Shown here piece after piece: positions 1 through 64,000 of a stretch of DNA of 64,000 nt (within the stretch, counting starts at the first letter, position 1; each line of letters starts with the position of its first letter). Below the pieces are notes generated by a model that was not told the origin of the DNA, searched no databases, and saw nothing but the letters and a program-made list of their open reading frames with translations. This DNA comes from Clostridiales bacterium (GTDB lineage Bacteria > Bacillota > Clostridia > Christensenellales > Aristaeellaceae): contig JAILIE010000065.1 in NCBI GenBank assembly GCA_024695415.1, positions 62,001 through 126,000 on the forward strand. The letters are read 5' to 3'. The position numbers and the translations under genes are program-made.

Positions 1-1
1 C

Positions 2-568
2 GACGCGGTCTCCCGGGCGTACCGGGACGGCTACCGCCGGTTTATCTGCGGCGGCGCGCTGGGTTTCGACACGATGGCCGCCCAGGCGGTGATTCGCTTC
101 CGCCGCGGGCATCCGGATGTTTCCCTGGTCCTGGCGGTTCCCTGCGCCGGGCAGGCGGACCGCTGGAGCGAGGCGGAGAAAAAGACGTACAGCGATATCC
201 TGCTTGAGGCAGACACGGTCTGCGAGCTTTCACCCGCCTATTATGACGGGTGCATGCTGGCCCGGAACCAGTTCATGGTCAACCATTCCTCCCTGTGCGT
301 CTGCTACCTGAAGCACTTCCGGGGCGGAACCGGCTATACGGTCCGGTACGCGGTCAGCAGGCAGCTGAAGCTGGTCAACCTGGCCATGGACACGCTCACG
401 GGTCCCATCCTTATGAAGGAGTGGTCGCCACGGAACTCTATATTCACATTCCCTTCTGCGCCCGGAAATGCCGGTACTGTTCCTTCATATCGTTTGAAGG
501 ACGCGAAGGGGACATGCCCCGCTACGTCCGTGCGGTACTCCGGGAGGCGGAACAAAGAAAAGCACTGA
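2..568 (+). CDS. SLOG-family (DUF1273/YpsA-like) protein, 5' end outside window
   Basis: The reading frame is open from the window edge, so the N-terminus is missing. The visible part has the nucleotide-binding glycine motif CGGALGFD, then the PCxGQADRW, GCMLARN and GGTGYTVRYA stretches typical of DUF1273 proteins of the SLOG (Rossmann-like) superfamily. Members of this family usually end shortly after a segment equivalent to LKLVNLA. Here the frame continues for about 50 more residues, out of frame over the start of hemW, and that tail has no family character. The molecular function is unknown; SLOG domains bind nucleotides or nucleotide-derived ligands. Either the native stop has been lost or the last part is not conserved. 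Family assignment is fairly secure, the C-terminus is not. Confidence 0.7.
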   Translation, partial: DAVSRAYRDGYRRFICGGALGFDTMAAQAVIRFRRGHPDVSLVLAVPCAGQADRWSEAEKKTYSDILLEADTVCELSPAYYDGCMLARNQFMVNHSSLCVCYLKHFRGGTGYTVRYAVSRQLKLVNLAMDTLTGPILMKEWSPRNSIFTFPSAPGNAGTVPSYRLKDAKGTCPATSVRYSGRRNKEKH

Positions 569-1584
569 TGGACGAGCCGGTCCAAACCGTCTATATCGGC
601 GGCGGGACTCCTTCTCTTCTTCCCGCTTCCCGGATGGAGGAACTGATCCGGGGAATCCGGGGCATCCTGGACCTGTCCGATGTGAAAGAATTCACCGTGG
701 AGGCAAATCCGGGAACCGTTACGCCCGAATGGCTGGACGCCTGCGCGCTCGGCGGGGTAAACCGGATTTCCTTCGGCGTCCAGGCGTACCAGGACGAACT
801 GCTGCGGACGCTGGGCCGGATCCACCGCTTCCCCGACGCGGTCCGCTCCGTGGAATCGGCCCGGAGAGCCGGGATCGATAACATCAGCCTGGACCTGATG
901 TTCGGGCTGCCGGGCCAGACACGGGCACAGTGGACGGAAACGCTGGAGGCCGCCCTCAGCCTGAAACCAACGCATATCAGCGCCTACGGCCTGATTCCCG
1001 AGGAAGGAACACCGATCTTTGAACAATTGCAGAAAGGGCTTCTCACCCTGCCGGAACCCGAAGAGGAACGGGAGATGTACGACGACGTGATCCGGATCCT
1101 GGACCGCGCCGGCATGAAACAGTATGAGATCTCCAATTTCGCGATGCCGGGCTTTGAGAGCCGCCATAACATCGGCTACTGGGACCAGGTTCCGTACCTG
1201 GGCCTGGGCGTCGCCGCCGCGTCCATGTACCGGCCGCGGCGGGACGGGATTTTCTGCATCCGGGAGAACAACCCGGAGAGCATGGAGGAATATATCCGGA
1301 TGACGGAAACCGGGGACGGCGCGGCGCGGACCGCGGAGACCGTCGCCGGAAAGGACGCGCGCTTTGAAACCCTCATGCTGGCCCTGCGGATGAACAAGGG
1401 GCTTTCACGGCGGCGCTTCCGGGAACTCCACGGAACGGATTTGGAGGATTGTTACGGAGACACGGCGGAACGCCTGCGCGCCCAGGGACTCCTGATGACG
1501 GATGAAGAAGGCTGGAGGCTGACGCGCAGGGGAATGGATATCCAGAACAGCGTGCTGCTGGAGTTTATGGAAGAAAAGGATTGA
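421..1584 (+). CDS. hemW: HemW-like radical SAM protein (heme chaperone, coproporphyrinogen oxidase-like)
   Basis: Radical SAM protein of about 387 residues, the usual HemW length. The CxxxCxxC cluster motif CARKCRYC lies at about residues 13-20, followed by the YIGGGTPS glycine motif and the NPGT and GVQ motifs of the HemN/HemW family. HemW proteins bind a 4Fe-4S cluster and heme and act in heme delivery, not as true HemN oxidases. The ORF track begins at 250, but residues before TELYIHIPF do not belong to the family. GTG at 421 is the only reasonable in-frame start near the domain edge. An AAGGAG lies at 416-421, too close to that GTG, so the exact start is uncertain. The gene ends one base before convergent recG. 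Confidence 0.85.
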   Translation: MVATELYIHIPFCARKCRYCSFISFEGREGDMPRYVRAVLREAEQRKALMDEPVQTVYIGGGTPSLLPASRMEELIRGIRGILDLSDVKEFTVEANPGTVTPEWLDACALGGVNRISFGVQAYQDELLRTLGRIHRFPDAVRSVESARRAGIDNISLDLMFGLPGQTRAQWTETLEAALSLKPTHISAYGLIPEEGTPIFEQLQKGLLTLPEPEEEREMYDDVIRILDRAGMKQYEISNFAMPGFESRHNIGYWDQVPYLGLGVAAASMYRPRRDGIFCIRENNPESMEEYIRMTETGDGAARTAETVAGKDARFETLMLALRMNKGLSRRRFRELHGTDLEDCYGDTAERLRAQGLLMTDEEGWRLTRRGMDIQNSVLLEFMEEKD

Positions 1585-1585
1585 A

Positions 1586-3595
1586 TCAGCTCAGGGCAAT
1601 CCCCCGCCCCTCATCTTCAAAAAACGATACAGCCGCCTCTTCCAGGGCGCGGAGCGTCTGTTTTTCGTCCGGATTCCGGCGCAGTTCCCGGACCGTATCC
1701 GCCGCTTCGTCCAGCAGGCGGACATCCGCGCCCGGCATGGCGGGCCCCAGGGCTTCGCCGGACTGGCGGGTACCGAGCAGGTCCCCGGGTCCGCGGAGCT
1801 CCAGGTCCCGCTGGGAAACGGCGAATCCGTCGTTGGTGCCGCAGAGGATCCGGAGTTTTTCGGTGGCGTCGGACAGGAGGAAGCACCAGCTTTCCTCCGT
1901 GCCGCGGCCGACCCGGCCGCGCAGCTGGTGCAGCTGGCTGAGGCCGAAGCGCTCCGCGTTCTCGATGATCATCAGCGTCGCGTTGGGATTGTTCACGCCG
2001 ACCTCGATGACGGTGGTCGCGACGAGCACGTCATAGTCCCCGCGGACGAAACCGTCGATCACGGCCGCCTTCTCGTCCGGTTTCTGGTCGCCCCAGGTCA
2101 GCGCGACGCGCAGGTCCTTCAGCGCGTTCTCCTTCAGGTCCGCGAAAACGGCCTTGGCGCTCTTGACCTGGTCCCGGGACTCGGATTCCTCCACCGTCGG
2201 GCAGACGACATAGGCCTGGCGGCCCCTGGCGACCTCCCGCCGGAGGAACGCGTACATATCGGCGCGTTTTTCCTCCGGAACCAGCCGAGTGCGGACCGGA
2301 ATCCGGCCCGCGGGAAGCTCGTCCACCAGGGACAGGTCCAGGTCGCCGTACAGGATCAGCGCCAGGGTCCGGGGAATCGGCGTGGCGGACATGACCAGGA
2401 CGTGGGGGGATTTGCCGTCCTCCCCCAGCCCCTTTTCCCGCAGCCGGCTGCGCTGGTTAACGCCGAAGCGGTGCTGCTCGTCCGTAATGACGAGGCCCAG
2501 GCGCTGCCAGGCAACGTCCGCGCTGATCAGCGCGTGGGTGCCGAATACCGCGCGGCAGGCGCCGGAACGGAGCTCCTCCAGGATGGCCCGGCGCTCTTTC
2601 GAGCGGGTACTGCCGGTCAGCAGGCGGCAGGTGATGCCGGAGGGCTCCAGGAGTTTTTTCGCGTTTTCATAATGCTGGCGGGCCAGGATTTCCGTCGGGG
2701 CCATCATGGAGGCCTGGAAACCGGACGCCGCCGCGAGATAGATGGCGCCGAAGGCGAGCGCGGTTTTTCCGCACCCCACGTCACCCTGGACCAGGCGCGC
2801 CATGGCGCGGTCCTTCTGCAGGTCGCCGGCGATTTCCAGCAGCACCCGCTCCTGGGCGCCGGTCGGCTTGAACGGCATGCCTTCCCAGAAACGGCCGGCC
2901 GTATCCGGCGGGAAGGAAAAGGCGTCGGCGGGATCCCGGTGGCTGCCGGCCATGGAGACATAGACCAGGTAGATCAGCAGCTGCTCAAAGGAAAGGCGGC
3001 GCCGGGCAATCCGGAGGTTTTCCGGGTCCGTGGGGAAATGGGCCTGGCGGATCGCGAAATTCAGCTCGCAAAGGCGGTGCCGGAGGCGGAAGCCGGAGGG
3101 CAGCGTCTCGGGGCAGCAGTCGTCCACGTTTTCCAGGGCGGCGCGGATCAGCTTCCGGAGGAAGCCGGAAGGCAGGCCTTTGACGGAACGGTATACCGGA
3201 TACCAGCCCGGCTCCTCCACGACGACCGGGTTCTGTAGGGTTCTTCTTCCCTCTTTGACGTTCAGCCGGCCGTACAGGCGGACTTCCGTCCCCGCCGGAA
3301 TCCGGGAGGCCATCCAGGGCTCGTTGAACCAGCAGACGGACAGTTTTCCGCTTTTGTCCCGGATCGAACCGGTGACGCGGGAAAGGCCGTGGAAATAACT
3401 GGACTTCAGGGGTTCGGCGAAACTGCCCTGCACGAGGATCAGCCCGGGCTGGTCCGTTTTGCAGGGATAAACGGTCATCCGGTCCTCGTACCGGACCGGA
3501 AGCATATACAATAAATCGCGCAATGAGACGATTCCCACTGCGCGTAAAGCCTGCAGACGAGCCGGGCCGATCCCTTCCAGATCCGCAAGTTCCAT
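1586..3595 (-). CDS. recG: ATP-dependent DNA helicase RecG
   Basis: Full-length RecG of 669 residues. The N-terminal wedge/OB region (about 1-220) includes the helix-hairpin-helix-like GIGPARLQAL start. It is followed by a superfamily 2 helicase core with Walker A GDVGCGKT at about 271-278, DEQH box, SATPIPRTL motif, and the C-terminal QLRGRVGRG motif. RecG remodels stalled forks and Holliday junctions. It is the last gene of asp23-fakA-recG: the start lies 3 bases after the fakA stop, and the GGAG Shine-Dalgarno sits in the end of fakA. The asp23-fakA-recG order is common in Bacillota. Confidence 0.97.
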   Translation of the reverse strand: MELADLEGIGPARLQALRAVGIVSLRDLLYMLPVRYEDRMTVYPCKTDQPGLILVQGSFAEPLKSSYFHGLSRVTGSIRDKSGKLSVCWFNEPWMASRIPAGTEVRLYGRLNVKEGRRTLQNPVVVEEPGWYPVYRSVKGLPSGFLRKLIRAALENVDDCCPETLPSGFRLRHRLCELNFAIRQAHFPTDPENLRIARRRLSFEQLLIYLVYVSMAGSHRDPADAFSFPPDTAGRFWEGMPFKPTGAQERVLLEIAGDLQKDRAMARLVQGDVGCGKTALAFGAIYLAAASGFQASMMAPTEILARQHYENAKKLLEPSGITCRLLTGSTRSKERRAILEELRSGACRAVFGTHALISADVAWQRLGLVITDEQHRFGVNQRSRLREKGLGEDGKSPHVLVMSATPIPRTLALILYGDLDLSLVDELPAGRIPVRTRLVPEEKRADMYAFLRREVARGRQAYVVCPTVEESESRDQVKSAKAVFADLKENALKDLRVALTWGDQKPDEKAAVIDGFVRGDYDVLVATTVIEVGVNNPNATLMIIENAERFGLSQLHQLRGRVGRGTEESWCFLLSDATEKLRILCGTNDGFAVSQRDLELRGPGDLLGTRQSGEALGPAMPGADVRLLDEAADTVRELRRNPDEKQTLRALEEAAVSFFEDEGRGIALS

Positions 3596-3598
3596 ATT

Positions 3599-5272
3599 TT
3601 ACTCCACTGAAATCAGGTAATAGTACAGCGGCTGGCCGCCGTTATGGCATTCGACGTCGCAGAAATCGTACTCCGCCTCGATTTCCGCGGCGAGGCTCTT
3701 CGCGTCCTCCTCGCTGACGTCCGCGCCGAAGTAGACGGTGATCAGCTCGTCGTCTTCGGTGACGATGCTCTTCATCATGTCCATCACGACATCGCGGACC
3801 GAGGAGCCGGAGAACTCAATCTGGCCGTTGTGCAGGCCGATGATATCGCCCTGCCTGATCTGGATGCCGTTGTATTCGCTGTCCCGGATCGCATAGGTCA
3901 CCGTGCCGGTTTTGACATGCTGGGAGGCTTCCTCCATGCGGCGGACGTTCTCATCCACCGGCAGGTCGTTCTGGAACGCGATGGCCGCCGCGATTCCCAT
4001 GGCCACATTCTTGGTCGGGATCACGCGGACGTCCTTCTTGCTGAGCTCCGCCGCCTGGTTGGCCGCGAAGATCACGTTGCCGTTGTTCGGAAGGATGAAC
4101 ACGCATTCGGCGGGAACCTGGTTTACGGCGCCGAGCAGGTCATCCACCGCGGGATTCATGGTCTGGCCGCCCTCCACGATCCGGTCCACGTTCAGGTCCT
4201 GGAAGAACTGGGAAAAGCCGGCACCGAGGGAAACCGCGACAAAGCCGTATTTCTTTTCCGGAGCGGCTTCGGCCGGGGCTTCAGGCTCCGCGGGCGCTTC
4301 CTCCGGCGCGTTTTGCGCCTCGAGCTCGCGCTTCATGGCGGCGAGGTTGTCGACGCGGATCTCGGAAAGCTCGGCAAGCTCGATACCGTATTCCATGGCG
4401 GAACCGGGATTGTCGGTATGGACATGGACCTTCGCCTGGGTCAGGTCGCCGGAGACGGTCACGTTGTCACCGATCCGGTTCAGGCGGCGGCGGAAGGAAT
4501 CCAGGTCATGCTCGTCGCAGTCTTCCCGGAAATGGCTCAGCGTGAAGTTCACACAGTAGGTATAGGTCAGGTCCCGGGTCAGGTCGTGGCAGTCGTCGGA
4601 AGCGGCGGAGAAATCGTTCTCCATGCCGGTTTCCGTCAGGCTGATATCCTCCCCGCGCAGGACGGCGGCGTAACCCTGGTAAATCAGCATGAGGCCTCGT
4701 CCGCCGGAATCCACGACGCCCGCCTGCTTCAAAGCAGGCAGCATGTCGGGGGTCTTCTTCAGGATCGCCTCGCCGCTCTTGAGGATGACGCTGAACAGCT
4801 TGTCAAAATCCTCCGGATCGCGGGAAGCCTGTTTCTGCGCGTCTTCCGCGACGACGCGGGCCACTGTCAGGATCGTGCCTTCCTTCGGCTTCATGACGGC
4901 TTTATAGGCCATTTCCGCGCCCTTGGCGAGGGCCGCGGCGAACTGGACGGGCGTGATCTTGTCGACGCCGTTCAGGGACTTGGCGAAACCGCGCAGAAGC
5001 TGGCTGGTAATGACGCCGGAGTTTCCGCGGGCGCCCCGCAGCGCGCCCTTGGCCAGGGCGTTGGCCGCCTCGTCTGCGCGCAGGAATTCCTTGCTGTTGA
5101 TCTCGCGCGTCGCGGACTGCATGGTCAGGGTCATATTGGTACCGGTATCGCCGTCCGGAACGGGGAAAACGTTCAGGGCGTCCACCGCCTCCCGGTTCCT
5201 TTCCAGGAGGGCGGTCCCGGCAACCGCCATATCGCGAAGCAGCAAACCGTCAATCGTTTTAAACTGTATCAA
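3599..5272 (-). CDS. fakA: Fatty acid kinase subunit FakA (DhaL/DAK2-domain protein, YloV)
   Basis: A 557-residue protein with an N-terminal DhaL kinase domain, in which DGDTGTNM at about 40-47 supplies the Mg-ATP aspartates. The RGARGNSGVI segment and a C-terminal FakA domain follow. Between them is a low-complexity Ala/Pro/Glu linker (about residues 320-340). FakA phosphorylates fatty acids held by a FakB (DegV-like) partner so that exogenous fatty acids enter phospholipid synthesis. No fakB is in the window. It lies between asp23 and recG on one transcript, as in many Bacillota (yloU-yloV-recG). Confidence 0.9.
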   Translation of the reverse strand: MIQFKTIDGLLLRDMAVAGTALLERNREAVDALNVFPVPDGDTGTNMTLTMQSATREINSKEFLRADEAANALAKGALRGARGNSGVITSQLLRGFAKSLNGVDKITPVQFAAALAKGAEMAYKAVMKPKEGTILTVARVVAEDAQKQASRDPEDFDKLFSVILKSGEAILKKTPDMLPALKQAGVVDSGGRGLMLIYQGYAAVLRGEDISLTETGMENDFSAASDDCHDLTRDLTYTYCVNFTLSHFREDCDEHDLDSFRRRLNRIGDNVTVSGDLTQAKVHVHTDNPGSAMEYGIELAELSEIRVDNLAAMKRELEAQNAPEEAPAEPEAPAEAAPEKKYGFVAVSLGAGFSQFFQDLNVDRIVEGGQTMNPAVDDLLGAVNQVPAECVFILPNNGNVIFAANQAAELSKKDVRVIPTKNVAMGIAAAIAFQNDLPVDENVRRMEEASQHVKTGTVTYAIRDSEYNGIQIRQGDIIGLHNGQIEFSGSSVRDVVMDMMKSIVTEDDELITVYFGADVSEEDAKSLAAEIEAEYDFCDVECHNGGQPLYYYLISVE

Positions 5273-5326
5273 AGGATTATTCCTCCGTATGCACTTTCAT
5301 TCACAGGGGCATCAGGCCGGATCTGG

Positions 5327-5677
5327 TCAGATGCGGATCCCCTCGACCGAGATGCTGACTTTCCGCACTTTGACACCGGTCATGCTTTCCAGCTTGTAGC
5401 GCACGGTCTCAACAATCGTCTTGCAGACTTCCGAAATGGAAATCCCGTACTCCACGATAATGAACAGATCGACGTCGAGCATATCGCCGACGTTGCGGAT
5501 CTGGACACCCTTGGACAGGTTTTCACGGCCGAGCCACTCGACAATCCCGTCTGTAGCGCGCTTACCGGACATCGCGACGATGCCGTAGCACTCCAGAGCG
5601 GCATAACCGACCACTTTCATCATGACATCCTCAGCGATAAAGATGGTGCCGTATTCGTTCTTCACTTTGCATTCCAT
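5327..5677 (-). CDS. Asp23/Gls24 family envelope stress protein (YloU-like)
   Basis: A 116-residue Asp23/Gls24-family protein: EYGTIFIAEDVMMKVVGYAALECYGI at the N-terminus and the VRYKLESMTGVKVRKVSISVEGIRI ending are hallmark segments. Staphylococcal Asp23 is a cell-envelope-associated protein induced by alkaline stress; YloU-type homologues sit upstream of fakA. This copy is the first gene of the asp23-fakA-recG unit and has a strong promoter about 70 bases upstream. No transmembrane segment is visible, so envelope association would need a partner protein. Confidence 0.88.
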   Translation of the reverse strand: MECKVKNEYGTIFIAEDVMMKVVGYAALECYGIVAMSGKRATDGIVEWLGRENLSKGVQIRNVGDMLDVDLFIIVEYGISISEVCKTIVETVRYKLESMTGVKVRKVSISVEGIRI

Positions 5678-5742
5678 ACGTTTCGCCTCCTTGCATCCAC
5701 CGCGGCGCGTCAGATACGCCGCAACCGAAAATGGACTATAAT

Positions 5743-5771
5743 ATTATACGGGATTTCACAGGGATTATCAA
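5743..5771 (-). promoter_or_regulatory. Sigma-A-type promoter of asp23-fakA-recG
   Basis: Read on the minus strand there is TTGATA, a 17-base spacer and TATAAT, about 65 bases before the asp23 start codon. Near-consensus vegetative promoter. Confidence 0.8.
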
Positions 5772-5832
5772 GCCTTTTCACAAGCCGGATCCCCCCGCGC
5801 GGCGGAACGGGCATGAATGACGGCGAAAAACC

Positions 5833-5861
5833 TTGACAAGCGCCGGCGTTTTGAACATAAT
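5833..5861 (+). promoter_or_regulatory. Sigma-A-type promoter of the tyrosine T-box operon
   Basis: TTGACA at 5833-5838, a 17-base spacer, and CATAAT at 5856-5861. Transcription would begin a few bases before the T-box stem I, exactly where a T-box leader needs it. Confidence 0.85.
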
Positions 5862-5865
5862 AGGT

Positions 5866-6096
5866 TATCAGCAATGAAGGGAAGAGTATCCCGGTTCCCG
5901 GCTTTCAGAGAGCTTCCGTAAGGTGCGAGGAAGCAGCCGCCCGCGGAGAAGTACATCCCGGAGCCACCCTCCGAAAGCGCGCGCGCCGGTAGGCGGGGTC
6001 CGGTCCGCCGGTTACAGCGTGAAATGAGAGCGCGGTTTCATCCGCGCTGAACGGGAGTGGTACCGCGGCTCTTCGCCTTCCGAAGAGCTTTTTTAT
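5866..6096 (+). ncRNA. T-box leader riboswitch, tyrosine-specific by its specifier codon
   Basis: The leader carries the conserved T-box sequence GGAGTGGTACCGCGG at 6054-6068 and an AGTA motif near the 5' end of stem I. In the descending strand of stem I, GAAGTACATCCC places UAC (5952-5954) as specifier codon, meaning tyrosine; the GGGA/TCCC pairing that closes the stem supports this placement. A terminator follows the T-box bulge sequence. Uncharged tRNA-Tyr would stabilise the antiterminator and allow transcription of the downstream aminotransferase and tyrS. The identity agrees with tyrS being in the operon. Confidence 0.9.
6068..6094 (+). terminator. T-box regulated intrinsic terminator
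   Basis: GCTCTTCG, a five-base loop CCTTC, CGAAGAGC, then six T residues. The 5' arm directly follows the CCGCGG end of the T-box sequence, the expected arrangement for mutually exclusive antiterminator and terminator structures. Confidence 0.9.
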
Positions 6097-6120
6097 TTTC
6101 CTTTTTCAGGAGGGACCGGA

Positions 6121-7302
6121 ATGAAACAGTCAGACATTCAGTTCGCCCATCGTTTTGACCAGGTGACCGGCAGCGCCATCCGCGAGATCTTCAAGGTGAT
6201 CGCCCAGCCGGGCATGATTTCCTTTGCCGGCGGCAATCCGTCCCTGGACGCGCTGCCGGATCAGGTTTGCGCGGATATCGCGGAGCACGTGCTGCGGGAA
6301 AACGGCAAGCAGATCCTGCAGTACGGCGCGACGGAAGGCTATCCCGCCTTCCTGGAGAGCCTGCACGAATATGTCAACAAGCAGCTGAACTGCGAAGTTC
6401 CGGCGGTCCTGCCTGTGACGGGCTCCACGCAGGCGATGGACCTTCTGTGCAAGGCGCTGATCGATCCGGGTGACGTGGTGCTGGTGGAAAATCCCTCTTT
6501 CCTCGGCAACCTGCAGTGCATGAAGCTGTACCAGGCGAAGCTCGTCCCGGTGGAAAGCGACGGGGACGGCATCCTGACGGACGACCTGGAGGCGAAGATC
6601 AAACGCTTCCATCCGAAGATGCTCTATACCATCCCCACCTTCCAGAATCCTTCCGGGAAGACGCTGCCCGCGGACCGGCGGCAGAAGATCGCCGAGCTGG
6701 CCAACCGGTACCATATGGTGGTGGCCGAGGACGATCCCTACCGCGACCTGCGGTATGACGGCCTCCCCCTTCCCGCCATCAAGTATTTCGACGAGGACGG
6801 CTGGGTCATGTTCCTGGGCAGCTTCAGCAAGATTATCTCCCCGGGGCTGCGCGTGGGATATATCGCCGGCGATCCCGGCGTGATCCGGAAGTGTACGGTC
6901 GGTAAACAGTCCACGGACGTCCATACGTCCAACCTGAACCAGGCCATCGTGGACCGCTTCCTGCGGGACAACCTGCTGCCCGATCATATCCGCTCCATCT
7001 GCGCCGACTACGGCAAGAAAATGCGTCTGATGCTGAACAAGCTCGACGAGTTCCCGGAGGGCGTGAAGCACACTTCCCCGCAGGGCGGCCTGTTCATCTG
7101 GGCGGAGCTTCCGGAACACATCAACGCCCGGAAACTGCTGGACCTGGCCATTGCAAGAAAGGTCGCCTTCGTCCCCGGCACGCATTTCTGCGTGGACGGC
7201 GGGCACGAAAACACGCTGCGGCTGAATTTTTCCAACAGCACGGTGGATCAGATCATCACGGGAATGGATATCCTGAATGAACTGGTTGCCGCCATGAAAT
7301 AA
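6121..7302 (+). CDS. PLP-dependent aminotransferase, fold type I (probably aromatic/multi-substrate)
   Basis: A 393-residue class I/II aminotransferase of the MocR-like/LysN group. Visible features: SFAGGNPS near the N-terminus, [18 protein letters not shown], and the PLP-lysine motif [15 protein letters not shown]. These enzymes transfer amino groups between 2-oxo acids and aromatic, branched or 2-aminoadipate-type substrates, and sequence alone does not fix the substrate. It sits directly behind a tyrosine T-box and 19 bases before tyrS, so it responds to tRNA-Tyr charging. The last step of tyrosine synthesis from 4-hydroxyphenylpyruvate is therefore the favoured role (inference). Confidence 0.85.
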
Positions 7303-7321
7303 CGAACCGGAGGACAAAAAC

Positions 7322-8560
7322 ATGGAACACATTCTCGACATCCTGAAGGAACGCGGATTCATCGCCCAGACGACGTTTGAGGACGAACTGTACGAACAGC
7401 TGAAAACGCCGACCACCTTTTACGTCGGCTTCGACCCCACGGCGGACAGCCTGCATATCGGCCACTATATCCCGATCATGGCCATGGCGCATATGCAGCG
7501 CGCCGGCCATCAACCCATTGCGCTGATGGGCGGCGGAACCGCCATGATCGGCGATCCTTCCGGAAAGACGGATATGCGGAAGATGATGACCGTTGAAACC
7601 ATCGACCATAATGTGGAATGCATCAAAAAGCAGATGTCCCGCTTCCTGGACTTCAGCGAAGGCCAGGCCATCATCGTCAACAACGGCGACTGGCTGCGCC
7701 ACCTGAACTTCATCGATTTCATGCGGGATATCGGCTCGATGTTCTCGGTGAACAAGATGCTGACGGCGGACTGCTACAAGGCCCGGATGGCGACGGAAAA
7801 CGGCCTCAGCTTCCTGGAGTTCACCTACATGCTGATGCAGAGCTACGACTTCCTGGAGCTCTTCCAGCGCTACGGATGCCGCCTGGAGATGGGCGGAAAC
7901 GACCAGTGGAGCAACATGCTCGGCGGCGCCGACCTGATCCGCCGGAAGTACCAGAACCGCGAAAAGGCCTTCGCGTGCACCTTCCAGCTGCTGCTGACGC
8001 ATGACGGGCGGAAGATGGGCAAGACAGAAGCCGGCGCCCTGTGGCTGGATCCGGCCAAGACCACGCCCTACCAGTTCTACCAGTACTGGCGGAACGTGGA
8101 CGACAAGGACGTGGAGAAGTGCCTGGCTCTGCTGACCTTCCTTCCGATGGATGAGGTCCGCCGCCTCGGCGCGCTGAAGGACTCCGAAATCAACGAGGCG
8201 AAAAAGGTGCTGGCTTTTGAAGTGACGAAGCTCGTTCACGGCGAGGAGGAAGCCCGGAAGGCCGCTGAGGCCGCGTCTTCCCTCTTCGGCGGAAGCGGAG
8301 CGGCCGCGGGCAACGTGCCGACGCTGGAAGTCAGCGCGGATTCGCTCAGCCAGGACGCGCGGGTATCCACGCTGCTGGTGCTGTCCGGCCTGTGCAAGAG
8401 CCAGAGCGACGCCCGGAAGCAGATTGAGCAGAACGCGGTTTCCATCGACGACGAAAAGGTGACGGACACCGCCGCAGCCGTGACCGCGGAGCAGCTTTCC
8501 GGCGACGGCATCCTGCTGAAAAAGGGTAAGAAGAGCTTCTGCCGCGTCCTGCTGAAATGA
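7322..8560 (+). CDS. tyrS: Tyrosyl-tRNA synthetase
   Basis: A 412-residue class I synthetase. The HIGH motif is at 45-48 and KMGKT (KMSKS equivalent) at about 231-235. The tyrosine pocket segment GGNDQWSN, and a C-terminal S4 RNA-binding domain from about residue 345, are all present. It charges tRNA-Tyr in the cytoplasm. It is the second gene of the T-box operon, with an AACCGGAGGACAAAAAC ribosome-binding region. Its stop overlaps the start of the YigZ gene. Confidence 0.97.
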
Positions 8561-9201
8561 TGGAATCCTATGTGACCGTACGCGAACGCGCGTCGGATGA
8601 AATCGTAATCCAGAAGAGCCGGTTCCTCTGTTTCGCTTCGCCGTGCGACAGCGAGGAAGAGGCCCTGGCCTTCCTGGAGGAGCTTCGCGCCGCCTACCGC
8701 GACGCGACACACCATTGCTACGCCTATATCACGGGAACGAACGGCGGAACCATGCGCTACAGCGACGACGGGGAGCCCGGCGGTACAGCCGGGCTCCCCA
8801 TCATCAGCGTGATGCGCACTTTGAATATTGTCAATTGCTGCGTGGTCATCGTCCGCTATTTCGGCGGTACCCTGCTGGGGACCGGCGGGCTGGTGCGGGC
8901 GTATACGGAAGGCTGCAAAACCGCCCTTTCCGCCGCGGGCGTCGTCCGTATGGAGCTGACGAGCCACGAATTCTGCGAAGTTCCCTACTCCGCCTGGGAT
9001 TCCGTCCGTCACGAAGCGAAAAAGTTCCCGGTCCGCATCACGGACGAGGCGTTTGAAACGGCGGTGACTTTCCGGCTGTCCGTCCGTCCCCGGGACCGGG
9101 CGGAAGCGCTCGAGGCGCTGACCCGCGCCGCGGGAAGGAACCTCACCAGCATTCCCGAGGAGGAATCCTTTGATCCCTGGGAAACGGACGGAGAATCCTG
9201 A
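8557..9201 (+). CDS. YigZ/IMPACT family protein (UPF0029)
   Basis: A 214-residue protein with the IMPACT-family signature: THHCYAYI, the [13 protein letters not shown] loop and [19 protein letters not shown], followed by a DUF1949-type C-terminal ferredoxin-like domain. Eukaryotic IMPACT influences translation control; the bacterial role is not established. Translational coupling to tyrS by an ATGA overlap suggests co-expression. ATG at 8560 is an equally possible start. The coding sequence contains a perfect 12-bp inverted repeat at the [10 protein letters not shown] codons. It ends 3 bases before convergent deoD with no terminator visible. Confidence 0.88.
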
Positions 9202-9204
9202 TCC

Positions 9205-9915
9205 TCAGGCGATGGACAGCGCCAGTTTCATCATGGCGGTGAAACCTTCCTGCCGCTCCTGGGCGGTGGTTTCCTCGCCGGTGACCAGGCTGTCAGAGAT
9301 CGTACAGATTGTCAGGGCGTTTTTGCCCGCGCGCGCGGCGTTCATGTAGAGCGCCGCGGTTTCCATTTCTACCGCCAGCACGCCCAGGCGCTGCAGGGGC
9401 GTGGTCGTGTCCACGTCCGAATAGAACGCGTCGCTGGAGAAAACCGGGCCGGCAAAGGCGCGAAGATTCATTGCTGCGGCGCTGTCCATCGCCCTGCGCA
9501 GCAGGTCATAGCTGCAGCAGGGCGCCACGTTTCCCTGGAATCCGAAGGAACGGACGTACCCGGAGTCGGTAAAGGCGCTCAGCGCGACCACGATATCCCG
9601 GATCTTCAGCTTCGGGGAAATCGCTCCGGCGCTGCCGATGCGGATGATGTTTTCCACGCCGAAGCGGGTGAAGAGCTCGTGGGAATAAATGCCGATGGAG
9701 GGGCAGCCCATGCCGCTGGCCATGACGGACACAGTTTTGCCTTCATAGGTTCCCGTATAGCCCTGGACGCCGCGGACGTTGTTGACCAGGACCGGGTTCT
9801 CGAGGAAGTTTTCAGCGACATACTTCGCGCGGAGCGGATCGCCGGGCATCAGGACCGTCTTCGCGAAGGCGTTTTCGTCGGAGTTGATGTGGGGGGTCTG
9901 GATCATGGCACACAT
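9205..9915 (-). CDS. deoD: Purine-nucleoside phosphorylase DeoD-type
   Basis: A 236-residue hexameric-type PNP. MPGDPLRAKYVAENF at the phosphate-binding N-terminus, RIGSAGAI, EMETAALY for ribose contact and the SDSL purine-site aspartate are all seen. It cleaves purine (deoxy)ribonucleosides with phosphate to free base and (deoxy)ribose-1-phosphate. It is the last gene of trmN6-flavoprotein-tetR-deoD on the minus strand, 17 bases after the TetR stop. Confidence 0.95.
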   Translation of the reverse strand: MCAMIQTPHINSDENAFAKTVLMPGDPLRAKYVAENFLENPVLVNNVRGVQGYTGTYEGKTVSVMASGMGCPSIGIYSHELFTRFGVENIIRIGSAGAISPKLKIRDIVVALSAFTDSGYVRSFGFQGNVAPCCSYDLLRRAMDSAAAMNLRAFAGPVFSSDAFYSDVDTTTPLQRLGVLAVEMETAALYMNAARAGKNALTICTISDSLVTGEETTAQERQEGFTAMMKLALSIA

Positions 9916-9932
9916 TGTTCTTTTCCTCCTTT

Positions 9933-10628
9933 TTATTTCTGGTTCCAGTGCTGGGCAATCTGCCCGTACAGCAGTTTCAGGTCATTCAGGTTCATCAGTT
10001 CAAAGGAGCCGAAGGGCGCGGTCAGGACTTTTTCAACGCTCGTCCGGCAGGACTCGATCATCTTCAGCAGCTCTGAAAGGTCGGTTTCCTTTCCGTTCTC
10101 CAGGCCGGAGATCATGATGGCGCAGATACGGCACCACAGGTCGTTCAGGAGCAGCAGGACGGTCCGGGCGGAATGATCCGCGTCCGGGCAGTACAGTTCC
10201 CCGTTCATGGTTCCGGAAATCAGCTGGCCCGTGACGTCGGGCAGGAAGGAACCGGTCAGGGATTCACAGTAACCATAGCGGATCTGGCGGCCTTCCGGAA
10301 GGTTGAAAACCGGCAGGATCATCAGCAGGAAGGTCAGCTTTTCCCCGCTGAGCGGAATGAAACCGGAGAACAGGATATTCAGGTTGTCCAGCGCGGAAGC
10401 TTTCTCGGAAAGCCGGGAGGACACCGCCAGGGAAATTTCTCCGGCCCGGCGCCGGCAGATGGCCTCCAGCAGCATCTCCTTGCTGGCGTAGTGATGGTAG
10501 AAGCTGCCCTTGCTCGTATGCAGGACGTCGATGATATCCTGCACGCTGGTGGTTTCATATCCGTTTTTGCAGAACATCATTTCGGCGGTTTCCAGGATTT
10601 CCTGTTTCTTGATTTCCCCTTTTCTCAC
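9933..10628 (-). CDS. TetR/AcrR family transcriptional regulator
   Basis: About 231 residues. The N-terminal helix-turn-helix reads ILETAEMMFCKNGYETTSVQDIIDVLHTSKGSFYHHYASKEMLL, a textbook TetR DNA-binding domain; the rest is a helical ligand-binding domain of unknown specificity. The ORF track extends to 10790 but that part is antisense overlap in the upstream gene. GTG at 10628 is chosen because it makes a GTGA overlap with the upstream stop, has GGAGTGG about 10 bases before it, and begins right at the basic arm. Target genes unknown; the adjacent flavoprotein and deoD are candidates. Confidence 0.88.
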   Translation of the reverse strand: MRKGEIKKQEILETAEMMFCKNGYETTSVQDIIDVLHTSKGSFYHHYASKEMLLEAICRRRAGEISLAVSSRLSEKASALDNLNILFSGFIPLSGEKLTFLLMILPVFNLPEGRQIRYGYCESLTGSFLPDVTGQLISGTMNGELYCPDADHSARTVLLLLNDLWCRICAIMISGLENGKETDLSELLKMIESCRTSVEKVLTAPFGSFELMNLNDLKLLYGQIAQHWNQK

Positions 10629-11863
10629 GGGATGACCACTCCTTTCAGATCGCGGCCGTTCGCGCCGGCCAGAATGCCGGAGGAAAACGCGAACAGCAGG
10701 TTGAACCCGCCGCAGTCCCCGTCGACGTCCAGCACCTCGCCGGACGCATACAGGCCGGGAACCAGGAGGGATTCCATCGTGGACGGACAAAACTCGCGGC
10801 AGTCGGCGCCGCCGGCGGTCACCTGGGCGGCATCCAGGCCGCGGGTGCCGGTGACGTTCAGGCGGTAGCGCCGGAGGACGGAAGCGACGGAGGACAGCGC
10901 GCGGTCGTCCAGGTCGCTCAGGCGCTCCCCCCGAAGCGGAATACCGGCCTGTTTCAGGACAGCGTAGGAAAGCTTCGGCAGGAGGATGCCGTTCAGCAGC
11001 GCCTCCGGGGAGGCGTCGCCGAACCGTTCCCGGCGGGCATGAAGTTCACGCGAGAGCGCTTCCTCCTCCGGGAAAAAGCGGGAGATGAGGTCCAGCTCCA
11101 GCACGCAGGGGCCCTCCGGCAGGAAGCGGGCGCACTGCATAACGCAGATGCCGCTGACCCCGTAATCCGTAAACAGGACCTCGCCCTGCTCCCGGTGGAT
11201 CGGGCGGCCGGACGGATCCGCCAGCGTGACCGCGCAGCGGACGCGGATACCGGACAGGCCGGAAACACTTTTCCGATCCGTCGTCAGCGGACACAGGGCG
11301 GGACGCGGATCGATGATTCGATGGCCGAAGGAACGCAAAATATCGTAGCCGGATTCCGTGCCGCCCAGCCGCGGCGAAGCGGGCCCGCCGCAGGCCACGA
11401 GGACGCGGGCGGTATGGCATTTTTCCCCGTCCCGGACCAGGGTAAAACCATCCGGAACCCGGGATACCCGGCGGATCTCCGCATTCGGGAAGAACCCGGC
11501 AGAAACGGATTTCAGGCCGTTTTTCAGCGCGTCGGCGACGGTGGAGGACTGCCCTGTGGCGGGATAAACGCGATCATCCTCCTCCGGTACCAGGAGAACG
11601 CCCAGGGAATCCATCAGGCCGCGGACGGTGTCGCATCCGGCATGACTGAGGACGGAGGAAGCAAAGGCCGCATCCCCGAAATAACGGGGATTGCCGGTAT
11701 TCATCAGGTTGCAGCGACCGTTTCCGGAAGCGAGGAGCTTGCGGCAAGGGCGCGGCGCGGACTCGAATACAGCGACACGATCACCGAGGCGGCCCGCGGC
11801 AATCGCGGCGGCCATTCCGGACGCGCCGCCGCCGATGACGGCCAGATCCACCCTGCGCTCCAC
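10625..11863 (-). CDS. FAD/NAD(P)-dependent oxidoreductase, HI0933/YhiN (BaiN-like) family
   Basis: A 412-residue flavoprotein. It opens with the dinucleotide-binding motif DLAVIGGGASGMAAAI, followed by SGNGRCNLMN, and closes with the second FAD contact GLYASGEVLDVDGDCGGFNLLFAFSSG, all diagnostic of the HI0933/YhiN family. One member, BaiN, acts in bile-acid reduction in clostridia, but the family is broad and most members have no defined substrate. Stop and TetR start overlap by four bases, indicating co-translation. Confidence 0.88.
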   Translation of the reverse strand: MERRVDLAVIGGGASGMAAAIAAGRLGDRVAVFESAPRPCRKLLASGNGRCNLMNTGNPRYFGDAAFASSVLSHAGCDTVRGLMDSLGVLLVPEEDDRVYPATGQSSTVADALKNGLKSVSAGFFPNAEIRRVSRVPDGFTLVRDGEKCHTARVLVACGGPASPRLGGTESGYDILRSFGHRIIDPRPALCPLTTDRKSVSGLSGIRVRCAVTLADPSGRPIHREQGEVLFTDYGVSGICVMQCARFLPEGPCVLELDLISRFFPEEEALSRELHARRERFGDASPEALLNGILLPKLSYAVLKQAGIPLRGERLSDLDDRALSSVASVLRRYRLNVTGTRGLDAAQVTAGGADCREFCPSTMESLLVPGLYASGEVLDVDGDCGGFNLLFAFSSGILAGANGRDLKGVVIP

Positions 11864-11887
11864 CGGCGGTTCACTCCCTTCGAATAA

Positions 11888-12655
11888 TCAGACCGTGTTC
11901 TGTTTTATATGATAAATGGACTTCAGTTCATTTGTCAAGGTCTGATCCGGATTATACACGATCAGGGGCGGAAGGGGCTGCAGCGTGGGCCGGGCATCCT
12001 TCACCGCCTCGATCAGCACCAGGTTCGCGGGCTTGTCCGCGTGCGGATAGACCAGGCGGAACCGCTTGGGTTCCAGGTGGCAGTCCGTGAGCAGCTTCAT
12101 GACCTCCAGCATCTGCGGCGCGGGGAAAACCAGGGAAAGCTTCCCTTTTCCCCGGAGAATCCGGAAGGCGGCGGTAAACATCCTGCCCAGTGCGCCGCTG
12201 TCCAGGTTCCGGGCGGCCGCGCGGTCCGGGAACGGGCTGGAAAGCGATTTTCCGGGCAGCCCGTAGGGCGGATTGCAGATCACGCAGTCCGTTCCGCCCG
12301 GCGGAAGGAAACGGTCCGCCTCCCCGGCGTCAGCGTGAATGATCCGGACCCGGTCCTCCAGGCCGTTCATCCGCATCGTCCGCTCCGCCATCCCGCAGTA
12401 TTCCTCCTGGATTTCAACGGCGTCAAAATGGTCCCCTTTGTTCCGGCCGACCAGCAGAAGCGGAAGGATCCCGGTTCCCGTACCGAAGTCTGCGACTCGG
12501 TCCGTGGACCGGACGGTGGCGAAGTCCGCCAGCAGCACGCTGTCCATGCCGAAGCGGAAACCGTTCTTCTTCTGCAGCAGTTTCAGTCCGCCCAGCTGCA
12601 GATCCTCCAGGGTTTCATCCGGCCTTTGCAGGTTCGTTTCCATCACTGTTTCCAT
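11888..12655 (-). CDS. tRNA1(Val) (adenine(37)-N6)-methyltransferase family (TrmN6/YfiC)
   Basis: A 255-residue class I SAM methyltransferase. The SAM-binding region VADFGTGTGILPLLL and the N6-adenine catalytic motif VICNPPYG are present. The N-terminal LQKKNGFRFGMDSVLLADF is characteristic of the TrmN6/YabB family found beside small-ribosome and sigma genes in Bacillota. The predicted reaction is N6-methylation of an adenosine in tRNA, probably position 37. The start at 12655 is preceded by GGAGGATATGG. First gene after the glgA terminator. Confidence 0.82.
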   Translation of the reverse strand: METVMETNLQRPDETLEDLQLGGLKLLQKKNGFRFGMDSVLLADFATVRSTDRVADFGTGTGILPLLLVGRNKGDHFDAVEIQEEYCGMAERTMRMNGLEDRVRIIHADAGEADRFLPPGGTDCVICNPPYGLPGKSLSSPFPDRAAARNLDSGALGRMFTAAFRILRGKGKLSLVFPAPQMLEVMKLLTDCHLEPKRFRLVYPHADKPANLVLIEAVKDARPTLQPLPPLIVYNPDQTLTNELKSIYHIKQNTV

Positions 12656-12672
12656 CCATATCCTCCGGGCTG

Positions 12673-12703
12673 AAAAAGAAGGATGCGCTGAAGAAGCACA
12701 TCC
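12673..12703 (-). terminator. Intrinsic terminator after glgA
   Basis: On the minus strand GGATGTGC, a seven-base loop, GCGCATCC, then TTCTTTTT. It separates the glycogen operon from trmN6. Confidence 0.75.
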
Positions 12704-12724
12704 CTCCTGATTCCGTTTGCGTGA

Positions 12725-14227
12725 TTATTCACCGATTTCCACGACGACCGGGTTTTCCTCCTCCGGTTCGGGCTCTTTCTTCGCCGGCTTTTCCGTGAAC
12801 AGGGACTCGTAAAGTTTGACATACTCACAGGCGGAATGAGCCCAGCTGTAATCGCCGGTCATGCCGCGGGTCTGGAGCTTCTTCCAGACGTCCGTTTTGT
12901 TGCTGAAATAGTCGATGGCGCGTTCGATGGTATGCAGCATGTCGTGCGCGTTGTAATTAAAGAAGGTGAAGCCGTTTCCGTCCCCGGTGAACTCGTTGTA
13001 GCTCAGCACGGTATCCCGGAGCCCGCCGGTTTCCCGGACGATCGGAACGGTGCCGTATCGCATGGCGATCATCTGGCTCAGGCCGCAGGGCTCAAACTGG
13101 CTCGGCATGAGGAACATGTCGGCGCCGGCGTAGATCTTGTGGGCCAGGGTATGGTCCATGGTGAAACGGGCGGCGACGCGGCCGCGGTACTCCCCTTCCG
13201 CCCAGCTGAACAGGTTGAAATACCGGCCTTCGCCCATTCCCAGGACTACCAGCTGGACGTCCTGGCGCATGATATCCGCGATGACGTAATCCACCAGGTC
13301 CAGGCCCTTCTGGTTGCTCAGGCGTCCGACCATTCCGATGACCGGGACGGAGGGATCCGGATTCAGGCCGAGTTCCTTCTGGAGGTCCGCCTTGCAGGCG
13401 GCCTTGCCTTCCAGGTGGTCCGCGTCAAAGGAAGCGGCGATTTTCGGGTCGGTCGCCGGATTGTACTCGTCCATATCGATGCCGTTCAGCACGCCGAAAA
13501 GGTCGTTCCGGCGGGCCCGGAGAAGCCCGTCGAGGCGCTCGCCGTAGTAGGCGGTCTGGATTTCCTCGGAATAGGAGGGGCTGACGGTGGTGATGCAGTC
13601 GGCGTAAACCAGCGCCGCTTTCATGAAATTGGCGCAGCCGAAGCATTCCAGCTTGTCATCGGTCCAGAGGCTGTCGCCCAGGCCGAGGACGTCCTGCACC
13701 TCCCGGATGCCGAAAATGCCCTGGTACTGCAGGTTATGGATGGTGAAGATGGTCTTGATATTGGCATAGAACGGAAGATGCGCGTACTGGATTTTCAGGA
13801 GCGCGGGCACCATACCGCTCTGCCAGTCATGGGCATGGATCACGTCCGGCTGGAAATCGATCAGCGGAAGCATATTCAGGATTCCGCGGCAGAAGAAGCC
13901 GAAGCGTTCATATTCGTCCCCTCCCATACCATAGATGTACGGGCGGCCGAAATAGAACTTGTTGTCCATGAAATACCAGGTGACGCCGTCTTTTTCGATC
14001 TTCTCGATGCCGCAGTACTGCCTGCGCCAGCCGAGCTGCACCTCAAAATCGCACACATGGGACATCTGCGCGGTATATTCATGCCCGATGGTGCTGAAGT
14101 ACGGAATGATCACCCGTACGTCATGCCCCTGCTTCGCGAGAACGGGTGCGAGCGCGCCGACCACATCAGCCAGTCCGCCTGTTTTGACAAATGGAACAGA
14201 CTCACTGGCGGCAAAAAGAATTTTCAC
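12725..14227 (-). CDS. glgA: Glycogen synthase (ADP-glucose dependent)
   Basis: A 500-residue GT5 enzyme. The N-terminal motif VKTGGLADVVGAL binds ADP-glucose; HAHDWQSGMVP and the C-terminal SQFEPCGLSQMIAMRYGT(V)P motif complete the two Rossmann-like domains. It extends alpha-1,4-glucan chains. The last about 20 residues (KPAKKEPEPEEENPVVVEIGE) form an acidic tail outside the fold. It is the last gene of glgC-glgD-glgA, 12 bases after glgD. No branching enzyme (glgB) or phosphorylase is in the window. Confidence 0.96.
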   Translation of the reverse strand: MKILFAASESVPFVKTGGLADVVGALAPVLAKQGHDVRVIIPYFSTIGHEYTAQMSHVCDFEVQLGWRRQYCGIEKIEKDGVTWYFMDNKFYFGRPYIYGMGGDEYERFGFFCRGILNMLPLIDFQPDVIHAHDWQSGMVPALLKIQYAHLPFYANIKTIFTIHNLQYQGIFGIREVQDVLGLGDSLWTDDKLECFGCANFMKAALVYADCITTVSPSYSEEIQTAYYGERLDGLLRARRNDLFGVLNGIDMDEYNPATDPKIAASFDADHLEGKAACKADLQKELGLNPDPSVPVIGMVGRLSNQKGLDLVDYVIADIMRQDVQLVVLGMGEGRYFNLFSWAEGEYRGRVAARFTMDHTLAHKIYAGADMFLMPSQFEPCGLSQMIAMRYGTVPIVRETGGLRDTVLSYNEFTGDGNGFTFFNYNAHDMLHTIERAIDYFSNKTDVWKKLQTRGMTGDYSWAHSACEYVKLYESLFTEKPAKKEPEPEEENPVVVEIGE

Positions 14228-14239
14228 GTCGAATCCCCC

Positions 14240-15370
14240 TTAAATGATCACGTCTTTTCCGATGACGATCGGATAGGCTTCCGGTCCGATCAGCCGGGCG
14301 TTCCGCTTGATAATCGCCTGTTTGTCGAGGATACAGTTTTCGATATAGGCGCCTTCATGCACCTGGCCGTCCTGCATGATGATACAGTTTTTGACAAAGG
14401 CGCCGGCGGCGATCTTCACACCGCGGAAGAGGACGCTGTTCTCGACCCTGCCCTCCACCTGGCAGCCGTCGGCCACCAGGGAATTGACGACGGTCGCGCT
14501 GTCGCCGTAGTACGCGGGCATCTCGTCGCGGACTTTGGTGTATACCGGCATGTCGTCCCGGAACAGGCCCTTGCGGAGCTTCGAATCCAGGACTTCCATG
14601 TTGAAGCGGAAGAAGCTCTGGACGGAATCGATCTGCCAGGCCTTTCCCTTGTATTCATAGGCGTTGACCTTGGCGGTCTTGTTCCGGATCATCTGCAGCA
14701 GGATGTCGCGGTCCAGGGAGTGCAGGCCGTGGGAAACGGCTTTGTCGACCAGGTCGCGGAGCAGCTCCCGCTTGATAACCAGGACCTGCATATAGCAGTT
14801 CGGGCAGGTCGGATGGGTGGGCTCTACTTCCATATCGGTCACGTCCCCGTTTTCGGCGACGGAGATATAGGTGCCGTACTCATCCCGGCGCATGGAGGGA
14901 TCCGGCGTGTAGAGCAGGGTGATGTCAGCGCCGGTATCCTTGTAGAAGCGGACCAGCTCGTCGATCTTCGCGTTGTAGATGATTCCGCTGTTGCTGAGCA
15001 CGAGGGTTTCCTGCTTGCTGCGGATCAGGAAATTGCTGTTGGAACGGAGCGCGTCGAGCAGACCAGGATACAGTCCGACGTTCTCACGGGTCAGGAAGGG
15101 CGGCAGGATATGCAGTCCGTCATGCTTGCCGTGGAGGTCCCATTCCTTGCCGGATCCGAGGTGGTCCATCAGGCTGTGGTAGTTTTTCTGCGTAATCACG
15201 CCGATATTCTTGATCCCGCTGTTCACGAGGCTGGAAACCAGGAAGTCAATCACGCGGTACCGTCCGGCGACGGGCATGGCCGCGATCGCGCGGGTAATCG
15301 TCAGCTCACGAAGCCTGGCGTCATTTTCACCTGTATAGATTAAACCCATTACGTCTTTCATTTGATTCAT
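14240..15370 (-). CDS. glgD: GlgD, non-catalytic-type subunit of glucose-1-phosphate adenylyltransferase
   Basis: A 376-residue nucleotidyltransferase-like protein with a C-terminal left-handed beta-helix. It resembles GlgC but the N-terminal substrate loop reads DVMGLIYTGENDARLRELT rather than the intact GGxGxRL loop, as in Bacillota GlgD. GlgD is regarded as a modulatory subunit forming a hetero-oligomer with GlgC that makes ADP-glucose. It lies between glgC (17 bases upstream) and glgA. Confidence 0.93.
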   Translation of the reverse strand: MNQMKDVMGLIYTGENDARLRELTITRAIAAMPVAGRYRVIDFLVSSLVNSGIKNIGVITQKNYHSLMDHLGSGKEWDLHGKHDGLHILPPFLTRENVGLYPGLLDALRSNSNFLIRSKQETLVLSNSGIIYNAKIDELVRFYKDTGADITLLYTPDPSMRRDEYGTYISVAENGDVTDMEVEPTHPTCPNCYMQVLVIKRELLRDLVDKAVSHGLHSLDRDILLQMIRNKTAKVNAYEYKGKAWQIDSVQSFFRFNMEVLDSKLRKGLFRDDMPVYTKVRDEMPAYYGDSATVVNSLVADGCQVEGRVENSVLFRGVKIAAGAFVKNCIIMQDGQVHEGAYIENCILDKQAIIKRNARLIGPEAYPIVIGKDVII

Positions 15371-15387
15371 TCCTTTCTTGCTCTCTG

Positions 15388-16572
15388 TCAGAAGGTATAG
15401 GCTTCGTCCACCTGCTGTCCGGCGGGAACGCTGACCCCGGCCGGAACGGTGACGCCCTGGCCGATGACAGCGATATTTCCTTCTTCCTCACCGATGATCG
15501 CGCCGGCCCCGACGGTCGCGTTCTCCGCGACGATGGAACGGCGGACCACGGCGCCGCGCCGGATCACGCTGCCGGGCATAATGACGCTGGATTCCACGTT
15601 GGCCCCTTCTTCAATAATAACGCCCGCGAAAAGGATGGAATGGTTGACGTTGCCGTAGACTTCGCAGCCTTCGGTGATCAGGGTGTCAGCCACCGTCGCG
15701 CCCTTGGCGATATAGTGCGGGGGCATTCCGGGGTTCTTGGCGAAAATGCGCCATTTCTTGTCGTGCATGTCGATCGGCATCGGGTTCTCGAGCAGGTCCA
15801 TATTCGCCTCCCAGAGGCTTTCGATGGTCCCGACGTCCTTCCAGTAGCCGTTGAAATCGTACGCGACCAGGACCTGCTTGTCCCGGAGCATGTTCGGAAT
15901 GATGTTCTTTCCGAAGTCGTTGGAGCTGGATTTGTCCGCTTCGTCCTCGGTCAGGTATTTGTAGAGCTTTTCCCAGGTGAAGATGTAGACGCCCATGGAG
16001 GCCTTGTTGCTCTTCGGCTTCTTGGGCTTTTCCTCGAACTCGATGATGCGGTCCTCGGAATCGGTGTTCATGATGCCGAAACGGGAAGCCTCGTCCCAGG
16101 GAACCTCCCGCACCGCGATGGTCGCGTCCGCGCCGTGCCGGATATGGAAATTGAGCATAGCGTTATAGTCCATCTTGTAGATGTGGTCGCCGCTGAGGAT
16201 CAGCACGTAATCCGGATTGTACTGCTGGATAAAGGCGATGTTCTGGTAAATGGCGTTGGCCGTGCCGCGGTACCATTCGCCGCTCTTCCCCTTCTGGTAG
16301 GGCGGAAGGACGAAGACGCCGCCGTTGGAGATATCCAGGTCCCACGGGGCGCCGGAGCCGATGTACGCGTTCAGTTCCAGCGGCTGGTACTGGGTCAGCA
16401 CGCCGACCGTATCGATTCCGCTGTTGGTGCAGTTGCTGAGTGGAAAGTCGATGATGCGGTATTTGCCGCCGTAGGGCACAGCGGGCTTGGCCACATTCTT
16501 GGTCAGAATTCCCAGGCGGCTTCCCTGGCCGCCCGCAAGCAGCATCGCAACACAAGTTTTCTTCCTTAACAC
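15388..16572 (-). CDS. glgC: Glucose-1-phosphate adenylyltransferase catalytic subunit
   Basis: A 394-residue enzyme making ADP-glucose from glucose-1-phosphate and ATP. The catalytic loop [15 protein letters not shown] near the N-terminus, [10 protein letters not shown] for Mg binding, [11 protein letters not shown] and a C-terminal beta-helix with hexapeptide repeats are present. First gene of the glycogen operon, with its own TTGACG/TAATAT promoter and a leader of roughly 80 bases. Confidence 0.96.
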
Positions 16573-16652
16573 AGAACGACACTCTCCTTCATCAAATATG
16601 CGTCATGCAGTAAACATGAAATGCACGTCACAAATTGTTTTTTTCTGCCCAT

Positions 16653-16682
16653 ATATTACCTTTTTTTGCCTTGTTTCGTCAA
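16653..16682 (-). promoter_or_regulatory. Promoter of glgC-glgD-glgA
   Basis: Minus strand TTGACG, an 18-base A-rich spacer and TAATAT, about 80 bases before the glgC start. The rest of the 16573-16842 gap holds this promoter, the facing ECF promoter and AT-rich sequence only. Confidence 0.7.
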
Positions 16683-16728
16683 GAGCAAAAAAGCGGAGGG
16701 AAAGCCGCCGCCGTTTAAGGGGAATGGT

Positions 16729-16758
16729 ATTTCCGCGCGGCGCAGGTTATGGTATAAT
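16729..16758 (+). promoter_or_regulatory. Extended -10 promoter before the ECF sigma gene
   Basis: TGGTATAAT at 16750-16758 is an extended -10 element; the -35 (TTTCCG region) is poor. It looks sigma-A-dependent rather than autoregulated by the ECF factor. Confidence 0.6.
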
Positions 16759-16842
16759 GGTCCGCGGGCCGGCGTCCGCCGGGCGGGCGGAACGTTCCGG
16801 AACTTTTTTCATGATTTTTGACTGTACGGGGGAAGAAGAACC

Positions 16843-17397
16843 TTGCTGTTTTCGTTGAATACTGTGGAAGGCGGGATTCGGGAGGACTCCGCCTCCTCCG
16901 CCGCGGAAGAACCGCTTTCGTTTGACCGGCTGTATGAGCTTTACGCGACGGACGTGCTCCGTGTCGCGTATTACTATCTCGGCGACCGGCAGCGGGCGGA
17001 GGACGTGACGCAGGACGTATTCGTCAAGCTGATCGTGACGAAGCCCGCGCTGGTTCCCGGGAAGGAAAAGGCCTGGCTTCTGAAGGTGGCGCTGAACCGC
17101 TGCCGGGACCTCTGGCGCGGCGCGTGGTTCCGGAAGGTGGTCCTGGGCCATCCCGCCTTCGAGCTGTTTCCCGCCGAGGACGAGGTCGGCCGGATAGCCG
17201 ACAGCGCGGCCCTCGCCGAAGCGGTGAACCAGCTGCCGCAGGAGTTCAAGGAAGTGGTCCTGCTGCATTATTACCAGGGCTACGGCGTGACCGAGATCGC
17301 GGAGATGCTGGAGATTGCCGAGGGTACGGTTTCATCCAGGCTGAGCCGCGCGAGGAGCCGGCTGCAGAAAACAATGAAAGGAGACAATCCGGAATGA
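16843..17397 (+). CDS. ECF-type RNA polymerase sigma factor
   Basis: About 184 residues. Region 2 is LYELYATDVLRVAYYYLGDRQRAEDVTQDVFVKLI, and region 4 is LPQEFKEVVLLHYYQGYGVTEIAEMLEIAEGTVSSRLSRARSRLQK, the standard sigma-70 ECF layout without region 3. TTG at 16843 is used as start, preceded by a purine-rich GGGGGAAGAAGAA stretch; the first about 25 residues precede the sigma domain. The stop overlaps the next start by four bases, coupling it to a small membrane protein that is probably its regulator. Target promoters are unknown. Confidence 0.9.
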   Translation: MLFSLNTVEGGIREDSASSAAEEPLSFDRLYELYATDVLRVAYYYLGDRQRAEDVTQDVFVKLIVTKPALVPGKEKAWLLKVALNRCRDLWRGAWFRKVVLGHPAFELFPAEDEVGRIADSAALAEAVNQLPQEFKEVVLLHYYQGYGVTEIAEMLEIAEGTVSSRLSRARSRLQKTMKGDNPE

Positions 17398-17813
17398 AAA
17401 AGATCGAACAGCTTCCCGAAGCGACCGAGCAGGCGCTTTTCAGCCTTCGGGCGGATGACGCGCTGAAGCACCGGATTTTTGAGCAGGCCGCCGCCTCCGG
17501 CACCACCGGCAGGAAAAGCGGGTTTTTCCGTCCCGCGGTATGCCTCAGTCTCCTTTCCGCGGCAATGATCGCCGTGTTCGTCCTCCTCTCCGGCCTGGGC
17601 GGCACCGGCACGACGGTGGACAACGATATCCATACGATCTCCGCCGGTTCCTACCGCAGCGTTTCCCCCGTTCACCTGGGGGACCTGGTGGACGGCGCGG
17701 AAGAGGCAGCTGTGGAAGAAACTGCCGAAGAGGCGGAAGAAGACGAAAATGAAACCGCCGGCCCTGAAGAGGAACCAGCGGAAGAGGAAGCGGAGGGCGA
17801 AAACGCGGATTAA
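17394..17813 (+). CDS. Small single-pass membrane protein, putative anti-sigma factor with acidic tail
   Basis: A 139-residue protein beginning at ATG 17394, inside the sigma stop. A cytoplasmic N-terminal part (about 1-40) contains LRADDALKHRIFEQA. One transmembrane helix (AVCLSLLSAAMIAVFVLLSGL, about 45-65) follows, then an exported part that ends in about 35 residues of almost only Glu, Ala, Pro, Asp. The position and topology match an anti-sigma factor, and LxxDDxLKxRI resembles the short N-terminal helices seen in some Clostridia anti-sigma factors. No zinc-binding anti-sigma motif is visible. Function is inferred from context. It overlaps convergent sigH by four bases. Confidence 0.6.
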   Translation: MKKIEQLPEATEQALFSLRADDALKHRIFEQAAASGTTGRKSGFFRPAVCLSLLSAAMIAVFVLLSGLGGTGTTVDNDIHTISAGSYRSVSPVHLGDLVDGAEEAAVEETAEEAEEDENETAGPEEEPAEEEAEGENAD

Positions 17814-18526
17814 TCCCGGACGTTGGTTTCCTCCAGGTATTTTTCCAGCTTTCTTTTCACCCGCTGCAGCGCGTTGTCAATGGATTTTACATGCCGGCCG
17901 AGGGATTCGGCGATTTCCTGGTAGCTCTTTCCATCCAGATAGGCATTCAGCACGTCCTGTTCGAGTCCGGACAGGACTTCGTTGATTTTGCTGTGAATGC
18001 TGCCCAGGTTTTCCCGGTGGATAATCATCTCCTCCGGGTCGGAGGCCCGGCCCTCGATGATCACGTCCAGCAGCGTCCGGTCGCTCTCCTCGTCATAGAG
18101 CGGCTTGTTCAGGGAAACATAGCTGTTCAGGGGAATATGCTTCTGGCGGGTGGCGGTTTTGATGGCGGTGATGATCTGGCGCGTGATGCACAGCTCGGCA
18201 AAAGCCCGGAAAGAGCTGAGCTTTTCCGGCCTGAAATCACGGATCGCCTTATACAGGCCGATCATTCCCTCCTGAACGATATCCTCGTGGTCCGCGCCGA
18301 TCAGGAAATAGCTCCTGGCCTTGGAGCGGACAAAATTCTTGTATTTGTTCAGGAGGTATTCCTCGGCTTCCTGGTCGCCCTGGTGACACAGTTCCACGAT
18401 TTCCTCGTCCGGCATGTCCGCGAAACGCAGCCGGAGGGACTGCATCATTTTGTCCTCATGCTCCGCCTCCGGCGGCATGGAGGGCTGATTCTCCACGGGG
18501 ATGGGCTGATCTTCCTGTCTCTTCAT
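17810..18526 (-). CDS. sigH: RNA polymerase sigma factor SigH (sporulation/stationary phase)
   Basis: A 238-residue sigma-70 family protein with SigH features: MPDEEIVELCHQGDQEAEEYLLNKYKNFVRSKARSYFLIGADHEDIVQEGMIGLYKAIRDF in region 2 and YQEIAESLGRHVKSIDNALQRVKRKLEKYL in region 4. SigH directs transition-state and early sporulation genes in Bacillus and Clostridia. It is last in mrnC-thyX-rlmB-sigH, the conserved Bacillota neighbourhood. The N-terminal 25-residue Pro/Glu-rich extension is outside the fold. Presence of sigH alone does not prove sporulation. Confidence 0.93.
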   Translation of the reverse strand: MKRQEDQPIPVENQPSMPPEAEHEDKMMQSLRLRFADMPDEEIVELCHQGDQEAEEYLLNKYKNFVRSKARSYFLIGADHEDIVQEGMIGLYKAIRDFRPEKLSSFRAFAELCITRQIITAIKTATRQKHIPLNSYVSLNKPLYDEESDRTLLDVIIEGRASDPEEMIIHRENLGSIHSKINEVLSGLEQDVLNAYLDGKSYQEIAESLGRHVKSIDNALQRVKRKLEKYLEETNVRD

Positions 18527-18539
18527 GCATAAACCTGCC

Positions 18540-19565
18540 TTACTGACCGGACGCGCGAGCGCTCATGACCCGGTACATCATAATTCCGGCGGCCACGGAA
18601 GCGTTCAGGCTGTCGATGTGGCCCTTCATCGGAAGGGAAACGGCCCGGTCGCATTTTTCCTCTGTCAGGCGGCTGATCCCCTCGCCTTCCGCGCCGATGA
18701 CCAGCGCGACGCCGCCCCGGAAATCCGTGGCCAGGTAGTCCTCCCCGTTCATGGTGACGGCATAGACCCAGATATTCCTGGCCTGGAGCATTTCGATGGT
18801 CCGGTTCAGGTTGGTGACCCGCGCGACCTTCATGTATTCCACCGCGCCGGCGGAAGCCTTGACCGCGGACGGCGTCAGTCCGACGCTCCGGTGAAGCGGA
18901 ACGATGACGCCGTGGGCTCCGCAACATTCCGCGGAACGGATGATCGCGCCGAGGTTGTGCGGATCGGTAACGCCGTCGAGGATGATGATAAAGGGATCTT
19001 CGTTCCTGTCTTCCGCGGTCCGGAGGATATCCTCCACCGTGGAATAGCTGAAGGCGGACGCGAAGGCGATCAGGCCCTGGTGCCGGGGCGCGATTTCGTC
19101 CAGGCGCTCCTTGTCCACCACCTGGACGAGGACTTTCTGTTCCTTCGCTTTCTGGACGATCTCCATCGCAGAGCCGGAAAGCTCGCCCCGCTGGACCATC
19201 AGCTTCTCCAGGTCACGGCCGTTTTTCAGCGCCTCCCGGATGGGATTCCGTCCCGTCAGGATATAGGACTCTGTTCCGGAAGCGGCTGCTTCCGGAGCCG
19301 GAGCACGCTCCGGACGGTATTCAAAATCCTGGTAGGAGGCGGGAGCGCTTTCCCGTACGCCGCGGAATGAGCGGTCGGCGGAAGGCTTCGGGGCGGGAGC
19401 GCCGCTGCGGCGGGTGTCCGTCCGCCGGGTGTCCGTCCGGCGGTTATCCCGCCCGGAATGGCTGTCCGCGCCGCGGAAATCATTTTTCCTGCCGTCGTAC
19501 CGGCCGCCTTTCCCGGTGCTCCTGTCGCTGCGCCCCTTTGAGCGTGAATCCTGCTGGTAAGCCAT
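18540..19565 (-). CDS. rlmB: 23S rRNA (guanosine-2'-O-)-methyltransferase RlmB-like (SpoU family)
   Basis: A 341-residue SPOUT methyltransferase. The core begins about residue 98 with YILTGRNPIREALKNGRDLEKLMV (substrate-binding domain), and motifs ILDGVTDPHNLGAIIRSAECCGAHGVI, GAEGEGISRL and LPMKGHIDSLNASVAAGIMMY form the knotted SAM site. It methylates 23S rRNA, G2251 in E. coli numbering. The N-terminal about 95 residues are Arg/Gly/Ser-rich and disordered, with a repeated TDTRR unit; this is longer than usual and probably aids RNA binding. Part of mrnC-thyX-rlmB-sigH. Confidence 0.92.
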   Translation of the reverse strand: MAYQQDSRSKGRSDRSTGKGGRYDGRKNDFRGADSHSGRDNRRTDTRRTDTRRSGAPAPKPSADRSFRGVRESAPASYQDFEYRPERAPAPEAAASGTESYILTGRNPIREALKNGRDLEKLMVQRGELSGSAMEIVQKAKEQKVLVQVVDKERLDEIAPRHQGLIAFASAFSYSTVEDILRTAEDRNEDPFIIILDGVTDPHNLGAIIRSAECCGAHGVIVPLHRSVGLTPSAVKASAGAVEYMKVARVTNLNRTIEMLQARNIWVYAVTMNGEDYLATDFRGGVALVIGAEGEGISRLTEEKCDRAVSLPMKGHIDSLNASVAAGIMMYRVMSARASGQ

Positions 19566-20315
19566 TTATTTCTCCTCCGTCATTTGCTCGATCAGTTCCC
19601 TGCGCTCCCGGCGCTTCTGCTCCAGGAGACCGCAGCTTTTCTCCCCTTCGGGGCATTTGCCGCGAAGGCAGGCGGGACCCGCGTCCGCGAAAAGGTCCGG
19701 CGCCACGGAAAGGCACAGCCGGTGTATCTGCTCCGCCATGGCGCGTATTTCCCACTGGGCCCGGCTGCACATCCGCAGGGAGAAAAAGTGGCGGAGCTCC
19801 CGGACGTTCATGGTCATCAGGATGCGCGTTTCACAGGCGTTCGGAAGGACGAAACGGGCGTCCTCGTTACTGCTTTCCCCGGCGGAACCAAGGTCCTTCT
19901 GCCATTCGGTATACCAGCGCTCGATCTGTTCCATCTGGGCGGCGTAGCGTTCCACGGCTTCCGGGCCAAGGGCCTCGATCCGAGGGGGAATGATATACCC
20001 GAATCCTTTTTCATAGGAAACATAGCGCTGGCTCTGGACGGAAAAGCTGGCCAGGCGGTGGCGCGTGAGCTGCGCCAGCAAAACGCGGCTGACCCCCTCG
20101 ATCCCGAAGGTGAAGGACGCGTGCTCGAAAACCGACTCATGGCCCATGCTCATCAGCCGGCTGATAAAGGCGGACTGGTCCGCGGACGAAATCTTCGCCT
20201 CCAGGTCGGCAATGGATGAGCGGGAGTAGCAGAGCTTGGCGCCGAGCGCGACGGTTTCCTCCGGCGACAGCGTGTGCCGGATCAGGACAACCTTCATTTC
20301 TTTTCGTTCAGCCAT
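19566..20315 (-). CDS. thyX: FAD-dependent thymidylate synthase ThyX
   Basis: A 249-residue ThyX. The ThyX motif RHRLASFSVQSQR lies at 85-97, and NACETRILMTMNVRELRHFFSLRMCSRAQWEIR supplies dUMP/FAD contacts. It makes dTMP from dUMP using methylenetetrahydrofolate and FADH2. A C-terminal extension with the motif CxxGKCPEGEKSC is cysteine-rich. The start overlaps the mrnC stop by eight bases and its stop abuts the rlmB start, so it is embedded in the RNA-processing operon. No thyA is in the window. Confidence 0.95.
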   Translation of the reverse strand: MAERKEMKVVLIRHTLSPEETVALGAKLCYSRSSIADLEAKISSADQSAFISRLMSMGHESVFEHASFTFGIEGVSRVLLAQLTRHRLASFSVQSQRYVSYEKGFGYIIPPRIEALGPEAVERYAAQMEQIERWYTEWQKDLGSAGESSNEDARFVLPNACETRILMTMNVRELRHFFSLRMCSRAQWEIRAMAEQIHRLCLSVAPDLFADAGPACLRGKCPEGEKSCGLLEQKRRERRELIEQMTEEK

Positions 20316-20727
20316 TTTGGTTCCCTCCGAGAATCATGCGGGACAGTTCGAGGATTCGCTCCTCCCGGCCGCATAAATAAAGATATCCGATCAAAGCCTC
20401 AAAGGCGGTGGACGCCGCGTAGTCCTCCGGGTTCTGGTTCTTCGGCGAGGGATGGTGCGCGTGGGCGTTCCGCCCCCGGCGTACGATATCCGCCTCCTCC
20501 GCGTCCAGAAGCGGGGTAATGTCCCGGAGAAAAAGGGCCTGGCCGTGCGCGTTGACGTACCCGACGCAGGCGGAGTGCATATGATGGACGCTCAGGCCGC
20601 GGTGGATCATTTCCCCGCGGACGATCATTTCCCAGACCGTATCCCCGATATACGCCAGCTGCAGGGCATTCAGCATCGCCGCCTCATGCGGCCCGACAGG
20701 ATCGTACAAACGAAGGCCCAAACGCAC
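20308..20727 (-). CDS. mrnC: Mini-ribonuclease 3
   Basis: A 139-residue RNase III-like catalytic domain without a double-stranded RNA-binding domain. Features are LAYIGDTVWEMIVRGEMI (the catalytic signature with Asp), RRGRNAHAHHPSPKNQNPEDYAASTAFEALIGYLYL. It matures 23S rRNA ends in Bacillota. A TATAAT on the minus strand at 20747-20752 lies close upstream with a weak -35. It heads the mrnC-thyX-rlmB-sigH operon; the cysS gene that often precedes it is absent. Confidence 0.94.
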   Translation of the reverse strand: MRLGLRLYDPVGPHEAAMLNALQLAYIGDTVWEMIVRGEMIHRGLSVHHMHSACVGYVNAHGQALFLRDITPLLDAEEADIVRRGRNAHAHHPSPKNQNPEDYAASTAFEALIGYLYLCGREERILELSRMILGGNQNG

Positions 20728-20813
20728 CCCTCCCCAATCGTTCAGTATTATAACACATTTTCAGCAAATCCAAAGAGGTTTTTCTGCGGGATCAGTACGG
20801 GCCGGAAATACAA

Positions 20814-20839
20814 GAAAAGCTTCCGGATATTCCGGAAGC
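20814..20839 (-). terminator. Terminator of tRNA-Lys
   Basis: Minus strand GCTTCCGGA, a three-base loop, TCCGGAAGC, then TTTTCTT. It lies just after the tRNA 3' end. Confidence 0.85.
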
Positions 20840-20843
20840 CCTG

Positions 20844-20916
20844 TACACCATTAGGGACTCGAACCCTAGACACCCTGATTAAGAGTCAGGTGCTCTACCA
20901 ACTGAGCTAATGGTGC
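20844..20916 (-). tRNA. tRNA-Lys (anticodon CTT)
   Basis: A 73-base cloverleaf on the minus strand. Acceptor stem GCACCAT/ATGGTGT, D arm GCTC-AGTTGGTA-GAGC, anticodon stem CCTGA/TCAGG around CTCTTAA with CTT at 20883-20881, and T arm TAGGG-TTCGAGT-CCCTA. CCA is not encoded. Own promoter and terminator. Confidence 0.97.
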
Positions 20917-20933
20917 TCAAATCAACAGACGTT

Positions 20934-20961
20934 ATTATATATGGTTTTTCAGATTTGTCAA
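20934..20961 (-). promoter_or_regulatory. Promoter of tRNA-Lys
   Basis: Minus strand TTGACA, 16-base spacer, TATAAT, about 18 bases before the mature tRNA 5' end. Confidence 0.88.
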
Positions 20962-20987
20962 TAGGGAATTTCAGAAAAAAAGGCGGG

Positions 20988-21016
20988 AAAAAAGCGGCGG
21001 ACAGAAAGTCCGCCGC
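20988..21016 (-). terminator. Terminator of the ferredoxin gene
   Basis: Minus strand GCGGCGGAC, five-base loop, GTCCGCCGC, then TTTTTT. Directly behind the ferredoxin stop. Confidence 0.9.
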
Positions 21017-21027
21017 CGGGGAAACAA

Positions 21028-21198
21028 TTAAGCCTGGGCAGGAGCACCGACCGGGCAGGTTTCCGCGCACGCGCCGCATTCGACACACAGTTCGGGATTG
21101 ATTTCGAATTTGCCGTCGCCTTCGGAAATCGCGGAAACGGGGCATTCAGCAGCACAGGCACCGCAGCTGATGCATTCATCGGAAATTTTGTAAGCCAT
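21028..21198 (-). CDS. 2[4Fe-4S] ferredoxin
   Basis: A 56-residue clostridial-type ferredoxin, too short for the ORF track. It contains two CxxCxxCxxxCP motifs, CISCGACAAECP and CVECGACAETCP, each binding one 4Fe-4S cluster. It carries low-potential electrons in the cytoplasm for anaerobic metabolism. An AUGGAGGU ribosome-binding site precedes ATG 21198. The gene is monocistronic, with its own promoter and strong terminator, and a 6-bp-stem inverted repeat (TGTGTT/AACACA, 21216-21232) in the 5' leader. Confidence 0.97.
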   Translation of the reverse strand: MAYKISDECISCGACAAECPVSAISEGDGKFEINPELCVECGACAETCPVGAPAQA

Positions 21199-21243
21199 AG
21201 TTTACCTCCATTTATTGTGTTGCGATAACACAGATTCATCCAT

Positions 21244-21272
21244 AATATACCACCGGGAAAGGGAGTTTGCAA
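21244..21272 (-). promoter_or_regulatory. Promoter of the ferredoxin gene
   Basis: Minus strand TTGCAA, 17-base spacer, TATATT. It lies in the short gap after ricT. Confidence 0.75.
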
Positions 21273-21281
21273 GAAAAAACG

Positions 21282-22511
21282 TTACTCCCCGATGGAATTC
21301 ATCGCGCGCTCCACAGCGTCCGCCCAGCTGCCGGAAGGCTTTTTCGGCGCGGCGGGCTTCTCCTTTACGGGCTTTTCCGAAGCCGGGATTTCCCGGGCGG
21401 GGGCGGGAGAGGCGGCCGCATCGTTCTTCGGGCGGTTGGGATTCTCCCGGCGGACCGGCTTGCCGAGGCGGCTGTCCGGGCCGGACTGGGAACGTTCCTT
21501 TTCTTTTCGGTTATCGCGTCGGCCGTTCTCATTCCGCGGGGCGGCGGGAGCGGGCGCGCCGGCCTGGGCCTTCTCCGCGGGCGCGTCGGCAGGCGACGTC
21601 ATTTCCGCGTTTTCCACGGCGCAGGAAGCCGCTTCTGCGGGCGCCTCATCCGGGGGCTGCCGGCGGGCAGGCGCTGCCTTCGGCCGGGCCGCGCTGTTCC
21701 CGTCCACCGGGAAGGTAATGCTTTCGAGCGGATAGACGCGGATTTCGCTGGAGTCGCCGTTGGTGATCCGGACCGAAACCGTTTCCTTGACAATGTTCAG
21801 TTCGGAAACCGTGCCGATTCCGTCGGGAGTGTTGACTTCCCTGCCGGTTTTCGGCATCTTCTTCCGGGTCTGCTCATAATGGTCCTGCTCATATTTCAGG
21901 CAGCACATCAGCCGGCCGCAGACCCCGCTGATTTTGGTCGGGTTCAGGGAGAGGTTCTGCTCCTTGGCCATTTTGATGGATACCGGCTGGAATTCGGAAA
22001 GGAACGCGCCGCAGCAGATCGGCCGTCCGCAGGGCCCGAGGCCGCCGAGCATCTTCGCTTCGTCCCGGACACCGATCTGCCGGAGCTCGATGCGCATTTT
22101 GAAAACGGACGCGAGGTCCTTGACCAGGGAACGGAAGTCCACCCGGCCGTTGGCGGTGAAATAGAAAAGGATTTTGCTGGCGTCAAAGGCGTACTCGACG
22201 GATACCAGTTTCATATCCAGCTGATGCTCGGCGATTTTCTTCTGGCAGACCTGAAAGGCTTCCTTTTCCTTCTGGCGGTTTTCCGCGCCGCGGCGGATAT
22301 CCTGCTCCGTCGCGACCCTGATGATTTTTTTCAGCGGGGACGGCAGGGAATCCTCCTCCACGTCGCGCATTCCAATCATAACCTCGCCCAGGTCCTGGCC
22401 GCGGGACGTGTCCGCGATGACGAAATCGCCCGGCTTCAGGACCAGCTGGTTGGAATCAAAATAATAAATTTTCCCGTTTTTCTGGAGTTGTATTCCGACT
22501 ACGTTGACCAT
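21282..22511 (-). CDS. ricT: RicT (YaaT/PSP1-domain) regulator of RNase Y
   Basis: A 409-residue PSP1-family protein. The conserved core (about 1-270) has LGGLGPCGRPICCGAFL and KISGVCGRLMCCLKYEQDHY, whose cysteines ligate Fe-S clusters in the RicA-RicF-RicT (Y-complex). In B. subtilis this complex guides RNase Y mRNA processing and influences sporulation and competence. The last about 130 residues are Ala/Pro/Glu/Lys-rich and disordered, absent from the short Bacillus protein. Its start overlaps holB by 13 bases, the usual darA-holB-ricT order. Confidence 0.93.
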   Translation of the reverse strand: MVNVVGIQLQKNGKIYYFDSNQLVLKPGDFVIADTSRGQDLGEVMIGMRDVEEDSLPSPLKKIIRVATEQDIRRGAENRQKEKEAFQVCQKKIAEHQLDMKLVSVEYAFDASKILFYFTANGRVDFRSLVKDLASVFKMRIELRQIGVRDEAKMLGGLGPCGRPICCGAFLSEFQPVSIKMAKEQNLSLNPTKISGVCGRLMCCLKYEQDHYEQTRKKMPKTGREVNTPDGIGTVSELNIVKETVSVRITNGDSSEIRVYPLESITFPVDGNSAARPKAAPARRQPPDEAPAEAASCAVENAEMTSPADAPAEKAQAGAPAPAAPRNENGRRDNRKEKERSQSGPDSRLGKPVRRENPNRPKNDAAASPAPAREIPASEKPVKEKPAAPKKPSGSWADAVERAMNSIGE

Positions 22512-23518
22512 TTATTTCCTTCCCCCACAAAGACAAAGAGTAATTGTTCCAGTACCGCCTGGAAATTGACGGAAAACTGCAGCTGCTTCCGCGCGGCGGA
22601 GACAGCGTCTGAAAGCGCGGCGATATCCGGCAGGGCAGCTTCGCGGGCAAACCGCTTCCAGCGGTCCGGATACTCGGAAAGCATTCCCTCGGGAAGCTGT
22701 CCCATCCGTACCCCGACCAGGATCCGCAGCAGGGATTCCAGGATGTCCAGCAGCTCGTTCCCTTCCTCCCGCCGGTCCTTCCACGCGTTGGAGGCGGCGA
22801 GGATGCCGCTGGCGGATGTGGCGAAAAACAGGCTGATGGCCTCATTTCGCCGGGCCCAGTAGGCTTCATCCGACGAAAGCTCGATGGCCCGGCCGATGGA
22901 GCCGCCGGCCGCCTGGACCGCGCGCTTCGCGCGCTCCGGGGCGACTCCCCTGTCAAGGAGGATTCCGTGGATCATCCGGTCGTCCCAGGCCTTCAGGCGG
23001 ATCGGGCGGCAGCGGCTGATCACCGTGGTGAGCAGCGCGTCCGGATGATCCGTGACCAGGAAAAGATAGGTGTTGTCCGGCGGTTCCTCCAGGGTTTTCA
23101 GGAGGCAGTTCTGCGCCTGGGCCGTCATTTTGTCCGCGTCAAAAAGGAGCACGACCCGTGCGTTCCCGACCAGCGTGCTTTCCCCGCAGATCCGGATCAT
23201 CTCCCGGATATCGTCCACCGGAATGGTGGCACGGTCCTTCTTTACGTCCGGGGCGATCGGGATGCCCCGGCGGATGACCACCATGTCGGGATGCTCCAGG
23301 GAGGCGGCCAACAGGCAGTCCCTGCATGTACCGCAGGGACGGTCCCCGCCGGCGCCGCAGAGCAGCGAGGCTGCCGCCAGCGCCGCGAGCGTCCGTTTGC
23401 CGGTACCTTTCTCGCCGCTGACCAGATAGGCGTGGACCAGCTTCCGGTTCCGGAGCTGATCCAGCAGGAGGCGGACGTCCTCCCCCTGCGCGGTGAAAGA
23501 CTGCAAATCAGGGTTCAT
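22499..23518 (-). CDS. holB: DNA polymerase III delta-prime subunit
   Basis: A 339-residue AAA+ clamp-loader subunit. Walker A region SGEKGTGKRTLAA at about 34-46, zinc-binding cysteines in CGAGGDRPCGTCRDC, ARVVLLFDADKMTAQAQNCLLKTLEEPP (Walker B and SRC-adjacent region) are visible. It helps load the beta clamp at replication. It lies between darA and ricT, as in B. subtilis; tmk, which often precedes darA, is not here. Confidence 0.93.
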   Translation of the reverse strand: MNPDLQSFTAQGEDVRLLLDQLRNRKLVHAYLVSGEKGTGKRTLAALAAASLLCGAGGDRPCGTCRDCLLAASLEHPDMVVIRRGIPIAPDVKKDRATIPVDDIREMIRICGESTLVGNARVVLLFDADKMTAQAQNCLLKTLEEPPDNTYLFLVTDHPDALLTTVISRCRPIRLKAWDDRMIHGILLDRGVAPERAKRAVQAAGGSIGRAIELSSDEAYWARRNEAISLFFATSASGILAASNAWKDRREEGNELLDILESLLRILVGVRMGQLPEGMLSEYPDRWKRFAREAALPDIAALSDAVSAARKQLQFSVNFQAVLEQLLFVFVGEGNKWST

Positions 23519-23525
23519 GGCAGGG

Positions 23526-23858
23526 TTACACCTTCAGGAACTGATCGACGGAGAGAACAAAAAGCGTGGCGCCGCCCACCGTGACTTCCACCGGATAGGT
23601 GGTGTATTCCCCATGGGTGATCCCGCTGACAGCGGTGGCCGCGGCCGTCATCTGTTTCCGGCTCTTGCAGACGCTTTCAACGATATGGATCGCCTCTTCG
23701 ATCCGCTCCTCGTCCACGCCGAGCAGGAGCGTGGTATTGCCGGCCTTGAGGAAACCGCCGGTCGTGGCGAGCTTCGTGACGCCGAAGCCCTGCTGCATCA
23801 GTTTCGAAAGCAGTTTTGAAGAGTCTTCATCCTGAACGATGGCGATGATCAGTTTCAC
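23526..23858 (-). CDS. darA: Cyclic-di-AMP receptor DarA/PstA (DUF970)
   Basis: A 110-residue PII-like protein. MKLIIAIVQDEDSSKLLSKLMQQGFGVTKLATTGGFLKAGNTTLLLGV is the DUF970 signature, and the C-terminus ends in TVGGATLFVLSVDQF. DarA binds c-di-AMP as a trimer in Bacillota; its downstream target is not settled. First gene of darA-holB-ricT. TrkA/TrkH in this window are of the type of K+ systems often controlled by c-di-AMP elsewhere. Confidence 0.93.
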   Translation of the reverse strand: MKLIIAIVQDEDSSKLLSKLMQQGFGVTKLATTGGFLKAGNTTLLLGVDEERIEEAIHIVESVCKSRKQMTAAATAVSGITHGEYTTYPVEVTVGGATLFVLSVDQFLKV

Positions 23859-23977
23859 AATGAACTCCTCCTTCCCAAAATCAATTCAGTATACATTACA
23901 TGAACCGGAAAATCAAGGTTTGGACGCCCGCGCCGCGCCGCGGCCGGCCGGAAGTCACCGGCAGGCGGACAAAGCCC

Positions 23978-24006
23978 TTTACACGCGTGCGAAAAGCGGT
24001 TACACT
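23978..24006 (+). promoter_or_regulatory. Promoter of the THUMP methyltransferase gene
   Basis: TTTACA, 17-base spacer, TACACT, about 60 bases before the start codon. The 23859-24068 gap contains nothing else recognisable. Confidence 0.65.
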
Positions 24007-24068
24007 CACCCTGACAGGATCAGGGCGGACAGAAGGTTCCGCCCCGCTTCGGATACGGAGGGACGGCA

Positions 24069-25208
24069 ATGGAGATTTTCAACTGCTACGCCACGGCGGC
24101 ATTCGGGCTGGAAGGGCTGGTAGCCGGTGAACTGCGCGCGATGAACTTACCCGATGTCCGCGCGGAAAACGGCGGCGTCCGTTTTTCTGCCGCCATGGAG
24201 CAGGTGTTCGAAAGCAACCTTTCCCTCCGCTGCAGCGACCGCGTGATGATCATCCTGGCCGAGGGAAAATGCCTGTCCTTTGAGGAGCTTTTCCAGCTGG
24301 TCCTTTCAGTTCCCTGGGAGAAATACATGTCCGGTACGGAATCCATCGACATCAGCGCGAAATGCGCCCGCAGCCGGCTGATGAGCCCGCGGGACTGCCA
24401 GTCGATCACCAAGAAGGCGGTAATCGAGCGCCTGAAAAAAAAGACCGGAAGAAAGGTGTTCCCGGAGAACGGGCCTTCCTTCCCGGTGCTGGTATCCATT
24501 CATTCCGACGCCGTCAAAATCCTACTGAATACATCCGGCGACGCGCTGTCCCGGCGGGGTTACCGGACCTGGAACGGTGAGGCCCCCCTGAGGGAAACGC
24601 TGGCCGCGGCCCTGGTGGACCTGAGCCCATGGAAGAGCGGCATGCCGCTTTACGACCCCTGCTGCGGTACGGGCACCATCCTGATCGAGGCGGCGTGGAA
24701 AGCGGCGAACCGCGCGCCGGGGCTGACCCGGTCCTTTGCCATGGAGCGTTTTTCCTTCGCGGATGCCGCCGCGTTTTCAGCCCTCCGGAAGCGGAAGGAA
24801 CAGGAATGCGATTTCAGCCGGATCCGCGGAATCGGCGGCGGTGATATCGATCCGGAAGCGATCCGCCTGGCGGAACTTCACCTGAAGCAGTCCGGGACCT
24901 CCGGCCTCATTCCGCTTCGTAACGAACCGTTCCGGCAGGCGTCCATGACGGAAGCGCACGGTGTATTTATCTGCAATCCGCCCTACGGCGAGCGGCTCAG
25001 CGACCGGGAAAACTGCCGGAAACTGTACCGGGAGCTGCGGGAGATGTGGGCGCGGCATCCCGGCTGGTCCTTCTGCGCGATCTCTTCCGACCCGGCCTTT
25101 GAAAGGGCCTTCGGAAAGAAGGCGGACCGCCGGCGCCGGATCTATAACGGCCGCCTGGAATGCAATTACTATGTGTATTACGGTTCCGGCAAAACAGAAT
25201 CAGACTGA
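24069..25208 (+). CDS. THUMP-domain class I RNA methyltransferase (RlmL N-terminal/YpsC-like)
   Basis: A 379-residue protein with an N-terminal THUMP RNA-binding domain (about 1-155) and a Rossmann methyltransferase domain. The latter has YDPCCGTGTILIEAA and the catalytic FICNPPYGERL, typical of N2-guanine methylation of 23S rRNA (G2445 in E. coli RlmL). The E. coli C-terminal RlmK part is missing, as usual in Bacillota. GTACGGAGGGACGGCA precedes the start. The last 31 bases overlap the convergent YkuD-CapA gene. Confidence 0.9.
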   Translation: MEIFNCYATAAFGLEGLVAGELRAMNLPDVRAENGGVRFSAAMEQVFESNLSLRCSDRVMIILAEGKCLSFEELFQLVLSVPWEKYMSGTESIDISAKCARSRLMSPRDCQSITKKAVIERLKKKTGRKVFPENGPSFPVLVSIHSDAVKILLNTSGDALSRRGYRTWNGEAPLRETLAAALVDLSPWKSGMPLYDPCCGTGTILIEAAWKAANRAPGLTRSFAMERFSFADAAAFSALRKRKEQECDFSRIRGIGGGDIDPEAIRLAELHLKQSGTSGLIPLRNEPFRQASMTEAHGVFICNPPYGERLSDRENCRKLYRELREMWARHPGWSFCAISSDPAFERAFGKKADRRRRIYNGRLECNYYVYYGSGKTESD

Positions 25209-27604
25209 ATTCTGTTCATAATTGCCGTATACTGTTCCCCTTCGGCAGGAACCGGATGGAAGTCGTTGACCTTTGCGTCCGCGGCGGAGCTGGTCCGGAT
25301 CGGAACAGGGCGGACCTCCACGCGGGGGGACTCCCCGTCAAAGGTGATCAGCGCCTGGAGCAGCATGGCGTCATAATCCTTCAGGCTGATGGTTCCGCCG
25401 AACACCAGGTTCCCCAGGCTGTAAACGATCGGAACCCCTTCATAATACTCAATTCCCTGGACAATATGCGGATGATGGCCGATGACCAGGTCCGCCCCGC
25501 TGCGGACGCAGGCGCGGGCCATCGCTTCCTGCTGCGCGTTATGGTTCGGGTCGTATTCCGTGCCCCAGTGGCACTGGTACACGATCAGCTCACACCCCAT
25601 TTCCCGGAGGGCGCGGATATCCCTTTCCACAACGCCGGGATCCTCGCGATACGTGGTTTCCCGGCATCCGCCGAACCCGATCAGGTGCCCCCGTACGCTG
25701 ACCGCCGCGGGATGCTCCGGACCGCACCAGTTTACGACGCCTTCCAGCGCGCGGATGGTGGATTCATATCCTTCCGGACCGTAATCGATGGTATGGTTGT
25801 TGGCGGTGTTGACGAGCTCGACCGAGCCTTTCGTCAGGATTCCGGTATATTCGGGCAGGCCGCGGAAACGCCATTCCTTTTTTTTGTCCTCCCCGTTCGC
25901 GTTGTCCTTCAGGACGCATTCCAGGTTGACGCTGGTCAGGTCGTCCGAGGCAAAATACGCCTGCAGGCCGGAGAAAGGATATTCCATTCCGTATTTATCC
26001 AGGTAGGCGAAGAGGCTGTCGCTGCGGCGGAAATAGCTTTCCCGGCCGCCGAGCACCGCGTCGCCGCCGAAGGTCATAAGCACCTGGTTCTCCCTCCGGA
26101 GCCGGGGATCGTCAAACAGCTCGTCCCGGACCGCGGGCAGGGACTGTTCCGCAGCCGTCCCGTCGAGGATGGCCATCTGCCCGCTGCGCTGGACGGGATC
26201 GTCGAGGATGATCACGCGCGTATGGTACGGGATATGCGTCCAGAGCCAGTAGGCGTTCAGCCCCGACGCGGCGCCGGGAAGCGCCTGGACCCGCACGCAG
26301 GCATGGGAGGCCTTTGCGCCCAGGAATCCCTCCCCTTCCGAAAACAGCTTTTTTCCGTTTCCGTGGCGGTACGGGATCTGGTGAATCAGGTTTCCGCCGT
26401 CATACTGGATGACGTAATCGTACCGGTTTCCGTTGGTGGAATAATCGACGCGGTGCAGGCCGGTCAGGAAGCTGCCGGCGGCGGTTTCCTGGTACAGCGC
26501 GCCTTTTTCCATGCGCCCGGTACTGACCATCAGGGTTTCAATCATTTTTCCGTTTTCATAGACCGAAAGCGTCTGGCTGACCTTGTCGATCAGGATTCCG
26601 TAGCGGCCGGACGGATATTCCACCTTCAGTTTCGCCCGGGGAACCCACCCGGTCACCTCCTCCCCCTGCTCATGGTTCCAGGCATGGACGAGGACCCATT
26701 TTTCCCCGATCTCCAGGACTTCCAGCGCCTGCGTCTGACCGTGCAGCGTACCGAGCACGCGGGATTCGCCGTCCGGCTCCTCATATACCCGCTGGTGGTC
26801 CGTATACCCGATGTCGACGACCACGGACGGACGCATCATCATTTCCCATATTTCCTCGTCCGACGCGTTTTCCGGGGGCATGACGCTTCCCGTAAGGAAG
26901 ATATCCTGCGCGGCCGGGGCGTCCGCGGTGACGTTCAGGCTGAATTCCGCGCTGTAGCCGGGGCTCGAGATTTCATACACGCGGACCCGGTAGCGGCCCG
27001 GCTCGATCTCCGCGTTTCCGACGACCTGGCGGAAGGTCATATGCGTAATCCTTCCGGTTGATACGGTACGCCGGAAAACATATGCCGGTTCTCCGGCGCC
27101 TTCGGGCAGGAACTCCACGCTGACGGTGCCGTTCTGGATGGTTTTCAGCTCCATAAACCAGTCGGCGGGCGCAGCGAGGGAAACGGTATCGGCGGATTCC
27201 AGCGCGAACTGGAGGGCCTGGGCCGTGTATTCCACCGGAGAATCGAAGGACAGGTTGTATTCCTTTCCGGAATCGCCCGCAAGACGGCAGCGGATATGGT
27301 AGGAGATGGTGGTAAGGCGTTCCCGGTTGTATCCGCATCCGTCCCATTCAATCCGGGTTGTTCCCGCGGGAACAACCCGGGTCAGCACACGGAAAACCGA
27401 GATATCGTTGCAGACGGAAATGGTCAGTGTACCGCTTTCCGGAGCGTCGACCTCAAAAGCGTTCTGCGCGAACGAAATGATTTTCCCGATCCTGCGGACC
27501 GAAAAGCCGGATGATTCCTCCCCGACGCATGCGGCGGAGACGATAAGCAGTGAAACCAGAAGAATACAGCCGGCCAGGTAAGCGCGCGCTCTTCCGTGAC
27601 GCAT
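25178..27604 (-). CDS. Exported fusion: SH3-like, L,D-transpeptidase (YkuD) and CapA-type metallophosphatase
   Basis: An 808-residue secreted protein. An N-terminal signal (about 7-25, ending SAAC, possibly a lipoprotein) is followed by a beta-rich region (about 30-260). An SH3-like segment comes next (about 268-328, ending GWVPRAKL). A YkuD L,D-transpeptidase domain (about 334-470) has the catalytic SHACVR at 433-438. A CapA/PgsA-like domain runs from about 508 (LMTFGGDAVLGG through GHHPHIVQGIEYYEGVPIVYSLGNLVFGG). YkuD enzymes make 3-3 peptidoglycan crosslinks; CapA-like proteins act on poly-gamma-glutamate or capsules. ATG 27604 is chosen for its GGGGGGAGAAACAG ribosome site and the signal peptide. 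The combination on one chain is unusual. Confidence 0.85.
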   Translation of the reverse strand: MRHGRARAYLAGCILLVSLLIVSAACVGEESSGFSVRRIGKIISFAQNAFEVDAPESGTLTISVCNDISVFRVLTRVVPAGTTRIEWDGCGYNRERLTTISYHIRCRLAGDSGKEYNLSFDSPVEYTAQALQFALESADTVSLAAPADWFMELKTIQNGTVSVEFLPEGAGEPAYVFRRTVSTGRITHMTFRQVVGNAEIEPGRYRVRVYEISSPGYSAEFSLNVTADAPAAQDIFLTGSVMPPENASDEEIWEMMMRPSVVVDIGYTDHQRVYEEPDGESRVLGTLHGQTQALEVLEIGEKWVLVHAWNHEQGEEVTGWVPRAKLKVEYPSGRYGILIDKVSQTLSVYENGKMIETLMVSTGRMEKGALYQETAAGSFLTGLHRVDYSTNGNRYDYVIQYDGGNLIHQIPYRHGNGKKLFSEGEGFLGAKASHACVRVQALPGAASGLNAYWLWTHIPYHTRVIILDDPVQRSGQMAILDGTAAEQSLPAVRDELFDDPRLRRENQVLMTFGGDAVLGGRESYFRRSDSLFAYLDKYGMEYPFSGLQAYFASDDLTSVNLECVLKDNANGEDKKKEWRFRGLPEYTGILTKGSVELVNTANNHTIDYGPEGYESTIRALEGVVNWCGPEHPAAVSVRGHLIGFGGCRETTYREDPGVVERDIRALREMGCELIVYQCHWGTEYDPNHNAQQEAMARACVRSGADLVIGHHPHIVQGIEYYEGVPIVYSLGNLVFGGTISLKDYDAMLLQALITFDGESPRVEVRPVPIRTSSAADAKVNDFHPVPAEGEQYTAIMNRIQSDSVLPEP
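27353..27380. repeat. Perfect 28-bp palindrome inside the YkuD-CapA gene
   Basis: The half-site CCGGGTTGTTCCCG is followed immediately by its exact reverse complement with no spacer. It encodes residues around VVPAGTTR of the fusion protein. No recognised site matches it. Confidence 0.9.
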
Positions 27605-27663
27605 CTGTTTCTCCCCCCTTCCATCCCGGTCAGCGTAACAGGAAACTCCCTGTTCGTCAATGC

Positions 27664-27692
27664 TTGACAAAGGCTGATCAGCGATTTATAAT
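27664..27692 (+). promoter_or_regulatory. Promoter of tRNA-Leu
   Basis: TTGACA, 17-base spacer, TATAAT, 13 bases before the tRNA. Confidence 0.92.
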
Positions 27693-27705
27693 TCCACATG
27701 TTCAC

Positions 27706-27787
27706 GCGGTCGTGGCGGAATCGGCATACGCGCACGTTTGAGGGGCGTGTCCGGCAACGGGTACGGGTTCAAGTCCCGTCGACCGCA
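27706..27787 (+). tRNA. tRNA-Leu (anticodon GAG)
   Basis: An 82-base type II tRNA: acceptor GCGGTCG/CGACCGC, anticodon stem CACGT/GCGTG with GAG at 27740-27742, a short variable arm (TCCGGCAACGG region) and T arm ACGGG-TTCAAGT-CCCGT. CCA is not encoded. Confidence 0.95.
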
Positions 27788-27797
27788 CATCGGGAAT

Positions 27798-27832
27798 CCC
27801 TGTGATCTCAGCGATCACAGGGGTTTTCTTTT
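27798..27832 (+). terminator. Terminator of tRNA-Leu
   Basis: CCCTGTGATC, five-base loop, GATCACAGGG, then GTTTTCTTTT. Confidence 0.92.
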
Positions 27833-27860
27833 ATCTGCGCAGTCCATTCACGCCGAAATG

Positions 27861-27880
27861 AAAAAGCCGCCAGTGGCGGC
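27861..27880 (-). terminator. Terminator of tmRNA
   Basis: Minus strand GCCGCC-ACT-GGCGGC followed by TTTTT, nine bases after the tmRNA 3' end. Confidence 0.88.
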
Positions 27881-27888
27881 AGAGGGAG

Positions 27889-28230
27889 TGGAGATGAGGG
27901 GATTTGAACCCCTGTCCGAAGATCCATCCGACAGACCTTCTCCGAGCGCAGTCCGTGATTTGATTTCCCCTGGCGGACCGTCCGCGGACAGACTGACCGG
28001 AGGGTAGCTTCATGATTACGGATTCAGCGGCAAAGCTTAGGCTGAACTCGTTCCCTGCGATAATGACGCCGGGAACCTGATCCGCAGGAAATCAGGGCCG
28101 ACGCGCGGCATTAAGCCGCGAAAGCGTAATCGCTGTTGTCAGTTATTGTTTTTCCCCGTTGTTACGCAGTACAGGGGCTGCGGCTCGCTGATCCATCCTC
28201 CGATATCCCCGTCGAAACCAGATCATCCCC
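27889..28230 (-). ncRNA. ssrA: Transfer-messenger RNA (tmRNA, ssrA)
   Basis: A 342-base tmRNA on the minus strand. The 5' end GGGGATGATCTGGTTTCGACGGGG and the 3' end GGGGTTCAAATCCCCTCATCTCCA form the tRNA-like domain (acceptor GGGGATG/CATCTCC). The internal tag frame and several pseudoknot-like GC helices lie between. It rescues stalled ribosomes together with SmpB by adding a degradation tag. CCA is not encoded. It starts 16 bases after the smpB stop, with no strong promoter between, so it may be processed from an smpB-ssrA transcript. Confidence 0.97.
28111..28155 (-). other. tmRNA tag-peptide reading frame
   Basis: With GGA as resume codon the frame reads GKTITDNSDYAFAA and ends in TAA; the non-templated Ala precedes it. 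The hydrophobic YAFAA ending is the ClpXP/FtsH recognition type. The resume codon is inferred by analogy with (A)GKT... tags of Bacillus. Confidence 0.8.
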
Positions 28231-28246
28231 GTTTTGCGATACGCTT

Positions 28247-28717
28247 TTATTCCTTTTGCCGGTTCCGCAGCGCGCGCCGGATTTCCCGATCGGAATCCCG
28301 TCTGGCCATGGAATCGCGCTTGTCATGGAGCTGTTTGCCCCGGCACAGGCCCAGCAGCAGCTTGACGCGCCCGTCCCGGAAATACAGCTCCAGCGGGATC
28401 AGGGTGTAGCCCTGCCGCATGACCAGGGAATCCAGCTTGCGGATCTCGCTTTTGTGCAGCAGCAGCTTTTTGTCGCGCAGCGGATCCCGGTTGAAGATGT
28501 TTCCCTGCTCATAGGGGCTGATATGCATGCCTTCCACCCAGACTTCCCCGTTCCTTACCTGGGCCCAGCTTTCCTTGAGGTTCACCTTTCCGAGACGGAT
28601 GCTTTTCACTTCCGTGCCGAAAAGGGCGATACCGCACTCATACTGCTCCTCGACAAAATAGTCGTGGTATGCTTTCCGGTTGCTTGCAACGGGCTTTTTC
28701 CCTGTCTGATGCGGCAT
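28247..28717 (-). CDS. smpB: SsrA-binding protein SmpB
   Basis: A 156-residue protein: [43 protein letters not shown] is the family signature, and the basic C-terminal tail [20 protein letters not shown] mimics the mRNA path in the ribosome. It binds the tRNA-like domain of tmRNA. The ORF track start (28789) is rejected; ATG 28717 follows GGGAGGGTGTCAC and begins the conserved protein. ssrA follows directly on the same strand. Confidence 0.96.
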
Positions 28718-28738
28718 GTGACACCCTCCCGGACAGGG

Positions 28739-28789
28739 ATTATAGCATATGACAACGGTCTTTTCAAATAGTCTTTTGTATGCTATCAT
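28739..28789. promoter_or_regulatory. Overlapping divergent promoters for smpB and proA
   Basis: Minus strand: TTGAAA, 17 bases, TATAAT (28767 to 28739) for smpB. Plus strand: weak TTTTCA and an extended -10 TGCTATCAT (28781-28789) for proA. The two share their -35 region. Confidence 0.7.
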
Positions 28790-28823
28790 TTTGGCTGATC
28801 ATCCCGGAAAGGAAGTTTCAGAA

Positions 28824-30122
28824 ATGAAAGACCTGCATGATCTGTCCCTGAAAGCCCGAAACTCGTTCTACCAGCTGTCCTCCTCCCCGGCGGAGCAGCG
28901 CAACCGCTCCCTGGCCTGCCTGTGCGACGTGCTGCGGAAGAACGCGGACCGTATCTTCGACGCCAACCGGGAGGACTATGCCCTGGCGGAGAAATCCGGC
29001 CTGGCCGCGCCGCTCCTGGGTCGCCTGCGTTTCGGCCCGGAAAAGCTGAAACAGGTATGCGACGGGCTGCACGCGCTGGCGCAGCTGCCTGATCCCATCG
29101 GGGAAACTACCCTTTCCACGGAGATTACCGAAGGCCTGACGCTGTACCGGGTCGTATGCCCGATCGGCGTGATCGGCGTCATCTTTGAGAGCCGTCCGGA
29201 CGCGCTGATCCAGATCGCCTCCCTGTGCGTCAAGAGCGGGAATTCCGTGCTCCTGAAGGGCGGAAGCGAGGCCCTCCGGACCAACCAGATCCTGTGCGCC
29301 TGCGTCCGGGAAGCCCTCTGGCTGACCGACCTGCCGGAGGACAGCGTCCAGCTGCTGGAAACCCGGGAGGACGTCGCGTCCATGCTGAAGGAGGACCGCC
29401 TGATCGACCTGATCATCCCGCGCGGAAGCAACGCCTTTGTCCGCTATATCATGGACAACAGCCGCATTCCGGTCCTCGGCCACGCCGACGGCGTGTGCCA
29501 CGTATATATCGACGCATCCGCGGATCCGCGGACAGCGGTGAAGGTGACCGTGGACAGCAAGACCCAGAACCTGTCCGTCTGCAACGCCGCCGAGACGCTG
29601 CTCGTCCATCGGGACGCGGTGGATAGCTGTCTCCGTCCCGTGATTGACGCGCTGCGGGAAAAAGGCGTTCGGATCCTCGGCGATCCGGAGGTTGTCCGCC
29701 TGGCCGGATGCGACGCCGCCGACGAAAGCGACTGGTCGAAGGAATATCTGGACGCCGTGATTTCCGTCCGGATCGTGCCTTCCCTGGACGAGGCGATCAG
29801 CCATATCAACCGGTACGGTTCCCATCACACGGACTGTATCATCACGGAGGACGCGGACGCCGCGTCCCGGTTTATGAACATTGTGGACAGCGCCGGCGTG
29901 TACTGGAACGCGTCCACGCGTTTCGCGGACGGTTTTGTCTACGGATTCGGCGCTGAAGTCGGCATTTCCACCGGCAAGATCCATGCCCGGGGGCCCATGG
30001 GCCTGGATGGCCTGACCACCTGCAAGTTCAAACTGATCGGAAAGGGCCATACGATCGCTGAGATGAAGGACGGCACCCGGAAATACACGCACAGGTCCCT
30101 GAACGGGGCATGTCCGTTCTGA
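28824..30122 (+). CDS. proA: Glutamate-5-semialdehyde dehydrogenase (gamma-glutamyl phosphate reductase)
   Basis: A 432-residue aldehyde-dehydrogenase-fold enzyme. LYRVVCPIGVIGVIFESRPDALIQIASLCVKSGNSVLLKGGSEA, LIIPRGSNAFVRYIMDNSRIPVLGHADGVCHVYID and KTQNLSVCNAAETLLV (catalytic Cys) identify ProA. It reduces glutamyl-5-phosphate to the semialdehyde in proline synthesis. ATG 28824 follows AAAGGAAGTTTCAGAA; the upstream ORF extension is not family-like. The usual partner proB is not adjacent. Confidence 0.96.
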   Translation: MKDLHDLSLKARNSFYQLSSSPAEQRNRSLACLCDVLRKNADRIFDANREDYALAEKSGLAAPLLGRLRFGPEKLKQVCDGLHALAQLPDPIGETTLSTEITEGLTLYRVVCPIGVIGVIFESRPDALIQIASLCVKSGNSVLLKGGSEALRTNQILCACVREALWLTDLPEDSVQLLETREDVASMLKEDRLIDLIIPRGSNAFVRYIMDNSRIPVLGHADGVCHVYIDASADPRTAVKVTVDSKTQNLSVCNAAETLLVHRDAVDSCLRPVIDALREKGVRILGDPEVVRLAGCDAADESDWSKEYLDAVISVRIVPSLDEAISHINRYGSHHTDCIITEDADAASRFMNIVDSAGVYWNASTRFADGFVYGFGAEVGISTGKIHARGPMGLDGLTTCKFKLIGKGHTIAEMKDGTRKYTHRSLNGACPF

Positions 30123-30147
30123 TTCCGGAAACCGCGGGGGAAGAATC

Positions 30148-30858
30148 ATGATGCGTTTGCAGAAATACCTGGCGATGAGCGGCGTCGCCTCCCGAAGGGC
30201 GGCGGAAAAGCTGATCTCCGAGGGACGGGTATATGTGGACCACGTTCCGGTCACGGAAATGGGGTTCCAGGTGGATGAGGCCACCGCCTTTGTCGAGGTG
30301 GACGGCCGGCCGGTTCATATCCAGGAAGAAAAGCACTACCTGGCCTACAACAAGCCCGTGGGCGAAGTGACGACCGTTTCGGATCCGGAGGGCCGCGCAA
30401 CCGTAATGGACAAGTTCAGGGACTACCCTGTCCGTCTGTATCCCGTGGGACGGCTGGATTACGACAGCGAAGGGCTCCTGATCCTGACCAATGACGGGGA
30501 TATGATGAACCATGCCCTGCATCCGAGCCATGAAGTCAGCAAGGTTTACCTGGCCAAGGTATCCAACCAGGTCACGGACGAGGAAATCGCCGCGCTCCGC
30601 CGGGGCGTGATGCTGGACGGGAAAATGACTTCCCCGGCATCCGTGCGCCTGATCCGGCGGGAAACCTTCGACACGGTCCTGCTGATCTCCATTCATGAGG
30701 GACGAAACCGCCAGGTCCGCCGCATGGTCAGCGCCGTCGGCCACCAGGTGGTCAGCCTGAAACGCGTGGAATTCGGCCCGGTTTCACTCGGCGACCTTCC
30801 CTCCGGATGCTGGAGAAAGCTGACCGAAACGGAGGTCAGGCGCCTGAAGGAGCTTTGA
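30148..30858 (+). CDS. rRNA pseudouridine synthase, RsuA/RluB family
   Basis: A 236-residue protein: N-terminal S4 domain (MRLQKYLAMSGVASRRAAEKLISEGRVYVD) and a pseudouridine synthase core with the catalytic motif VGRLDYDSEGLLILTNDG and HEGRNRQVRRM. It isomerises a uridine in rRNA, probably 23S (RluB type); the exact site cannot be read from sequence. It starts 26 bases after proA, probably co-transcribed. Confidence 0.92.
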   Translation: MMRLQKYLAMSGVASRRAAEKLISEGRVYVDHVPVTEMGFQVDEATAFVEVDGRPVHIQEEKHYLAYNKPVGEVTTVSDPEGRATVMDKFRDYPVRLYPVGRLDYDSEGLLILTNDGDMMNHALHPSHEVSKVYLAKVSNQVTDEEIAALRRGVMLDGKMTSPASVRLIRRETFDTVLLISIHEGRNRQVRRMVSAVGHQVVSLKRVEFGPVSLGDLPSGCWRKLTETEVRRLKEL

Positions 30859-30879
30859 GGCCAAAGCGGAATTCAGTGC

Positions 30880-30907
30880 TTGACAAAACAGGGAAAGACA
30901 GTATAAT
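30880..30907 (+). promoter_or_regulatory. Promoter of tRNA-Ser
   Basis: TTGACA, 16-base spacer, TATAAT, 26 bases before the tRNA. Confidence 0.9.
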
Positions 30908-30933
30908 ACTCTTTCGTGAGCACATGCTGACAT

Positions 30934-31024
30934 GGAGAGTTGGCTGAGTGGTCTAAGGCGCACGACTGGAAATCGTGTGTGGGGTGATACCTCACCTAGG
31001 GTTCAAATCCCTAACTCTCCGCCA
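30934..31024 (+). tRNA. tRNA-Ser (anticodon GGA)
   Basis: Type II tRNA: acceptor GGAGAGT/ACTCTCC, anticodon stem ACGA-C.../..TCGT around CTGGAAA with GGA at 30968-30970, a long variable arm (GTGTGGGGTGATACCTCACC) and T arm TAGGG-TTCAAAT-CCCTA. G73 and CCA are encoded, unlike the two other tRNAs here. Confidence 0.97.
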
Positions 31025-31026
31025 AA

Positions 31027-31054
31027 ATACCCCGCCGGATGGCGGGGTATTTTT
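31027..31054. terminator. Terminator of tRNA-Ser, bidirectional with the GH5 gene
   Basis: ATACCCCGCC, four-base loop, GGCGGGGTAT followed by TTTT on plus; A-run before it supplies T residues on the minus strand for the convergent GH5 gene. Confidence 0.9.
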
Positions 31055-31081
31055 CGTGGTACCGGAATCCCGGAAAACGGT

Positions 31082-32299
31082 TCATTCCCGGTTGAACATA
31101 CAATTGGCCATGATGGCATCCACGATCTCCGGAAACTTCCATTCGCAGGTTTTCCGGTCGATCAGGCCGAAGAGCTCGCCGTTGCCGGAAAAAGCGTGAT
31201 TGTCCCACCAGAAGCAGGTCATTCCCCGCGCGCTGGCCGCGCAGGTATAATAGGCGGCGAAATTCACCCGGTCCTGCAGGTTCCCGCTTTTGTTCAGGGC
31301 GCCGTACTCGTCGATCATCACCGGGATTCCTTCGGCGACATACTTGTAGTACAGCTCGTTCATGAACCCGGCGATATCCTTTTTGACCTGGTTCGTGTCA
31401 TTGTCGATATCAAATTCCCGGAAGGATCCGCTTTTCATGTTCAGTGCGAAATTGTACGGGGTGTAGGCATGGACCGAAAGGATGATCCGGTTGTCGGCCG
31501 TATCGTCCGGTATTTTGAAATATTGACTGAGGACGCCAGTGTGGCTGGCAGTGTAACCCGGAACCGCCAGGTAGCGGGTCGCGTTCCGGCCGCCGGTGGC
31601 GCGCACGGTATCCACGAAGAGCTGGTTCAGCTTATTGATGCATTCGGCGGCATCCCGGCATTCCGGAGACGATTCGCTGAAATTCCATTCATAGACGGTA
31701 TCCGTCAGCCGGGGCTCATTCATCGATTCCAGGATCAGGTGTTCGTCACAGTCGGCAAAAGCCGCCGCCATGGCCGACCAGATGGCGGTGAGATAGCGCG
31801 CGGACTGGTCGTAATGGGCGGAATCCGGATAAAAGTAGGCCGGGTCGTTGTCGTGATGCACGTTGACGATGACGTACATCCCCTCGTCCAGGGCCCACTG
31901 CACGACTTCCTTAACGCGGTTCATCCAGATGGAATTGACGTTATAGAAGGAATCCACATGGTCATGCCAGCTGACCGGGACGCGGATGGACTGGAAGCCG
32001 GCGGCATGCAGGGCGGAAATGAGCTCACGCGTCGTTTTCGCGTGGCACCAGTAGGTTTCCAGTTCAGGCTCCTGGCCATTGAACCAGCCGTTGTTCCAGG
32101 CGTCAAACGTGTTGCCCAGGTTCCAGCCGGTCTTCATGGACCGGACGAACCGCAGCGCTTCGTTGTCCGGGAGCTCGAACTGCTTCATGGCGTCGATCAC
32201 CGGCACGGTGACGGAAGAGGAGCTGTCGCCGGAAGAGCAGGAACAAAGCGAAAGCAGGATCAGGAGCGCGAGCAGGATCGGGATCAGTCGTTTTTTCAT
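31082..32299 (-). CDS. Glycoside hydrolase family 5 lipoprotein (cellulase-like)
   Basis: A 405-residue exported enzyme. A lipoprotein signal (LLILLSLCSCSSG, about 12-23) and a short Ser/Val linker precede a GH5 barrel. The barrel has MKTGWNLGNTFDAW, IRVPVSWHDH, VNVHHD, the acid/base motif SMNEP (Glu about 195) and the nucleophile motif MIDEYGAL (Glu about 331). GH5 enzymes of this GWNLGNTFDA type cut beta-1,4-glucans or xyloglucan at the cell surface. No carbohydrate-binding module is present. ATG 32299 follows a clear -10/-35 promoter; the upstream extension is rejected. Monocistronic, between a tRNA and trkA. Confidence 0.9.
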   Translation of the reverse strand: MKKRLIPILLALLILLSLCSCSSGDSSSSVTVPVIDAMKQFELPDNEALRFVRSMKTGWNLGNTFDAWNNGWFNGQEPELETYWCHAKTTRELISALHAAGFQSIRVPVSWHDHVDSFYNVNSIWMNRVKEVVQWALDEGMYVIVNVHHDNDPAYFYPDSAHYDQSARYLTAIWSAMAAAFADCDEHLILESMNEPRLTDTVYEWNFSESSPECRDAAECINKLNQLFVDTVRATGGRNATRYLAVPGYTASHTGVLSQYFKIPDDTADNRIILSVHAYTPYNFALNMKSGSFREFDIDNDTNQVKKDIAGFMNELYYKYVAEGIPVMIDEYGALNKSGNLQDRVNFAAYYTCAASARGMTCFWWDNHAFSGNGELFGLIDRKTCEWKFPEIVDAIMANCMFNRE

Positions 32300-32323
32300 A
32301 TGGATTACTCCCCCTTTGTGCCT

Positions 32324-32352
32324 ATTATAAACGCTGCGCTCCGCCGCCGCAA
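32324..32352 (-). promoter_or_regulatory. Promoter of the GH5 gene
   Basis: Minus strand TTGCGG, 17-base GC-rich spacer, TATAAT, 24 bases before the start codon. Confidence 0.75.
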
Positions 32353-32427
32353 GGATGAAAATAATCATCTTCCTTTCTATGTATAAAAGTGGTAAAATAA
32401 TTTGATTCTTTGACGGAGGATGACCCC

Positions 32428-33792
32428 ATGCGGATTATTGTCATCGGCGCGGGTAAGGTCGGCTACACCCTCGCTGAGCACCTGATATCGGAGGAACACG
32501 ACGTCACGGTCATTGACCGGGACGAGGAAGTCATTAACCGCTGTTCCGGATCGCTGGACACCATCTGCCTGAAAGGCAACGGCGCCAACGCGAAGATCCT
32601 GCTGGAAGCCGGCGTGGAAAAGGCGAATATCGTCATCGCCTCCACGGAAAGCGACGAGACCAACATGCTGGCCTGCCTGATCGCCAAGCGCCTGGGCGCC
32701 CAGTATACCATCGCCCGGATCCGGGACCCGGAATTCAACGAAAGCCAGATGCTTTTGCAGAACGAGCTCGGCATCGACGTGGCCATCAACCCGGAGCGCG
32801 CCACCGCGCTGGAGATCAGCCGCCTGCTGCGGTATCCCTTCGCGGGGAGCATCGAATCCTTCGCCAAGGGCCAGGTGGAAATGGTGGAATTCCGGGCCGT
32901 GGAAACGGATCCGATCATCGGAATCGCGATGAAGGACCTTTCGGTCAAGGTCCGCGGACTGCCCCGGATCCTCTATGCCATGGTGGATAGAAACGGTACG
33001 GTCCTGATTCCCGGCGGCGATTTCACGATTCTGCCCGGGGACCGGGTTTTCGTATCCGGTGACATGCTGAATATCACGGAGTATTTCCGCTTCCTCGGCC
33101 GGAACAAGCAGAAGGTCCGGAGCGTTATGGTTCTCGGCGGAGGCCGTATTTCCTATTATCTTTCCAAGTTCATCGTTCCGATGGGCATCCATGTGACCCT
33201 GTTCGAGATGGATCCGGTGAAAGCCAGGAGACTGAGCGAACTGCTTCCGAAAGTGGATGTCATCCTCGGCGACGGTACGGACCAGGATCTTCTCGAGGAA
33301 CAGGGTCTCTCCCAGATGGACGCTTTCGTCTCCCTCAGCAACCGGGACGAGGAAAACCTGATGACCGGCATGTACGCGTCACGCTGCGGCGTACCGAAAG
33401 TCATCGCGAAGAACAGCCGGACCACCTACCTGGAAATCCTGAACAACCTCGGCCTGGACTCGGTCATCAGCCCGCAGACCATCACCAGCTCCACCATTCT
33501 CCGGTACGTGCGCGCGCGGGTCAACAGCAACGGGACCCGGATTGAGCGCCTGTACCGGCTGGCGGACGGCAAGGCCGAGGCGATTGAGTTTATCGCGCGC
33601 AAGGGCGACGCCTATATCAACATTCCGCTGAAGGATCTTTCCATGCGCAAAGGCGCGCTGGTATCCGTCATCGTACACCAGGGAAAGATTATCATCCCCT
33701 TCGGCAAGGACCATATCGAGGAAGGCGACCATGTCGTCATCATCTCCCGGGATTCCGGCATTTCCGACCTGAACGAGGTGCTGTACAGATGA
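32428..33792 (+). CDS. trkA: Trk potassium uptake system regulatory NAD-binding protein TrkA
   Basis: A 454-residue protein with two RCK modules. Each begins with a Rossmann motif (RIIVIGAGKVGYTLAEHL at the N-terminus, SVMVLGGGRISYYLSKFI about 235) and ends with a TrkA-C domain. It sits on the cytoplasmic face of TrkH and gates it in response to nucleotides. ATG 32428 follows GGAGGATGACCCC; the TTG-initiated extension in the track is rejected. The stop overlaps trkH by four bases. Confidence 0.95.
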   Translation: MRIIVIGAGKVGYTLAEHLISEEHDVTVIDRDEEVINRCSGSLDTICLKGNGANAKILLEAGVEKANIVIASTESDETNMLACLIAKRLGAQYTIARIRDPEFNESQMLLQNELGIDVAINPERATALEISRLLRYPFAGSIESFAKGQVEMVEFRAVETDPIIGIAMKDLSVKVRGLPRILYAMVDRNGTVLIPGGDFTILPGDRVFVSGDMLNITEYFRFLGRNKQKVRSVMVLGGGRISYYLSKFIVPMGIHVTLFEMDPVKARRLSELLPKVDVILGDGTDQDLLEEQGLSQMDAFVSLSNRDEENLMTGMYASRCGVPKVIAKNSRTTYLEILNNLGLDSVISPQTITSSTILRYVRARVNSNGTRIERLYRLADGKAEAIEFIARKGDAYINIPLKDLSMRKGALVSVIVHQGKIIIPFGKDHIEEGDHVVIISRDSGISDLNEVLYR

Positions 33793-35243
33793 ACCGAAGG
33801 CTGATTATTCGCGTTCTCGGCGCCATCCTGCTGGTCGAAGCCGCGGCCATGCTTCCGGCAACCCTGGTCTCGATCCTGTACGGGGACGGGGATTTTTCCG
33901 CGATGGCGGTCAGTGTCCTGATCGTCGCCCCGATCGGACTGTGCATGCTGCTGATTCCCGAAACCCGTTCCGGCGACCATCTGCGCCTGAAGGAAGGATT
34001 CATCATCACCGCCCTCGGGTGGCTCCTGATGAGCGTCTGCGGGGCGATTCCTTTCATGCTTTCCGGCCAGCTTCCCCGTTTTGAGGAAGCGTTCTTCGAG
34101 GCGGTTTCCGGCTTTACGACCACCGGTGCCACCTGCGTTACGCGGTTTGAGGGATTCCCGCGCGGAGTCATGTTCTGGCGCGCGACCACGCACTGGGTCG
34201 GCGGCATGGGCGTCCTGGTGCTGACCCTGGCGCTTCTTCCCAAACTGACCGGCCGCACAGCGCACCTGGTCAAGGCGGAAAGCCCCGGACCCTCTCTGAG
34301 CAAACTGGTGCCCCAGACCGGCAAAACCGCCAAGATCCTTTATCAGATCTATATCCTGCTGACCCTTTCCGAATTTGTCGCGCTGATGATCTGCGGCCTT
34401 TCCCCCTACGACGCGGCGGTCCATACCATGGCGACCGCCGGAACCGGCGGCTTCAGCTGCTACGGCGCGAGCATCGCCGCCTTCAACAGCGTATGGGTCG
34501 AAATGGTGATCTCCGTTTTCATGTTCATGTTCGGCGTGAATTTCGCCCTTTACTACCGCTTCCTGATCGGCGAGCGCTTCAGGGCGTTCTATAAGGATGA
34601 GGAATTCCGGTGGTATTTTACCATCGTCATCGGCCTGATCCTGCTGATCTCCCTCTTCAACCTGTCCTTCTACGAAAATTTCCTGACGTCCCTGCGCTAC
34701 GGCATTTTCCAGGTATGCTCCATCATGTCGACTACGGGGTTCGTGACCGCCGACTTCAACCAGTGGCCTGTCGTTTCCCATATCCTGATCATCATCGCGA
34801 TGCTGATCGGCTCCTGCGCCGGGTCCACCGCGGGCGGTATCAAGGTGATCCGGATCAATATGATCGCCAAGATGTCCCGGCGGAATATCATGGCTACCGG
34901 CCAGCCGAAAAAAATGGATGTGATCCGCATCGACGGGAAAGCCGTGGAGGAACCGATCCTGATGCAGGTCGCGCAGTTCGCGCTGATGTATATCGCCCTG
35001 GTCCTGCTGGGCAGCTTCCTGGTTTCCCTGGAGGGGAAATTTGACGCGATCACCAACCTGTCCGCAGCGCTGACCTGTGTCAGCAACGTCGGTCCCGGCC
35101 TCGGAGCGGTCGGCCCCGTCGAAAACTTCGCCGGCTACGGCATTTCCAGCAAAGTGGTGCTTTCCTTCCTGATGCTGTTCGGGAGGCTGGAACTTCTGCC
35201 GATGTTTATCCTGTTTACCCGGTCGGCATGGAAAAAGTATTGA
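33789..35243 (+). CDS. trkH: Trk potassium transporter membrane subunit TrkH
   Basis: A 484-residue polytopic membrane protein of the superfamily of K+ transporters. Selectivity-filter-like loops TTTGATCV, TAGTGGFSCYG, STTGFVTAD and NVGPGL mark the four pore repeats. It imports K+ (or Na+) driven by ion gradients. Translationally coupled to trkA. Confidence 0.95.
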   Translation: MNRRLIIRVLGAILLVEAAAMLPATLVSILYGDGDFSAMAVSVLIVAPIGLCMLLIPETRSGDHLRLKEGFIITALGWLLMSVCGAIPFMLSGQLPRFEEAFFEAVSGFTTTGATCVTRFEGFPRGVMFWRATTHWVGGMGVLVLTLALLPKLTGRTAHLVKAESPGPSLSKLVPQTGKTAKILYQIYILLTLSEFVALMICGLSPYDAAVHTMATAGTGGFSCYGASIAAFNSVWVEMVISVFMFMFGVNFALYYRFLIGERFRAFYKDEEFRWYFTIVIGLILLISLFNLSFYENFLTSLRYGIFQVCSIMSTTGFVTADFNQWPVVSHILIIIAMLIGSCAGSTAGGIKVIRINMIAKMSRRNIMATGQPKKMDVIRIDGKAVEEPILMQVAQFALMYIALVLLGSFLVSLEGKFDAITNLSAALTCVSNVGPGLGAVGPVENFAGYGISSKVVLSFLMLFGRLELLPMFILFTRSAWKKY

Positions 35244-35269
35244 TTTCCCGGCTGGAAAGGAGCTTCTGA

Positions 35270-36853
35270 ATGTCTCACCCCGACACGAAATCCGTTGCGA
35301 AAGGCGTATCCATCCTCGGTATTACGGGGATTATCTGCAAGCTGGTCGGCGTTCTGTTTTCCATACCACTGAATATGATCAGCACGGAGATCGCCACCGT
35401 GTTCTATGTGGTCTATCCGACCTATACGCTTCTGCTGACGATTTCCAGCGCCGGTCTTCCGGTCGCTGTATCGCGTATGGTCGCCGGATTCCTGGCCCGC
35501 AGCGACGCCCGCAACGCCCGGAACACATTCCGGGTCGCGCTGCTGTCGCTCTTTTCCGTGGGCGCGGTATTCTCCCTGCTCATGGTGGTGCTGAACAGCC
35601 AGCTGACGGCGATGGTCAACGTGGAGGAGGCTTCCCTCGGCTTCTACGCCATTGCGCCCTGCGTCCTGATCGTCTGCGTCCTGTCTGCCTTCCGCGGGTT
35701 TATCCAGGGGCAGCAGAACATGTTCCCCACCGCGATATCCCAGCTGATTGAGCAGGTCGGAAAGGTCGTCGTATCCCTTCCGCTGGCCTATATCGGCATC
35801 CATCATTACCACAGCGTAACATACGGCGCCGCCGGCGCCCTGTTCGGAATCACCGTCGCGGAATTCGCCGCGCTGATCTACATGCTCGTCCGCACACGGA
35901 TCCACCGGAACGATATCAACCGGATTCCCCAGGCGGAAGAGGAAAAGCTGATGGAGAACAAAACCCTTCTCCGCCGGCTGGTGACCATTTCGATCCCCAT
36001 CACCATCAGCGCCTGTATCATTCCGCTTTCCACATTCATCGATTCCGCCATGATGATCGACCGGATGATGGTCGCCGGGCTCGCGAAGGCTGATGCGAAA
36101 AGCGCCTACGGAATCTATACCAGCGTCGTGATCCGGCTGATCAATATACCGACCGCCCTGGCGCTGGCCATCTCCATGAGCCTGGTCCCGGTCATCTCCG
36201 CGAGGAGATCGGTGAACGACATCGCGGGCATTCATTCCGAAAGCAATACCGGAATGCGGTACGCGTTCCTGATCGGTTTCCCCTGCTCCGTTGGCATGAG
36301 CCTCCTGTCCCGCGAAATCGTATCGTTCTTTTACGGGGATGTTGCCTCCTTTTCCGCGGCGCAGATCCAGCTGGCCTCCGAACTGCTGACCTTCTCTGCC
36401 ATGACGGTGGTGCTGTTCACCGCGGTCCAGGCGACCAGCAGCATCCTCCAGGGAATCCGCAAACAGAAGATCCCCATGTATACCATGATGGCCGGTGTCG
36501 CCGTCAAGATTGTCCTGAACTACACGCTGATCGGAACAAAGGGAATCGATATCCACGGGGGACCCATCGCGTCCATCGCCTGCTATTCCGTCGCGATGAT
36601 CCTGAACTTCATCTTCATGTGCCGCCACGCCCGGATGCCGTTCAACTGGAAGGACTGGGTGCTGAAGCCCGGCCTGGCGTCCGCCCTGATGGGAGTGGCG
36701 GTATACGGGGCAAAGCTGATCCTCCCCTCCGGACGGCTCTGGACCATCCTGGAAATTATCCTGGGCGTGGTCGTGTTCCTTGGTTCGGCGTTCCTGCTGA
36801 AGGCGGTGACGAAGGATGACCTTCGCGCGATGGCCAGGAGGAGCAAATCATGA
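35270..36853 (+). CDS. MOP-family polysaccharide/lipid II flippase (SpoVB/MurJ-type, YabM-like)
   Basis: A 527-residue membrane protein with about 14 hydrophobic segments. FRGFIQGQQNMFPTAISQLIEQVGKVVVSL and SITIPITISACIIP-like segments are typical of the SpoVB/YabM branch of oligosaccharidyl-lipid flippases. It would move lipid-linked cell-wall or spore-cortex precursors. Its position before mazG (yabN) and rqcP (yabO) matches B. subtilis yabM-yabN-yabO. The mazG start overlaps its stop by four bases. Confidence 0.87.
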   Translation: MSHPDTKSVAKGVSILGITGIICKLVGVLFSIPLNMISTEIATVFYVVYPTYTLLLTISSAGLPVAVSRMVAGFLARSDARNARNTFRVALLSLFSVGAVFSLLMVVLNSQLTAMVNVEEASLGFYAIAPCVLIVCVLSAFRGFIQGQQNMFPTAISQLIEQVGKVVVSLPLAYIGIHHYHSVTYGAAGALFGITVAEFAALIYMLVRTRIHRNDINRIPQAEEEKLMENKTLLRRLVTISIPITISACIIPLSTFIDSAMMIDRMMVAGLAKADAKSAYGIYTSVVIRLINIPTALALAISMSLVPVISARRSVNDIAGIHSESNTGMRYAFLIGFPCSVGMSLLSREIVSFFYGDVASFSAAQIQLASELLTFSAMTVVLFTAVQATSSILQGIRKQKIPMYTMMAGVAVKIVLNYTLIGTKGIDIHGGPIASIACYSVAMILNFIFMCRHARMPFNWKDWVLKPGLASALMGVAVYGAKLILPSGRLWTILEIILGVVVFLGSAFLLKAVTKDDLRAMARRSKS

Positions 36854-38286
36854 CAGGCTTTTTGACCGTTGTATCCGTCGGGCCCGGGGATCCGGACCTC
36901 TGCAGCCGGAAAACGCTCGATACGCTTCTTTCCGCCGGCGAGGTGATCCTGCGGACTGCCCGCCATCCGATCTCCGGGTGGCTGGAGGAAAACGGAATCC
37001 GGTGGTCCTCCCTGGACGATATTTTTGAGTGTTCGGAAGACTTTGACGGAATGTACGGCCGGATGGCGGACCGGATCCTGGAAAAAGCCTCCCGGGAGGA
37101 AGGCGTCGTTTTCGCCGTGCCGGACATCCTTTCCGACCGCTCCCTTTCTGCTGCCATCAGATGCCTGAAGGAATCCGGCGTGCCGGTCCGGATCGTTCCC
37201 GGATTCTCCTACGCGGATTATTACCTGGCGGCATGCCGGGAGGAGCTGGATACCTCGAACCTGCGCGTGTCTTCCGCCAGTGACGTTTCCTCCGTTCCCT
37301 ACAATCCGAATATTCCCCTGCTGATTACGGAACTCGACAATCCGATGCTCGCCGGCGACGTGAAGGAATACCTGTCCGCTCTGGCGGACGACGAAACACC
37401 GATCCGCTTCATGGAAAGCGAAAGCGTCCGGACGATCCCGCTTTACGAGCTGGACCGGATGCCGGCGTACAGCCATCTTTCCGCCGCCTTTATTCCGGCC
37501 ACGGACTATATGCACCGCCGCCGTTTCCACATGCAGGACCTGCGGGATATCATGGAGGCGCTCCGTTCTCCCGCCGGCTGTCCCTGGGACCGGATCCAGA
37601 CGCATCAGACGCTCCGCCCGTACCTGGTTGAGGAGGCCTGGGAGTCCGTCGCCGCGATCGACGAGGAGGATCCCCTGCATATGGCCGACGAACTGGGCGA
37701 CCTTCTGTTCCAGATCGTGTTCCATTCGTCCATCGGCGCAAGCTTCGACGAGTTTACCCTCGATGACGTCATCAGCTCCATCTGTGCAAAGATGATCCGG
37801 CGCCATCCGCATGTTTTCGGGGACGAATCGCTCCGCACGCCCGGCGAGGTCGCGGACAAGTGGGAAAAGCTGAAAAGCAAAGAGAACGGCAGCCGCTCGG
37901 TGAGCGACAGCCTGGACGATGTGGCTCCTTCCCTTCCGGCGCTGAAATACGCGGTGAAAGTGCATAAGAAGGCCGCGCAGCTTCCCGCCTGGAAACGGGA
38001 CGCCGGGGAGATCGCCGAAAGCATGGGGGATCTGGCCCGGAAGCTGGGCGGTTCCGCCGCGCCGACGAACGAGGACGCCGTGGGGGACCTGCTGTTCCTG
38101 TGCGCGCATTACTGCTTCCTGCGGGGGGTGGATCCGGAAATCGCGCTGCACCGGACCGTGGATCGCTTCCGGGAGCGGTTCCGCCTTGCCGAAAAAGCGG
38201 CCGTTCAGGACGGGAAATCGCCGGAATGCTTGACTTTCTCGGAACTTTGTGTATACTTAAAACATGTTGAAGGCGAAATTGAATAG
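36850..38286 (+). CDS. mazG: MazG nucleoside triphosphate pyrophosphohydrolase with N-terminal SAM methylase-like domain (YabN)
   Basis: A 478-residue two-domain protein. Residues about 1-225 form a tetrapyrrole-methylase-like domain (SVGPGDPDLCSRKT), and about 228-478 form MazG with CPWDRIQTHQTLRPYLVEEAWE and DELGDLLFQIVFHS metal-binding motifs, followed by a second, weaker MazG repeat. It hydrolyses non-canonical or excess NTPs to NMPs. Role of the methylase-like half is unknown in YabN proteins. It lies in the yabM-yabN-yabO-like operon. Confidence 0.92.
   Translation: MTGFLTVVSVGPGDPDLCSRKTLDTLLSAGEVILRTARHPISGWLEENGIRWSSLDDIFECSEDFDGMYGRMADRILEKASREEGVVFAVPDILSDRSLSAAIRCLKESGVPVRIVPGFSYADYYLAACREELDTSNLRVSSASDVSSVPYNPNIPLLITELDNPMLAGDVKEYLSALADDETPIRFMESESVRTIPLYELDRMPAYSHLSAAFIPATDYMHRRRFHMQDLRDIMEALRSPAGCPWDRIQTHQTLRPYLVEEAWESVAAIDEEDPLHMADELGDLLFQIVFHSSIGASFDEFTLDDVISSICAKMIRRHPHVFGDESLRTPGEVADKWEKLKSKENGSRSVSDSLDDVAPSLPALKYAVKVHKKAAQLPAWKRDAGEIAESMGDLARKLGGSAAPTNEDAVGDLLFLCAHYCFLRGVDPEIALHRTVDRFRERFRLAEKAAVQDGKSPECLTFSELCVYLKHVEGEIE
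38230..38257 (+). promoter_or_regulatory. Promoter for the HU gene inside the mazG 3' end
   Basis: TTGACT, 16-base spacer, TATACT, giving a leader of about 90 bases before the HU start. It would let HU be expressed independently of mazG. Confidence 0.7.
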
Positions 38287-38355
38287 GTTTCTTCTTTGAC
38301 ATGCATTTATTTATTCTCGTGCATATTAACACGAAACAAAAAGGAGGATTTACCC

Positions 38356-38655
38356 ATGAACAAAAGTGAACTGATCGCCGCGCTGGCCGAGAAGACCGAG
38401 TTTTCCAAGAAAGACGCCGAAAAAGCCCTGAACGCGTTTGTGGACGTCGTCAGCGATTCCCTGGCCAAGGGTGACAAAGTACAGCTGATCGGCTTCGGCA
38501 CCTTCGATGTGAAAGCCCGTCCCGCCCGTACCGCCCGCAATCCGCGGACCGGCGCCGAGATTAAGATCGCAGCGACCAAGGCTCCCGCTTTCAAAGCCGG
38601 CAAAGCCCTGAAAGATAAAGTCAACACTCCTGCCAAGAAAAAGGGCAAGAAGTAA
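38356..38655 (+). CDS. HU family DNA-binding protein
   Basis: A 99-residue [34 protein letters not shown] helical part and the DNA-binding arm [25 protein letters not shown]. The C-terminus carries an extra lysine-rich tail (TPAKKKGKK). HU compacts and bends DNA. ATG 38356 has a perfect AAGGAGG site. A strong terminator follows. HU between mazG and rqcP is an insertion relative to the usual yabN-yabO order. Confidence 0.97.
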
Positions 38656-38669
38656 TTTCAACCATTTCC

Positions 38670-38701
38670 GCCCGCAGGATTGATCCTGCGGGCGCTTTTT
38701 T
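38670..38701 (+). terminator. Terminator after the HU gene
   Basis: GCCCGCAGGAT, two-base loop, ATCCTGCGGGC, GC, then TTTTTT. Confidence 0.93.
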
Positions 38702-38712
38702 GAGGTTTTATT

Positions 38713-38991
38713 ATGCGTCTGGACAAATATCTGAAAGTATCGAGAATCATCAAGAGACGGACCGTGGCAAATGAAGCCTGCGCGTCCGGCCGGGTTACGC
38801 TGAACGACCGCGTCGCCAAGCCCGGCGCCGAGGTCAGACCGGGCGACCGGCTGACCATCCGCTTCGGTGAGCATATCGGCCAGTATGAAATCGTCAGCGT
38901 CGCGGAAACCGTCCGGAAGGACCAGGCTTCCGCCATGTACAGGATCATCAGCGAGGACGCGGGCATGTCCGCGGAACGGAATCAGGAATGA
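38713..38991 (+). CDS. rqcP: RqcP (YabO/Hsp15-like S4-domain protein)
   Basis: A 92-residue protein that is almost entirely an S4 RNA-binding domain: [32 protein letters not shown]. In Bacillus RqcP binds the 50S subunit and, with RqcH, drives alanine tailing of stalled nascent chains. No rqcH is in the window. It overlaps ispDF by four bases. Confidence 0.92.
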
Positions 38992-40166
38992 AAACAATCG
39001 TCATTATCGCCGCCGGCGGATCCGGGAGCCGGATGAACGCGGGAATCAACAAGGTGCTCCTTCCCCTTTGCGGGAAAACCGTCCTGCGCAGGAGCATGGA
39101 GGCTTTTGCCGTCCATGCGGACCGGATGGTCGTGACGGCGCGTCCGGAGGACATGGAAGCGGTCCGGCGGGAGATCGAATCCGCTCCCCTCCCTTTTCCG
39201 GTCGTCGTGGCGGAAGGCGGCGCCAGCCGGCAGGAATCGGTTTTGAACGGGCTGCGGGCCGCGGATTGCGAACCGGCGGACGTCGTCATGGTCCATGACG
39301 GGGCCCGCTGCATGGCGGACGCCGATATGATCGAACGCGTCCTCGGGTCCTGTCTCCGCTCCGGAAGCGGGGTTCCGGTCCTGCCGGTGACGGACACCAT
39401 CAAGGAATGCGGGGCGGACGGAACCGTCCTCCGCACGCCGGACCGTTCCGTCCTGTTCAAGGCCCAGACCCCCCAGGCCTTCCGGTACAGGGAACTCCTG
39501 GAGGCTTCTGAACAGGCCGCCCGGGACGGATTCACCGCCACGGACGACGCTTCCGTGATGGAGCATGCCGGATTCCCCGTTCACACTGTGGAAGGTTCCC
39601 CCCGGAACATCAAGCTGACCAGCCGGGAGGACCTGATGGAGGCACAAAGAATGATTGAGCAGCAGGTACCGGTTTTCCGTGTCGGGCACGGATATGACGT
39701 GCACCGCCTGGTTCCTGACCGGAAGCTTGTTCTTTGCGGCGTCGATATCCCGTGGGAAATGGGCCTGCTGGGCCACAGCGACGCCGACGTGGCGCTGCAC
39801 GCCCTGATGGACGCCATGCTGGGCGCCGCGGCCCTGGGAGACATCGGACAGCATTTCCCGGATACGGATCCCGCCTACCGGGGGATCTCCTCGATCCTTC
39901 TCCTGAAGGAAACGAACCGGATCATCCGGGAAAAGGGATATTCCGTTGTCAACGCGGATATAACCATTGCCGCCCAGAAGCCGAAGCTCCTTCCCCATAT
40001 TCCGGATATGCGAAAAAACGTTGCCGCCGCCCTCGGCTGTCCGGTGGATTCGGTCAGCGTGAAGGCGACGACAACGGAAAAACTCGGGTTTGAGGGACGG
40101 ATGGAAGGCATATCCGCGCAGGCGGTCTGCCTGATTCAGGGAACAGCGTCGGTCAGCAGTGACTGA
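38988..40166 (+). CDS. ispDF: Bifunctional IspD-IspF (MEP pathway)
   Basis: A 392-residue fusion. Residues about 1-225 are IspD ([30 protein letters not shown]), making CDP-methylerythritol from MEP and CTP. From about 229 it is IspF ([43 protein letters not shown]), making the cyclodiphosphate. Zinc ligands Asp/His of GYDVH and the SDAD loop are intact. With dxs at 58-60 kb, two steps of isoprenoid precursor synthesis are in this window. The 3' end overlaps convergent protein A by 31 bases. Confidence 0.95.
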
Positions 40167-41269
40167 TACGGTTCCGGAAGTGAACTGAAAATGTTCAGCA
40201 GCAGCAGGGAGGTCGATAATTTGATTTCCCTGCTGATTTTTTCTTCGTCGGCTTCCGCCATGGAATCCAGGCGGACCGTCCGGATACCTTCCGGCGCTTC
40301 ATATGAAGAATCGTCCTTTGTTACGGTAACCCGGCAGGAAGGCAGGCTTTCATCCCCGAAGCCGACGGAGCACTGAAGGATCGTATCCGGCGATTCGCCG
40401 AAGAGCGTACCGGAAGCGGTGATGCCCGGTGCCCCGTTTGCCGGCTCGAAAGAATATTCGAACGCGATATCGCTTCCGTTTTTTCGGACGGCCAGGCTTT
40501 CCCGGGAAATCGTGGAGGAGGCGTCAATGGAGGGGTATCCCTGGCCGAGATCGTCCGCGTAAAGCATTTTATCGGCATCCAGGCCGTCGGATCCGCGGTT
40601 TACGGACCAGTACTCATAGTAGGTTTTCCCTTCGGCGCCGTAACCGGCGATCAGGGTGATATGTTCCGGCGAAAGATCTGCGGAGCAGGTCAGGATCGCG
40701 CTGTCCGCGTCATAAACCGTCAGGGAGGCGTATTCTCCCCCGTCGTACAGGGCGGCTTCACACATGAGGCGGCGCTGCGGCAGGGACCGGAGGGAAACGG
40801 TGGACGGGCCCAGCAGGGACTTCAGCCCGGAAAGGTTTTCCGGAACGGAATAAAAGAAAGCGAAATCGTACACCGAGAAACGAATCACTTCCCTTTCGGA
40901 AGCGGATCCGAAAACGTCCCCGGCAAAACGGCCGGTTTCACGCTCGGATCCCAGGAAGTCCGCCAGCTCGCGGAAAGACGCGGTCAGGATCCCGCTTACA
41001 TCCGTTTCCATCAGGGACGCGATCCGGCCGGTCAGGCTGAAGGGGCTGCTGTCCGTGACCTGATAATCGTCGGACAGGCAGAAACCCGGGAAAAGATCCG
41101 AAAGAATGCGGATCGAGCTTTCGTCCAGGAAGAAGTCCATGCCGGCCCGGAAATGGTAGTCCCCGGCGGAAAAATCCGCTTCGGTTTTGTAATGCTCAGC
41201 TGCCAGCGCGGCCGGAAGGCCGGAAAGAAGCAGCAGGACGGACAACAGGACGCAGACCAGTTTTCTCAT
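40136..41269 (-). CDS. Exported protein A of unknown function
   Basis: A 377-residue protein with a clear signal peptide ([21 protein letters not shown], cleavage about residue 23). The rest is a mostly beta-rich, Ser/Asp/Glu-rich mature domain ending in [23 protein letters not shown]. No catalytic motif or named domain is recognised. ATG 41269 follows GGAGGTACTGCCGA and overlaps the stop of gene B. It is the last of three exported proteins in a row (C, B, A). The helical C-terminal LPxxxxxLLxD pattern resembles that of protein C, suggesting distant paralogy (inference). Confidence 0.75.
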
Positions 41270-42756
41270 TCGGCAGTACCTCCTTGGTCGTTCTCGTCCG
41301 CTTCCCGGACCCGGATGAGACTTCCGGCGGCATTCAGGAGGATTCCGGACAGGGCGGCCGCCTGACCGTCTTCATCCAGGCTGCTCCAGGATACGGCGCC
41401 GGCGGGATCGAAGGGGACAAAGGGCCAGGTGGAAGATGTTTTGACCTTGCCTTCGACCGAGAAGGAAAGATCGCTGCCGGTCCAGGACGCGGTGACCGCG
41501 AGCGTGGTCTGCGTGGTCCTTCCCGGCTTTCCGGAATAATGCAGGACGCACTCGATATCCACGGGCTCAAAGCGGTTGAACAGGTCTTCCGACACATTTT
41601 CCGGAAGGATCGACGGATCATAAAGGGCACGGACAGTGTAATGCTGGATTTCGTGCTCCTTTCCGGTGTTTTCATCGGTGTTGTTTTCCTGGGTGCGGCT
41701 GATCTGGAGACGGAGGGCATAGTTGCCGTCCTTTTTCTCCGGATCGGTCAGGTCTGCGTGGGCGACCTGGATCACCGTGTCATATTCCTTCTGCGCAAGG
41801 AGTTCTCCGGCGTTCTCCGGAAGGACGAAAACCCAGATCTGCTTTTCGCCGGACAGCGTCCAGCTGGACAGGCCGTTTTCACTCACCACGCGAAGCCGGG
41901 AGTATCCGGTCTGGGCGGCGTCGAGCGGAAGCACCATCTCCGTGGAGAAGGTCTCCCCCAGGGCGGAAACCGCCTTCCGGAACTCGATATTCCCGGGAAG
42001 GCTGATGGAGCCGATGACGTCCGCGTAATAATGCAGGAGCGCCGGATTCATGTAATACTGGGTCTGTTCTTCGGTCATATGGGGGAAAAGCAGGCGGAGC
42101 AGGTCCTCGTCGCCCGCGGCGGTTTCAACCAGGGAAAGAATCTGTTTTTTGACGTCTTCCGGGGGAATGGAACATGAAAGGATCATGCTCTGGACGGAGC
42201 CGTTTGTCTGCGTGGACGGATCCGAGAAATAGGAATTGATCCATTCGGTCAGTTTCTTCTCGTATTCTTCGAGGACGGGATTCCAGCTGCCGCGGCTTTC
42301 GGAGGACATGGTTGCCAGGGAAAGAAACGCGGAAGCGATGGAAGGATTCTCATACGCGGTGCCGATTTCGGATTCCAGCAGGGAGGACAGTTCGGGCAGC
42401 TGGTATACCGTACCCTGCAGCAGGCTTCCGGAAAGGAAGAGGCCCGTATCATTCCGGTACAGTTCCACGGTGTTGACCCGGTTTTCCGACTCATCGCTCT
42501 GGTAAACCACCAGATGCCATTCACCGGAGGACATGTTCCGGAGAATATTGAACGGAGCGTTCCCGAAAGCAGCTAAAAACGGATTCTCCGCGGAATCCGC
42601 GTCGGTCGTAATCACAAAGGAGCCTTTCAGGCCGTTCTGGTCATTCTGGAGCTGACGGTCCATTTTGACAGGCAGCGTCACTTCTTCCGCCATTCCGGGA
42701 AGAAGCGCGGCAAGCAAAGAAAACAGAATCAGGAAACTGATGATTCTTTTCATCAT
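41266..42756 (-). CDS. Exported protein B of unknown function
   Basis: A 496-residue protein with a signal peptide (RIISFLILFSLLAALLPGMAEE). The mature part has a helical middle (about 130-260) and a beta-rich second half (about 260-460). No cysteine pattern, lipobox or catalytic signature is visible and no family is recognised. Start preceded by GAGGTGAACC. It lies between C (23 bases upstream) and A (four-base overlap), so the three are almost certainly produced together at the cell surface or outside. Confidence 0.72.
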   Translation of the reverse strand: MMKRIISFLILFSLLAALLPGMAEEVTLPVKMDRQLQNDQNGLKGSFVITTDADSAENPFLAAFGNAPFNILRNMSSGEWHLVVYQSDESENRVNTVELYRNDTGLFLSGSLLQGTVYQLPELSSLLESEIGTAYENPSIASAFLSLATMSSESRGSWNPVLEEYEKKLTEWINSYFSDPSTQTNGSVQSMILSCSIPPEDVKKQILSLVETAAGDEDLLRLLFPHMTEEQTQYYMNPALLHYYADVIGSISLPGNIEFRKAVSALGETFSTEMVLPLDAAQTGYSRLRVVSENGLSSWTLSGEKQIWVFVLPENAGELLAQKEYDTVIQVAHADLTDPEKKDGNYALRLQISRTQENNTDENTGKEHEIQHYTVRALYDPSILPENVSEDLFNRFEPVDIECVLHYSGKPGRTTQTTLAVTASWTGSDLSFSVEGKVKTSSTWPFVPFDPAGAVSWSSLDEDGQAAALSGILLNAAGSLIRVREADENDQGGTAE

Positions 42757-42779
42757 GGTTCACCTCGCGGTTGGTTTGG

Positions 42780-44129
42780 TCAGTCAGCCAGAATGAGGTC
42801 GGTCGCGGTCGCCGGCAGGTCTTTCAGAAGATAATCCAGGTCTTCCGGGGGAAGATGGATCAGCATCCGGAGCAATTCCGCCGACATCCTGTCGGTGAGG
42901 GTTTTCTCCGCGTCTCCTTCCGCGGTGATGATCTCCCGGCGGGATACCGGCAGCGGATCACAGGAGGAAACGCTGAAAACAAAACGCAGATGCTCCGTTT
43001 CTATTTTATCCAATTCATGCGTAAATTCAAGAGTTCCCTTGTATTCTTCGGGACCTTCCTGACACATGGAAAGGGAGACGGCGGAAGAGGATTTTACGCT
43101 GCCGGAAACGACGGATTCGGTAATGGATCCCGTGACGTTTTCCTGTTCGGATTCCAGCAGGATATCCTTCTGGATCCGCGTCCGGACCCGCTCCCGGACC
43201 CGATCCTTTTCAATATGGCATTCCAGGCGCTCCGGCGCGTCGGGAGCGAAGGACCATTCCCTTCGGACCGTGTAGTTGTCCCGGTCGGACCCGCGGGTAA
43301 CCGGGGTCGTCAGGGTCAGCGTATCGCTGAGGGAAACGTCGCCGCGCAGGCATTTCCAGTCCAGGTTGACGTTCCGCAGGTGATCCTCGGACTCTCCCGC
43401 CACGCCGGTGTAATTGACCTTCATCAGCCGGTCGTTCTCATCCGCCAGGAACGTGAAACGCTGCCGTCCGGAAAACACGAAGCCGGAAAGGAAGCCGGCG
43501 GCCCGCGGCCAGTCCGTTTCCCCTTCGTTCAGCCGGCCGGTAAGCTCCGGGAAGGTCTCATCCGTGAAGGACAGGGCGCTGCGCTGAACCGCGGTGCCGT
43601 AATCCCTGAACTTCGTCTGGATTTTGCTTCGGGAAGCGGTTTGGGCGGTATCGAGGTACATCCGGGAAAAGCAGGAGTAGAATTCGTCCAGCAGGAGAAT
43701 AACCTGTTCGCACTCCCCGATTCTCTCCAGCATATCCGTGGACGGATCGGAAAAGAAGCTTTCCCCCTCGGGATAGCAGTAAAGATGATCAGGATCCGCT
43801 GAAAACGCGTACAGCGTCTTTCCGTCCTCTTCGAACACCGTGACGGAAGGCCCCGGTATCCCGTCCGCTTCCAGGGAAATCTTCAGGACGCTTCCGTCCG
43901 TCCGGATCCGGAAGACGATATGTTTCATCAGGCGGTTCAGGCTTTCCGCCCGTTCCACGGACAGCTCGGGTCGCTTCAGGATTTCCGCGGTGAGCGTCAT
44001 CTCCTTCGCGGAAAACGATTCGGCGAAAAACGTGTCCCGGAGCTCCGTAAGTCCGCTGGCGCCAGCCGAACCAAAGAGAAACGCGAATAGAAGCAGCAGC
44101 GCGAAAAAGCGCCGGATTCCTTTGTCCAT
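42780..44129 (-). CDS. Exported protein C of unknown function
   Basis: A 449-residue protein. ATG 44129 is chosen because it starts at a signal peptide (GIRRFFALLLLFAFLFGSAGA) and forms a TAATG junction with dusB; the track's longer frame lies inside dusB. The mature part alternates helices and beta strands and ends ELLRMLIHLPPEDLDYLLKDLP. No known domain is recognised. First of the C-B-A exported trio, translationally coupled to the tRNA-modifying enzyme DusB, which is an odd pairing. Confidence 0.73.
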   Translation of the reverse strand: MDKGIRRFFALLLLFAFLFGSAGASGLTELRDTFFAESFSAKEMTLTAEILKRPELSVERAESLNRLMKHIVFRIRTDGSVLKISLEADGIPGPSVTVFEEDGKTLYAFSADPDHLYCYPEGESFFSDPSTDMLERIGECEQVILLLDEFYSCFSRMYLDTAQTASRSKIQTKFRDYGTAVQRSALSFTDETFPELTGRLNEGETDWPRAAGFLSGFVFSGRQRFTFLADENDRLMKVNYTGVAGESEDHLRNVNLDWKCLRGDVSLSDTLTLTTPVTRGSDRDNYTVRREWSFAPDAPERLECHIEKDRVRERVRTRIQKDILLESEQENVTGSITESVVSGSVKSSSAVSLSMCQEGPEEYKGTLEFTHELDKIETEHLRFVFSVSSCDPLPVSRREIITAEGDAEKTLTDRMSAELLRMLIHLPPEDLDYLLKDLPATATDLILAD

Positions 44130-45097
44130 TATGGTTCCTCCTCCCGTTCCCGGCCGGCTTCGTTGAAAAACCCGTCCAGCATCCGGAATACTTCCGCCGG
44201 ATCGCCGCAGCGGTTGATCTCCGCGCGCAGCCGGGCGGCGCCGCGAAGGCCGTGGATATACCATCCGATATGTTTCCGCATCTCCCGAACGGCGATGTGT
44301 TCCGGCCTGGATTCGAGCATCATCCCGTAATGCAGGCGGATCACCTCGTACCTTTCATCCAGGGTGGGTGCTTCCGCGGTTCCGCCGTTCATGTCGGCGG
44401 CGGCCTGCCGGAATATCCACGGATTGCCCAGCGCTCCACGGCCGATCATCAGGGCGTCCACGCCGCTCATCCGGGCGAAGCGACGGGCGTCCTCCGGGGT
44501 AAAGATATCCCCGTTGCCGATCACGGGAATGGAAACACTCTGTTTCACACGGGCGATGATGTCCCAGTCCGCGGCGCCGCTGTACTGCTGTTCGCGCGTG
44601 CGGCCGTGGACCGTGATCTCCCGGATGCCGGATTCCTCAGCCATTCGGGCGAAATCCAGCACATTGATATGATCCCGGTCCCAGCCGATCCGCATCTTGA
44701 CGGAAACCGGAAGCCGGACGGCGCGGACCGTTTTCTCCATCATGCGGCGCGCGATAACCGGCGTCCGCATCAGGCCGCTTCCTTCCCCGGAACAGGCGAC
44801 TTTCCGGGCGGGACAGCCCATATTCAGGTCGATCCCGTCGTAGATGCCCAGCTGTTCGATCCGGGCGGCCGCTTCCGCCACCGTATCCGGATCCCTGCCG
44901 AAAAGCTGGAGGATCAGCTTTTTCTCTTCGGGCCCCCGGCGCATCAGTTCCCGGGTCGCCGCCTGTCCGGGAGCGCAAAGGTATCCCATTGCGCTGATCA
45001 TTTCCGTATAGGCCGTGCCGCATCCGAAGGAAAAGCAGATCGTCCGGTAGACATGGTCGGTTACACCGCACAGCGGTGCCAGGCGGATATCAATCAT
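44129..45097 (-). CDS. tRNA-dihydrouridine synthase (Dus family)
   Basis: A 322-residue TIM-barrel flavoenzyme. LAPLCGVTDHVYR, DLNMGCPARKVACSGEGSGLMR (catalytic Cys in the GCPA loop region), VSVKMRIGWD, ITVHGRTREQQYSG and VIGNGDIFTPEDA follow the Dus pattern, closest to DusB. It reduces specific uridines in tRNA D-loops using FMN and NADPH. It overlaps the GH127-like gene by eight bases and gene C by one. Confidence 0.93.
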   Translation of the reverse strand: MIDIRLAPLCGVTDHVYRTICFSFGCGTAYTEMISAMGYLCAPGQAATRELMRRGPEEKKLILQLFGRDPDTVAEAAARIEQLGIYDGIDLNMGCPARKVACSGEGSGLMRTPVIARRMMEKTVRAVRLPVSVKMRIGWDRDHINVLDFARMAEESGIREITVHGRTREQQYSGAADWDIIARVKQSVSIPVIGNGDIFTPEDARRFARMSGVDALMIGRGALGNPWIFRQAAADMNGGTAEAPTLDERYEVIRLHYGMMLESRPEHIAVREMRKHIGWYIHGLRGAARLRAEINRCGDPAEVFRMLDGFFNEAGREREEEP

Positions 45098-46799
45098 ACT
45101 GCCTGTCCACCGGGAAAGCGGAAATACGGCAGGGCGTCATGGCGTAGGGATAGAGGGGAATATCATGGATTTCGCCGGTTCCGGCGGGAAGCACCGGAAT
45201 ATCGTCCGGGATTCCGTCGCTGTTCGGCCAGCGTGTCAGGCGGCGGAAGGGACAGAAAACCTTTCCGTCCTGAAAGCGCGGAGCGCCTGCGAGCGCGTAG
45301 CGGTAGTCGGTATCCCGGACATCCAGGACCATCAGGCGGTTCCGGACGAACACGGCTTTCCCCCGATGATGGATGTCGCGGACGATGACGCGGTCTCCCT
45401 GGCGGAAAAGGATGGTATCCATGTTCTTCCATTCCCGGCTGATCCGGATCCGTCCCCCGCTGCCGGGCACAAGGCGGTCCGACAGGGAAACCTGCTCGCT
45501 GTTTCCGGCACCCTTGAGAAGGATGTCGGCGGTCTCATCCGCGGAACAGAACAGGTTCAGTTCCACGGAAACGCCGGACTTTGTCCGGAAAACCGCGGAA
45601 TGGTCGTCCGCCTGGATGACCAGGGTGCTTCCCGAAACGGAAACGGAGTAACGGCCCGGCAGCAGGTAATTGAGGAACAGCGCGCTGTCGGATACCGTCA
45701 CCGCGTTCCTGTACGCGGCCGAAGCGGCGCGGGCCAGTCGGGACAGAAGCACCACATTCCGCATCTGGCCCGCTTCCGGGTCAAAGCCGCGGGCGGAAGA
45801 AGCAGCGGAAATGATATTGACAAAACGGAAGCCGCTGCCTTCGGGATTGCGGAGACAGTCGGAAAGGGCGTTGAAAACCAGGACCGTCAGTTCGTTCATG
45901 GCCCACGGCTCCGCGGAAATCATGGCCTGCGCGGCCATCGCCTCCACCCAGGCCGCGGCAGCGCCGGTATGAATCCCCTGGCTGGTCCTGTCACCGCCGA
46001 GGAAGACGTTCGCGGTCGTACCGCCGCAGACGGCGCTGTGGGCATGGGACAGAAAATCCCATGCCTTCCTTCCGGCCGTCAGCTCCTGGCCGTTTCCGCT
46101 GAACAAGGCGGAATACGCGGTGTAACGGACGCTGTCCGCCAGGATCTCCGCATGATTGGAAAGATACTGCACGGACGGGAAATCGATATCACGGTAATCC
46201 CCCGCGGCAAAGAGGGCGGCGGTTTCCTCCTTCATCTCCGGCAGGTCCAGGGGCTGGCGCTGACGGAACTGCTGCAGGATGGTCGTCCAGTCGAGGGCGG
46301 CGGAACGAAGGCGGACACACAGGCGAAGGACGCCCTTCAGGCCGGTGATCAGGTAAAAGCGGATCAGGAATTCCATCAGATCGGCCGGCTGGATCCGGAT
46401 CATCCGATGGCCGGAAACGGCGTCCCATTCTGCTTCCGTGAAGCGGCACCAGCGCGCCAGGCGTTTCAGGACGTTCCGGTCGGTATTGTATTCGTATACC
46501 GACAGCGCGGCCCGCGCGGCGGAGAGCTGTTCCCCAAAGAAGCCGGGAAGGGATCCATCCTCCGTTTCTGCCAGGGCGTCCATGATCCGGCGGAAAACCG
46601 GTTCTTCCGCCGGACGGTCCTTCAAAAGGCACGCAAGTGAAAACAGCCCTTCCCAGGATACCGGATGATCGATGGATCCCTCCAGGTGCCGGTAGAGAAG
46701 GTGGAGTTCATTCATATCGCTCCGGACCGTTCCGTTGGTGAGCGCGGAATGAAGCGGACGGACGAGCGGCGCACGGCTCAGGAATGCTTTCTGGGGCAT
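45090..46799 (-). CDS. GH127-like (DUF1680-type) protein, apparently without the catalytic cysteine motif
   Basis: A 569-residue soluble protein without signal peptide, mostly helical for about 400 residues and then beta-rich. The segment HAEILADSVRYTAYSALFSGNGQ through KAWDFLSHAHSAVCGGT parallels the (alpha/alpha)6 barrel of GH127/GH146 arabinofuranosidases. The equivalent of their glutamate/cysteine ETxETC loop reads SQGIHTGAAAAWVEA, so catalysis of that kind is doubtful. The C-terminal beta part (RYSVSVSGSTLVIQADDHSAVF) fits the beta-sandwich of that family. ATG 46799 follows GGGAGGTTTTTCC; the track extension is rejected. First gene of a unit with dusB, C, B, A. The family call is tentative. 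Confidence 0.45.
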   Translation of the reverse strand: MPQKAFLSRAPLVRPLHSALTNGTVRSDMNELHLLYRHLEGSIDHPVSWEGLFSLACLLKDRPAEEPVFRRIMDALAETEDGSLPGFFGEQLSAARAALSVYEYNTDRNVLKRLARWCRFTEAEWDAVSGHRMIRIQPADLMEFLIRFYLITGLKGVLRLCVRLRSAALDWTTILQQFRQRQPLDLPEMKEETAALFAAGDYRDIDFPSVQYLSNHAEILADSVRYTAYSALFSGNGQELTAGRKAWDFLSHAHSAVCGGTTANVFLGGDRTSQGIHTGAAAAWVEAMAAQAMISAEPWAMNELTVLVFNALSDCLRNPEGSGFRFVNIISAASSARGFDPEAGQMRNVVLLSRLARAASAAYRNAVTVSDSALFLNYLLPGRYSVSVSGSTLVIQADDHSAVFRTKSGVSVELNLFCSADETADILLKGAGNSEQVSLSDRLVPGSGGRIRISREWKNMDTILFRQGDRVIVRDIHHRGKAVFVRNRLMVLDVRDTDYRYALAGAPRFQDGKVFCPFRRLTRWPNSDGIPDDIPVLPAGTGEIHDIPLYPYAMTPCRISAFPVDRQYD

Positions 46800-46830
46800 G
46801 GAAAAACCTCCCGGTTCAGATAATATGTAA

Positions 46831-46859
46831 ATTATACAGGAAATGGATAATGAACACAA
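46831..46859 (-). promoter_or_regulatory. Promoter of the GH127-like/dusB/C-B-A unit
   Basis: Minus strand TTGTGT, 17-base spacer, TATAAT, about 30 bases before the GH127-like start. Confidence 0.7.
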
Positions 46860-46873
46860 GCAAAGCGTCGGAT

Positions 46874-47728
46874 TCAGGGGACGGACAGCATTTTGACCGC
46901 CAGGTCCGCCGCTTTCTTCAGTTCCCCTGAAGCGGAGGCTGAAATCTGAAGGAGTTCCGGCAGCAAATCCTTCCGGTTCATGGAGGCGGAAAGGACGCAG
47001 CACTGAATCAGGATTCTCTGCCGCCGGGCGTAATTGGCGCCGATCAGCTTTTTCAGCTCATCCGTCCGGCCGTCCCGCATGATGCCGGGCAGGTCCATCG
47101 AAAGCGGCTCCCCGGAAGCCGGCGTGTTCTTCGGGCAGCAGGCTTCGCAGTCGTCGCATCCGATCAGGCGGTTTCCCATGCGGCGGACGATGTCCTCCGG
47201 CGGGCACTGTCCGTTCAGCATCCAGTAACGAAGGCATTTTTCCTTCACAAAGCCGGAATCGGTAATGGCACCGCCCGGACAGGCCCGGGCGCAGGCGCGG
47301 CAGTTTCCACAGGAAACGGGATGCGGCTCTTCGGTCAGCTCGTCCGTCACCGGGAACAGTTCGTCCGAAGTCAGGACCTGGATATGGAACCGGCTTCCGA
47401 ACGGGGAAAGATAGGACAGGGTATTCCGGCCCCTCTCCAGGAACGGAAGGTGGTCCAGGACCGATTTGATATGAATCTGGTTGGAGAGAATCATGTCCGT
47501 TCCGAGGGAACGGCACTCCTCAGCGAACTTCCGCGCGGCGTAGTAGGCCTGCTGGGAAACCGGATAATACGGATGGATTACCGCGCCGTCGGCATCGCCG
47601 GAAGCGGCCCGGTAGCTCATAAAAGCGAGAATCAGCCGGTTCCGGCCTGTTCCGGCTTTCCGGCCGTCCAGGACGGATACGCGGTCGAAGCCAAGCTGGT
47701 ACAAACGATTCAGAATATCGGTCATCAT
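46874..47728 (-). CDS. QueG-like double [4Fe-4S] cluster protein (epoxyqueuosine reductase family)
   Basis: About 284 residues with two cluster motifs: SCGNCRACARACPGGAI and CDDCEACCPKN, in the spacing of QueG. The preceding YLSPFGSRFHIQVLTSD and the C-terminal HEAT-like LLQISASASGELKKAADLAVKMLS also fit. QueG reduces epoxyqueuosine to queuosine in tRNA using cobalamin. Start MMTD at 47728 fits family N-termini but has no Shine-Dalgarno: it begins seven bases after the T-run of the upp terminator. The upstream ORF extension crosses that terminator and is rejected. It is shorter than typical QueG. Confidence 0.6.
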   Translation of the reverse strand: MMTDILNRLYQLGFDRVSVLDGRKAGTGRNRLILAFMSYRAASGDADGAVIHPYYPVSQQAYYAARKFAEECRSLGTDMILSNQIHIKSVLDHLPFLERGRNTLSYLSPFGSRFHIQVLTSDELFPVTDELTEEPHPVSCGNCRACARACPGGAITDSGFVKEKCLRYWMLNGQCPPEDIVRRMGNRLIGCDDCEACCPKNTPASGEPLSMDLPGIMRDGRTDELKKLIGANYARRQRILIQCCVLSASMNRKDLLPELLQISASASGELKKAADLAVKMLSVP

Positions 47729-47734
47729 CGGATT

Positions 47735-47763
47735 AAAAAGCAGTTCCGGACTTCCGGAACTGC
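47735..47763 (-). terminator. Terminator after upp
   Basis: Minus strand GCAGTTCCGG, four-base loop, CCGGAACTGC, then TTTTT. It sits directly before the QueG-like start codon. Confidence 0.85.
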
Positions 47764-47774
47764 CGTCATTTTCG

Positions 47775-48404
47775 TTATTTGGTTCCGAACAGGCGGTCGC
47801 CGGCGTCGCCGAGGCCGGGAACGATATATCCGTGTTCATTCAGGTGGTCATCCAGTGCCGCGACATAAATGTCCACGTCGGGATGGTCCTTCTGGATCCG
47901 GGCAATTCCCTCGGGCGCGGCGATCAGGTTGACCAGGCGCATATGGTGGCAGCCGCGCTGCTTGATGAAGTTGATGGCGGCGCTCGCACTGCCGCCGGTC
48001 GCCAGCATGGGATCCAGGATCAGCAGCTCGCGGTTGACGCTGTCTTCCGGAAGCTTGCAGTAGTACTCCACGGGTTCCAGGGTCTGCGGGTCACGGTACA
48101 GGCCAATATGGCCGACGCGGGCCGCGGGTACCAGGTTGATCACGCCGTCCACCATGCCCAGTCCGGCGCGGAGAATCGGAACAATTCCGAGCTTTTTGCC
48201 GGAGAGAACGCGGCACTTGCAGGTCGTGATCGGGGTTTCCACTTCGATTTCCTTGGTTTCCAGGTCACGGGTCACCTCGAAGACCATGAGCATCGCGATC
48301 TCAGAAAGAAGTTCACGGAATTCCTTGGTGCCAGTCTTTTTGTCACGCATGATGCTCAGCTTGTGCTGAATCAGCGGATGGTCAAAAACAACGACTTTAC
48401 TCAT
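47775..48404 (-). CDS. upp: Uracil phosphoribosyltransferase
   Basis: A 209-residue enzyme, the standard length. [26 protein letters not shown]-terminus, GLGMVDGV, and the PRPP loop [16 protein letters not shown] are intact. It makes UMP from uracil and PRPP. ATG 48404 fits; the six-residue upstream extension is not needed. It has its own promoter, facing lgt. Confidence 0.97.
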
Positions 48405-48454
48405 ACTCCGAACCTCCGACACTTATGATGTGGATGATTTCCACTTTCTTTCGT

Positions 48455-48483
48455 ATTTTATCAGAAACGGCGTTCCTGCGCAA
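48455..48483 (-). promoter_or_regulatory. Promoter of upp
   Basis: Minus strand TTGCGC, 17-base spacer, TAAAAT, about 50 bases before the start. Confidence 0.7.
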
Positions 48484-48506
48484 TAAAAAGATGGCGTCCC
48501 TCCGGC

Positions 48507-48535
48507 TTCCATTCGGAGGGGATTTACGGTATAAT
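48507..48535 (+). promoter_or_regulatory. Promoter of lgt
   Basis: TATAAT at 48530-48535 with a poor -35 (TTCCAT, 17-base spacer). A CCCTCCG/CGGAGGG inverted repeat overlaps the -35 area at about 48498-48520. Confidence 0.55.
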
Positions 48536-48593
48536 GATCCTGATTTTACGCGTTCCGAACGAACGGAAACGGTGCGGAAAGGAGATGCTGCCC

Positions 48594-49595
48594 ATGGGTG
48601 CGGTTCCGGCCTCAAGATATATTTTCGGCTCCATTCCGTGGTACAGTTTCCTGATCGTCTCCGGCGCGGTGATCGCCGTAATCCTCGCCTCCCGCGAGGA
48701 GCGGCGCGCCGGTTTCCGGAAGGATACCGTCATCGACCTGGCGCTGTGGATCCTTCCCGGGGGAATCATCGGCGCCAGGCTCTATTATGTCGCGTTTTCC
48801 TGGGACCAGTTCCGGGACGATCCCGTATCCATCCTGAAAGTATGGGAGGGCGGTATCGCAATTTACGGCGCGGTGATCGCCGGTTTCCTGATTATCCTTC
48901 TGTTCAGCCGCCGGCGGAAAATTCCGGCGCTGAAGCTGTGTGACATCATCGCGCCTGGCCTGATCCTGGCCCAGGCGATCGGAAGGTGGGGCAATTATTT
49001 CAACTCTGAGGCCTACGGCCTGGAAATCACAAATCCCTCGCTTCAGTTCTTCCCTTTCGGCGTCCTGATCCCGGAGGCGGAAGGCACGGCCTGGCATATG
49101 GCGACGTTTTTCTATGAATCCGCCTGGAACCTGTGTGTATTTGTCTTCCTGATGATTGCGCGAAGGCGCTGGTTCCGGAAACCGGGGGACGTCTTCCTGT
49201 TCTATGTGTTCCTTTATTCCTGCGGCCGGCTGGTGATCGAGGACTACCGGATGGATTCGCTGTACGCGACTTCTTCAGTCAGAATCAGCCAGCTGCTCAG
49301 CGTCGTTTTCTGCGCGGTGATCCTCATCCTGTACATGCGCCGCAGGATCACGGAAGGCAGGGGGTCCCGGATCGGGTGCGTCCCCGCGGCGGCCTCGCTC
49401 CTGTATACGCTTCCCGTCATCGCCTTCACGCTGAACCTGTTCATCCCTCCCGCCGGTATGACCGTCGGCGCGCGGACGCTTTTCCTGCTGGGTTATTCCC
49501 TGCTGTCGATCGTTTCGCTGATGGTCCTGTACGGCCGGAGCGGAAAAGATGAGGTGTATTATGCCATCCGGACAGATGAAAAACCTGCTGTATAA
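48594..49595 (+). CDS. lgt: Prolipoprotein diacylglyceryl transferase
   Basis: A 333-residue polytopic membrane enzyme. The Lgt signature AQAIGRWGNYFNSEAYG and GGIAIYGAVIAG are present. It attaches diacylglycerol to the lipobox cysteine of prolipoproteins such as the GH5 enzyme here. ATG 48594 has GGAG nine bases before it. It is followed by the serine hydrolase gene, whose start lies inside the lgt end. Confidence 0.95.
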   Translation: MGAVPASRYIFGSIPWYSFLIVSGAVIAVILASREERRAGFRKDTVIDLALWILPGGIIGARLYYVAFSWDQFRDDPVSILKVWEGGIAIYGAVIAGFLIILLFSRRRKIPALKLCDIIAPGLILAQAIGRWGNYFNSEAYGLEITNPSLQFFPFGVLIPEAEGTAWHMATFFYESAWNLCVFVFLMIARRRWFRKPGDVFLFYVFLYSCGRLVIEDYRMDSLYATSSVRISQLLSVVFCAVILILYMRRRITEGRGSRIGCVPAAASLLYTLPVIAFTLNLFIPPAGMTVGARTLFLLGYSLLSIVSLMVLYGRSGKDEVYYAIRTDEKPAV

Positions 49596-50751
49596 ACTGG
49601 CGCTGCCGATATTCGCCCCGTCCCCGGAAAAGGATCCGGTCATTTCCGTTACCGGCCATCCCCTCGACGACCGGAAGTCCCTTGCCCGGATTCTGCGGAA
49701 GCACCATGTGCTCGGGGCTTCCGTCCTGCTGGCGTCCCATGAGGATGAAACGCTGGTGCTGACGCGTTCTCTGAAAACCGGCCAGGTGCCGGATGAAAAC
49801 ACCATGTACCGGGTCGCGTCCATCACCAAAACGGCAACGGCGATGGTCACGCTCCGCCTGTGCGCAGAAGGCCTGATCAGCCTCGACTCGCCGGTATCCC
49901 TGTACCTGCCGGACTGCTGCAGCGATATCGACCTGAAGGACGTTACGCTGCGGCATCTGCTTTCCCATACTTCGGGCCTGTCGGATCCCGCCGACCTGGT
50001 CCGGCTTCTGGAAGAGGGCGCACCTTTCCGACAGGCGGTGGCCGGACGACGGGTGGCGGAACCCGGCAAAAGCTTCCGGTATTCCAATCTCGGTTTCGGC
50101 CTGGTCGGCTGCGTCCTGGAATCGGTGACCGGTAAGGCGGTCAGCGAAGTGTTTTACGAATATCTTTTCCGCCCGCTGGGAATGAACGCAACCCTGGAGG
50201 GGTGCTCCCTCCGGAAGGAGACGATCATGCCCGTGGTCCGCGTGTTTCCCTACCATGCCGACCGCATGCTCCGCCTGACGGAGCTGGGAAAGAAGCCGGT
50301 CGGATCCCCGGATCCGCTGCGCCATTACGGGTATACCGCCGGAAGCATGTATACGGATATCCGTTCCCTCCGGAAAATGATCGGGTGCGTGATGGACGGA
50401 GGCCGGGGGCTTCCCGGAAGCGAAACGATCCGCCAGATGACCTGTCAGCACGCGTCCTACGGCGCTGTGTCCCCCGCCCTTTCCTACGGGCTGGGGCTGC
50501 TGATCATTCAGGATCCGTCGATTTCAGCGGAGCGTGTGCTCGGCCACCAGGGTTTTGCCTACGGATGCGCGGACGGCGCTTTCTGGGATGAGGAGTCCGG
50601 ATGGATCATGATCATACTGAACGGCGGATGCAGCGAAGCGAGGGACGGCAGGCTCGGGCTGTGCAACCGGGATATGCTCCGCTACGCCTTTGGAAAGGAG
50701 ATTCCGGGTTGGGTTATATCGAAGCAATCCGAAGCGTACGAAATCGGGTAA
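49561..50751 (+). CDS. Serine hydrolase of the beta-lactamase/penicillin-binding class C family
   Basis: A 396-residue protein with SITK (SxxK) at about 87-90, YSN at about 174-176 and a C-terminal HQG motif, the catalytic triad of class C-like serine hydrolases. No signal peptide or transmembrane helix is obvious, so it may be cytoplasmic, unlike true PBPs. Substrate unknown (esterase, peptidase or amidase are all possible). ATG 49561 follows GAGGTGTATT and overlaps lgt by 35 bases; its end overlaps recX by 43. Confidence 0.85.
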   Translation: MPSGQMKNLLYKLALPIFAPSPEKDPVISVTGHPLDDRKSLARILRKHHVLGASVLLASHEDETLVLTRSLKTGQVPDENTMYRVASITKTATAMVTLRLCAEGLISLDSPVSLYLPDCCSDIDLKDVTLRHLLSHTSGLSDPADLVRLLEEGAPFRQAVAGRRVAEPGKSFRYSNLGFGLVGCVLESVTGKAVSEVFYEYLFRPLGMNATLEGCSLRKETIMPVVRVFPYHADRMLRLTELGKKPVGSPDPLRHYGYTAGSMYTDIRSLRKMIGCVMDGGRGLPGSETIRQMTCQHASYGAVSPALSYGLGLLIIQDPSISAERVLGHQGFAYGCADGAFWDEESGWIMIILNGGCSEARDGRLGLCNRDMLRYAFGKEIPGWVISKQSEAYEIG

Positions 50752-51332
50752 CGGTACGCCTCGACAGCGGCAGGACCTTCACCCTGCGGCGCCGTGACCT
50801 GGAGGAGCTGGGCCTTACGGAGGGCGCGGAATCCGAAGAGGCGGAACTGGAAAAGGAAATCCTGCGGCAGCAGTACCGTGACGCGCTGTCCGCGGCGGTT
50901 TCCCTCCTGGCCGCGCGGCCGTACAGCGAGCAGGAAATCAGGCGGAAACTCATGGACCGGGGCTTCTGCGCGGAAACCGCGGACCTGGCCGTTTACCGGC
51001 TTCGGAAAGAAAAACTGCTGGACGACAACGATTTCAGCCGGCAGTGGGTCCGGTACCGGACCGGATGCCGGTGGGGACCGGGACGGATCCTGCGGGAGCT
51101 GATCGCCAAGGGCGTCGACGAGGAAACCGCGCGCGGGGCAATCTCCGAATCCGATCCGGAGGAAGCCGGAAACGCCGCCCTTCATCTGGTCCGGAAGGCG
51201 CTGAGGAACCGGAAAGCGGACGAGCCGCCCACCAAAGCCCGGCAGCGGATTATCCAGGGCCTGGTCCGGCGGGGATACGACTGGGACACCGCCCGGGAAG
51301 CGTACGAGCGGGCCCTGGAAGAAAGCGAATAA
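50709..51332 (+). CDS. recX: Regulatory protein RecX
   Basis: A 207-residue helical-repeat protein. RPYSEQEIRRKLMDRGF, LLDDNDFSRQWVRYRTGCRWGPGRILRELIAKGVD and IIQGLVRRGYDWDTAREAYE match the three RecX repeats. RecX inhibits RecA filament extension. TTG at 50709 is the likely start, with AAAGGAG eight bases before it; the track start lies further inside the preceding gene. Confidence 0.92.
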   Translation: MGYIEAIRSVRNRVTVRLDSGRTFTLRRRDLEELGLTEGAESEEAELEKEILRQQYRDALSAAVSLLAARPYSEQEIRRKLMDRGFCAETADLAVYRLRKEKLLDDNDFSRQWVRYRTGCRWGPGRILRELIAKGVDEETARGAISESDPEEAGNAALHLVRKALRNRKADEPPTKARQRIIQGLVRRGYDWDTAREAYERALEESE

Positions 51333-51364
51333 AGAAATGCCGTTCCCGAAGGAGCGGCATTTCT
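51333..51364. terminator. Bidirectional terminator between recX and ppdK
   Basis: AGAAATGCCGTTCC, CGAA loop, GGAGCGGCATTTCT with one G-T mismatch-type pair; the arms end in A/T-rich runs on both sides. The only convergent junction here with a terminator apart from tRNA-Ser/GH5. Confidence 0.75.
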
Positions 51365-51380
51365 TGTGGATTGGATTCTC

Positions 51381-54020
51381 TTACTTCTTTTCGGCAATCG
51401 CGGCCTGAGCGGCAGCCAGGCGTGCGATCGGTACGCGGAAGGGAGAGCAGCTGACGTAGTCCAGGCCGATCTTGTGGCAGAACTCGACGGAGCTCGGATC
51501 GCCGCCGTGCTCGCCGCAGATGCCGACATGGAGCTTCGGATTGACAGGACGGCCCAGCCTGATCGCCATTTCCATCAGTTTGCCGACGCCGGTCTGGTCC
51601 AGCTTGGCGAAGGGATCGTTTTCCAGGATCTTGGCGTCATAATACGCGCTGAGGAACTTGCCCGCGTCGTCACGGCTGAAGCCGAAGGTCATCTGGGTCA
51701 GGTCGTTGGTGCCGAAGCAGAAGAAGTCCGCCTCTGTGGCGATCTCGTCCGCGGTCAGCGCCGCGCGCGGGATCTCGATCATGGTACCGACTTCATATTC
51801 GATCTTCAGGTCGCTGGCGGCAATCTCGGCGTCGGCGGTTTCCACGACGACCTTCTTGACGTACTTCAGTTCCTTGAGCTCACAGACCAGCGGAATCATG
51901 ATTTCCGGCTTCACATTCCAGTCGGGATGGGCCTTCTGGGTGTTAATGGCCGCGCGGATGACCGCCTTGGTCTGCATCTTTGCGATTTCAGGATAGGTCA
52001 CAGCCAGACGGCAGCCGCGGTGGCCCATCATGGGATTGAATTCATGCAGGGAGGAGATGATGTTGCGGATGGTTTCCACGCTCTTGCCCTGGGCCTTCGC
52101 CAGCAGTTCGATCTCCTCGTCGTTGGTGGGTACGAACTCATGCAGCGGCGGATCCAGGAAGCGGATGCACACGGGGCAGCCTTCCAGGGCTTCGTAGAGC
52201 TTCTCAAAGTCGCCCTGCTGATACGGCAGGATCTTATCAAGCGCGGCTTCCCGCTCTTCCACGGTGTCGGAGCAAATCATCTCCCGGAAGGCGGCGATGC
52301 GTTCCGGCTCGAAGAACATATGCTCGGTCCGGCAAAGACCGATGCCTTCGGCACCCAGCTCCCGCGCTTTCTTCGCGTCAGCGGGGGTGTCGGCATTGGT
52401 GCGGACGCGCAGGCGGCGGTACTTGTCCGCCCAGGCCATGATCCGGCCGAACTCACCGGCGATGGTGGCGTCCACGGTCGGGATCAGTCCGTCATAGATG
52501 TTGCCGGTGGTGCCGTCGATGGAGAGGAAGTCCCCTTCACCGAAGGTCTTGCCGGCCAGCGTGAACTTCTTGTTCTCCTCGTCCATGGCGATCTCGCCGC
52601 AGCCGGAAACACAGCATTTGCCCATGCCGCGTGCCACAACGGCCGCGTGGCTGGTCATGCCGCCGCGCACGGTCAGGATACCCTGGGCGCTCTTCATGCC
52701 GGTAATATCCTCGGGAGAGGTTTCCAGGCGGACCAGGACGACCTTTTCGCCGCGGTTCGCCCACTCTTCGGCGTCTTCCGCGGTGAAGACGATCTTACCG
52801 CAGGCGGCGCCGGGGGAAGCGCCCAGGCCCTTGCCGATGGGCGCGGCCTTCTTCAGGGCCGCGGCGTCAAACTGCGGATGCAGGAGGGTGTCGAGGTTGC
52901 GCGGATCGATCATGGCAACCGCTTCCTCTTCGGAACGCATTCCCTCGTCCACCAGGTCGCAGGCAATCTTCAGGGCCGCCTGCGCGGTGCGCTTGCCGTT
53001 GCGGCACTGCAGCATGTAGAGCTTGCCGTTCTCGACGGTGAACTCCATATCCTGCATATCGCGGTAATGGTTCTCCAGGATGTCACATACGCGGACGAAA
53101 TCGGCGTACGCTTCGGGGAACTGTTCCGCCATCTGGCTGATCGGCATGGGGGTGCGCACGCCGGCCACGACGTCTTCGCCCTGGGCATTGACGAGGAACT
53201 CGCCCATGAGTTTGTTTTCACCGGTGGCGGGGTCGCGCGTGAAGGCGACGCCGGTACCGGAATTGTTATTCAGGTTGCCGAAGACCATGGGCATGACGTT
53301 GACCGCGGTGCCCCAGCTGTACGGAATGTCATTGTCGCGGCGGTAAACATTGGCGCGGGGATTGTCCCAGGAACGGAAAACAGCCTTGATGGCGCCCATG
53401 AGCTGTTCCTTGGGATCAGAGGGGAAATCGGAGCCGATCTTGGACTTGTATTCCGCCTTGAACTGGGAGGCCAGTTCCTTCAGGTCGTCCGCCGTGAGTT
53501 CCACGTCGTAGGTGACGCCTTTCCTGGCTTTCATTTCGTCGATCAGCTGCTCGAAATACTTCTTGCCGACTTCCATAACGACGTCGGAATACATCTGGAT
53601 GAAACGGCGGTAGCTGTCATAAACGAAGCGGGCGAACTTGGGATCGTCGTTTCCGGCGATCATCGCGGCGACCACGTCGTCATTCAGGCCGAGGTTCAGG
53701 ATGGTGTCCATCATACCGGGCATGGAAGCACGGGCACCGGAACGGACGGAAACTAGAAGAGGATTTTTCAGGTCGCCGAATTTCTTCCCGTTGATCTCTT
53801 CCATTTTGGAAATGTATTCCATGATCTGGGCCTGGATTTCATCATTGATCTGACGGCCGTCCTCATAATACTGAGTGCAGGCTTCGGTTGAAATGGTAAA
53901 CCCCTGAGGCACGGGAAGACCGATATGGGTCATCTCCGCAAGGTTGGCGCCCTTGCCGCCCAGCAGCTCGCGCATGGTGGCATTCCCTTCACTGAAGAGG
54001 TACAGGTATTTTTTGGACAT
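51381..54020 (-). CDS. ppdK: Pyruvate, phosphate dikinase
   Basis: An 879-residue enzyme. The N-terminal nucleotide-binding domain (LLGGKGANLAEM, SVRSGARASMPGMMDTILNLG), the phosphohistidine swivel motif GGMTSHAAVVARGMGKCCV and the C-terminal PEP/pyruvate barrel (GTNDLTQMTFGFSRDD, CGEHGGDP) are complete. It interconverts pyruvate+ATP+Pi and PEP+AMP+PPi, common in anaerobic gut Clostridia. ATG 54020 begins MSKKYLYLFSEG; the short upstream extension is rejected. It has its own promoter. Confidence 0.98.
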   Translation of the reverse strand: MSKKYLYLFSEGNATMRELLGGKGANLAEMTHIGLPVPQGFTISTEACTQYYEDGRQINDEIQAQIMEYISKMEEINGKKFGDLKNPLLVSVRSGARASMPGMMDTILNLGLNDDVVAAMIAGNDDPKFARFVYDSYRRFIQMYSDVVMEVGKKYFEQLIDEMKARKGVTYDVELTADDLKELASQFKAEYKSKIGSDFPSDPKEQLMGAIKAVFRSWDNPRANVYRRDNDIPYSWGTAVNVMPMVFGNLNNNSGTGVAFTRDPATGENKLMGEFLVNAQGEDVVAGVRTPMPISQMAEQFPEAYADFVRVCDILENHYRDMQDMEFTVENGKLYMLQCRNGKRTAQAALKIACDLVDEGMRSEEEAVAMIDPRNLDTLLHPQFDAAALKKAAPIGKGLGASPGAACGKIVFTAEDAEEWANRGEKVVLVRLETSPEDITGMKSAQGILTVRGGMTSHAAVVARGMGKCCVSGCGEIAMDEENKKFTLAGKTFGEGDFLSIDGTTGNIYDGLIPTVDATIAGEFGRIMAWADKYRRLRVRTNADTPADAKKARELGAEGIGLCRTEHMFFEPERIAAFREMICSDTVEEREAALDKILPYQQGDFEKLYEALEGCPVCIRFLDPPLHEFVPTNDEEIELLAKAQGKSVETIRNIISSLHEFNPMMGHRGCRLAVTYPEIAKMQTKAVIRAAINTQKAHPDWNVKPEIMIPLVCELKELKYVKKVVVETADAEIAASDLKIEYEVGTMIEIPRAALTADEIATEADFFCFGTNDLTQMTFGFSRDDAGKFLSAYYDAKILENDPFAKLDQTGVGKLMEMAIRLGRPVNPKLHVGICGEHGGDPSSVEFCHKIGLDYVSCSPFRVPIARLAAAQAAIAEKK

Positions 54021-54098
54021 GGAAATAACTCCTCCTCGCTTTTCTTGCATACGGACGGATTTTTACAATGAATTCCGTCATGCGTTTCCGTACAAATT

Positions 54099-54127
54099 AT
54101 TATATCTTTTACCGCAGGACATTGCAA
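54099..54127 (-). promoter_or_regulatory. Promoter of ppdK
   Basis: Minus strand TTGCAA, 17-base spacer, TATAAT, 79 bases before the start. Confidence 0.8.
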
Positions 54128-54132
54128 GCCTT

Positions 54133-55857
54133 TTATCCCTGCACCAGGCTTGATTTTCTGTTTTCGGAGGCCGTGAGCATCTGCTGCGCGTAACCGGAGG
54201 CCTCCGGGGAAATCCCGTCAGCCCCGCTGATCATCCGGGCGATTTCACCGATCCTTCCCTTCCGGTCCAGCTCGCTCACACGGGTCAGAGTCCGGCCGTT
54301 CTCAGTTCCCTTGGAAACGAGGTACTGCCAGTCTCCCGCCGCGGCAAGCTGCGGCAGGTGGCTGACGCAGATGACCTGGTGGCGGCGGGATATCAGGATC
54401 ATCTTCTCCGCCACGGTCTGCGCCATGCGGCCGCTGATCCCGGTATCAATCTCGTCGAAGACCATCGTCTCAATGCCGGTATGGCAGGCTTCCAGCACTT
54501 TCATCGCCAGCATCAGGCGTGAGAGCTCGCCGCCGGAAGCGATCTTCGCCAGGGGCATCAGCGGCTCCCCGGGGTTCGGGCAGATCATGAATTCCAGGCT
54601 GTCGTCGCCGTTTTCAGACGGCATTTTCGGCTTTCCGCCGGTATCCTGCCGGAATTCCACCCGAAAAACGGTCTGGGCCATCCCCAGGTCGGACAGCTCG
54701 CGCATCATGTCCTTTTCAAAGCCGCGGGCAATTTCCATCCTGGATTCGCTCAGGCGGCGGGCGGCGGCGCGGTACACGGCGAGAAGCTCCTTGTGCTCCC
54801 GTCCCATCCGGGCGATGCGCTCCTCCAGCCCGTTCAGGTCCGCCAGTTCCTCCTCCAGCTTTTCATACGCGCTGAGCACGTCCTCCTCGGTGCTGCCGTA
54901 ACGCCTTTCGAGGCGCCGCAGGGTCTCCAGGCGGTTTTCAGCCTGCTCCAGGCGGACGGGATCATCCTCGTTGCGCTCCATCATCTGGTTCACCTGGAAC
55001 GCCACGTCCTCCAGATCAAAAAAAATGCTGTCGCAACGGTCCGCCAGCGTATCGGCGTCCGGTTCAAAGGACGAAACCGGCCGAAGCAGCCGGGCGGCCT
55101 CCCGTATGGACTGCATGGATCCGGACTGTTCGTCGCCGGACATCAGCAGGCGGTACGCGGCGTGCAGCGCGGTGGAGATCTTCGCCGCGTTCTGCATTTT
55201 GCGGATTTCCGCGGTCAGTTTTTCCTCCTCGCCGGGGTGGATATCCGCGGAGCGCAGGACTTCGATCTCCTTTTCCAGCTGCTGGCTGCGCATCTCCCGG
55301 TTTTCATTTTTCCTGACAAGGCGCGCATATTCCCGGTGATTGGCGATGAAAGCACCGCAGGCGTCCCGGACCTCGGAAAGGAGCCGACGGTGCTCCTCCC
55401 CGCCCATCTGGTCCAGATAATCCAGGTGCGTCCTGGAATCGGCCAGGAACTGGTGTTCGCTCTGTCCGTGCAGGTTCATCAGGAGGGGCGCGATTTCCCG
55501 CAGGAAAGACAGCGGCACCAGTACGCCGCATACCCTGCAGATATTCTTCCCGGATTCAGAAATTTCCCGGTATACCGTAACCGTCTGCCCGTCGTATTCA
55601 ATGGATTCCCGCTCCATCAGCTCCACGATCTTCGGGGACGGGGCGGAAAGGTCGAAAATGGCCTCAACAGAAGCTTTCGTGCAACCGGAACGGATCATCG
55701 TCCGGTCCGCGCGGCCGCCGAGAATCAGGATCACGGAATCCACCACAATGCTTTTACCGGCGCCGGTTTCCCCCGAGAGGACCTGAAGGCCGGGATGGAA
55801 CTCCAGGTCCAGCTGATCAATCAGCGCGATATTCCGGATGGAAAGAGATTGAATCAT
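54133..55857 (-). CDS. recN: DNA repair protein RecN
   Basis: A 574-residue SMC-like ATPase. Walker A GETGAGKS at 29-36, long coiled-coil arms (about 160-360), signature KIASGGELSRLMLAMK and Walker B TMVFDEIDTGISG. It holds broken DNA ends for recombination repair. It follows argR by 12 bases, the standard nadK-argR-recN order. Confidence 0.96.
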   Translation of the reverse strand: MIQSLSIRNIALIDQLDLEFHPGLQVLSGETGAGKSIVVDSVILILGGRADRTMIRSGCTKASVEAIFDLSAPSPKIVELMERESIEYDGQTVTVYREISESGKNICRVCGVLVPLSFLREIAPLLMNLHGQSEHQFLADSRTHLDYLDQMGGEEHRRLLSEVRDACGAFIANHREYARLVRKNENREMRSQQLEKEIEVLRSADIHPGEEEKLTAEIRKMQNAAKISTALHAAYRLLMSGDEQSGSMQSIREAARLLRPVSSFEPDADTLADRCDSIFFDLEDVAFQVNQMMERNEDDPVRLEQAENRLETLRRLERRYGSTEEDVLSAYEKLEEELADLNGLEERIARMGREHKELLAVYRAAARRLSESRMEIARGFEKDMMRELSDLGMAQTVFRVEFRQDTGGKPKMPSENGDDSLEFMICPNPGEPLMPLAKIASGGELSRLMLAMKVLEACHTGIETMVFDEIDTGISGRMAQTVAEKMILISRRHQVICVSHLPQLAAAGDWQYLVSKGTENGRTLTRVSELDRKGRIGEIARMISGADGISPEASGYAQQMLTASENRKSSLVQG

Positions 55858-55869
55858 CAGGAGCCTCCC

Positions 55870-56325
55870 TTATCCGTGAAAACTCAGTTTCAGCAGCCGG
55901 GCGGAAACCTCGGACGCGTCCGTCTCATCCCGCACCACGACAAAGACGGTATTGTCGCCTGCGATGGTTCCCAGGATTTCCGGCCACTCCATGGTATCGA
56001 TCGCTTCCGCCGCGACATTGGCTGAACCGCTCAGCGTCTTGACGACGACCATCTGCCCCGCGTGCTCCACGCTGACCAGCGAGTCGGACAGGATCCGGTT
56101 GAGACGGTCGTTGACCGCGGATTCCCGTCTGTCCGGCTTGGCATATTTATATCCTCCCCGGTCGCTGGTGACCTTGATCAGGCGCAGTTCCCGGATGTCC
56201 CGGGAAATCGTCGCCTGCGTCACCCGGTAACCGAGCATGCGCAGCTCAGAGGCGAGCTCCTCCTGGGTTTCGATTTCCTTGGCGGAAATAATCCGCAGTA
56301 TCTCGTCGTGCCTGGTGGATTTCAT
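55870..56325 (-). CDS. argR: Arginine repressor
   Basis: A 151-residue ArgR. The winged helix RHDEILRIISAKEIETQEELASELRMLGYRVTQATISRDIRELRLIKV and the C-terminal arginine-binding, hexamerising GTIAGDNTVFVVVRDE are present. It controls arginine metabolism genes, none of which are in the window. ATG 56325 is preceded by GGAGGCAAGACCCGAC; the track extension lies inside nadK. Confidence 0.95.
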   Translation of the reverse strand: MKSTRHDEILRIISAKEIETQEELASELRMLGYRVTQATISRDIRELRLIKVTSDRGGYKYAKPDRRESAVNDRLNRILSDSLVSVEHAGQMVVVKTLSGSANVAAEAIDTMEWPEILGTIAGDNTVFVVVRDETDASEVSARLLKLSFHG

Positions 56326-56342
56326 GTCGGGTCTTGCCTCCT

Positions 56343-57170
56343 TTACCGGCGCTCGGAGCTCCATTCAATCAGCTTGGTATGAAGCAGGGAAAAGAAGTGA
56401 TAGGGCCGCAGCCGGATCAGATGGATTTTCTGATCGGAACCGGTGACGACGACTTCGTCGCCCGCGCCGAGCGTGCCCATATTCACGCCGTCGATCTGCA
56501 ACTCGGCCGTCTGCGCGCTTTCGGCCTGCAGGCGGAAAACGATCCGGGATTCCCCGGAAAGGATGCAGGGGCAGTGCTGAAGGCTGTGGGCGCAGACAGG
56601 GGTCAGGATGATACAGTTCATGCCCGGATAAACGATCGGGCCGCCGGCGGACAGCGAATAACCGGTGGATCCGGTCGGCGTGGCCGCGATCATCCCGTCG
56701 GCTGTGAATACGGCGTACTGTTCGTCGTTGACCGTGCATTCCACCCGGATCAGGCGCGCGTAGCCGCCCCGGGTAATCACCATATCGTTCAGGGCGAGCC
56801 AGGAACCGCCCGTCCGCGGATTCCGGATCTGAAGGAGCATTCTCTCATCCGTGTCAAAACAGCCGGCCAGGATGGATTCGAGCGCGGAAAGAAGACGATC
56901 CGGTTCCTCCTCCGTGAGGAAACCGACCGTACCGAGGTTGACGCCGAGCAGCGGCGCGTGATACCGCATGGCATACCGGGCGCCGAGCAGCAGCGTTCCG
57001 TCCCCGCCGAACGTCAGGATCAGGTCCGGCACCGGAAAATCGGGATTTTCCTGCGGACGGACGCATTCGATACCGTGCCCGCGGAAAAAAGATTCCGCCT
57101 GCGCGGCGAGGCGCGACGCCTCCGGTTTTTCCGTGTGCGTAACCAAAGCGACTGTATGGAACACAAGCAT
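56343..57170 (-). CDS. nadK: NAD kinase
   Basis: A 275-residue kinase. GGDGTLL at 55-61, GVNLGTVGFLTEEE, and TPTGSTGYSLSAGGPIV carry catalytic Asp and NAD contacts. It phosphorylates NAD to NADP. It lies between tlyA and argR and has its own upstream promoter. Confidence 0.95.
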   Translation of the reverse strand: MLVFHTVALVTHTEKPEASRLAAQAESFFRGHGIECVRPQENPDFPVPDLILTFGGDGTLLLGARYAMRYHAPLLGVNLGTVGFLTEEEPDRLLSALESILAGCFDTDERMLLQIRNPRTGGSWLALNDMVITRGGYARLIRVECTVNDEQYAVFTADGMIAATPTGSTGYSLSAGGPIVYPGMNCIILTPVCAHSLQHCPCILSGESRIVFRLQAESAQTAELQIDGVNMGTLGAGDEVVVTGSDQKIHLIRLRPYHFFSLLHTKLIEWSSERR

Positions 57171-57187
57171 ACTCCCTTTCGGGGATT

Positions 57188-57216
57188 AATATACCATACA
57201 ATGCATAAATATTCAA
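57188..57216 (-). promoter_or_regulatory. Promoter of nadK-argR-recN
   Basis: Minus strand TTGAAT, 17-base spacer, extended -10 TGGTATATT, about 18 bases before nadK. Confidence 0.7.
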
Positions 57217-57233
57217 TCCTTTGAAAGAAGGGT

Positions 57234-58052
57234 TCAGCGCCCCGCAGAGAGCACGCGGTGCGCTTCGGAGATCACTTCGCTGACCCTTTCCGGGGATACG
57301 GGTTCCAGGCCGGGAGCCTTCCGGCGGATTTCCGAAATGAACTCGATATTGCCCTCCGGGCCGGTGATCGGCGAATAATCCAGGCGAAGCAGGCACAGGC
57401 CGGCGGAATCCGTAAACTCCAGCATCCGGTCGATGACCATGCGGTGGATTTCCGGGTCCCGTACGACGCCCTTCTTCCCCACATTCTCCCGGCCGGCCTC
57501 GAACTGGGGTTTGATCAGCGAATAGAACACCCCGTCCGGACCCATGATCCGGTCGGCGGCGGGAAGGATCAGGCGAATGGATATAAAGCTGACATCCATG
57601 ACGGTCACTTCCGGACGGACCGGAAACATGTCCTCCGTCAGGTACCGGGCATTGGTCCTTTCCATAACCGTGACCCGGGGATCGTTGCGGAGCTTCCAGT
57701 CCAGCTGGCCGTATCCGACGTCGATCGAGTAAACCCTGGACGCGCCGGAAAGAAGGCAGACCTCCGTAAAGCCGCCCGTGCTCGATCCGATGTCCATCAC
57801 GGTGCGGTTCCGCAGGTCGGCGTTGAAAACGCGGACCGCCTTCTCCAGTTTCAGCGCGCCACGGCTGACATACTGAAGCTGCGGCGCGCGGATAAGGAGC
57901 TCATCCTCCGGACGCACGGGTTCGGAAGCCTTCAGGATCTTCTTTTCCCCGATATAGACGCTGCCGGCCATGATCGCGGCCTGCGCTTTTTCCCGGCTTT
58001 CCGCCAGGCCCCGGTTCACCAGGGCGACGTCCGCTCTTACTTTTTCGGGCAT
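57234..58052 (-). CDS. tlyA: TlyA family rRNA (cytidine-2'-O)-methyltransferase/hemolysin-like
   Basis: A 272-residue protein: S4 domain (VRADVALVNRGLAESREKAQAAIMAGSVYIG) followed by an FtsJ-like methyltransferase (VMDIGSSTGGFTEVCLLSGASRVYSIDVGYGQLDWKL, MDVSFISIRLILPA, LIKPQFEAGRENV). TlyA methylates 16S and/or 23S rRNA; the haemolysin name is historical. ATG 58052 overlaps the dxs stop by 16 bases; the longer track frame lies inside dxs. Confidence 0.93.
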   Translation of the reverse strand: MPEKVRADVALVNRGLAESREKAQAAIMAGSVYIGEKKILKASEPVRPEDELLIRAPQLQYVSRGALKLEKAVRVFNADLRNRTVMDIGSSTGGFTEVCLLSGASRVYSIDVGYGQLDWKLRNDPRVTVMERTNARYLTEDMFPVRPEVTVMDVSFISIRLILPAADRIMGPDGVFYSLIKPQFEAGRENVGKKGVVRDPEIHRMVIDRMLEFTDSAGLCLLRLDYSPITGPEGNIEFISEIRRKAPGLEPVSPERVSEVISEAHRVLSAGR

Positions 58053-59923
58053 TTTCCATGCTCCTCCAGGTACCTGCTGATTCGTGACGCAATCGCGGCG
58101 GCATTGAGGCCGGCGTCCTCCAGCAGGCGGCTGTGGCTTCCGTGGGACAGGTACCGGTCGGAAATGCCGATGCAGTCCGCGGGCAGCGGGAGATTCAGCC
58201 GGCGGCATTCATCGGTGACAAAGGAACCGAAACCGCCGTGGACCATATGCTCTTCCAGGGTGAAGAAAGGAATGTCGGGGGAAAGCGAGGCGAGGAAATC
58301 CGTGTCCGCGGGTTTCAGCGTGGAACAGTTGACCACGGTGCCGCCCCGGTTTTCGCCGCGCAGGACGGCCTCCGCTTTCAGCGCTTCGGATACCATGCTG
58401 CCGCAGGCGAGGATCACGAAGTGCTCCCCGGTGCGCAAGGCATGCCATTTCCCGAAGGTGAACGGCGGGCGCGGGGCCTCCGTGTCCGGAAGATTCCGGA
58501 CCGCCTTGGAATACCGGATCGCGCAGGGACCGTCATGTTCGGCCGTCCAGCGGATCATATCCCGGAGCTCGTCCGGCTCGCAGGGGGAAAGAACGGTCAT
58601 ATTCGGAACGGGCAGAAGCTCCGCCAGGTCCAGGATTCCATGATGGGTCTGGCCGTCCTCCCCGCCGATTCCGCTCCGGTCCAGCAGGAAAACGACCGGC
58701 AGATTCTGCATGCAGACGTCGTGGATCATCTGGTCGTAGCCGCGCTGGAAAAAGGAGGCGTACACCGCAAGGTACGGACGCATTCCCCCGGCCGCGAGCC
58801 CGGCCGCGAGCGTAACGGCATGCTCCTCGGCGATACCGACGTCGATCAGGCGTTTCGGGTAGCTCTGGGCATAATGGTCCAGGCCGGTGCCGAGCTTCAT
58901 CGCGGCGGTGATGGCGACGATCCGCGGATCGTCCCGGGTCATATCCGCGAGCGTATCCGCCATGATATGGCCGCAGGAGGGGGAATCCGGCACTTCGATC
59001 CGGTCACCGGTCTCAATATAGAAGGGCGGCGTGCCGTGGAACGCTTCCGGACGGTCCTCCGCCTGCTCGTATCCGAAACCCTTTTTGGTCAGCACATGGA
59101 TCACGCAGGGGCTGCTGCACAGTTTCGCCTTCTCGAAGGTGGATTCCAGGCTGGAAATATCATGGCCGTTGATCGGACCGAAATACTGGAAACCGAGCGC
59201 CTCAAAAAACCCGATATCCTTTTCCCGGACCAGGACGCTTTTGATCAGTTTCTTGGTTCCGTGAATCAGGCGGTAGAGCGGGCGGCCGAGGACCGGAATC
59301 TCGGTCAGGTGGCGGACCCGGCGCTTGGCGCGCTGCCATCCGCCGCTGATCCGGAGGTTCGTCAGGTAGCGCGACAGGGCGCCGACGTTCGGGGCGATAC
59401 TCATCTCGTTGTCATTCAGGATGACGATCAGGCGGGTGCGGCTGTTTCCGGCGTCGTTCAGGGCTTCGTAGCACATTCCGCCCGTCAGGGCGCCGTCGCC
59501 CACCACCGCGATCACCTGGTGCTTCTCCCCCCGGAAATCGCGGGCCCTGGCCAGGCCGAGGGCGGCGGAAATGGCCGTGCTCGCGTGGCCTGTTTCAAAG
59601 CAGTCGTACTCGCTCTCACTGCGTTTGGGAAAGCCGGAGAGGCCTCCGTACTTCCGCAGCGTATGGAATGCGTTCCAGCGGCCGGTCAGCATTTTATGGA
59701 CATAGCTCTGGTGGCCGACGTCAAAAACCACGCGGTCCGCGGGCGTGTCAAAAACACGGTGGAGCGCGATGGTCAGTTCCACGATCCCGAGATTGGACGC
59801 GAGATGACCGCCGTTTTCCGATACGGTCCGGATCAGTTCACGGCGGATTTCTTCGGCAAGCTGATACAGTTCGTTTTCAGTCAGATGGGCCAGGTCCGCG
59901 GGGGAATGGATGTTCTCCAGCAT
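58037..59923 (-). CDS. dxs: 1-deoxy-D-xylulose-5-phosphate synthase
   Basis: A 628-residue thiamine-diphosphate enzyme. DVGHQSYVHKMLTGR, VGDGALTGGMCYEALNDAG with the ThDP motif ending in NDNEMSI, and the transketolase-like DRSGIGGEDGQTHHG. It condenses pyruvate and glyceraldehyde-3-phosphate, the first step of the MEP pathway. IspDF at 39-40 kb supplies later steps. It is located between ddl and tlyA. Confidence 0.96.
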   Translation of the reverse strand: MLENIHSPADLAHLTENELYQLAEEIRRELIRTVSENGGHLASNLGIVELTIALHRVFDTPADRVVFDVGHQSYVHKMLTGRWNAFHTLRKYGGLSGFPKRSESEYDCFETGHASTAISAALGLARARDFRGEKHQVIAVVGDGALTGGMCYEALNDAGNSRTRLIVILNDNEMSIAPNVGALSRYLTNLRISGGWQRAKRRVRHLTEIPVLGRPLYRLIHGTKKLIKSVLVREKDIGFFEALGFQYFGPINGHDISSLESTFEKAKLCSSPCVIHVLTKKGFGYEQAEDRPEAFHGTPPFYIETGDRIEVPDSPSCGHIMADTLADMTRDDPRIVAITAAMKLGTGLDHYAQSYPKRLIDVGIAEEHAVTLAAGLAAGGMRPYLAVYASFFQRGYDQMIHDVCMQNLPVVFLLDRSGIGGEDGQTHHGILDLAELLPVPNMTVLSPCEPDELRDMIRWTAEHDGPCAIRYSKAVRNLPDTEAPRPPFTFGKWHALRTGEHFVILACGSMVSEALKAEAVLRGENRGGTVVNCSTLKPADTDFLASLSPDIPFFTLEEHMVHGGFGSFVTDECRRLNLPLPADCIGISDRYLSHGSHSRLLEDAGLNAAAIASRISRYLEEHGKCPKK

Positions 59924-59963
59924 AGCTTCGCCACCTCAGTACGGGAAAACCGGCGGAAAGCCG

Positions 59964-61190
59964 TTAAATTCCCTTCGTTCCGGATAGTTTACCGGCGCCT
60001 TTCGCGCCCTTGGCGCCCTTGGCCCCGCCGGACGCGCTCTTCAGGATATCGCTGGTGAACGCGTAATTCGCGCGGTTTTTGTCCGATGCGGCCCTTTCCG
60101 CGCAGGCGATCATCCGGTCGATCAGTTTCGCGTAGGGCAGTCCGTCATATTCCCAGAGATAGAAGGCCAGGCTTCCGGGAATCGTGTTGATTTCGGTGAT
60201 ATAGAGCTTTTCGCTCGCCTTGTCGAACATATAGTCGATCCGGACGACGCCCTTACAGTCCAGCATCCGGAAAATCTGCCGGCTCAGGTCCTGGATCAGC
60301 AGCTTCAGCTCCTCCTCGATCGGAGCGGGCAGCACGCGGTGCAGGCTCGCCATTCCCTTGCTGCCGCCGGACGCGAGGTATTTTTCACGGAAGTCAAGGA
60401 ATTCGGTGGAATTCAGGGGCATCTCGATGGAGGAGGCGGTCACGTCGTCGTCGTATCCGAGCACGCTGCAGTTCAGTTCGATCGGATGGTCCAGGCCTTT
60501 TTCCACCAGCACCCGCCGGTCGTATTCGAAGGCGAGCTCCAGACTGTCGCGAAGCTCCTCCTCATCGTCCGCGCGGCTGACGCCGATGCTGGAGCCCAGG
60601 TTGGCGGGCTTGATAAAGACCGGGAAACCGAGCTGATCACGGACGCGCCCGATCACGTCATCGGGGGCGGACTCATACATGGAGCGCGTGAACCATTCGC
60701 CCGGAAGCACCGGCAGGCCGGCGCCGCGGAAAAACTGCTTCATCATGATTTTGTCCATGCCCAGGGCGCTGCCGGCGACACCGGTGGACGTATAGGGAAT
60801 ATTGGCCAGCTCCAGCATGCCCTGCAGCGTGCCGTCCTCCCCGTTCAGCCCGTGCATGACGACGATATAGACGTCGACGCGGGCGGCGATCTCCAGTTTT
60901 TCCTTCGCGAAAAGGCCCGAGCCTCTGGTATGGGTCATCAGGGCGCCGGAGCCGGATGTCAGGTCCGGGAATACCTTCGTGATGCCGGCGGCGTTCGGGT
61001 TGAAGGGCTGGAACGCGCGGATATCCGTCAGCTTATCCCCGGTATACCAGTTGCCGGATTCGTCGATATAGACCGGAATGACGTCGTACTGTTCCCGGTC
61101 GACATGGCGCATCAGCTGGATCGCGCTGATGATCGCCACTTCCCGCTCGCAGCTCCGGCTTCCGAAAATGACACCGATTTGCTTTTTCAT
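59964..61190 (-). CDS. ddl: D-alanine--D-alanine ligase
   Basis: A 408-residue ATP-grasp ligase. GVIFGSRSCEREVAIISAIQLM, HGLNGEDGTLQGMLEL, KPANLGSSIGVSRA and the C-terminal EINTIPGSLAFYLWE form the two substrate sites and the metal site. It makes the D-Ala-D-Ala dipeptide that MurF adds. The last about 20 residues are a low-complexity Gly-Ala-Lys repeat, outside the normal Ddl fold. It follows murF by 15 bases. Confidence 0.94.
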   Translation of the reverse strand: MKKQIGVIFGSRSCEREVAIISAIQLMRHVDREQYDVIPVYIDESGNWYTGDKLTDIRAFQPFNPNAAGITKVFPDLTSGSGALMTHTRGSGLFAKEKLEIAARVDVYIVVMHGLNGEDGTLQGMLELANIPYTSTGVAGSALGMDKIMMKQFFRGAGLPVLPGEWFTRSMYESAPDDVIGRVRDQLGFPVFIKPANLGSSIGVSRADDEEELRDSLELAFEYDRRVLVEKGLDHPIELNCSVLGYDDDVTASSIEMPLNSTEFLDFREKYLASGGSKGMASLHRVLPAPIEEELKLLIQDLSRQIFRMLDCKGVVRIDYMFDKASEKLYITEINTIPGSLAFYLWEYDGLPYAKLIDRMIACAERAASDKNRANYAFTSDILKSASGGAKGAKGAKGAGKLSGTKGI

Positions 61191-61205
61191 ACTCTTTCCT
61201 CCGCG

Positions 61206-62828
61206 TTATTCCGAATAATTGTCCGGCAGGTCGTTTTCGAACAGGACGGTGTCCCCGGGTTTGACCACCGAACGCATATACGCCGCCGCGTCGTCCAGCG
61301 TATCGGCGACATGGATGTTTTCCTCCGGGAATCCGCCGGCGGCGAGGCCTTCCCGGATGGCGGCGCTGCGTTTCTTCCCGACCAGGACGGCGATATCGCA
61401 GCAGCCGCACATCATTTCGCCGAAGCGCCGGTTCATTTCCTGTTCCGCGGCGCCGAGTTCCACCATGCCGGGCGTAATGACAATCCTCGTGGGAGAGAAG
61501 CTTTTCAGAACCTGGAAAGCCTGTTCCGCGCCGCGGATATTACTGTTGAATGCGTCGTCGATAATGGTAATGCCGCCGGGGTTTTCAATCAGCTCGAGCC
61601 GGTGCTCCACCGGTTTGATCTTCGCGATACCACGGGCGATCTGCTCCGGCGTCAGCCCGAGCTCAAGCGCCACGGACGCGCAGAGCAGGATATTCCGGAT
61701 GTTCAGTTCGCCCAGCATCCGCGTGGAGCAGGGCGTTTTCCCGGAGCGCGTGCAGAGCAGGAAACGGCTTCCCTCCGGGGTCACGGCAATGTCCTCAGCC
61801 CAGACGTCATCCCGTCCGGAATCCAGTCCGGCGATCGACTTCGGCTTGCCGGTCTTTTCGTACAGGTCCCGGCAGATACCCCCGTCATCCGCGAAGAAAC
61901 AGTGACCTTCAGCCGGGATGGCATCCATCAGCTCATATTTGGTTTTCGCCACGCGCTCCACCGTCCGGAACGTATCCAGGTGCTGAGGGCCGACAGAGGT
62001 CAGCACGCCGTACACCGGATGGACCAGGCGGCACATTTCCTTAATATCGCCGACATGGCGCGCGCCCATCTCCGCGACGAAAACACGGTGGCCGGGCTCC
62101 AGGGAGGAGCGGATCACCTTGGTCACTCCCATGGGCGTGTTGTAGCTGGAGGGAGTGACCAGAGTATGGTATTTTTCCTCCAGGATGGTTCCGAGGATAA
62201 ACTTGACGCTGGTTTTTCCCCAGCTGCCGGTGATGCCGATCCGGATCAGGTCCTTCCGGCTGTCAAGAATCCGGCGGGCGTCGCGGAAATACATCTCGCT
62301 GATCAGTTTTTCAACGGGCCACGCGATAAGGCCGGTCAGGGCGATCCACAGCGGGAGGAACAGCGGGAACAGGAAAAGCATGTACCCGGCGGGATTCACG
62401 CCCGCCTCCCTTTCCGCGGAAGCGGCATTGAAGCCGATGGAACGGAACAGAACCAGGATCAGGAAAAAGCATATCAGGGAAACCGCGTACAGGCGTTTGA
62501 CCCGGGGGGTGTAGCGAAGCGGTTTCTTCGCGTTCCGCTCTGACAGGAAGCGGCCGGTCAGGGCGCCCGCGGCGATGACGATGAAGGAAACCAGCACCTG
62601 GGAAAGGACTTCCATCTCCTCCGGGATCAGCAGGGCCAGCAGCGCGGCGGAAACAGTCCACACCGCGAACATCATAAGACCGGGAAGGACCGCTTTGAGC
62701 AGGTTGCGCCGGAGCGTCCGGAAATAGCCCGGATGCTGATAGCTTTCCAGCTGGAAATAATGAATCAGCCTTTTGGCGGCAAGCAGGCAGCCGAGTGCCA
62801 GCGCCGCCATGACCAGCCAGGGAAACAT
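61206..62828 (-). CDS. murF: MurF-type Mur ligase with N-terminal membrane domain
   Basis: A 540-residue protein. The first about 175 residues hold about five hydrophobic segments (near 1-18, 45-68, 76-95, 112-130, 148-172). From about 190 a Mur ligase begins, with the ATP motif GITGSWGKTSVK at about 198-209, ELGARHVGDI-like and HRLELI... signatures of MurF. It adds D-Ala-D-Ala to UDP-MurNAc-tripeptide; standard MurF is cytosolic, so here it is predicted to be membrane-anchored. It is adjacent to ddl, which supplies its substrate. Confidence 0.88.
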   Translation of the reverse strand: MFPWLVMAALALGCLLAAKRLIHYFQLESYQHPGYFRTLRRNLLKAVLPGLMMFAVWTVSAALLALLIPEEMEVLSQVLVSFIVIAAGALTGRFLSERNAKKPLRYTPRVKRLYAVSLICFFLILVLFRSIGFNAASAEREAGVNPAGYMLFLFPLFLPLWIALTGLIAWPVEKLISEMYFRDARRILDSRKDLIRIGITGSWGKTSVKFILGTILEEKYHTLVTPSSYNTPMGVTKVIRSSLEPGHRVFVAEMGARHVGDIKEMCRLVHPVYGVLTSVGPQHLDTFRTVERVAKTKYELMDAIPAEGHCFFADDGGICRDLYEKTGKPKSIAGLDSGRDDVWAEDIAVTPEGSRFLLCTRSGKTPCSTRMLGELNIRNILLCASVALELGLTPEQIARGIAKIKPVEHRLELIENPGGITIIDDAFNSNIRGAEQAFQVLKSFSPTRIVITPGMVELGAAEQEMNRRFGEMMCGCCDIAVLVGKKRSAAIREGLAAGGFPEENIHVADTLDDAAAYMRSVVKPGDTVLFENDLPDNYSE

Positions 62829-62831
62829 GGC

Positions 62832-63611
62832 TCAAGCCTCCTTCAGAAAACCGGATACGATCAGGTTGAAACGGGAAAGCTGCTCCAGGTAAGCGAAATG
62901 CGTTCCGCCCTCAAAAAGAACCAGTCCGCAGTCCGGAATCCGTTTTTCCATCTCCTTCGCCATCCAGAGCGGTGTCTCGGTATCCCCGTCCCCCCAGATC
63001 AGGAGCGTGCTCTGCTGAATATGTTCATAGCAGTCCGTCAGGTCCTGGCTGATTACCTTGACAAAGGTCTTCCGCATTTCCGGATCCAGCGCGTTGTAAT
63101 CCCGGCTGCCGTATTTCCGCCGGAGGCGTTCCTCCATGGAATCGGCCGCGGAACGCAGGAAAGGGATCTTCCGGAGGGATTCGGCGCGGCTTTTCAGCTT
63201 CTTATACGTTTCCTGGCGCTTTTTCGCTTCTTCGGACGGACGGGGGCGTATGCCCGCGGCGCCGGTGAAAACGATCCGGCGGAACGCGTCGGGATGGCCG
63301 GACGCGATCCAGGCGGCCACGCGGCAGCCGAAGCTGTGGGCGATGACGGAGCAGGGCGTGAACGAGGTTTCCCGCAGAAGGGCCAGGACGGTGTCCGCGT
63401 ATTCGGGAACCCCCCAGGGTTCCGGCGGCCGGCCGCTTTCCCCGTGTCCGGGAAAATCCAGGATCAGGACGCGGTGGTCCTTTATCAGCGCGTCCGCCAC
63501 CGGCTTCATCAGGGAAATATCGCATCCCCAGCCGTGCAGGAGAAGGACGTTGCTTCCTCCCTCCCCGTACATCTCGTAATGGACGGCGGTTCCGTTAATC
63601 GTTGTAAACAT
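62832..63611 (-). CDS. Alpha/beta-hydrolase
   Basis: A 259-residue hydrolase. VLLLHGWGCDISLMKPVADAL (oxyanion region), VIAHSFGCRVAAWIAS with nucleophile Ser in HSFGC, and a C-terminal catalytic His in GGTHFAYLE, Asp in WGDGDTETP. The insert after GAAGI is a Lys/Arg-rich helical lid. Substrate unknown. ATG 63611 has GGAG four bases away; ATG at 63632 overlaps the upstream gene. The stop is three bases before murF. Confidence 0.87.
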   Translation of the reverse strand: MFTTINGTAVHYEMYGEGGSNVLLLHGWGCDISLMKPVADALIKDHRVLILDFPGHGESGRPPEPWGVPEYADTVLALLRETSFTPCSVIAHSFGCRVAAWIASGHPDAFRRIVFTGAAGIRPRPSEEAKKRQETYKKLKSRAESLRKIPFLRSAADSMEERLRRKYGSRDYNALDPEMRKTFVKVISQDLTDCYEHIQQSTLLIWGDGDTETPLWMAKEMEKRIPDCGLVLFEGGTHFAYLEQLSRFNLIVSGFLKEA

Positions 63612-63612
63612 C

Positions 63613-64000
63613 TTACTCCTGTTCAGAAACAACTTGCCAGATATACCGGCATTTGGTATGGTTCAGGTCATATTTTTGCTGCAGGTCCTCCGGCACCTCG
63701 ACGATTCCCTCCGGGATGCAGCCCAGGTGTTCACAGGTGATCCGGCTGGGGGTGTTGTCCGGGTCGCAGGTAATAACCACGGATGTCTTTCCGGACAGGA
63801 AGACCGTCTGCCGCAGGAGCGAACAGGCCCTGCGGGCAAAATGGTTCCCTCTCCACGGCGGGTTGATATGATAGCCGATGTGCCCGAAATAGTACATGCA
63901 GCGGCTTTCACCGTCCCGGTAGCTGATCTGGCCGATCTCCCGCCGGGAACGGTGCAGGGTGATCCGCCAGACCCGCTCGTTTCCGAATTCCAGATCCGGA
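63613..64000 (-). CDS. GNAT-family N-acetyltransferase, 5' end outside window
   Basis: The frame is open to the window edge on the minus strand. It reads RVWRITLHRSRREIGQISYRDGESRCMYYFGHIGYHINPPWRGNHFARRAC with the acetyl-CoA loop region WRGNHFARRA, then the SGKTSVVITCDPDNTPSRITCEHLGC beta-hairpin and a C-terminal tail, matching a GNAT acetyltransferase of the RimJ-like group. The N-terminal part is missing. It is the first visible gene of the GNAT-hydrolase-murF-ddl-dxs-tlyA unit. Confidence 0.8.
   Translation of the reverse strand, partial: PDLEFGNERVWRITLHRSRREIGQISYRDGESRCMYYFGHIGYHINPPWRGNHFARRACSLLRQTVFLSGKTSVVITCDPDNTPSRITCEHLGCIPEGIVEVPEDLQQKYDLNHTKCRYIWQVVSEQE

Follow-up and report, generated by a model that had tools for sequence, protein, structure and literature searches.

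Does a single-pass membrane protein that lacks a zinc motif and ends in a strongly acidic tail control the ECF sigma factor encoded directly upstream of it, and if so, by which of its parts? This question is raised by a gene pair within the window, as we call the whole stretch of 64,000 nucleotides that was analyzed. We consider it quite likely that the pair forms a two-gene ECF sigma/anti-sigma operon of ordinary logic, which would serve an envelope (peptidoglycan) stress regulon and whose sensor domain has been eroded. The two genes are:

16843..17397, plus strand: ECF sigma factor gene, 184 codons with the TTG start at 16843 as found (Sigma70_r2 and Sigma70_r4_2 domains; PDB relatives SigL, SigE and SigW)
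17394..17813, plus strand: gene of the partner, a putative anti-sigma factor of the short form with 139 amino acids (open reading frame, family alignment and profile match to forms of about 300 amino acids)

The gene pair and its surroundings

Both open reading frames overlap by 4 nt (ATGA), and one flank of the pair is occupied by glycogen synthesis genes on the minus strand. A sigma-based scan of genome contigs yielded 80 loci, to which genome searches added more; the sigma/partner alignment employed (A3) was checked row by row. In essentially all of the about 85 distinct relatives, the gene directly 3' of the sigma gene encodes a membrane protein whose N-terminus is homologous. Since the two-gene order is repeated that often, the pairing is not a matter of chance. 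Thus the search for homologues, which had been proposed in a first-pass annotation of this DNA, together with the open reading frames and the Pfam matches, confirmed its description of an ECF sigma gene coupled to a single-pass membrane protein.

Two further elements are found nearby. A second gene of the sigma-70 family (17810-18526, minus strand; 238 amino acids, regions 2 and 4) is convergent with the partner gene and looks SigH-like. The glgC promoter on the minus strand (16655-16695) is of the housekeeping type, TTGACG-N18-TAATAT-like, and reads on the plus strand as TTCGTCAAGAGCAAA; the element is also located 5' of the sigma gene in most loci of the genus.

Sigma factor, start codon and promoters

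In the sigma factor, both Pfam domains, Sigma70_r2 (E=1e-13) and Sigma70_r4_2 (E=7.5e-16), match above the cut-off, and with regions 2 and 4 only and a length of 184 amino acids it belongs to the ECF sigma factors (sigma-70 group 4), which comprise about 160-190 amino acids. Its relatives of solved structure are likewise ECF sigma factors, and the same holds for the Foldseek matches of one relative's pair, modeled with AF2 as a read-through product. At E≤1e-30 the sigma factor is missing from about half of the genomes of the genus (3/13 among the high-quality ones) and is thus dispensable. Two promoter elements precede the gene:

16750..16758, plus strand: extended -10 element TGGTATAAT, probable housekeeping promoter of the operon (judged from its sequence; a TGN-TATAAT-like element is present in about half of the genus loci)
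16831..16856, plus strand: ECF-type autoregulatory promoter GGAA-N18-CGTT (exact N18 spacing in the window and 18 other genus loci, of 22)

With a GGAAY-like -35 box and a CGT -10 box, the latter element has the makeup of an autoregulatory ECF-type promoter. GGAA-N18-CGTT precedes the sigma gene in 19/22 genus loci, compared to a mean of 0.92 loci in shuffled sequences, where any spacing from 14 to 20 was allowed. Among loci encoding the long form of the partner (see below), 16/64 carry the GGAA/CGTT motif, 14 of them at N18, with 2.67 expected. The TTG codon at 16843 falls between the two promoter boxes, and the -35 box could at the same time serve as ribosome-binding site. Because this codon lies inside the conserved promoter, the true start may be the GTG at 16864, 7 nt 3' of CGTT, and the same spacing is found for an ATG in two relatives (L112, L113). 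Translation from this alternative sigma start could be leaderless, while the extended -10 element at 16750-16758 could supply a longer transcript.

Anatomy of the partner protein

Four segments can be distinguished in the partner:

17394..17525, plus strand: putative anti-sigma segment (ASD), residues 1-44 (LPE..E..L..L.AD..LK.RI..A), then a basic linker (conservation; AF2 helix 7-36)
17526..17597, plus strand: single membrane helix, residues 45-68 (AF2; hydropathy in 84 relatives)
17625..17696, plus strand: conserved juxtamembrane segment, residues 78-101, DIHTISAGSYRSVSPVHLGDLVDG (39.2% identity in short forms; position of AG in 80/84 relatives)
17697..17810, plus strand: acidic disordered tail, residues 102-139 (18/38 Glu; pLDDT about 50; unconserved)

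The AF2 prediction, run with 13 relatives and of modest confidence (mean pLDDT 65.8), comprises a helix at residues 7-36, the membrane helix at 45-68, a weak helix at 95-110 and a tail without structure. About 45 residues lie in the cytosol (median 47 in 84 relatives), and A20, L24 and I28 of the anti-sigma segment are invariant in 24 members. Within 15 residues of the membrane helix, the 84 relatives carry on average 4.2 Lys/Arg inside and 1.2 outside. This excess on the inner side fits an N-in/C-out orientation, and the anti-sigma topology assigned in the first-pass annotation thus holds. The absence of a zinc motif was also described correctly: the only His and Cys residues are H26, C50, H80 and H94, no HxxxCxxC occurs, and membership in the zinc-binding class I (ZAS) is thereby ruled out.

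Pfam contains no family that matches the partner at E≤1, and NCBIfam gave sub-threshold matches only. Profile searches of solved structures, for which the long form and the anti-sigma segment served as queries, delivered nothing significant, and no solved anti-sigma factor was matched. Compared with other Firmicutes ECF partners, the N-terminus of the partner reached an hhalign probability of 88.8%. The earlier idea of a different type of anti-sigma factor is therefore only partly valid: the family is indeed absent from Pfam and NCBIfam, but a zinc-less segment of about 45 amino acids is common to other Firmicutes ECF partners, and given this relationship at profile level the anti-sigma segment is not of a new kind. 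Taken together, the conserved pairing, the conserved N-terminal segment, the topology and the autoregulatory-type promoter support a zinc-less anti-sigma role for the partner. A second ECF family of the genus (L130-L134) has membrane partners of 235-329 residues, which also start with a short zinc-less segment.

The mean pairwise identity among the short forms differs between the parts of the partner. Residues 5-36 reach 49.5%, the membrane helix 35.2% and residues 78-101 39.2%, whereas the linkers have 10.7-13.9% and the tail has 11.7%, which makes it the least conserved region apart from the short linkers. This pattern speaks against a partner that has degenerated into a non-functional anti-sigma factor and has left the sigma factor to transcriptional control only. 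Such decay would be consistent with the repeated loss of parts of the outer domain (see below) and with the housekeeping-type extended -10 element upstream. However, all short-form relatives have preserved the open frame, the start/stop overlap is retained, and the ASD and the juxtamembrane segment are conserved whereas linker and tail are not, so that we regard this explanation as improbable.

The tail itself had been described as about 35 residues of Glu, Ala and Pro outside the cell and was considered as a possible charge sensor. Glu and Ala do prevail (18 and 9 of the 38 residues), but Pro was overstated, since residues 102-139 contain only two. As a sensor, the tail would bind cationic antimicrobial peptides or metal ions by its charge and would so control the sigma factor. 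Its predicted location outside the membrane would allow for this, and with a net charge of -21 past the AG motif it is very acidic in the window protein, as it also is in four relatives (L003, L032, L036, L117). However, values between -21 and about 0 were obtained for this charge among the relatives, in the closely related L028, L029, L034 and L115 the tail is almost uncharged or almost missing, and outside the genus a folded domain takes the place of the acidic tail. Since a tail of about 12% identity and such variable charge is not conserved, in contrast to residues 5-36, a charge sensor is very unlikely. We consider the acidic tail to be only a leftover, a variable end that serves as dispensable remnant or spacer and is of little importance itself.

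The juxtamembrane segment differs from the tail in conservation. The motif 'IxxIxAG' is common to short and long forms, and an AG dipeptide within 60 residues past the membrane helix is present in 80/84 relatives, mostly 13-21 residues away; in the long form it resides within a disordered linker. We infer that a segment for cleavage or switching would look like this, with a short conserved motif inside a disordered stretch next to the membrane. A precedent is given by RsiV, of which residues 1-86 suffice for a switch based on protease protection (PMC6066255).

If the partner were a co-activator or an unrelated membrane protein that is merely co-transcribed, this would explain why no recognized anti-sigma domain is found above any cut-off. 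The anti-sigma topology, the permanent pairing with the sigma factor and the mentioned resemblance of its N-terminus to other ECF partners argue against such a role. The same applies to the NCBIfam model NF052375 ('anti-sigma factor'), which weakly matches 4/19 long forms (best E=8e-4). With this match far below the curated cut-off, and with only a few members weakly matched by the CU044_5270 family NF038083 (19 bits vs. a cut-off of 100), membership in either family is not given. All in all, a co-activator or unrelated protein has very little probability, and the partner is best taken as a putative anti-sigma factor.

The long form and the loss of its outer domain

Outside the genus, the partner comprises about 300 amino acids and has a confidently predicted ectodomain. 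This outer domain (L039-L083, L305-L309) spans about 190 residues in two alpha/beta halves with a conserved CGTWxC, and it is conserved as NFPLIxVxGRYYRLL...ACGTWACPEFF. It belongs to no Pfam family and has no solved relative by sequence; in Foldseek only a weak match to the C-terminal domain of NisI was obtained (E=0.16). In a model of the L069 pair (pTM 0.43), in which the stop codon was read as Gly purely as a modeling device, the outer domain follows a disordered linker of 60 residues and has a pLDDT of mostly about 90. In samples spanning the order and the class, the long form turned up only in the window's own taxonomic family (14/297 and 1/391 genomes, respectively). Our literature search, mostly outside subscription journals, revealed no report on these partners. 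The partners of about 300 amino acids represent a so far unnamed and undescribed anti-sigma family, whose outer domain is likewise undescribed.

The window protein shares the homologous ASD, membrane helix and AG motif with this family, while the C-terminal outer domain with ACGTWxCPEFF is absent from it. Accordingly, short and long forms align over residues 1-86 (hhalign E=1.7e-18), that is, over the ASD, the membrane helix and AG, and the homology ends there. In a maximum-likelihood tree of 85 sigma factors plus outgroups, all full-length partners fall outside the genus clade (support 100/97), and the entry L070 ('short270') outside this clade is a truncation at a contig end. Inside the genus clade, only reduced partners are found, which are of three kinds. 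Those with the C-terminal half (179-187 residues; clade support 100/91) match the profile to the end of the domain (E=1.4e-22), those with the N-terminal half (158-170 residues; 100/98) match it to the start of the domain (E=2.7e-16), and the remaining ones, among them the window protein, have no outer domain (103-147 residues). Given the tree position of the full-length partners and the profile matches of each reduced group, domain loss is the simplest history, and sequence comparison shows that the outer sensor domain is gone from the window's lineage, in which everything up to the AG motif is kept. By the same evidence, the ancestral partner comprised a cytosolic helix segment of about 45 residues, one membrane helix, a disordered linker with the conserved AG and an outer domain of about 190 residues. 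That the short form is ancestral and the domain was gained later can be dismissed as the least probable explanation: the short form is simpler and two of the three genus branches have partial domains, but short and half forms are nested inside the long forms on the sigma tree with its outgroups, and the two kinds of half domain show homology to opposite halves of the long one, as fits loss.

Proposed mechanism

How might such a reduced partner work? The cytosolic segment (residues 1-44) would bind the sigma factor and hold it off RNA polymerase at the membrane. A first cut on the outer side, within or close to the conserved juxtamembrane segment, would be followed by cleavage through an M50 site-2 protease, which would free the sigma factor, and the latter would then transcribe its own operon and cell-wall genes. 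An M50 site-2 protease (PF02163) is encoded in 5/5 genomes examined, as required for release by regulated intramembrane proteolysis. Among candidates for the first cut, a PrsW-type protease is present in the genome of the window (G000:C92:25-471, L310). However, none was found in four near-complete genomes of the genus, and PrsW was thus rejected as general site-1 protease. Signal peptidase, the site-1 protease in the case of RsiV, is not supported either, since the conserved motif mostly lies 13-21 residues past the membrane helix, which in our judgement is not a typical signal peptidase position.

As the domain is lost in the window lineage, the signal would have to take another route to the juxtamembrane segment or the site-1 protease there, for instance via a further envelope protein. 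Across the series from full domain through either half to no outer domain, the sigma factor, the promoter and, for at least one target, the regulon seem to be kept. One may speculate, with less than even probability, that the membrane helix and the 24-residue juxtamembrane segment read the signal on their own, the outer domain having been only an accessory or having been replaced by another protein. For most membrane anti-sigma factors, sensing is ascribed to the outer domain. Since full, half and domain-less versions occur within one clade, next to orthologous sigma factors that have one promoter motif in common, the need for an outer sensor becomes testable by swapping these forms.

Relation to known anti-sigma factors

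The system would work in the manner of membrane anti-sigma factors such as RsiV, RsiP or RsiW, but it belongs neither to the zinc nor to the class I or DUF4179 families. RsiV/sigma-V and RsiP/sigma-P of Bacillus (DUF4179-type, zinc-less; PMC6066255, PMC8844934) are also Firmicutes ECF partners with a short zinc-less cytosolic segment and one membrane helix. They share the conserved juxtamembrane segment and also an envelope regulon and a site-2 protease step, both of which are assumed for the window system. In contrast, neither the window protein nor 19 long forms match DUF4179 at E≤1, and as this domain across membrane helix and juxtamembrane region is lacking, membership among the DUF4179/RsiV (ECF30) partners was rejected. 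Furthermore, the outer domain of the long forms is unrelated to that of RsiV and RsiP, and the window form has none at all.

As in class I (RseA, RskA, RsiW, ChrR), a membrane-anchored inhibitor would be encoded beside its own ECF sigma factor. Class I anti-sigma domains have four helices and an average of 101 residues, and about 44% of them also lack Hx3Cx2C (PMC7406223). The partner differs from this fold, as its cytosolic part of about 45 residues has one helix (7-36) and no Hx3Cx2C. With class II (CnrY) it has in common a putative inhibitory segment of <50 residues, followed by one membrane helix. Class II is defined by two helices that wrap sigma regions 2 and 4, and the L069 read-through model, at its pTM of 0.43, shows short helices ahead of the membrane helix. 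CnrY itself is a protein of proteobacteria with a role in metal sensing. Profile searches detected no sequence similarity between CnrY-like class II proteins and the partner.

Candidate regulon

If the sigma factor recognizes its own promoter, other genes preceded by the motif are candidate targets. In six genomes of the genus, the extended promoter motif occurs at 99 sites compared to 27 for the reversed pattern. Many single sites inside long open frames are presumably due to chance. Genes beside such sites recur between genomes and are secreted or wall-related: Big_2 (Ig-like), transglycosylase PF00912 (class A PBP-type), PG_binding_1, YkuD and SH3. Upstream of the Big_2 gene, the N18 motif is found in 16/20 genomes with the sigma factor and 2/10 without it (Fisher p=0.004, uncorrected for relatedness; shuffled mean 0.2), and upstream of the transglycosylase gene in 12/19 and 4/11, respectively (p=0.26; shuffled mean 0.47). 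Both tests are only indicative, given the relatedness of the genomes and the tendency of sigma-less ones towards lower completeness. The other ECF sigma factors of the genus (L130-L134) could share the GGAA-N18-CGTT motif. A peptidoglycan-related regulon is predicted for uncultured or little-studied Clostridia of ruminants; the window stems from a rumen-type bacterium. Several promoter-like sites (G000, G091, G112, G132, G154, G155) contain an internal TTCC before CGTT, which forms an inverted repeat with the GGAA box.

Follow-up and report, generated by a model that had tools for sequence, protein, structure and literature searches.

Does the joining of a cell-wall crosslinking enzyme and a CapA-type metallophosphatase fold in one polypeptide tie two reactions together, or do the two halves share an address and little more? 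The question is raised by a gene in the 64,000-nucleotide stretch of Clostridiales DNA analysed here (the window). Its product, P0001, had been described in a preliminary description as an exported chain with an SH3-like part, a YkuD transpeptidase bearing the motif SHACVR and a complete CapA-like domain. The CapA/PGA_cap domain is very widespread and we know of no biochemistry for any member of the YkuD-CapA fusion group. The fusion places a CapA enzyme physically beside a wall enzyme and makes the role of CapA testable.

A predicted exported chain with two complete active sites

Pfam and alignment confirmed that P0001 is, as read from its sequence, a single exported chain in which both active sites are complete (Table 1). 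The YkuD model (PF03734) matched with an E value of 1.4e-9 and 39.2 bits against a cut-off of 23.4, while PGA_cap (PF09587) matched residues 511-736 (E 2.2e-48, 165.4 bits, cut-off 27) over positions 3-254 of the 255 in the profile, which is its full length. The SH3_3 match in P0001 fell below the cut-off of 27 (E 0.0067, 17 bits) and reached 24.6 bits in the relative L013. FlgD_ig scored above its cut-off in the N-terminal part of two relatives, L013 and L032, and on this basis the N-terminal 200 or so amino acids of P0001 are read as Ig-like. The gene starts with the ATG at position 27604, which is preceded by a strong Shine-Dalgarno-like sequence. The export signals of P0001 and its homologues are type I-like; anchoring as a lipoprotein was considered and rejected because the cysteine that closes the signal region is not conserved in the homologues, nor is a lipobox.

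Table 1. Features of the fusion gene and its product in the window
Feature	Position	Strand	Basis
YkuD-CapA fusion gene (P0001), 808 aa	25178..27604	-	ORF and Pfam
Shine-Dalgarno-like sequence AAGGGGGGAG, 6 nt 5' of the ATG	27611..27620	-	sequence reading
Signal peptide, residues 1-26 (helix 4-26 in the model)	27527..27604	-	homologue comparison and model
Ig-like beta region, FlgD_ig-like, residues about 34-228	26921..27505	-	Pfam matches of relatives and model
SH3-like domain, residues 272-324	26633..26791	-	Pfam match below cut-off, relatives, model
YkuD L,D-transpeptidase domain, residues 335-466	26207..26602	-	Pfam and alignment
Variable linker, residues about 470-506	26087..26197	-	homologue comparison
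CapA/PGA_cap metallophosphatase-fold domain, residues 507-803	25196..26086	-	Pfam, alignment, model

The AlphaFold model of the whole protein (mean pLDDT 80.9, pTM 0.53) has good local confidence in the signal helix, the beta domains, the SH3-like part and CapA. The YkuD core at residues 364-391 is poorly modelled, and the placement of the two halves and their active sites is left unfixed by the model. Modelled alone, the CapA domain gave a pLDDT of 91 and a pTM of 0.91.

No catalytic residue is missing from either domain of P0001 in the alignment. The YkuD site consists of H408 and S433-H434-A435-C436-V-R438, and 34 of 36 fused homologues retain all of H408, H434, C436 and R438. The CapA site comprises D515, E562, N603, H604, D607, H679, H711 and H713, within the motifs GD, NLE, NNHxxD, HWGxEY, GHHPH and SLGN; all eight residues are kept in 32 of the 36. 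The exceptions include one homologue that lacks H713 only (L041), three close relatives in which the CapA site is dead, and one more distant relative with a dead YkuD.

P0001 resembles the YkuD-family L,D-transpeptidases of Firmicutes, such as B. subtilis YkuD and C. difficile Ldt, in its H...SHxCxR motif, its predicted export and its putative SH3-like companion domain, but differs from them in its C-terminal CapA domain. It has SHAC where SHGC is commoner among YkuD transpeptidases; both forms occur in the fusion-bearing family. With CapA, PgsA and YwtB (PF09587) it shares a complete PGA_cap domain with its motifs and a predicted extracellular location. Unlike those proteins, it is fused behind a transpeptidase, is encoded by an isolated gene and has no PgsC partner that we could find.

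Distribution of the fusion

The fusion is real and conserved. Of 150 genomes sampled from the same family, 34 carry it, a carrier being counted by a full-length match or by two matches that lie in one frame; most of these were confirmed from the DNA, and two (G056 and G133) by match positions and frame length alone. Further fusion loci occur in metagenome-assembled genomes of uncultured Clostridia, many of them labelled ruminant gut. The same architecture in many independent assemblies led us to reject an assembly chimera or chance as its source. Outside the family, no match covering both halves was listed for a class sample of 292 genomes or a phylum sample of 398, the two overlapping slightly. 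The pairing had been called uncommon, and within these samples it was confined to one family; the searches score only a few candidates in each genome and may miss a match that is split. A full-text literature search for PGA_cap and YkuD together found no paper, and a 2025 review of L,D-transpeptidases gave no hit for a metallophosphatase or for fused domains. As far as we have searched, the fusion is an undescribed combination of two known families.

Genomic context

The fusion gene stands alone among housekeeping genes, its neighbours in the window being tRNA-Leu, tmRNA (ssrA), smpB, an rlmL-like gene, CdAMP_rec, holB and PSP1. Close relatives share the gene order at this locus, with smpB and tmRNA upstream, a convergent gene for an RlmL-like methyltransferase and then genes for a cyclic-di-AMP receptor, holB and PSP1. 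At its 3' end the fusion gene shares 31 bp (25178-25208) with the 3' end of the convergent rlmL-like gene. A conserved functional operon was rejected because the flanks consist of tRNA, tmRNA and housekeeping genes, and the context therefore gives no hint to function.

Inactivation and loss of the CapA half

In relatives, the same locus presents the CapA half in three states: intact, dead at the active site (three species) and cleanly deleted at the domain boundary (four species). In L010 (genome G132), L015 (G066) and L025 (G112) essentially all CapA ligands have been lost while the fused YkuD is intact; the dead domain is full-length in the first two and shortened in the third. In L053, L054, L055 and L061 the transpeptidase stands alone at this locus, the protein ending where YkuD ends and the RlmL-like gene following directly. 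A tree of the transpeptidase part (IQ-TREE) joined the three dead-CapA rows in one clade (support 100/98), sister to the four CapA-deleted rows (98/94), with both groups nested among intact fusions. By this nesting, the inactivation or loss of CapA took place inside a single branch of the genus. Replacement of CapA by domain swap was considered as an explanation for the divergence of L010, L015 and L025 and rejected; decay agrees better with the disappearance of the metal ligands, with the grouping of these copies in a single clade and with the deletions in the rows next to it.

These copies bear on whether the CapA half might be mainly a binding or structural module whose catalysis is unimportant. 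Such a role would agree with the retention of a dead CapA in all three relatives, with the fact that pN is still lower than pS in L010 and L015, and with L119 (positions 3659-6829, 1056 aa), which occupies the orthologous position in a different genome of the family and keeps both domains with both sites degenerate; that genome has a second fusion, L029, which is intact. Against it stand the eight site residues, complete in P0001 as in most homologues, and the pattern of the dead copies, which form one clade beside relatives that delete CapA and show raised nonsynonymous change. In the pair L010/L015 the ratio of CapA to N-terminal dN was 1.14 versus 0.49-0.89 in eight intact pairs, a relative measure only, since synonymous sites are near saturation. 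This looks like decay, and we regard a mainly binding or structural role as unlikely, while giving it more weight than the other alternatives below.

The loss can also run the other way. In L023, the more distant relative with a dead YkuD, H408 is replaced by Gln and SHxC by GVGS, and CapA is intact. Each half has thus been disabled or lost in relatives that keep the other, a pattern that weakens any obligate coupling of the two reactions. The proposal that a polymer-related step is tied to peptidoglycan crosslinking is therefore only partly upheld: the two sites are complete in one chain, but the halves look like separable modules and not like an obligate two-step catalyst. Other copies may buffer the loss of the fused one, as the genomes checked contain three to eight PGA_cap matches each; the source genome encodes four further PGA_cap proteins besides P0001. 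Relatives in which CapA is dead or deleted, YkuD is dead, or neither site is intact make up a natural mutant set, most of it at one locus.

In a tree of CapA domains, the fused ones grouped with a few stand-alone domains found only in the family, and a further 40 stand-alone CapA domains lay elsewhere. The tree required two label changes, and this topology fits one or two fusion events plus splits. Stand-alone CapA genes, in G091 and elsewhere in the family, have varied surroundings that indicated no common substrate.

Poly-gamma-glutamate as a candidate substrate

PGA_cap is the family of PgsA and CapA, and the preliminary description had suggested a link to poly-glutamate or capsule. P0001 might accordingly couple the synthesis or release of poly-gamma-glutamate to peptidoglycan, with CapA acting as in PgsBCA and YkuD anchoring the chain. 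PgsC is needed for poly-gamma-glutamate. PgsC/CapC (PF14102) does exist in the family, in 9 of 100 genomes, but not one of the 19 of these genomes that carry the fusion has it, the source genome (80% complete) included, and we therefore reject poly-gamma-glutamate as a likely substrate of CapA. Neither a capsule operon nor pgsB or pgsC lies at the locus, and with four other PGA_cap proteins in the source genome the Pfam name is uninformative. The absence of PgsC largely refutes the poly-glutamate link, which we now hold to be very improbable. The substrate may instead be an envelope polymer other than poly-glutamate.

Hydrolase or epimerase

A fold search with the CapA model returned MslH as the best match, followed by Mre11, a manganese nuclease. 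MslH (PDB 8gq9) was also the only significant sequence match to the CapA half in the PDB. It is a calcium-dependent lasso peptide epimerase with the calcium ligands E44, N87, H259 and H261 and the dyads H88/D91 and H295/D11 (PMC10406935). That the nearest solved relative is an epimerase and not a phosphatase argues against reading the CapA half as a hydrolase. Seven of the eight catalytic or ligand residues of MslH correspond in P0001: D515, E562, N603, H604, D607, H679 and H713 match D11, E44, N87, H88, D91, H259 and H295, the first pair being set by motif position. PgsA, moreover, shifts the D/L ratio of B. subtilis poly-glutamate, which is 75/25 with pgsA and 5/95 without it (PMC6029982). 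The CapA half could then be a peptidyl epimerase like MslH, and perhaps like PgsA, that inverts an amino-acid centre, whether of the stem peptide or of an attached peptide polymer, beside the transpeptidase by which this is joined.

The eighth residue speaks for a different chemistry. The MslH ligand H261 has no His counterpart in P0001, and H711, the third letter of GHHPH and invariant among intact members, stands where MslH has Gly and matches a second-metal ligand of YmdB. According to the authors of the MslH study, the two-metal hydrolase pattern was lost for epimerisation (PMC10406935). The ligand set of P0001 looks like that of a YmdB-like two-metal phosphodiesterase: with the YmdB/Mre11-type calcineurin-fold enzymes it would share D, E, N and three His ligands plus a His/Asp dyad, the YmdB residues being taken from PMC10406935 and the assignment of the YmdB histidines to GHHPH being our own reading. 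It differs from these enzymes in lacking a significant sequence match and in its location, and presumably in its substrate. The model for MslH-type epimerases (NF038314) scored 40.6 bits against a cut-off of 700, over 43 residues only, and the predicted extracellular wall context of P0001 is unlike that of MslH, a precursor-peptide enzyme in a RiPP cluster. An epimerase is thus, in our judgement, a poor prospect. Poorer still is a more specific form of it, in which CapA would invert a residue of the stem or of a peptide polymer that the attached YkuD then can or cannot use; were it true, epimerisation would be a stereochemical switch on crosslinking. From the fold and the ligands only, we infer that the CapA half may be a phospho-ester hydrolase.

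A model for P0001

We favour, by a modest margin over its being wrong, a reading in which P0001 is a wall-associated, secreted L,D-transpeptidase from a Christensenellales-like family of clostridia and gained its CapA-type metal hydrolase, of calcineurin fold, in one or two events inside that family. The type I-like signal peptides support this reading, as does the extra PG_binding_1 domain that two long fusions (L031 and L032, 965-971 aa) carry between YkuD and CapA, in a linker rich in Pro and Thr. The signal peptide would export the chain and the Ig-like and SH3 parts would hold it in the wall. There Cys436 of YkuD would take the third residue of the peptidoglycan stem as an acyl-enzyme, which would be resolved into 3-3 crosslinks or the tethering of a partner. 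CapA, using a pair of divalent metals together with the H604/D607 dyad, would hydrolyse a phospho-ester in an envelope polymer or its precursor near the site of crosslinking. The two halves would be modules at one address, with CapA dispensable, and not a compulsory two-step catalyst.

Other features of the window

On the minus strand, the region 38985-47003 contains five long ORFs (338-637 aa) for which Pfam gave nothing at E 0.001; in DNA this rich in GC they may be frames antisense to genes on the plus strand, or else genes that are uncharacterised. The tmRNA gene (27888-28230, minus strand) directly follows smpB and encodes the tag DNSDYAFAA. A perfect TTGACA-17-TATAAT promoter at 27664-27692 on the plus strand precedes tRNA-Leu(gag) (27706-27788) and points away from the fusion gene.
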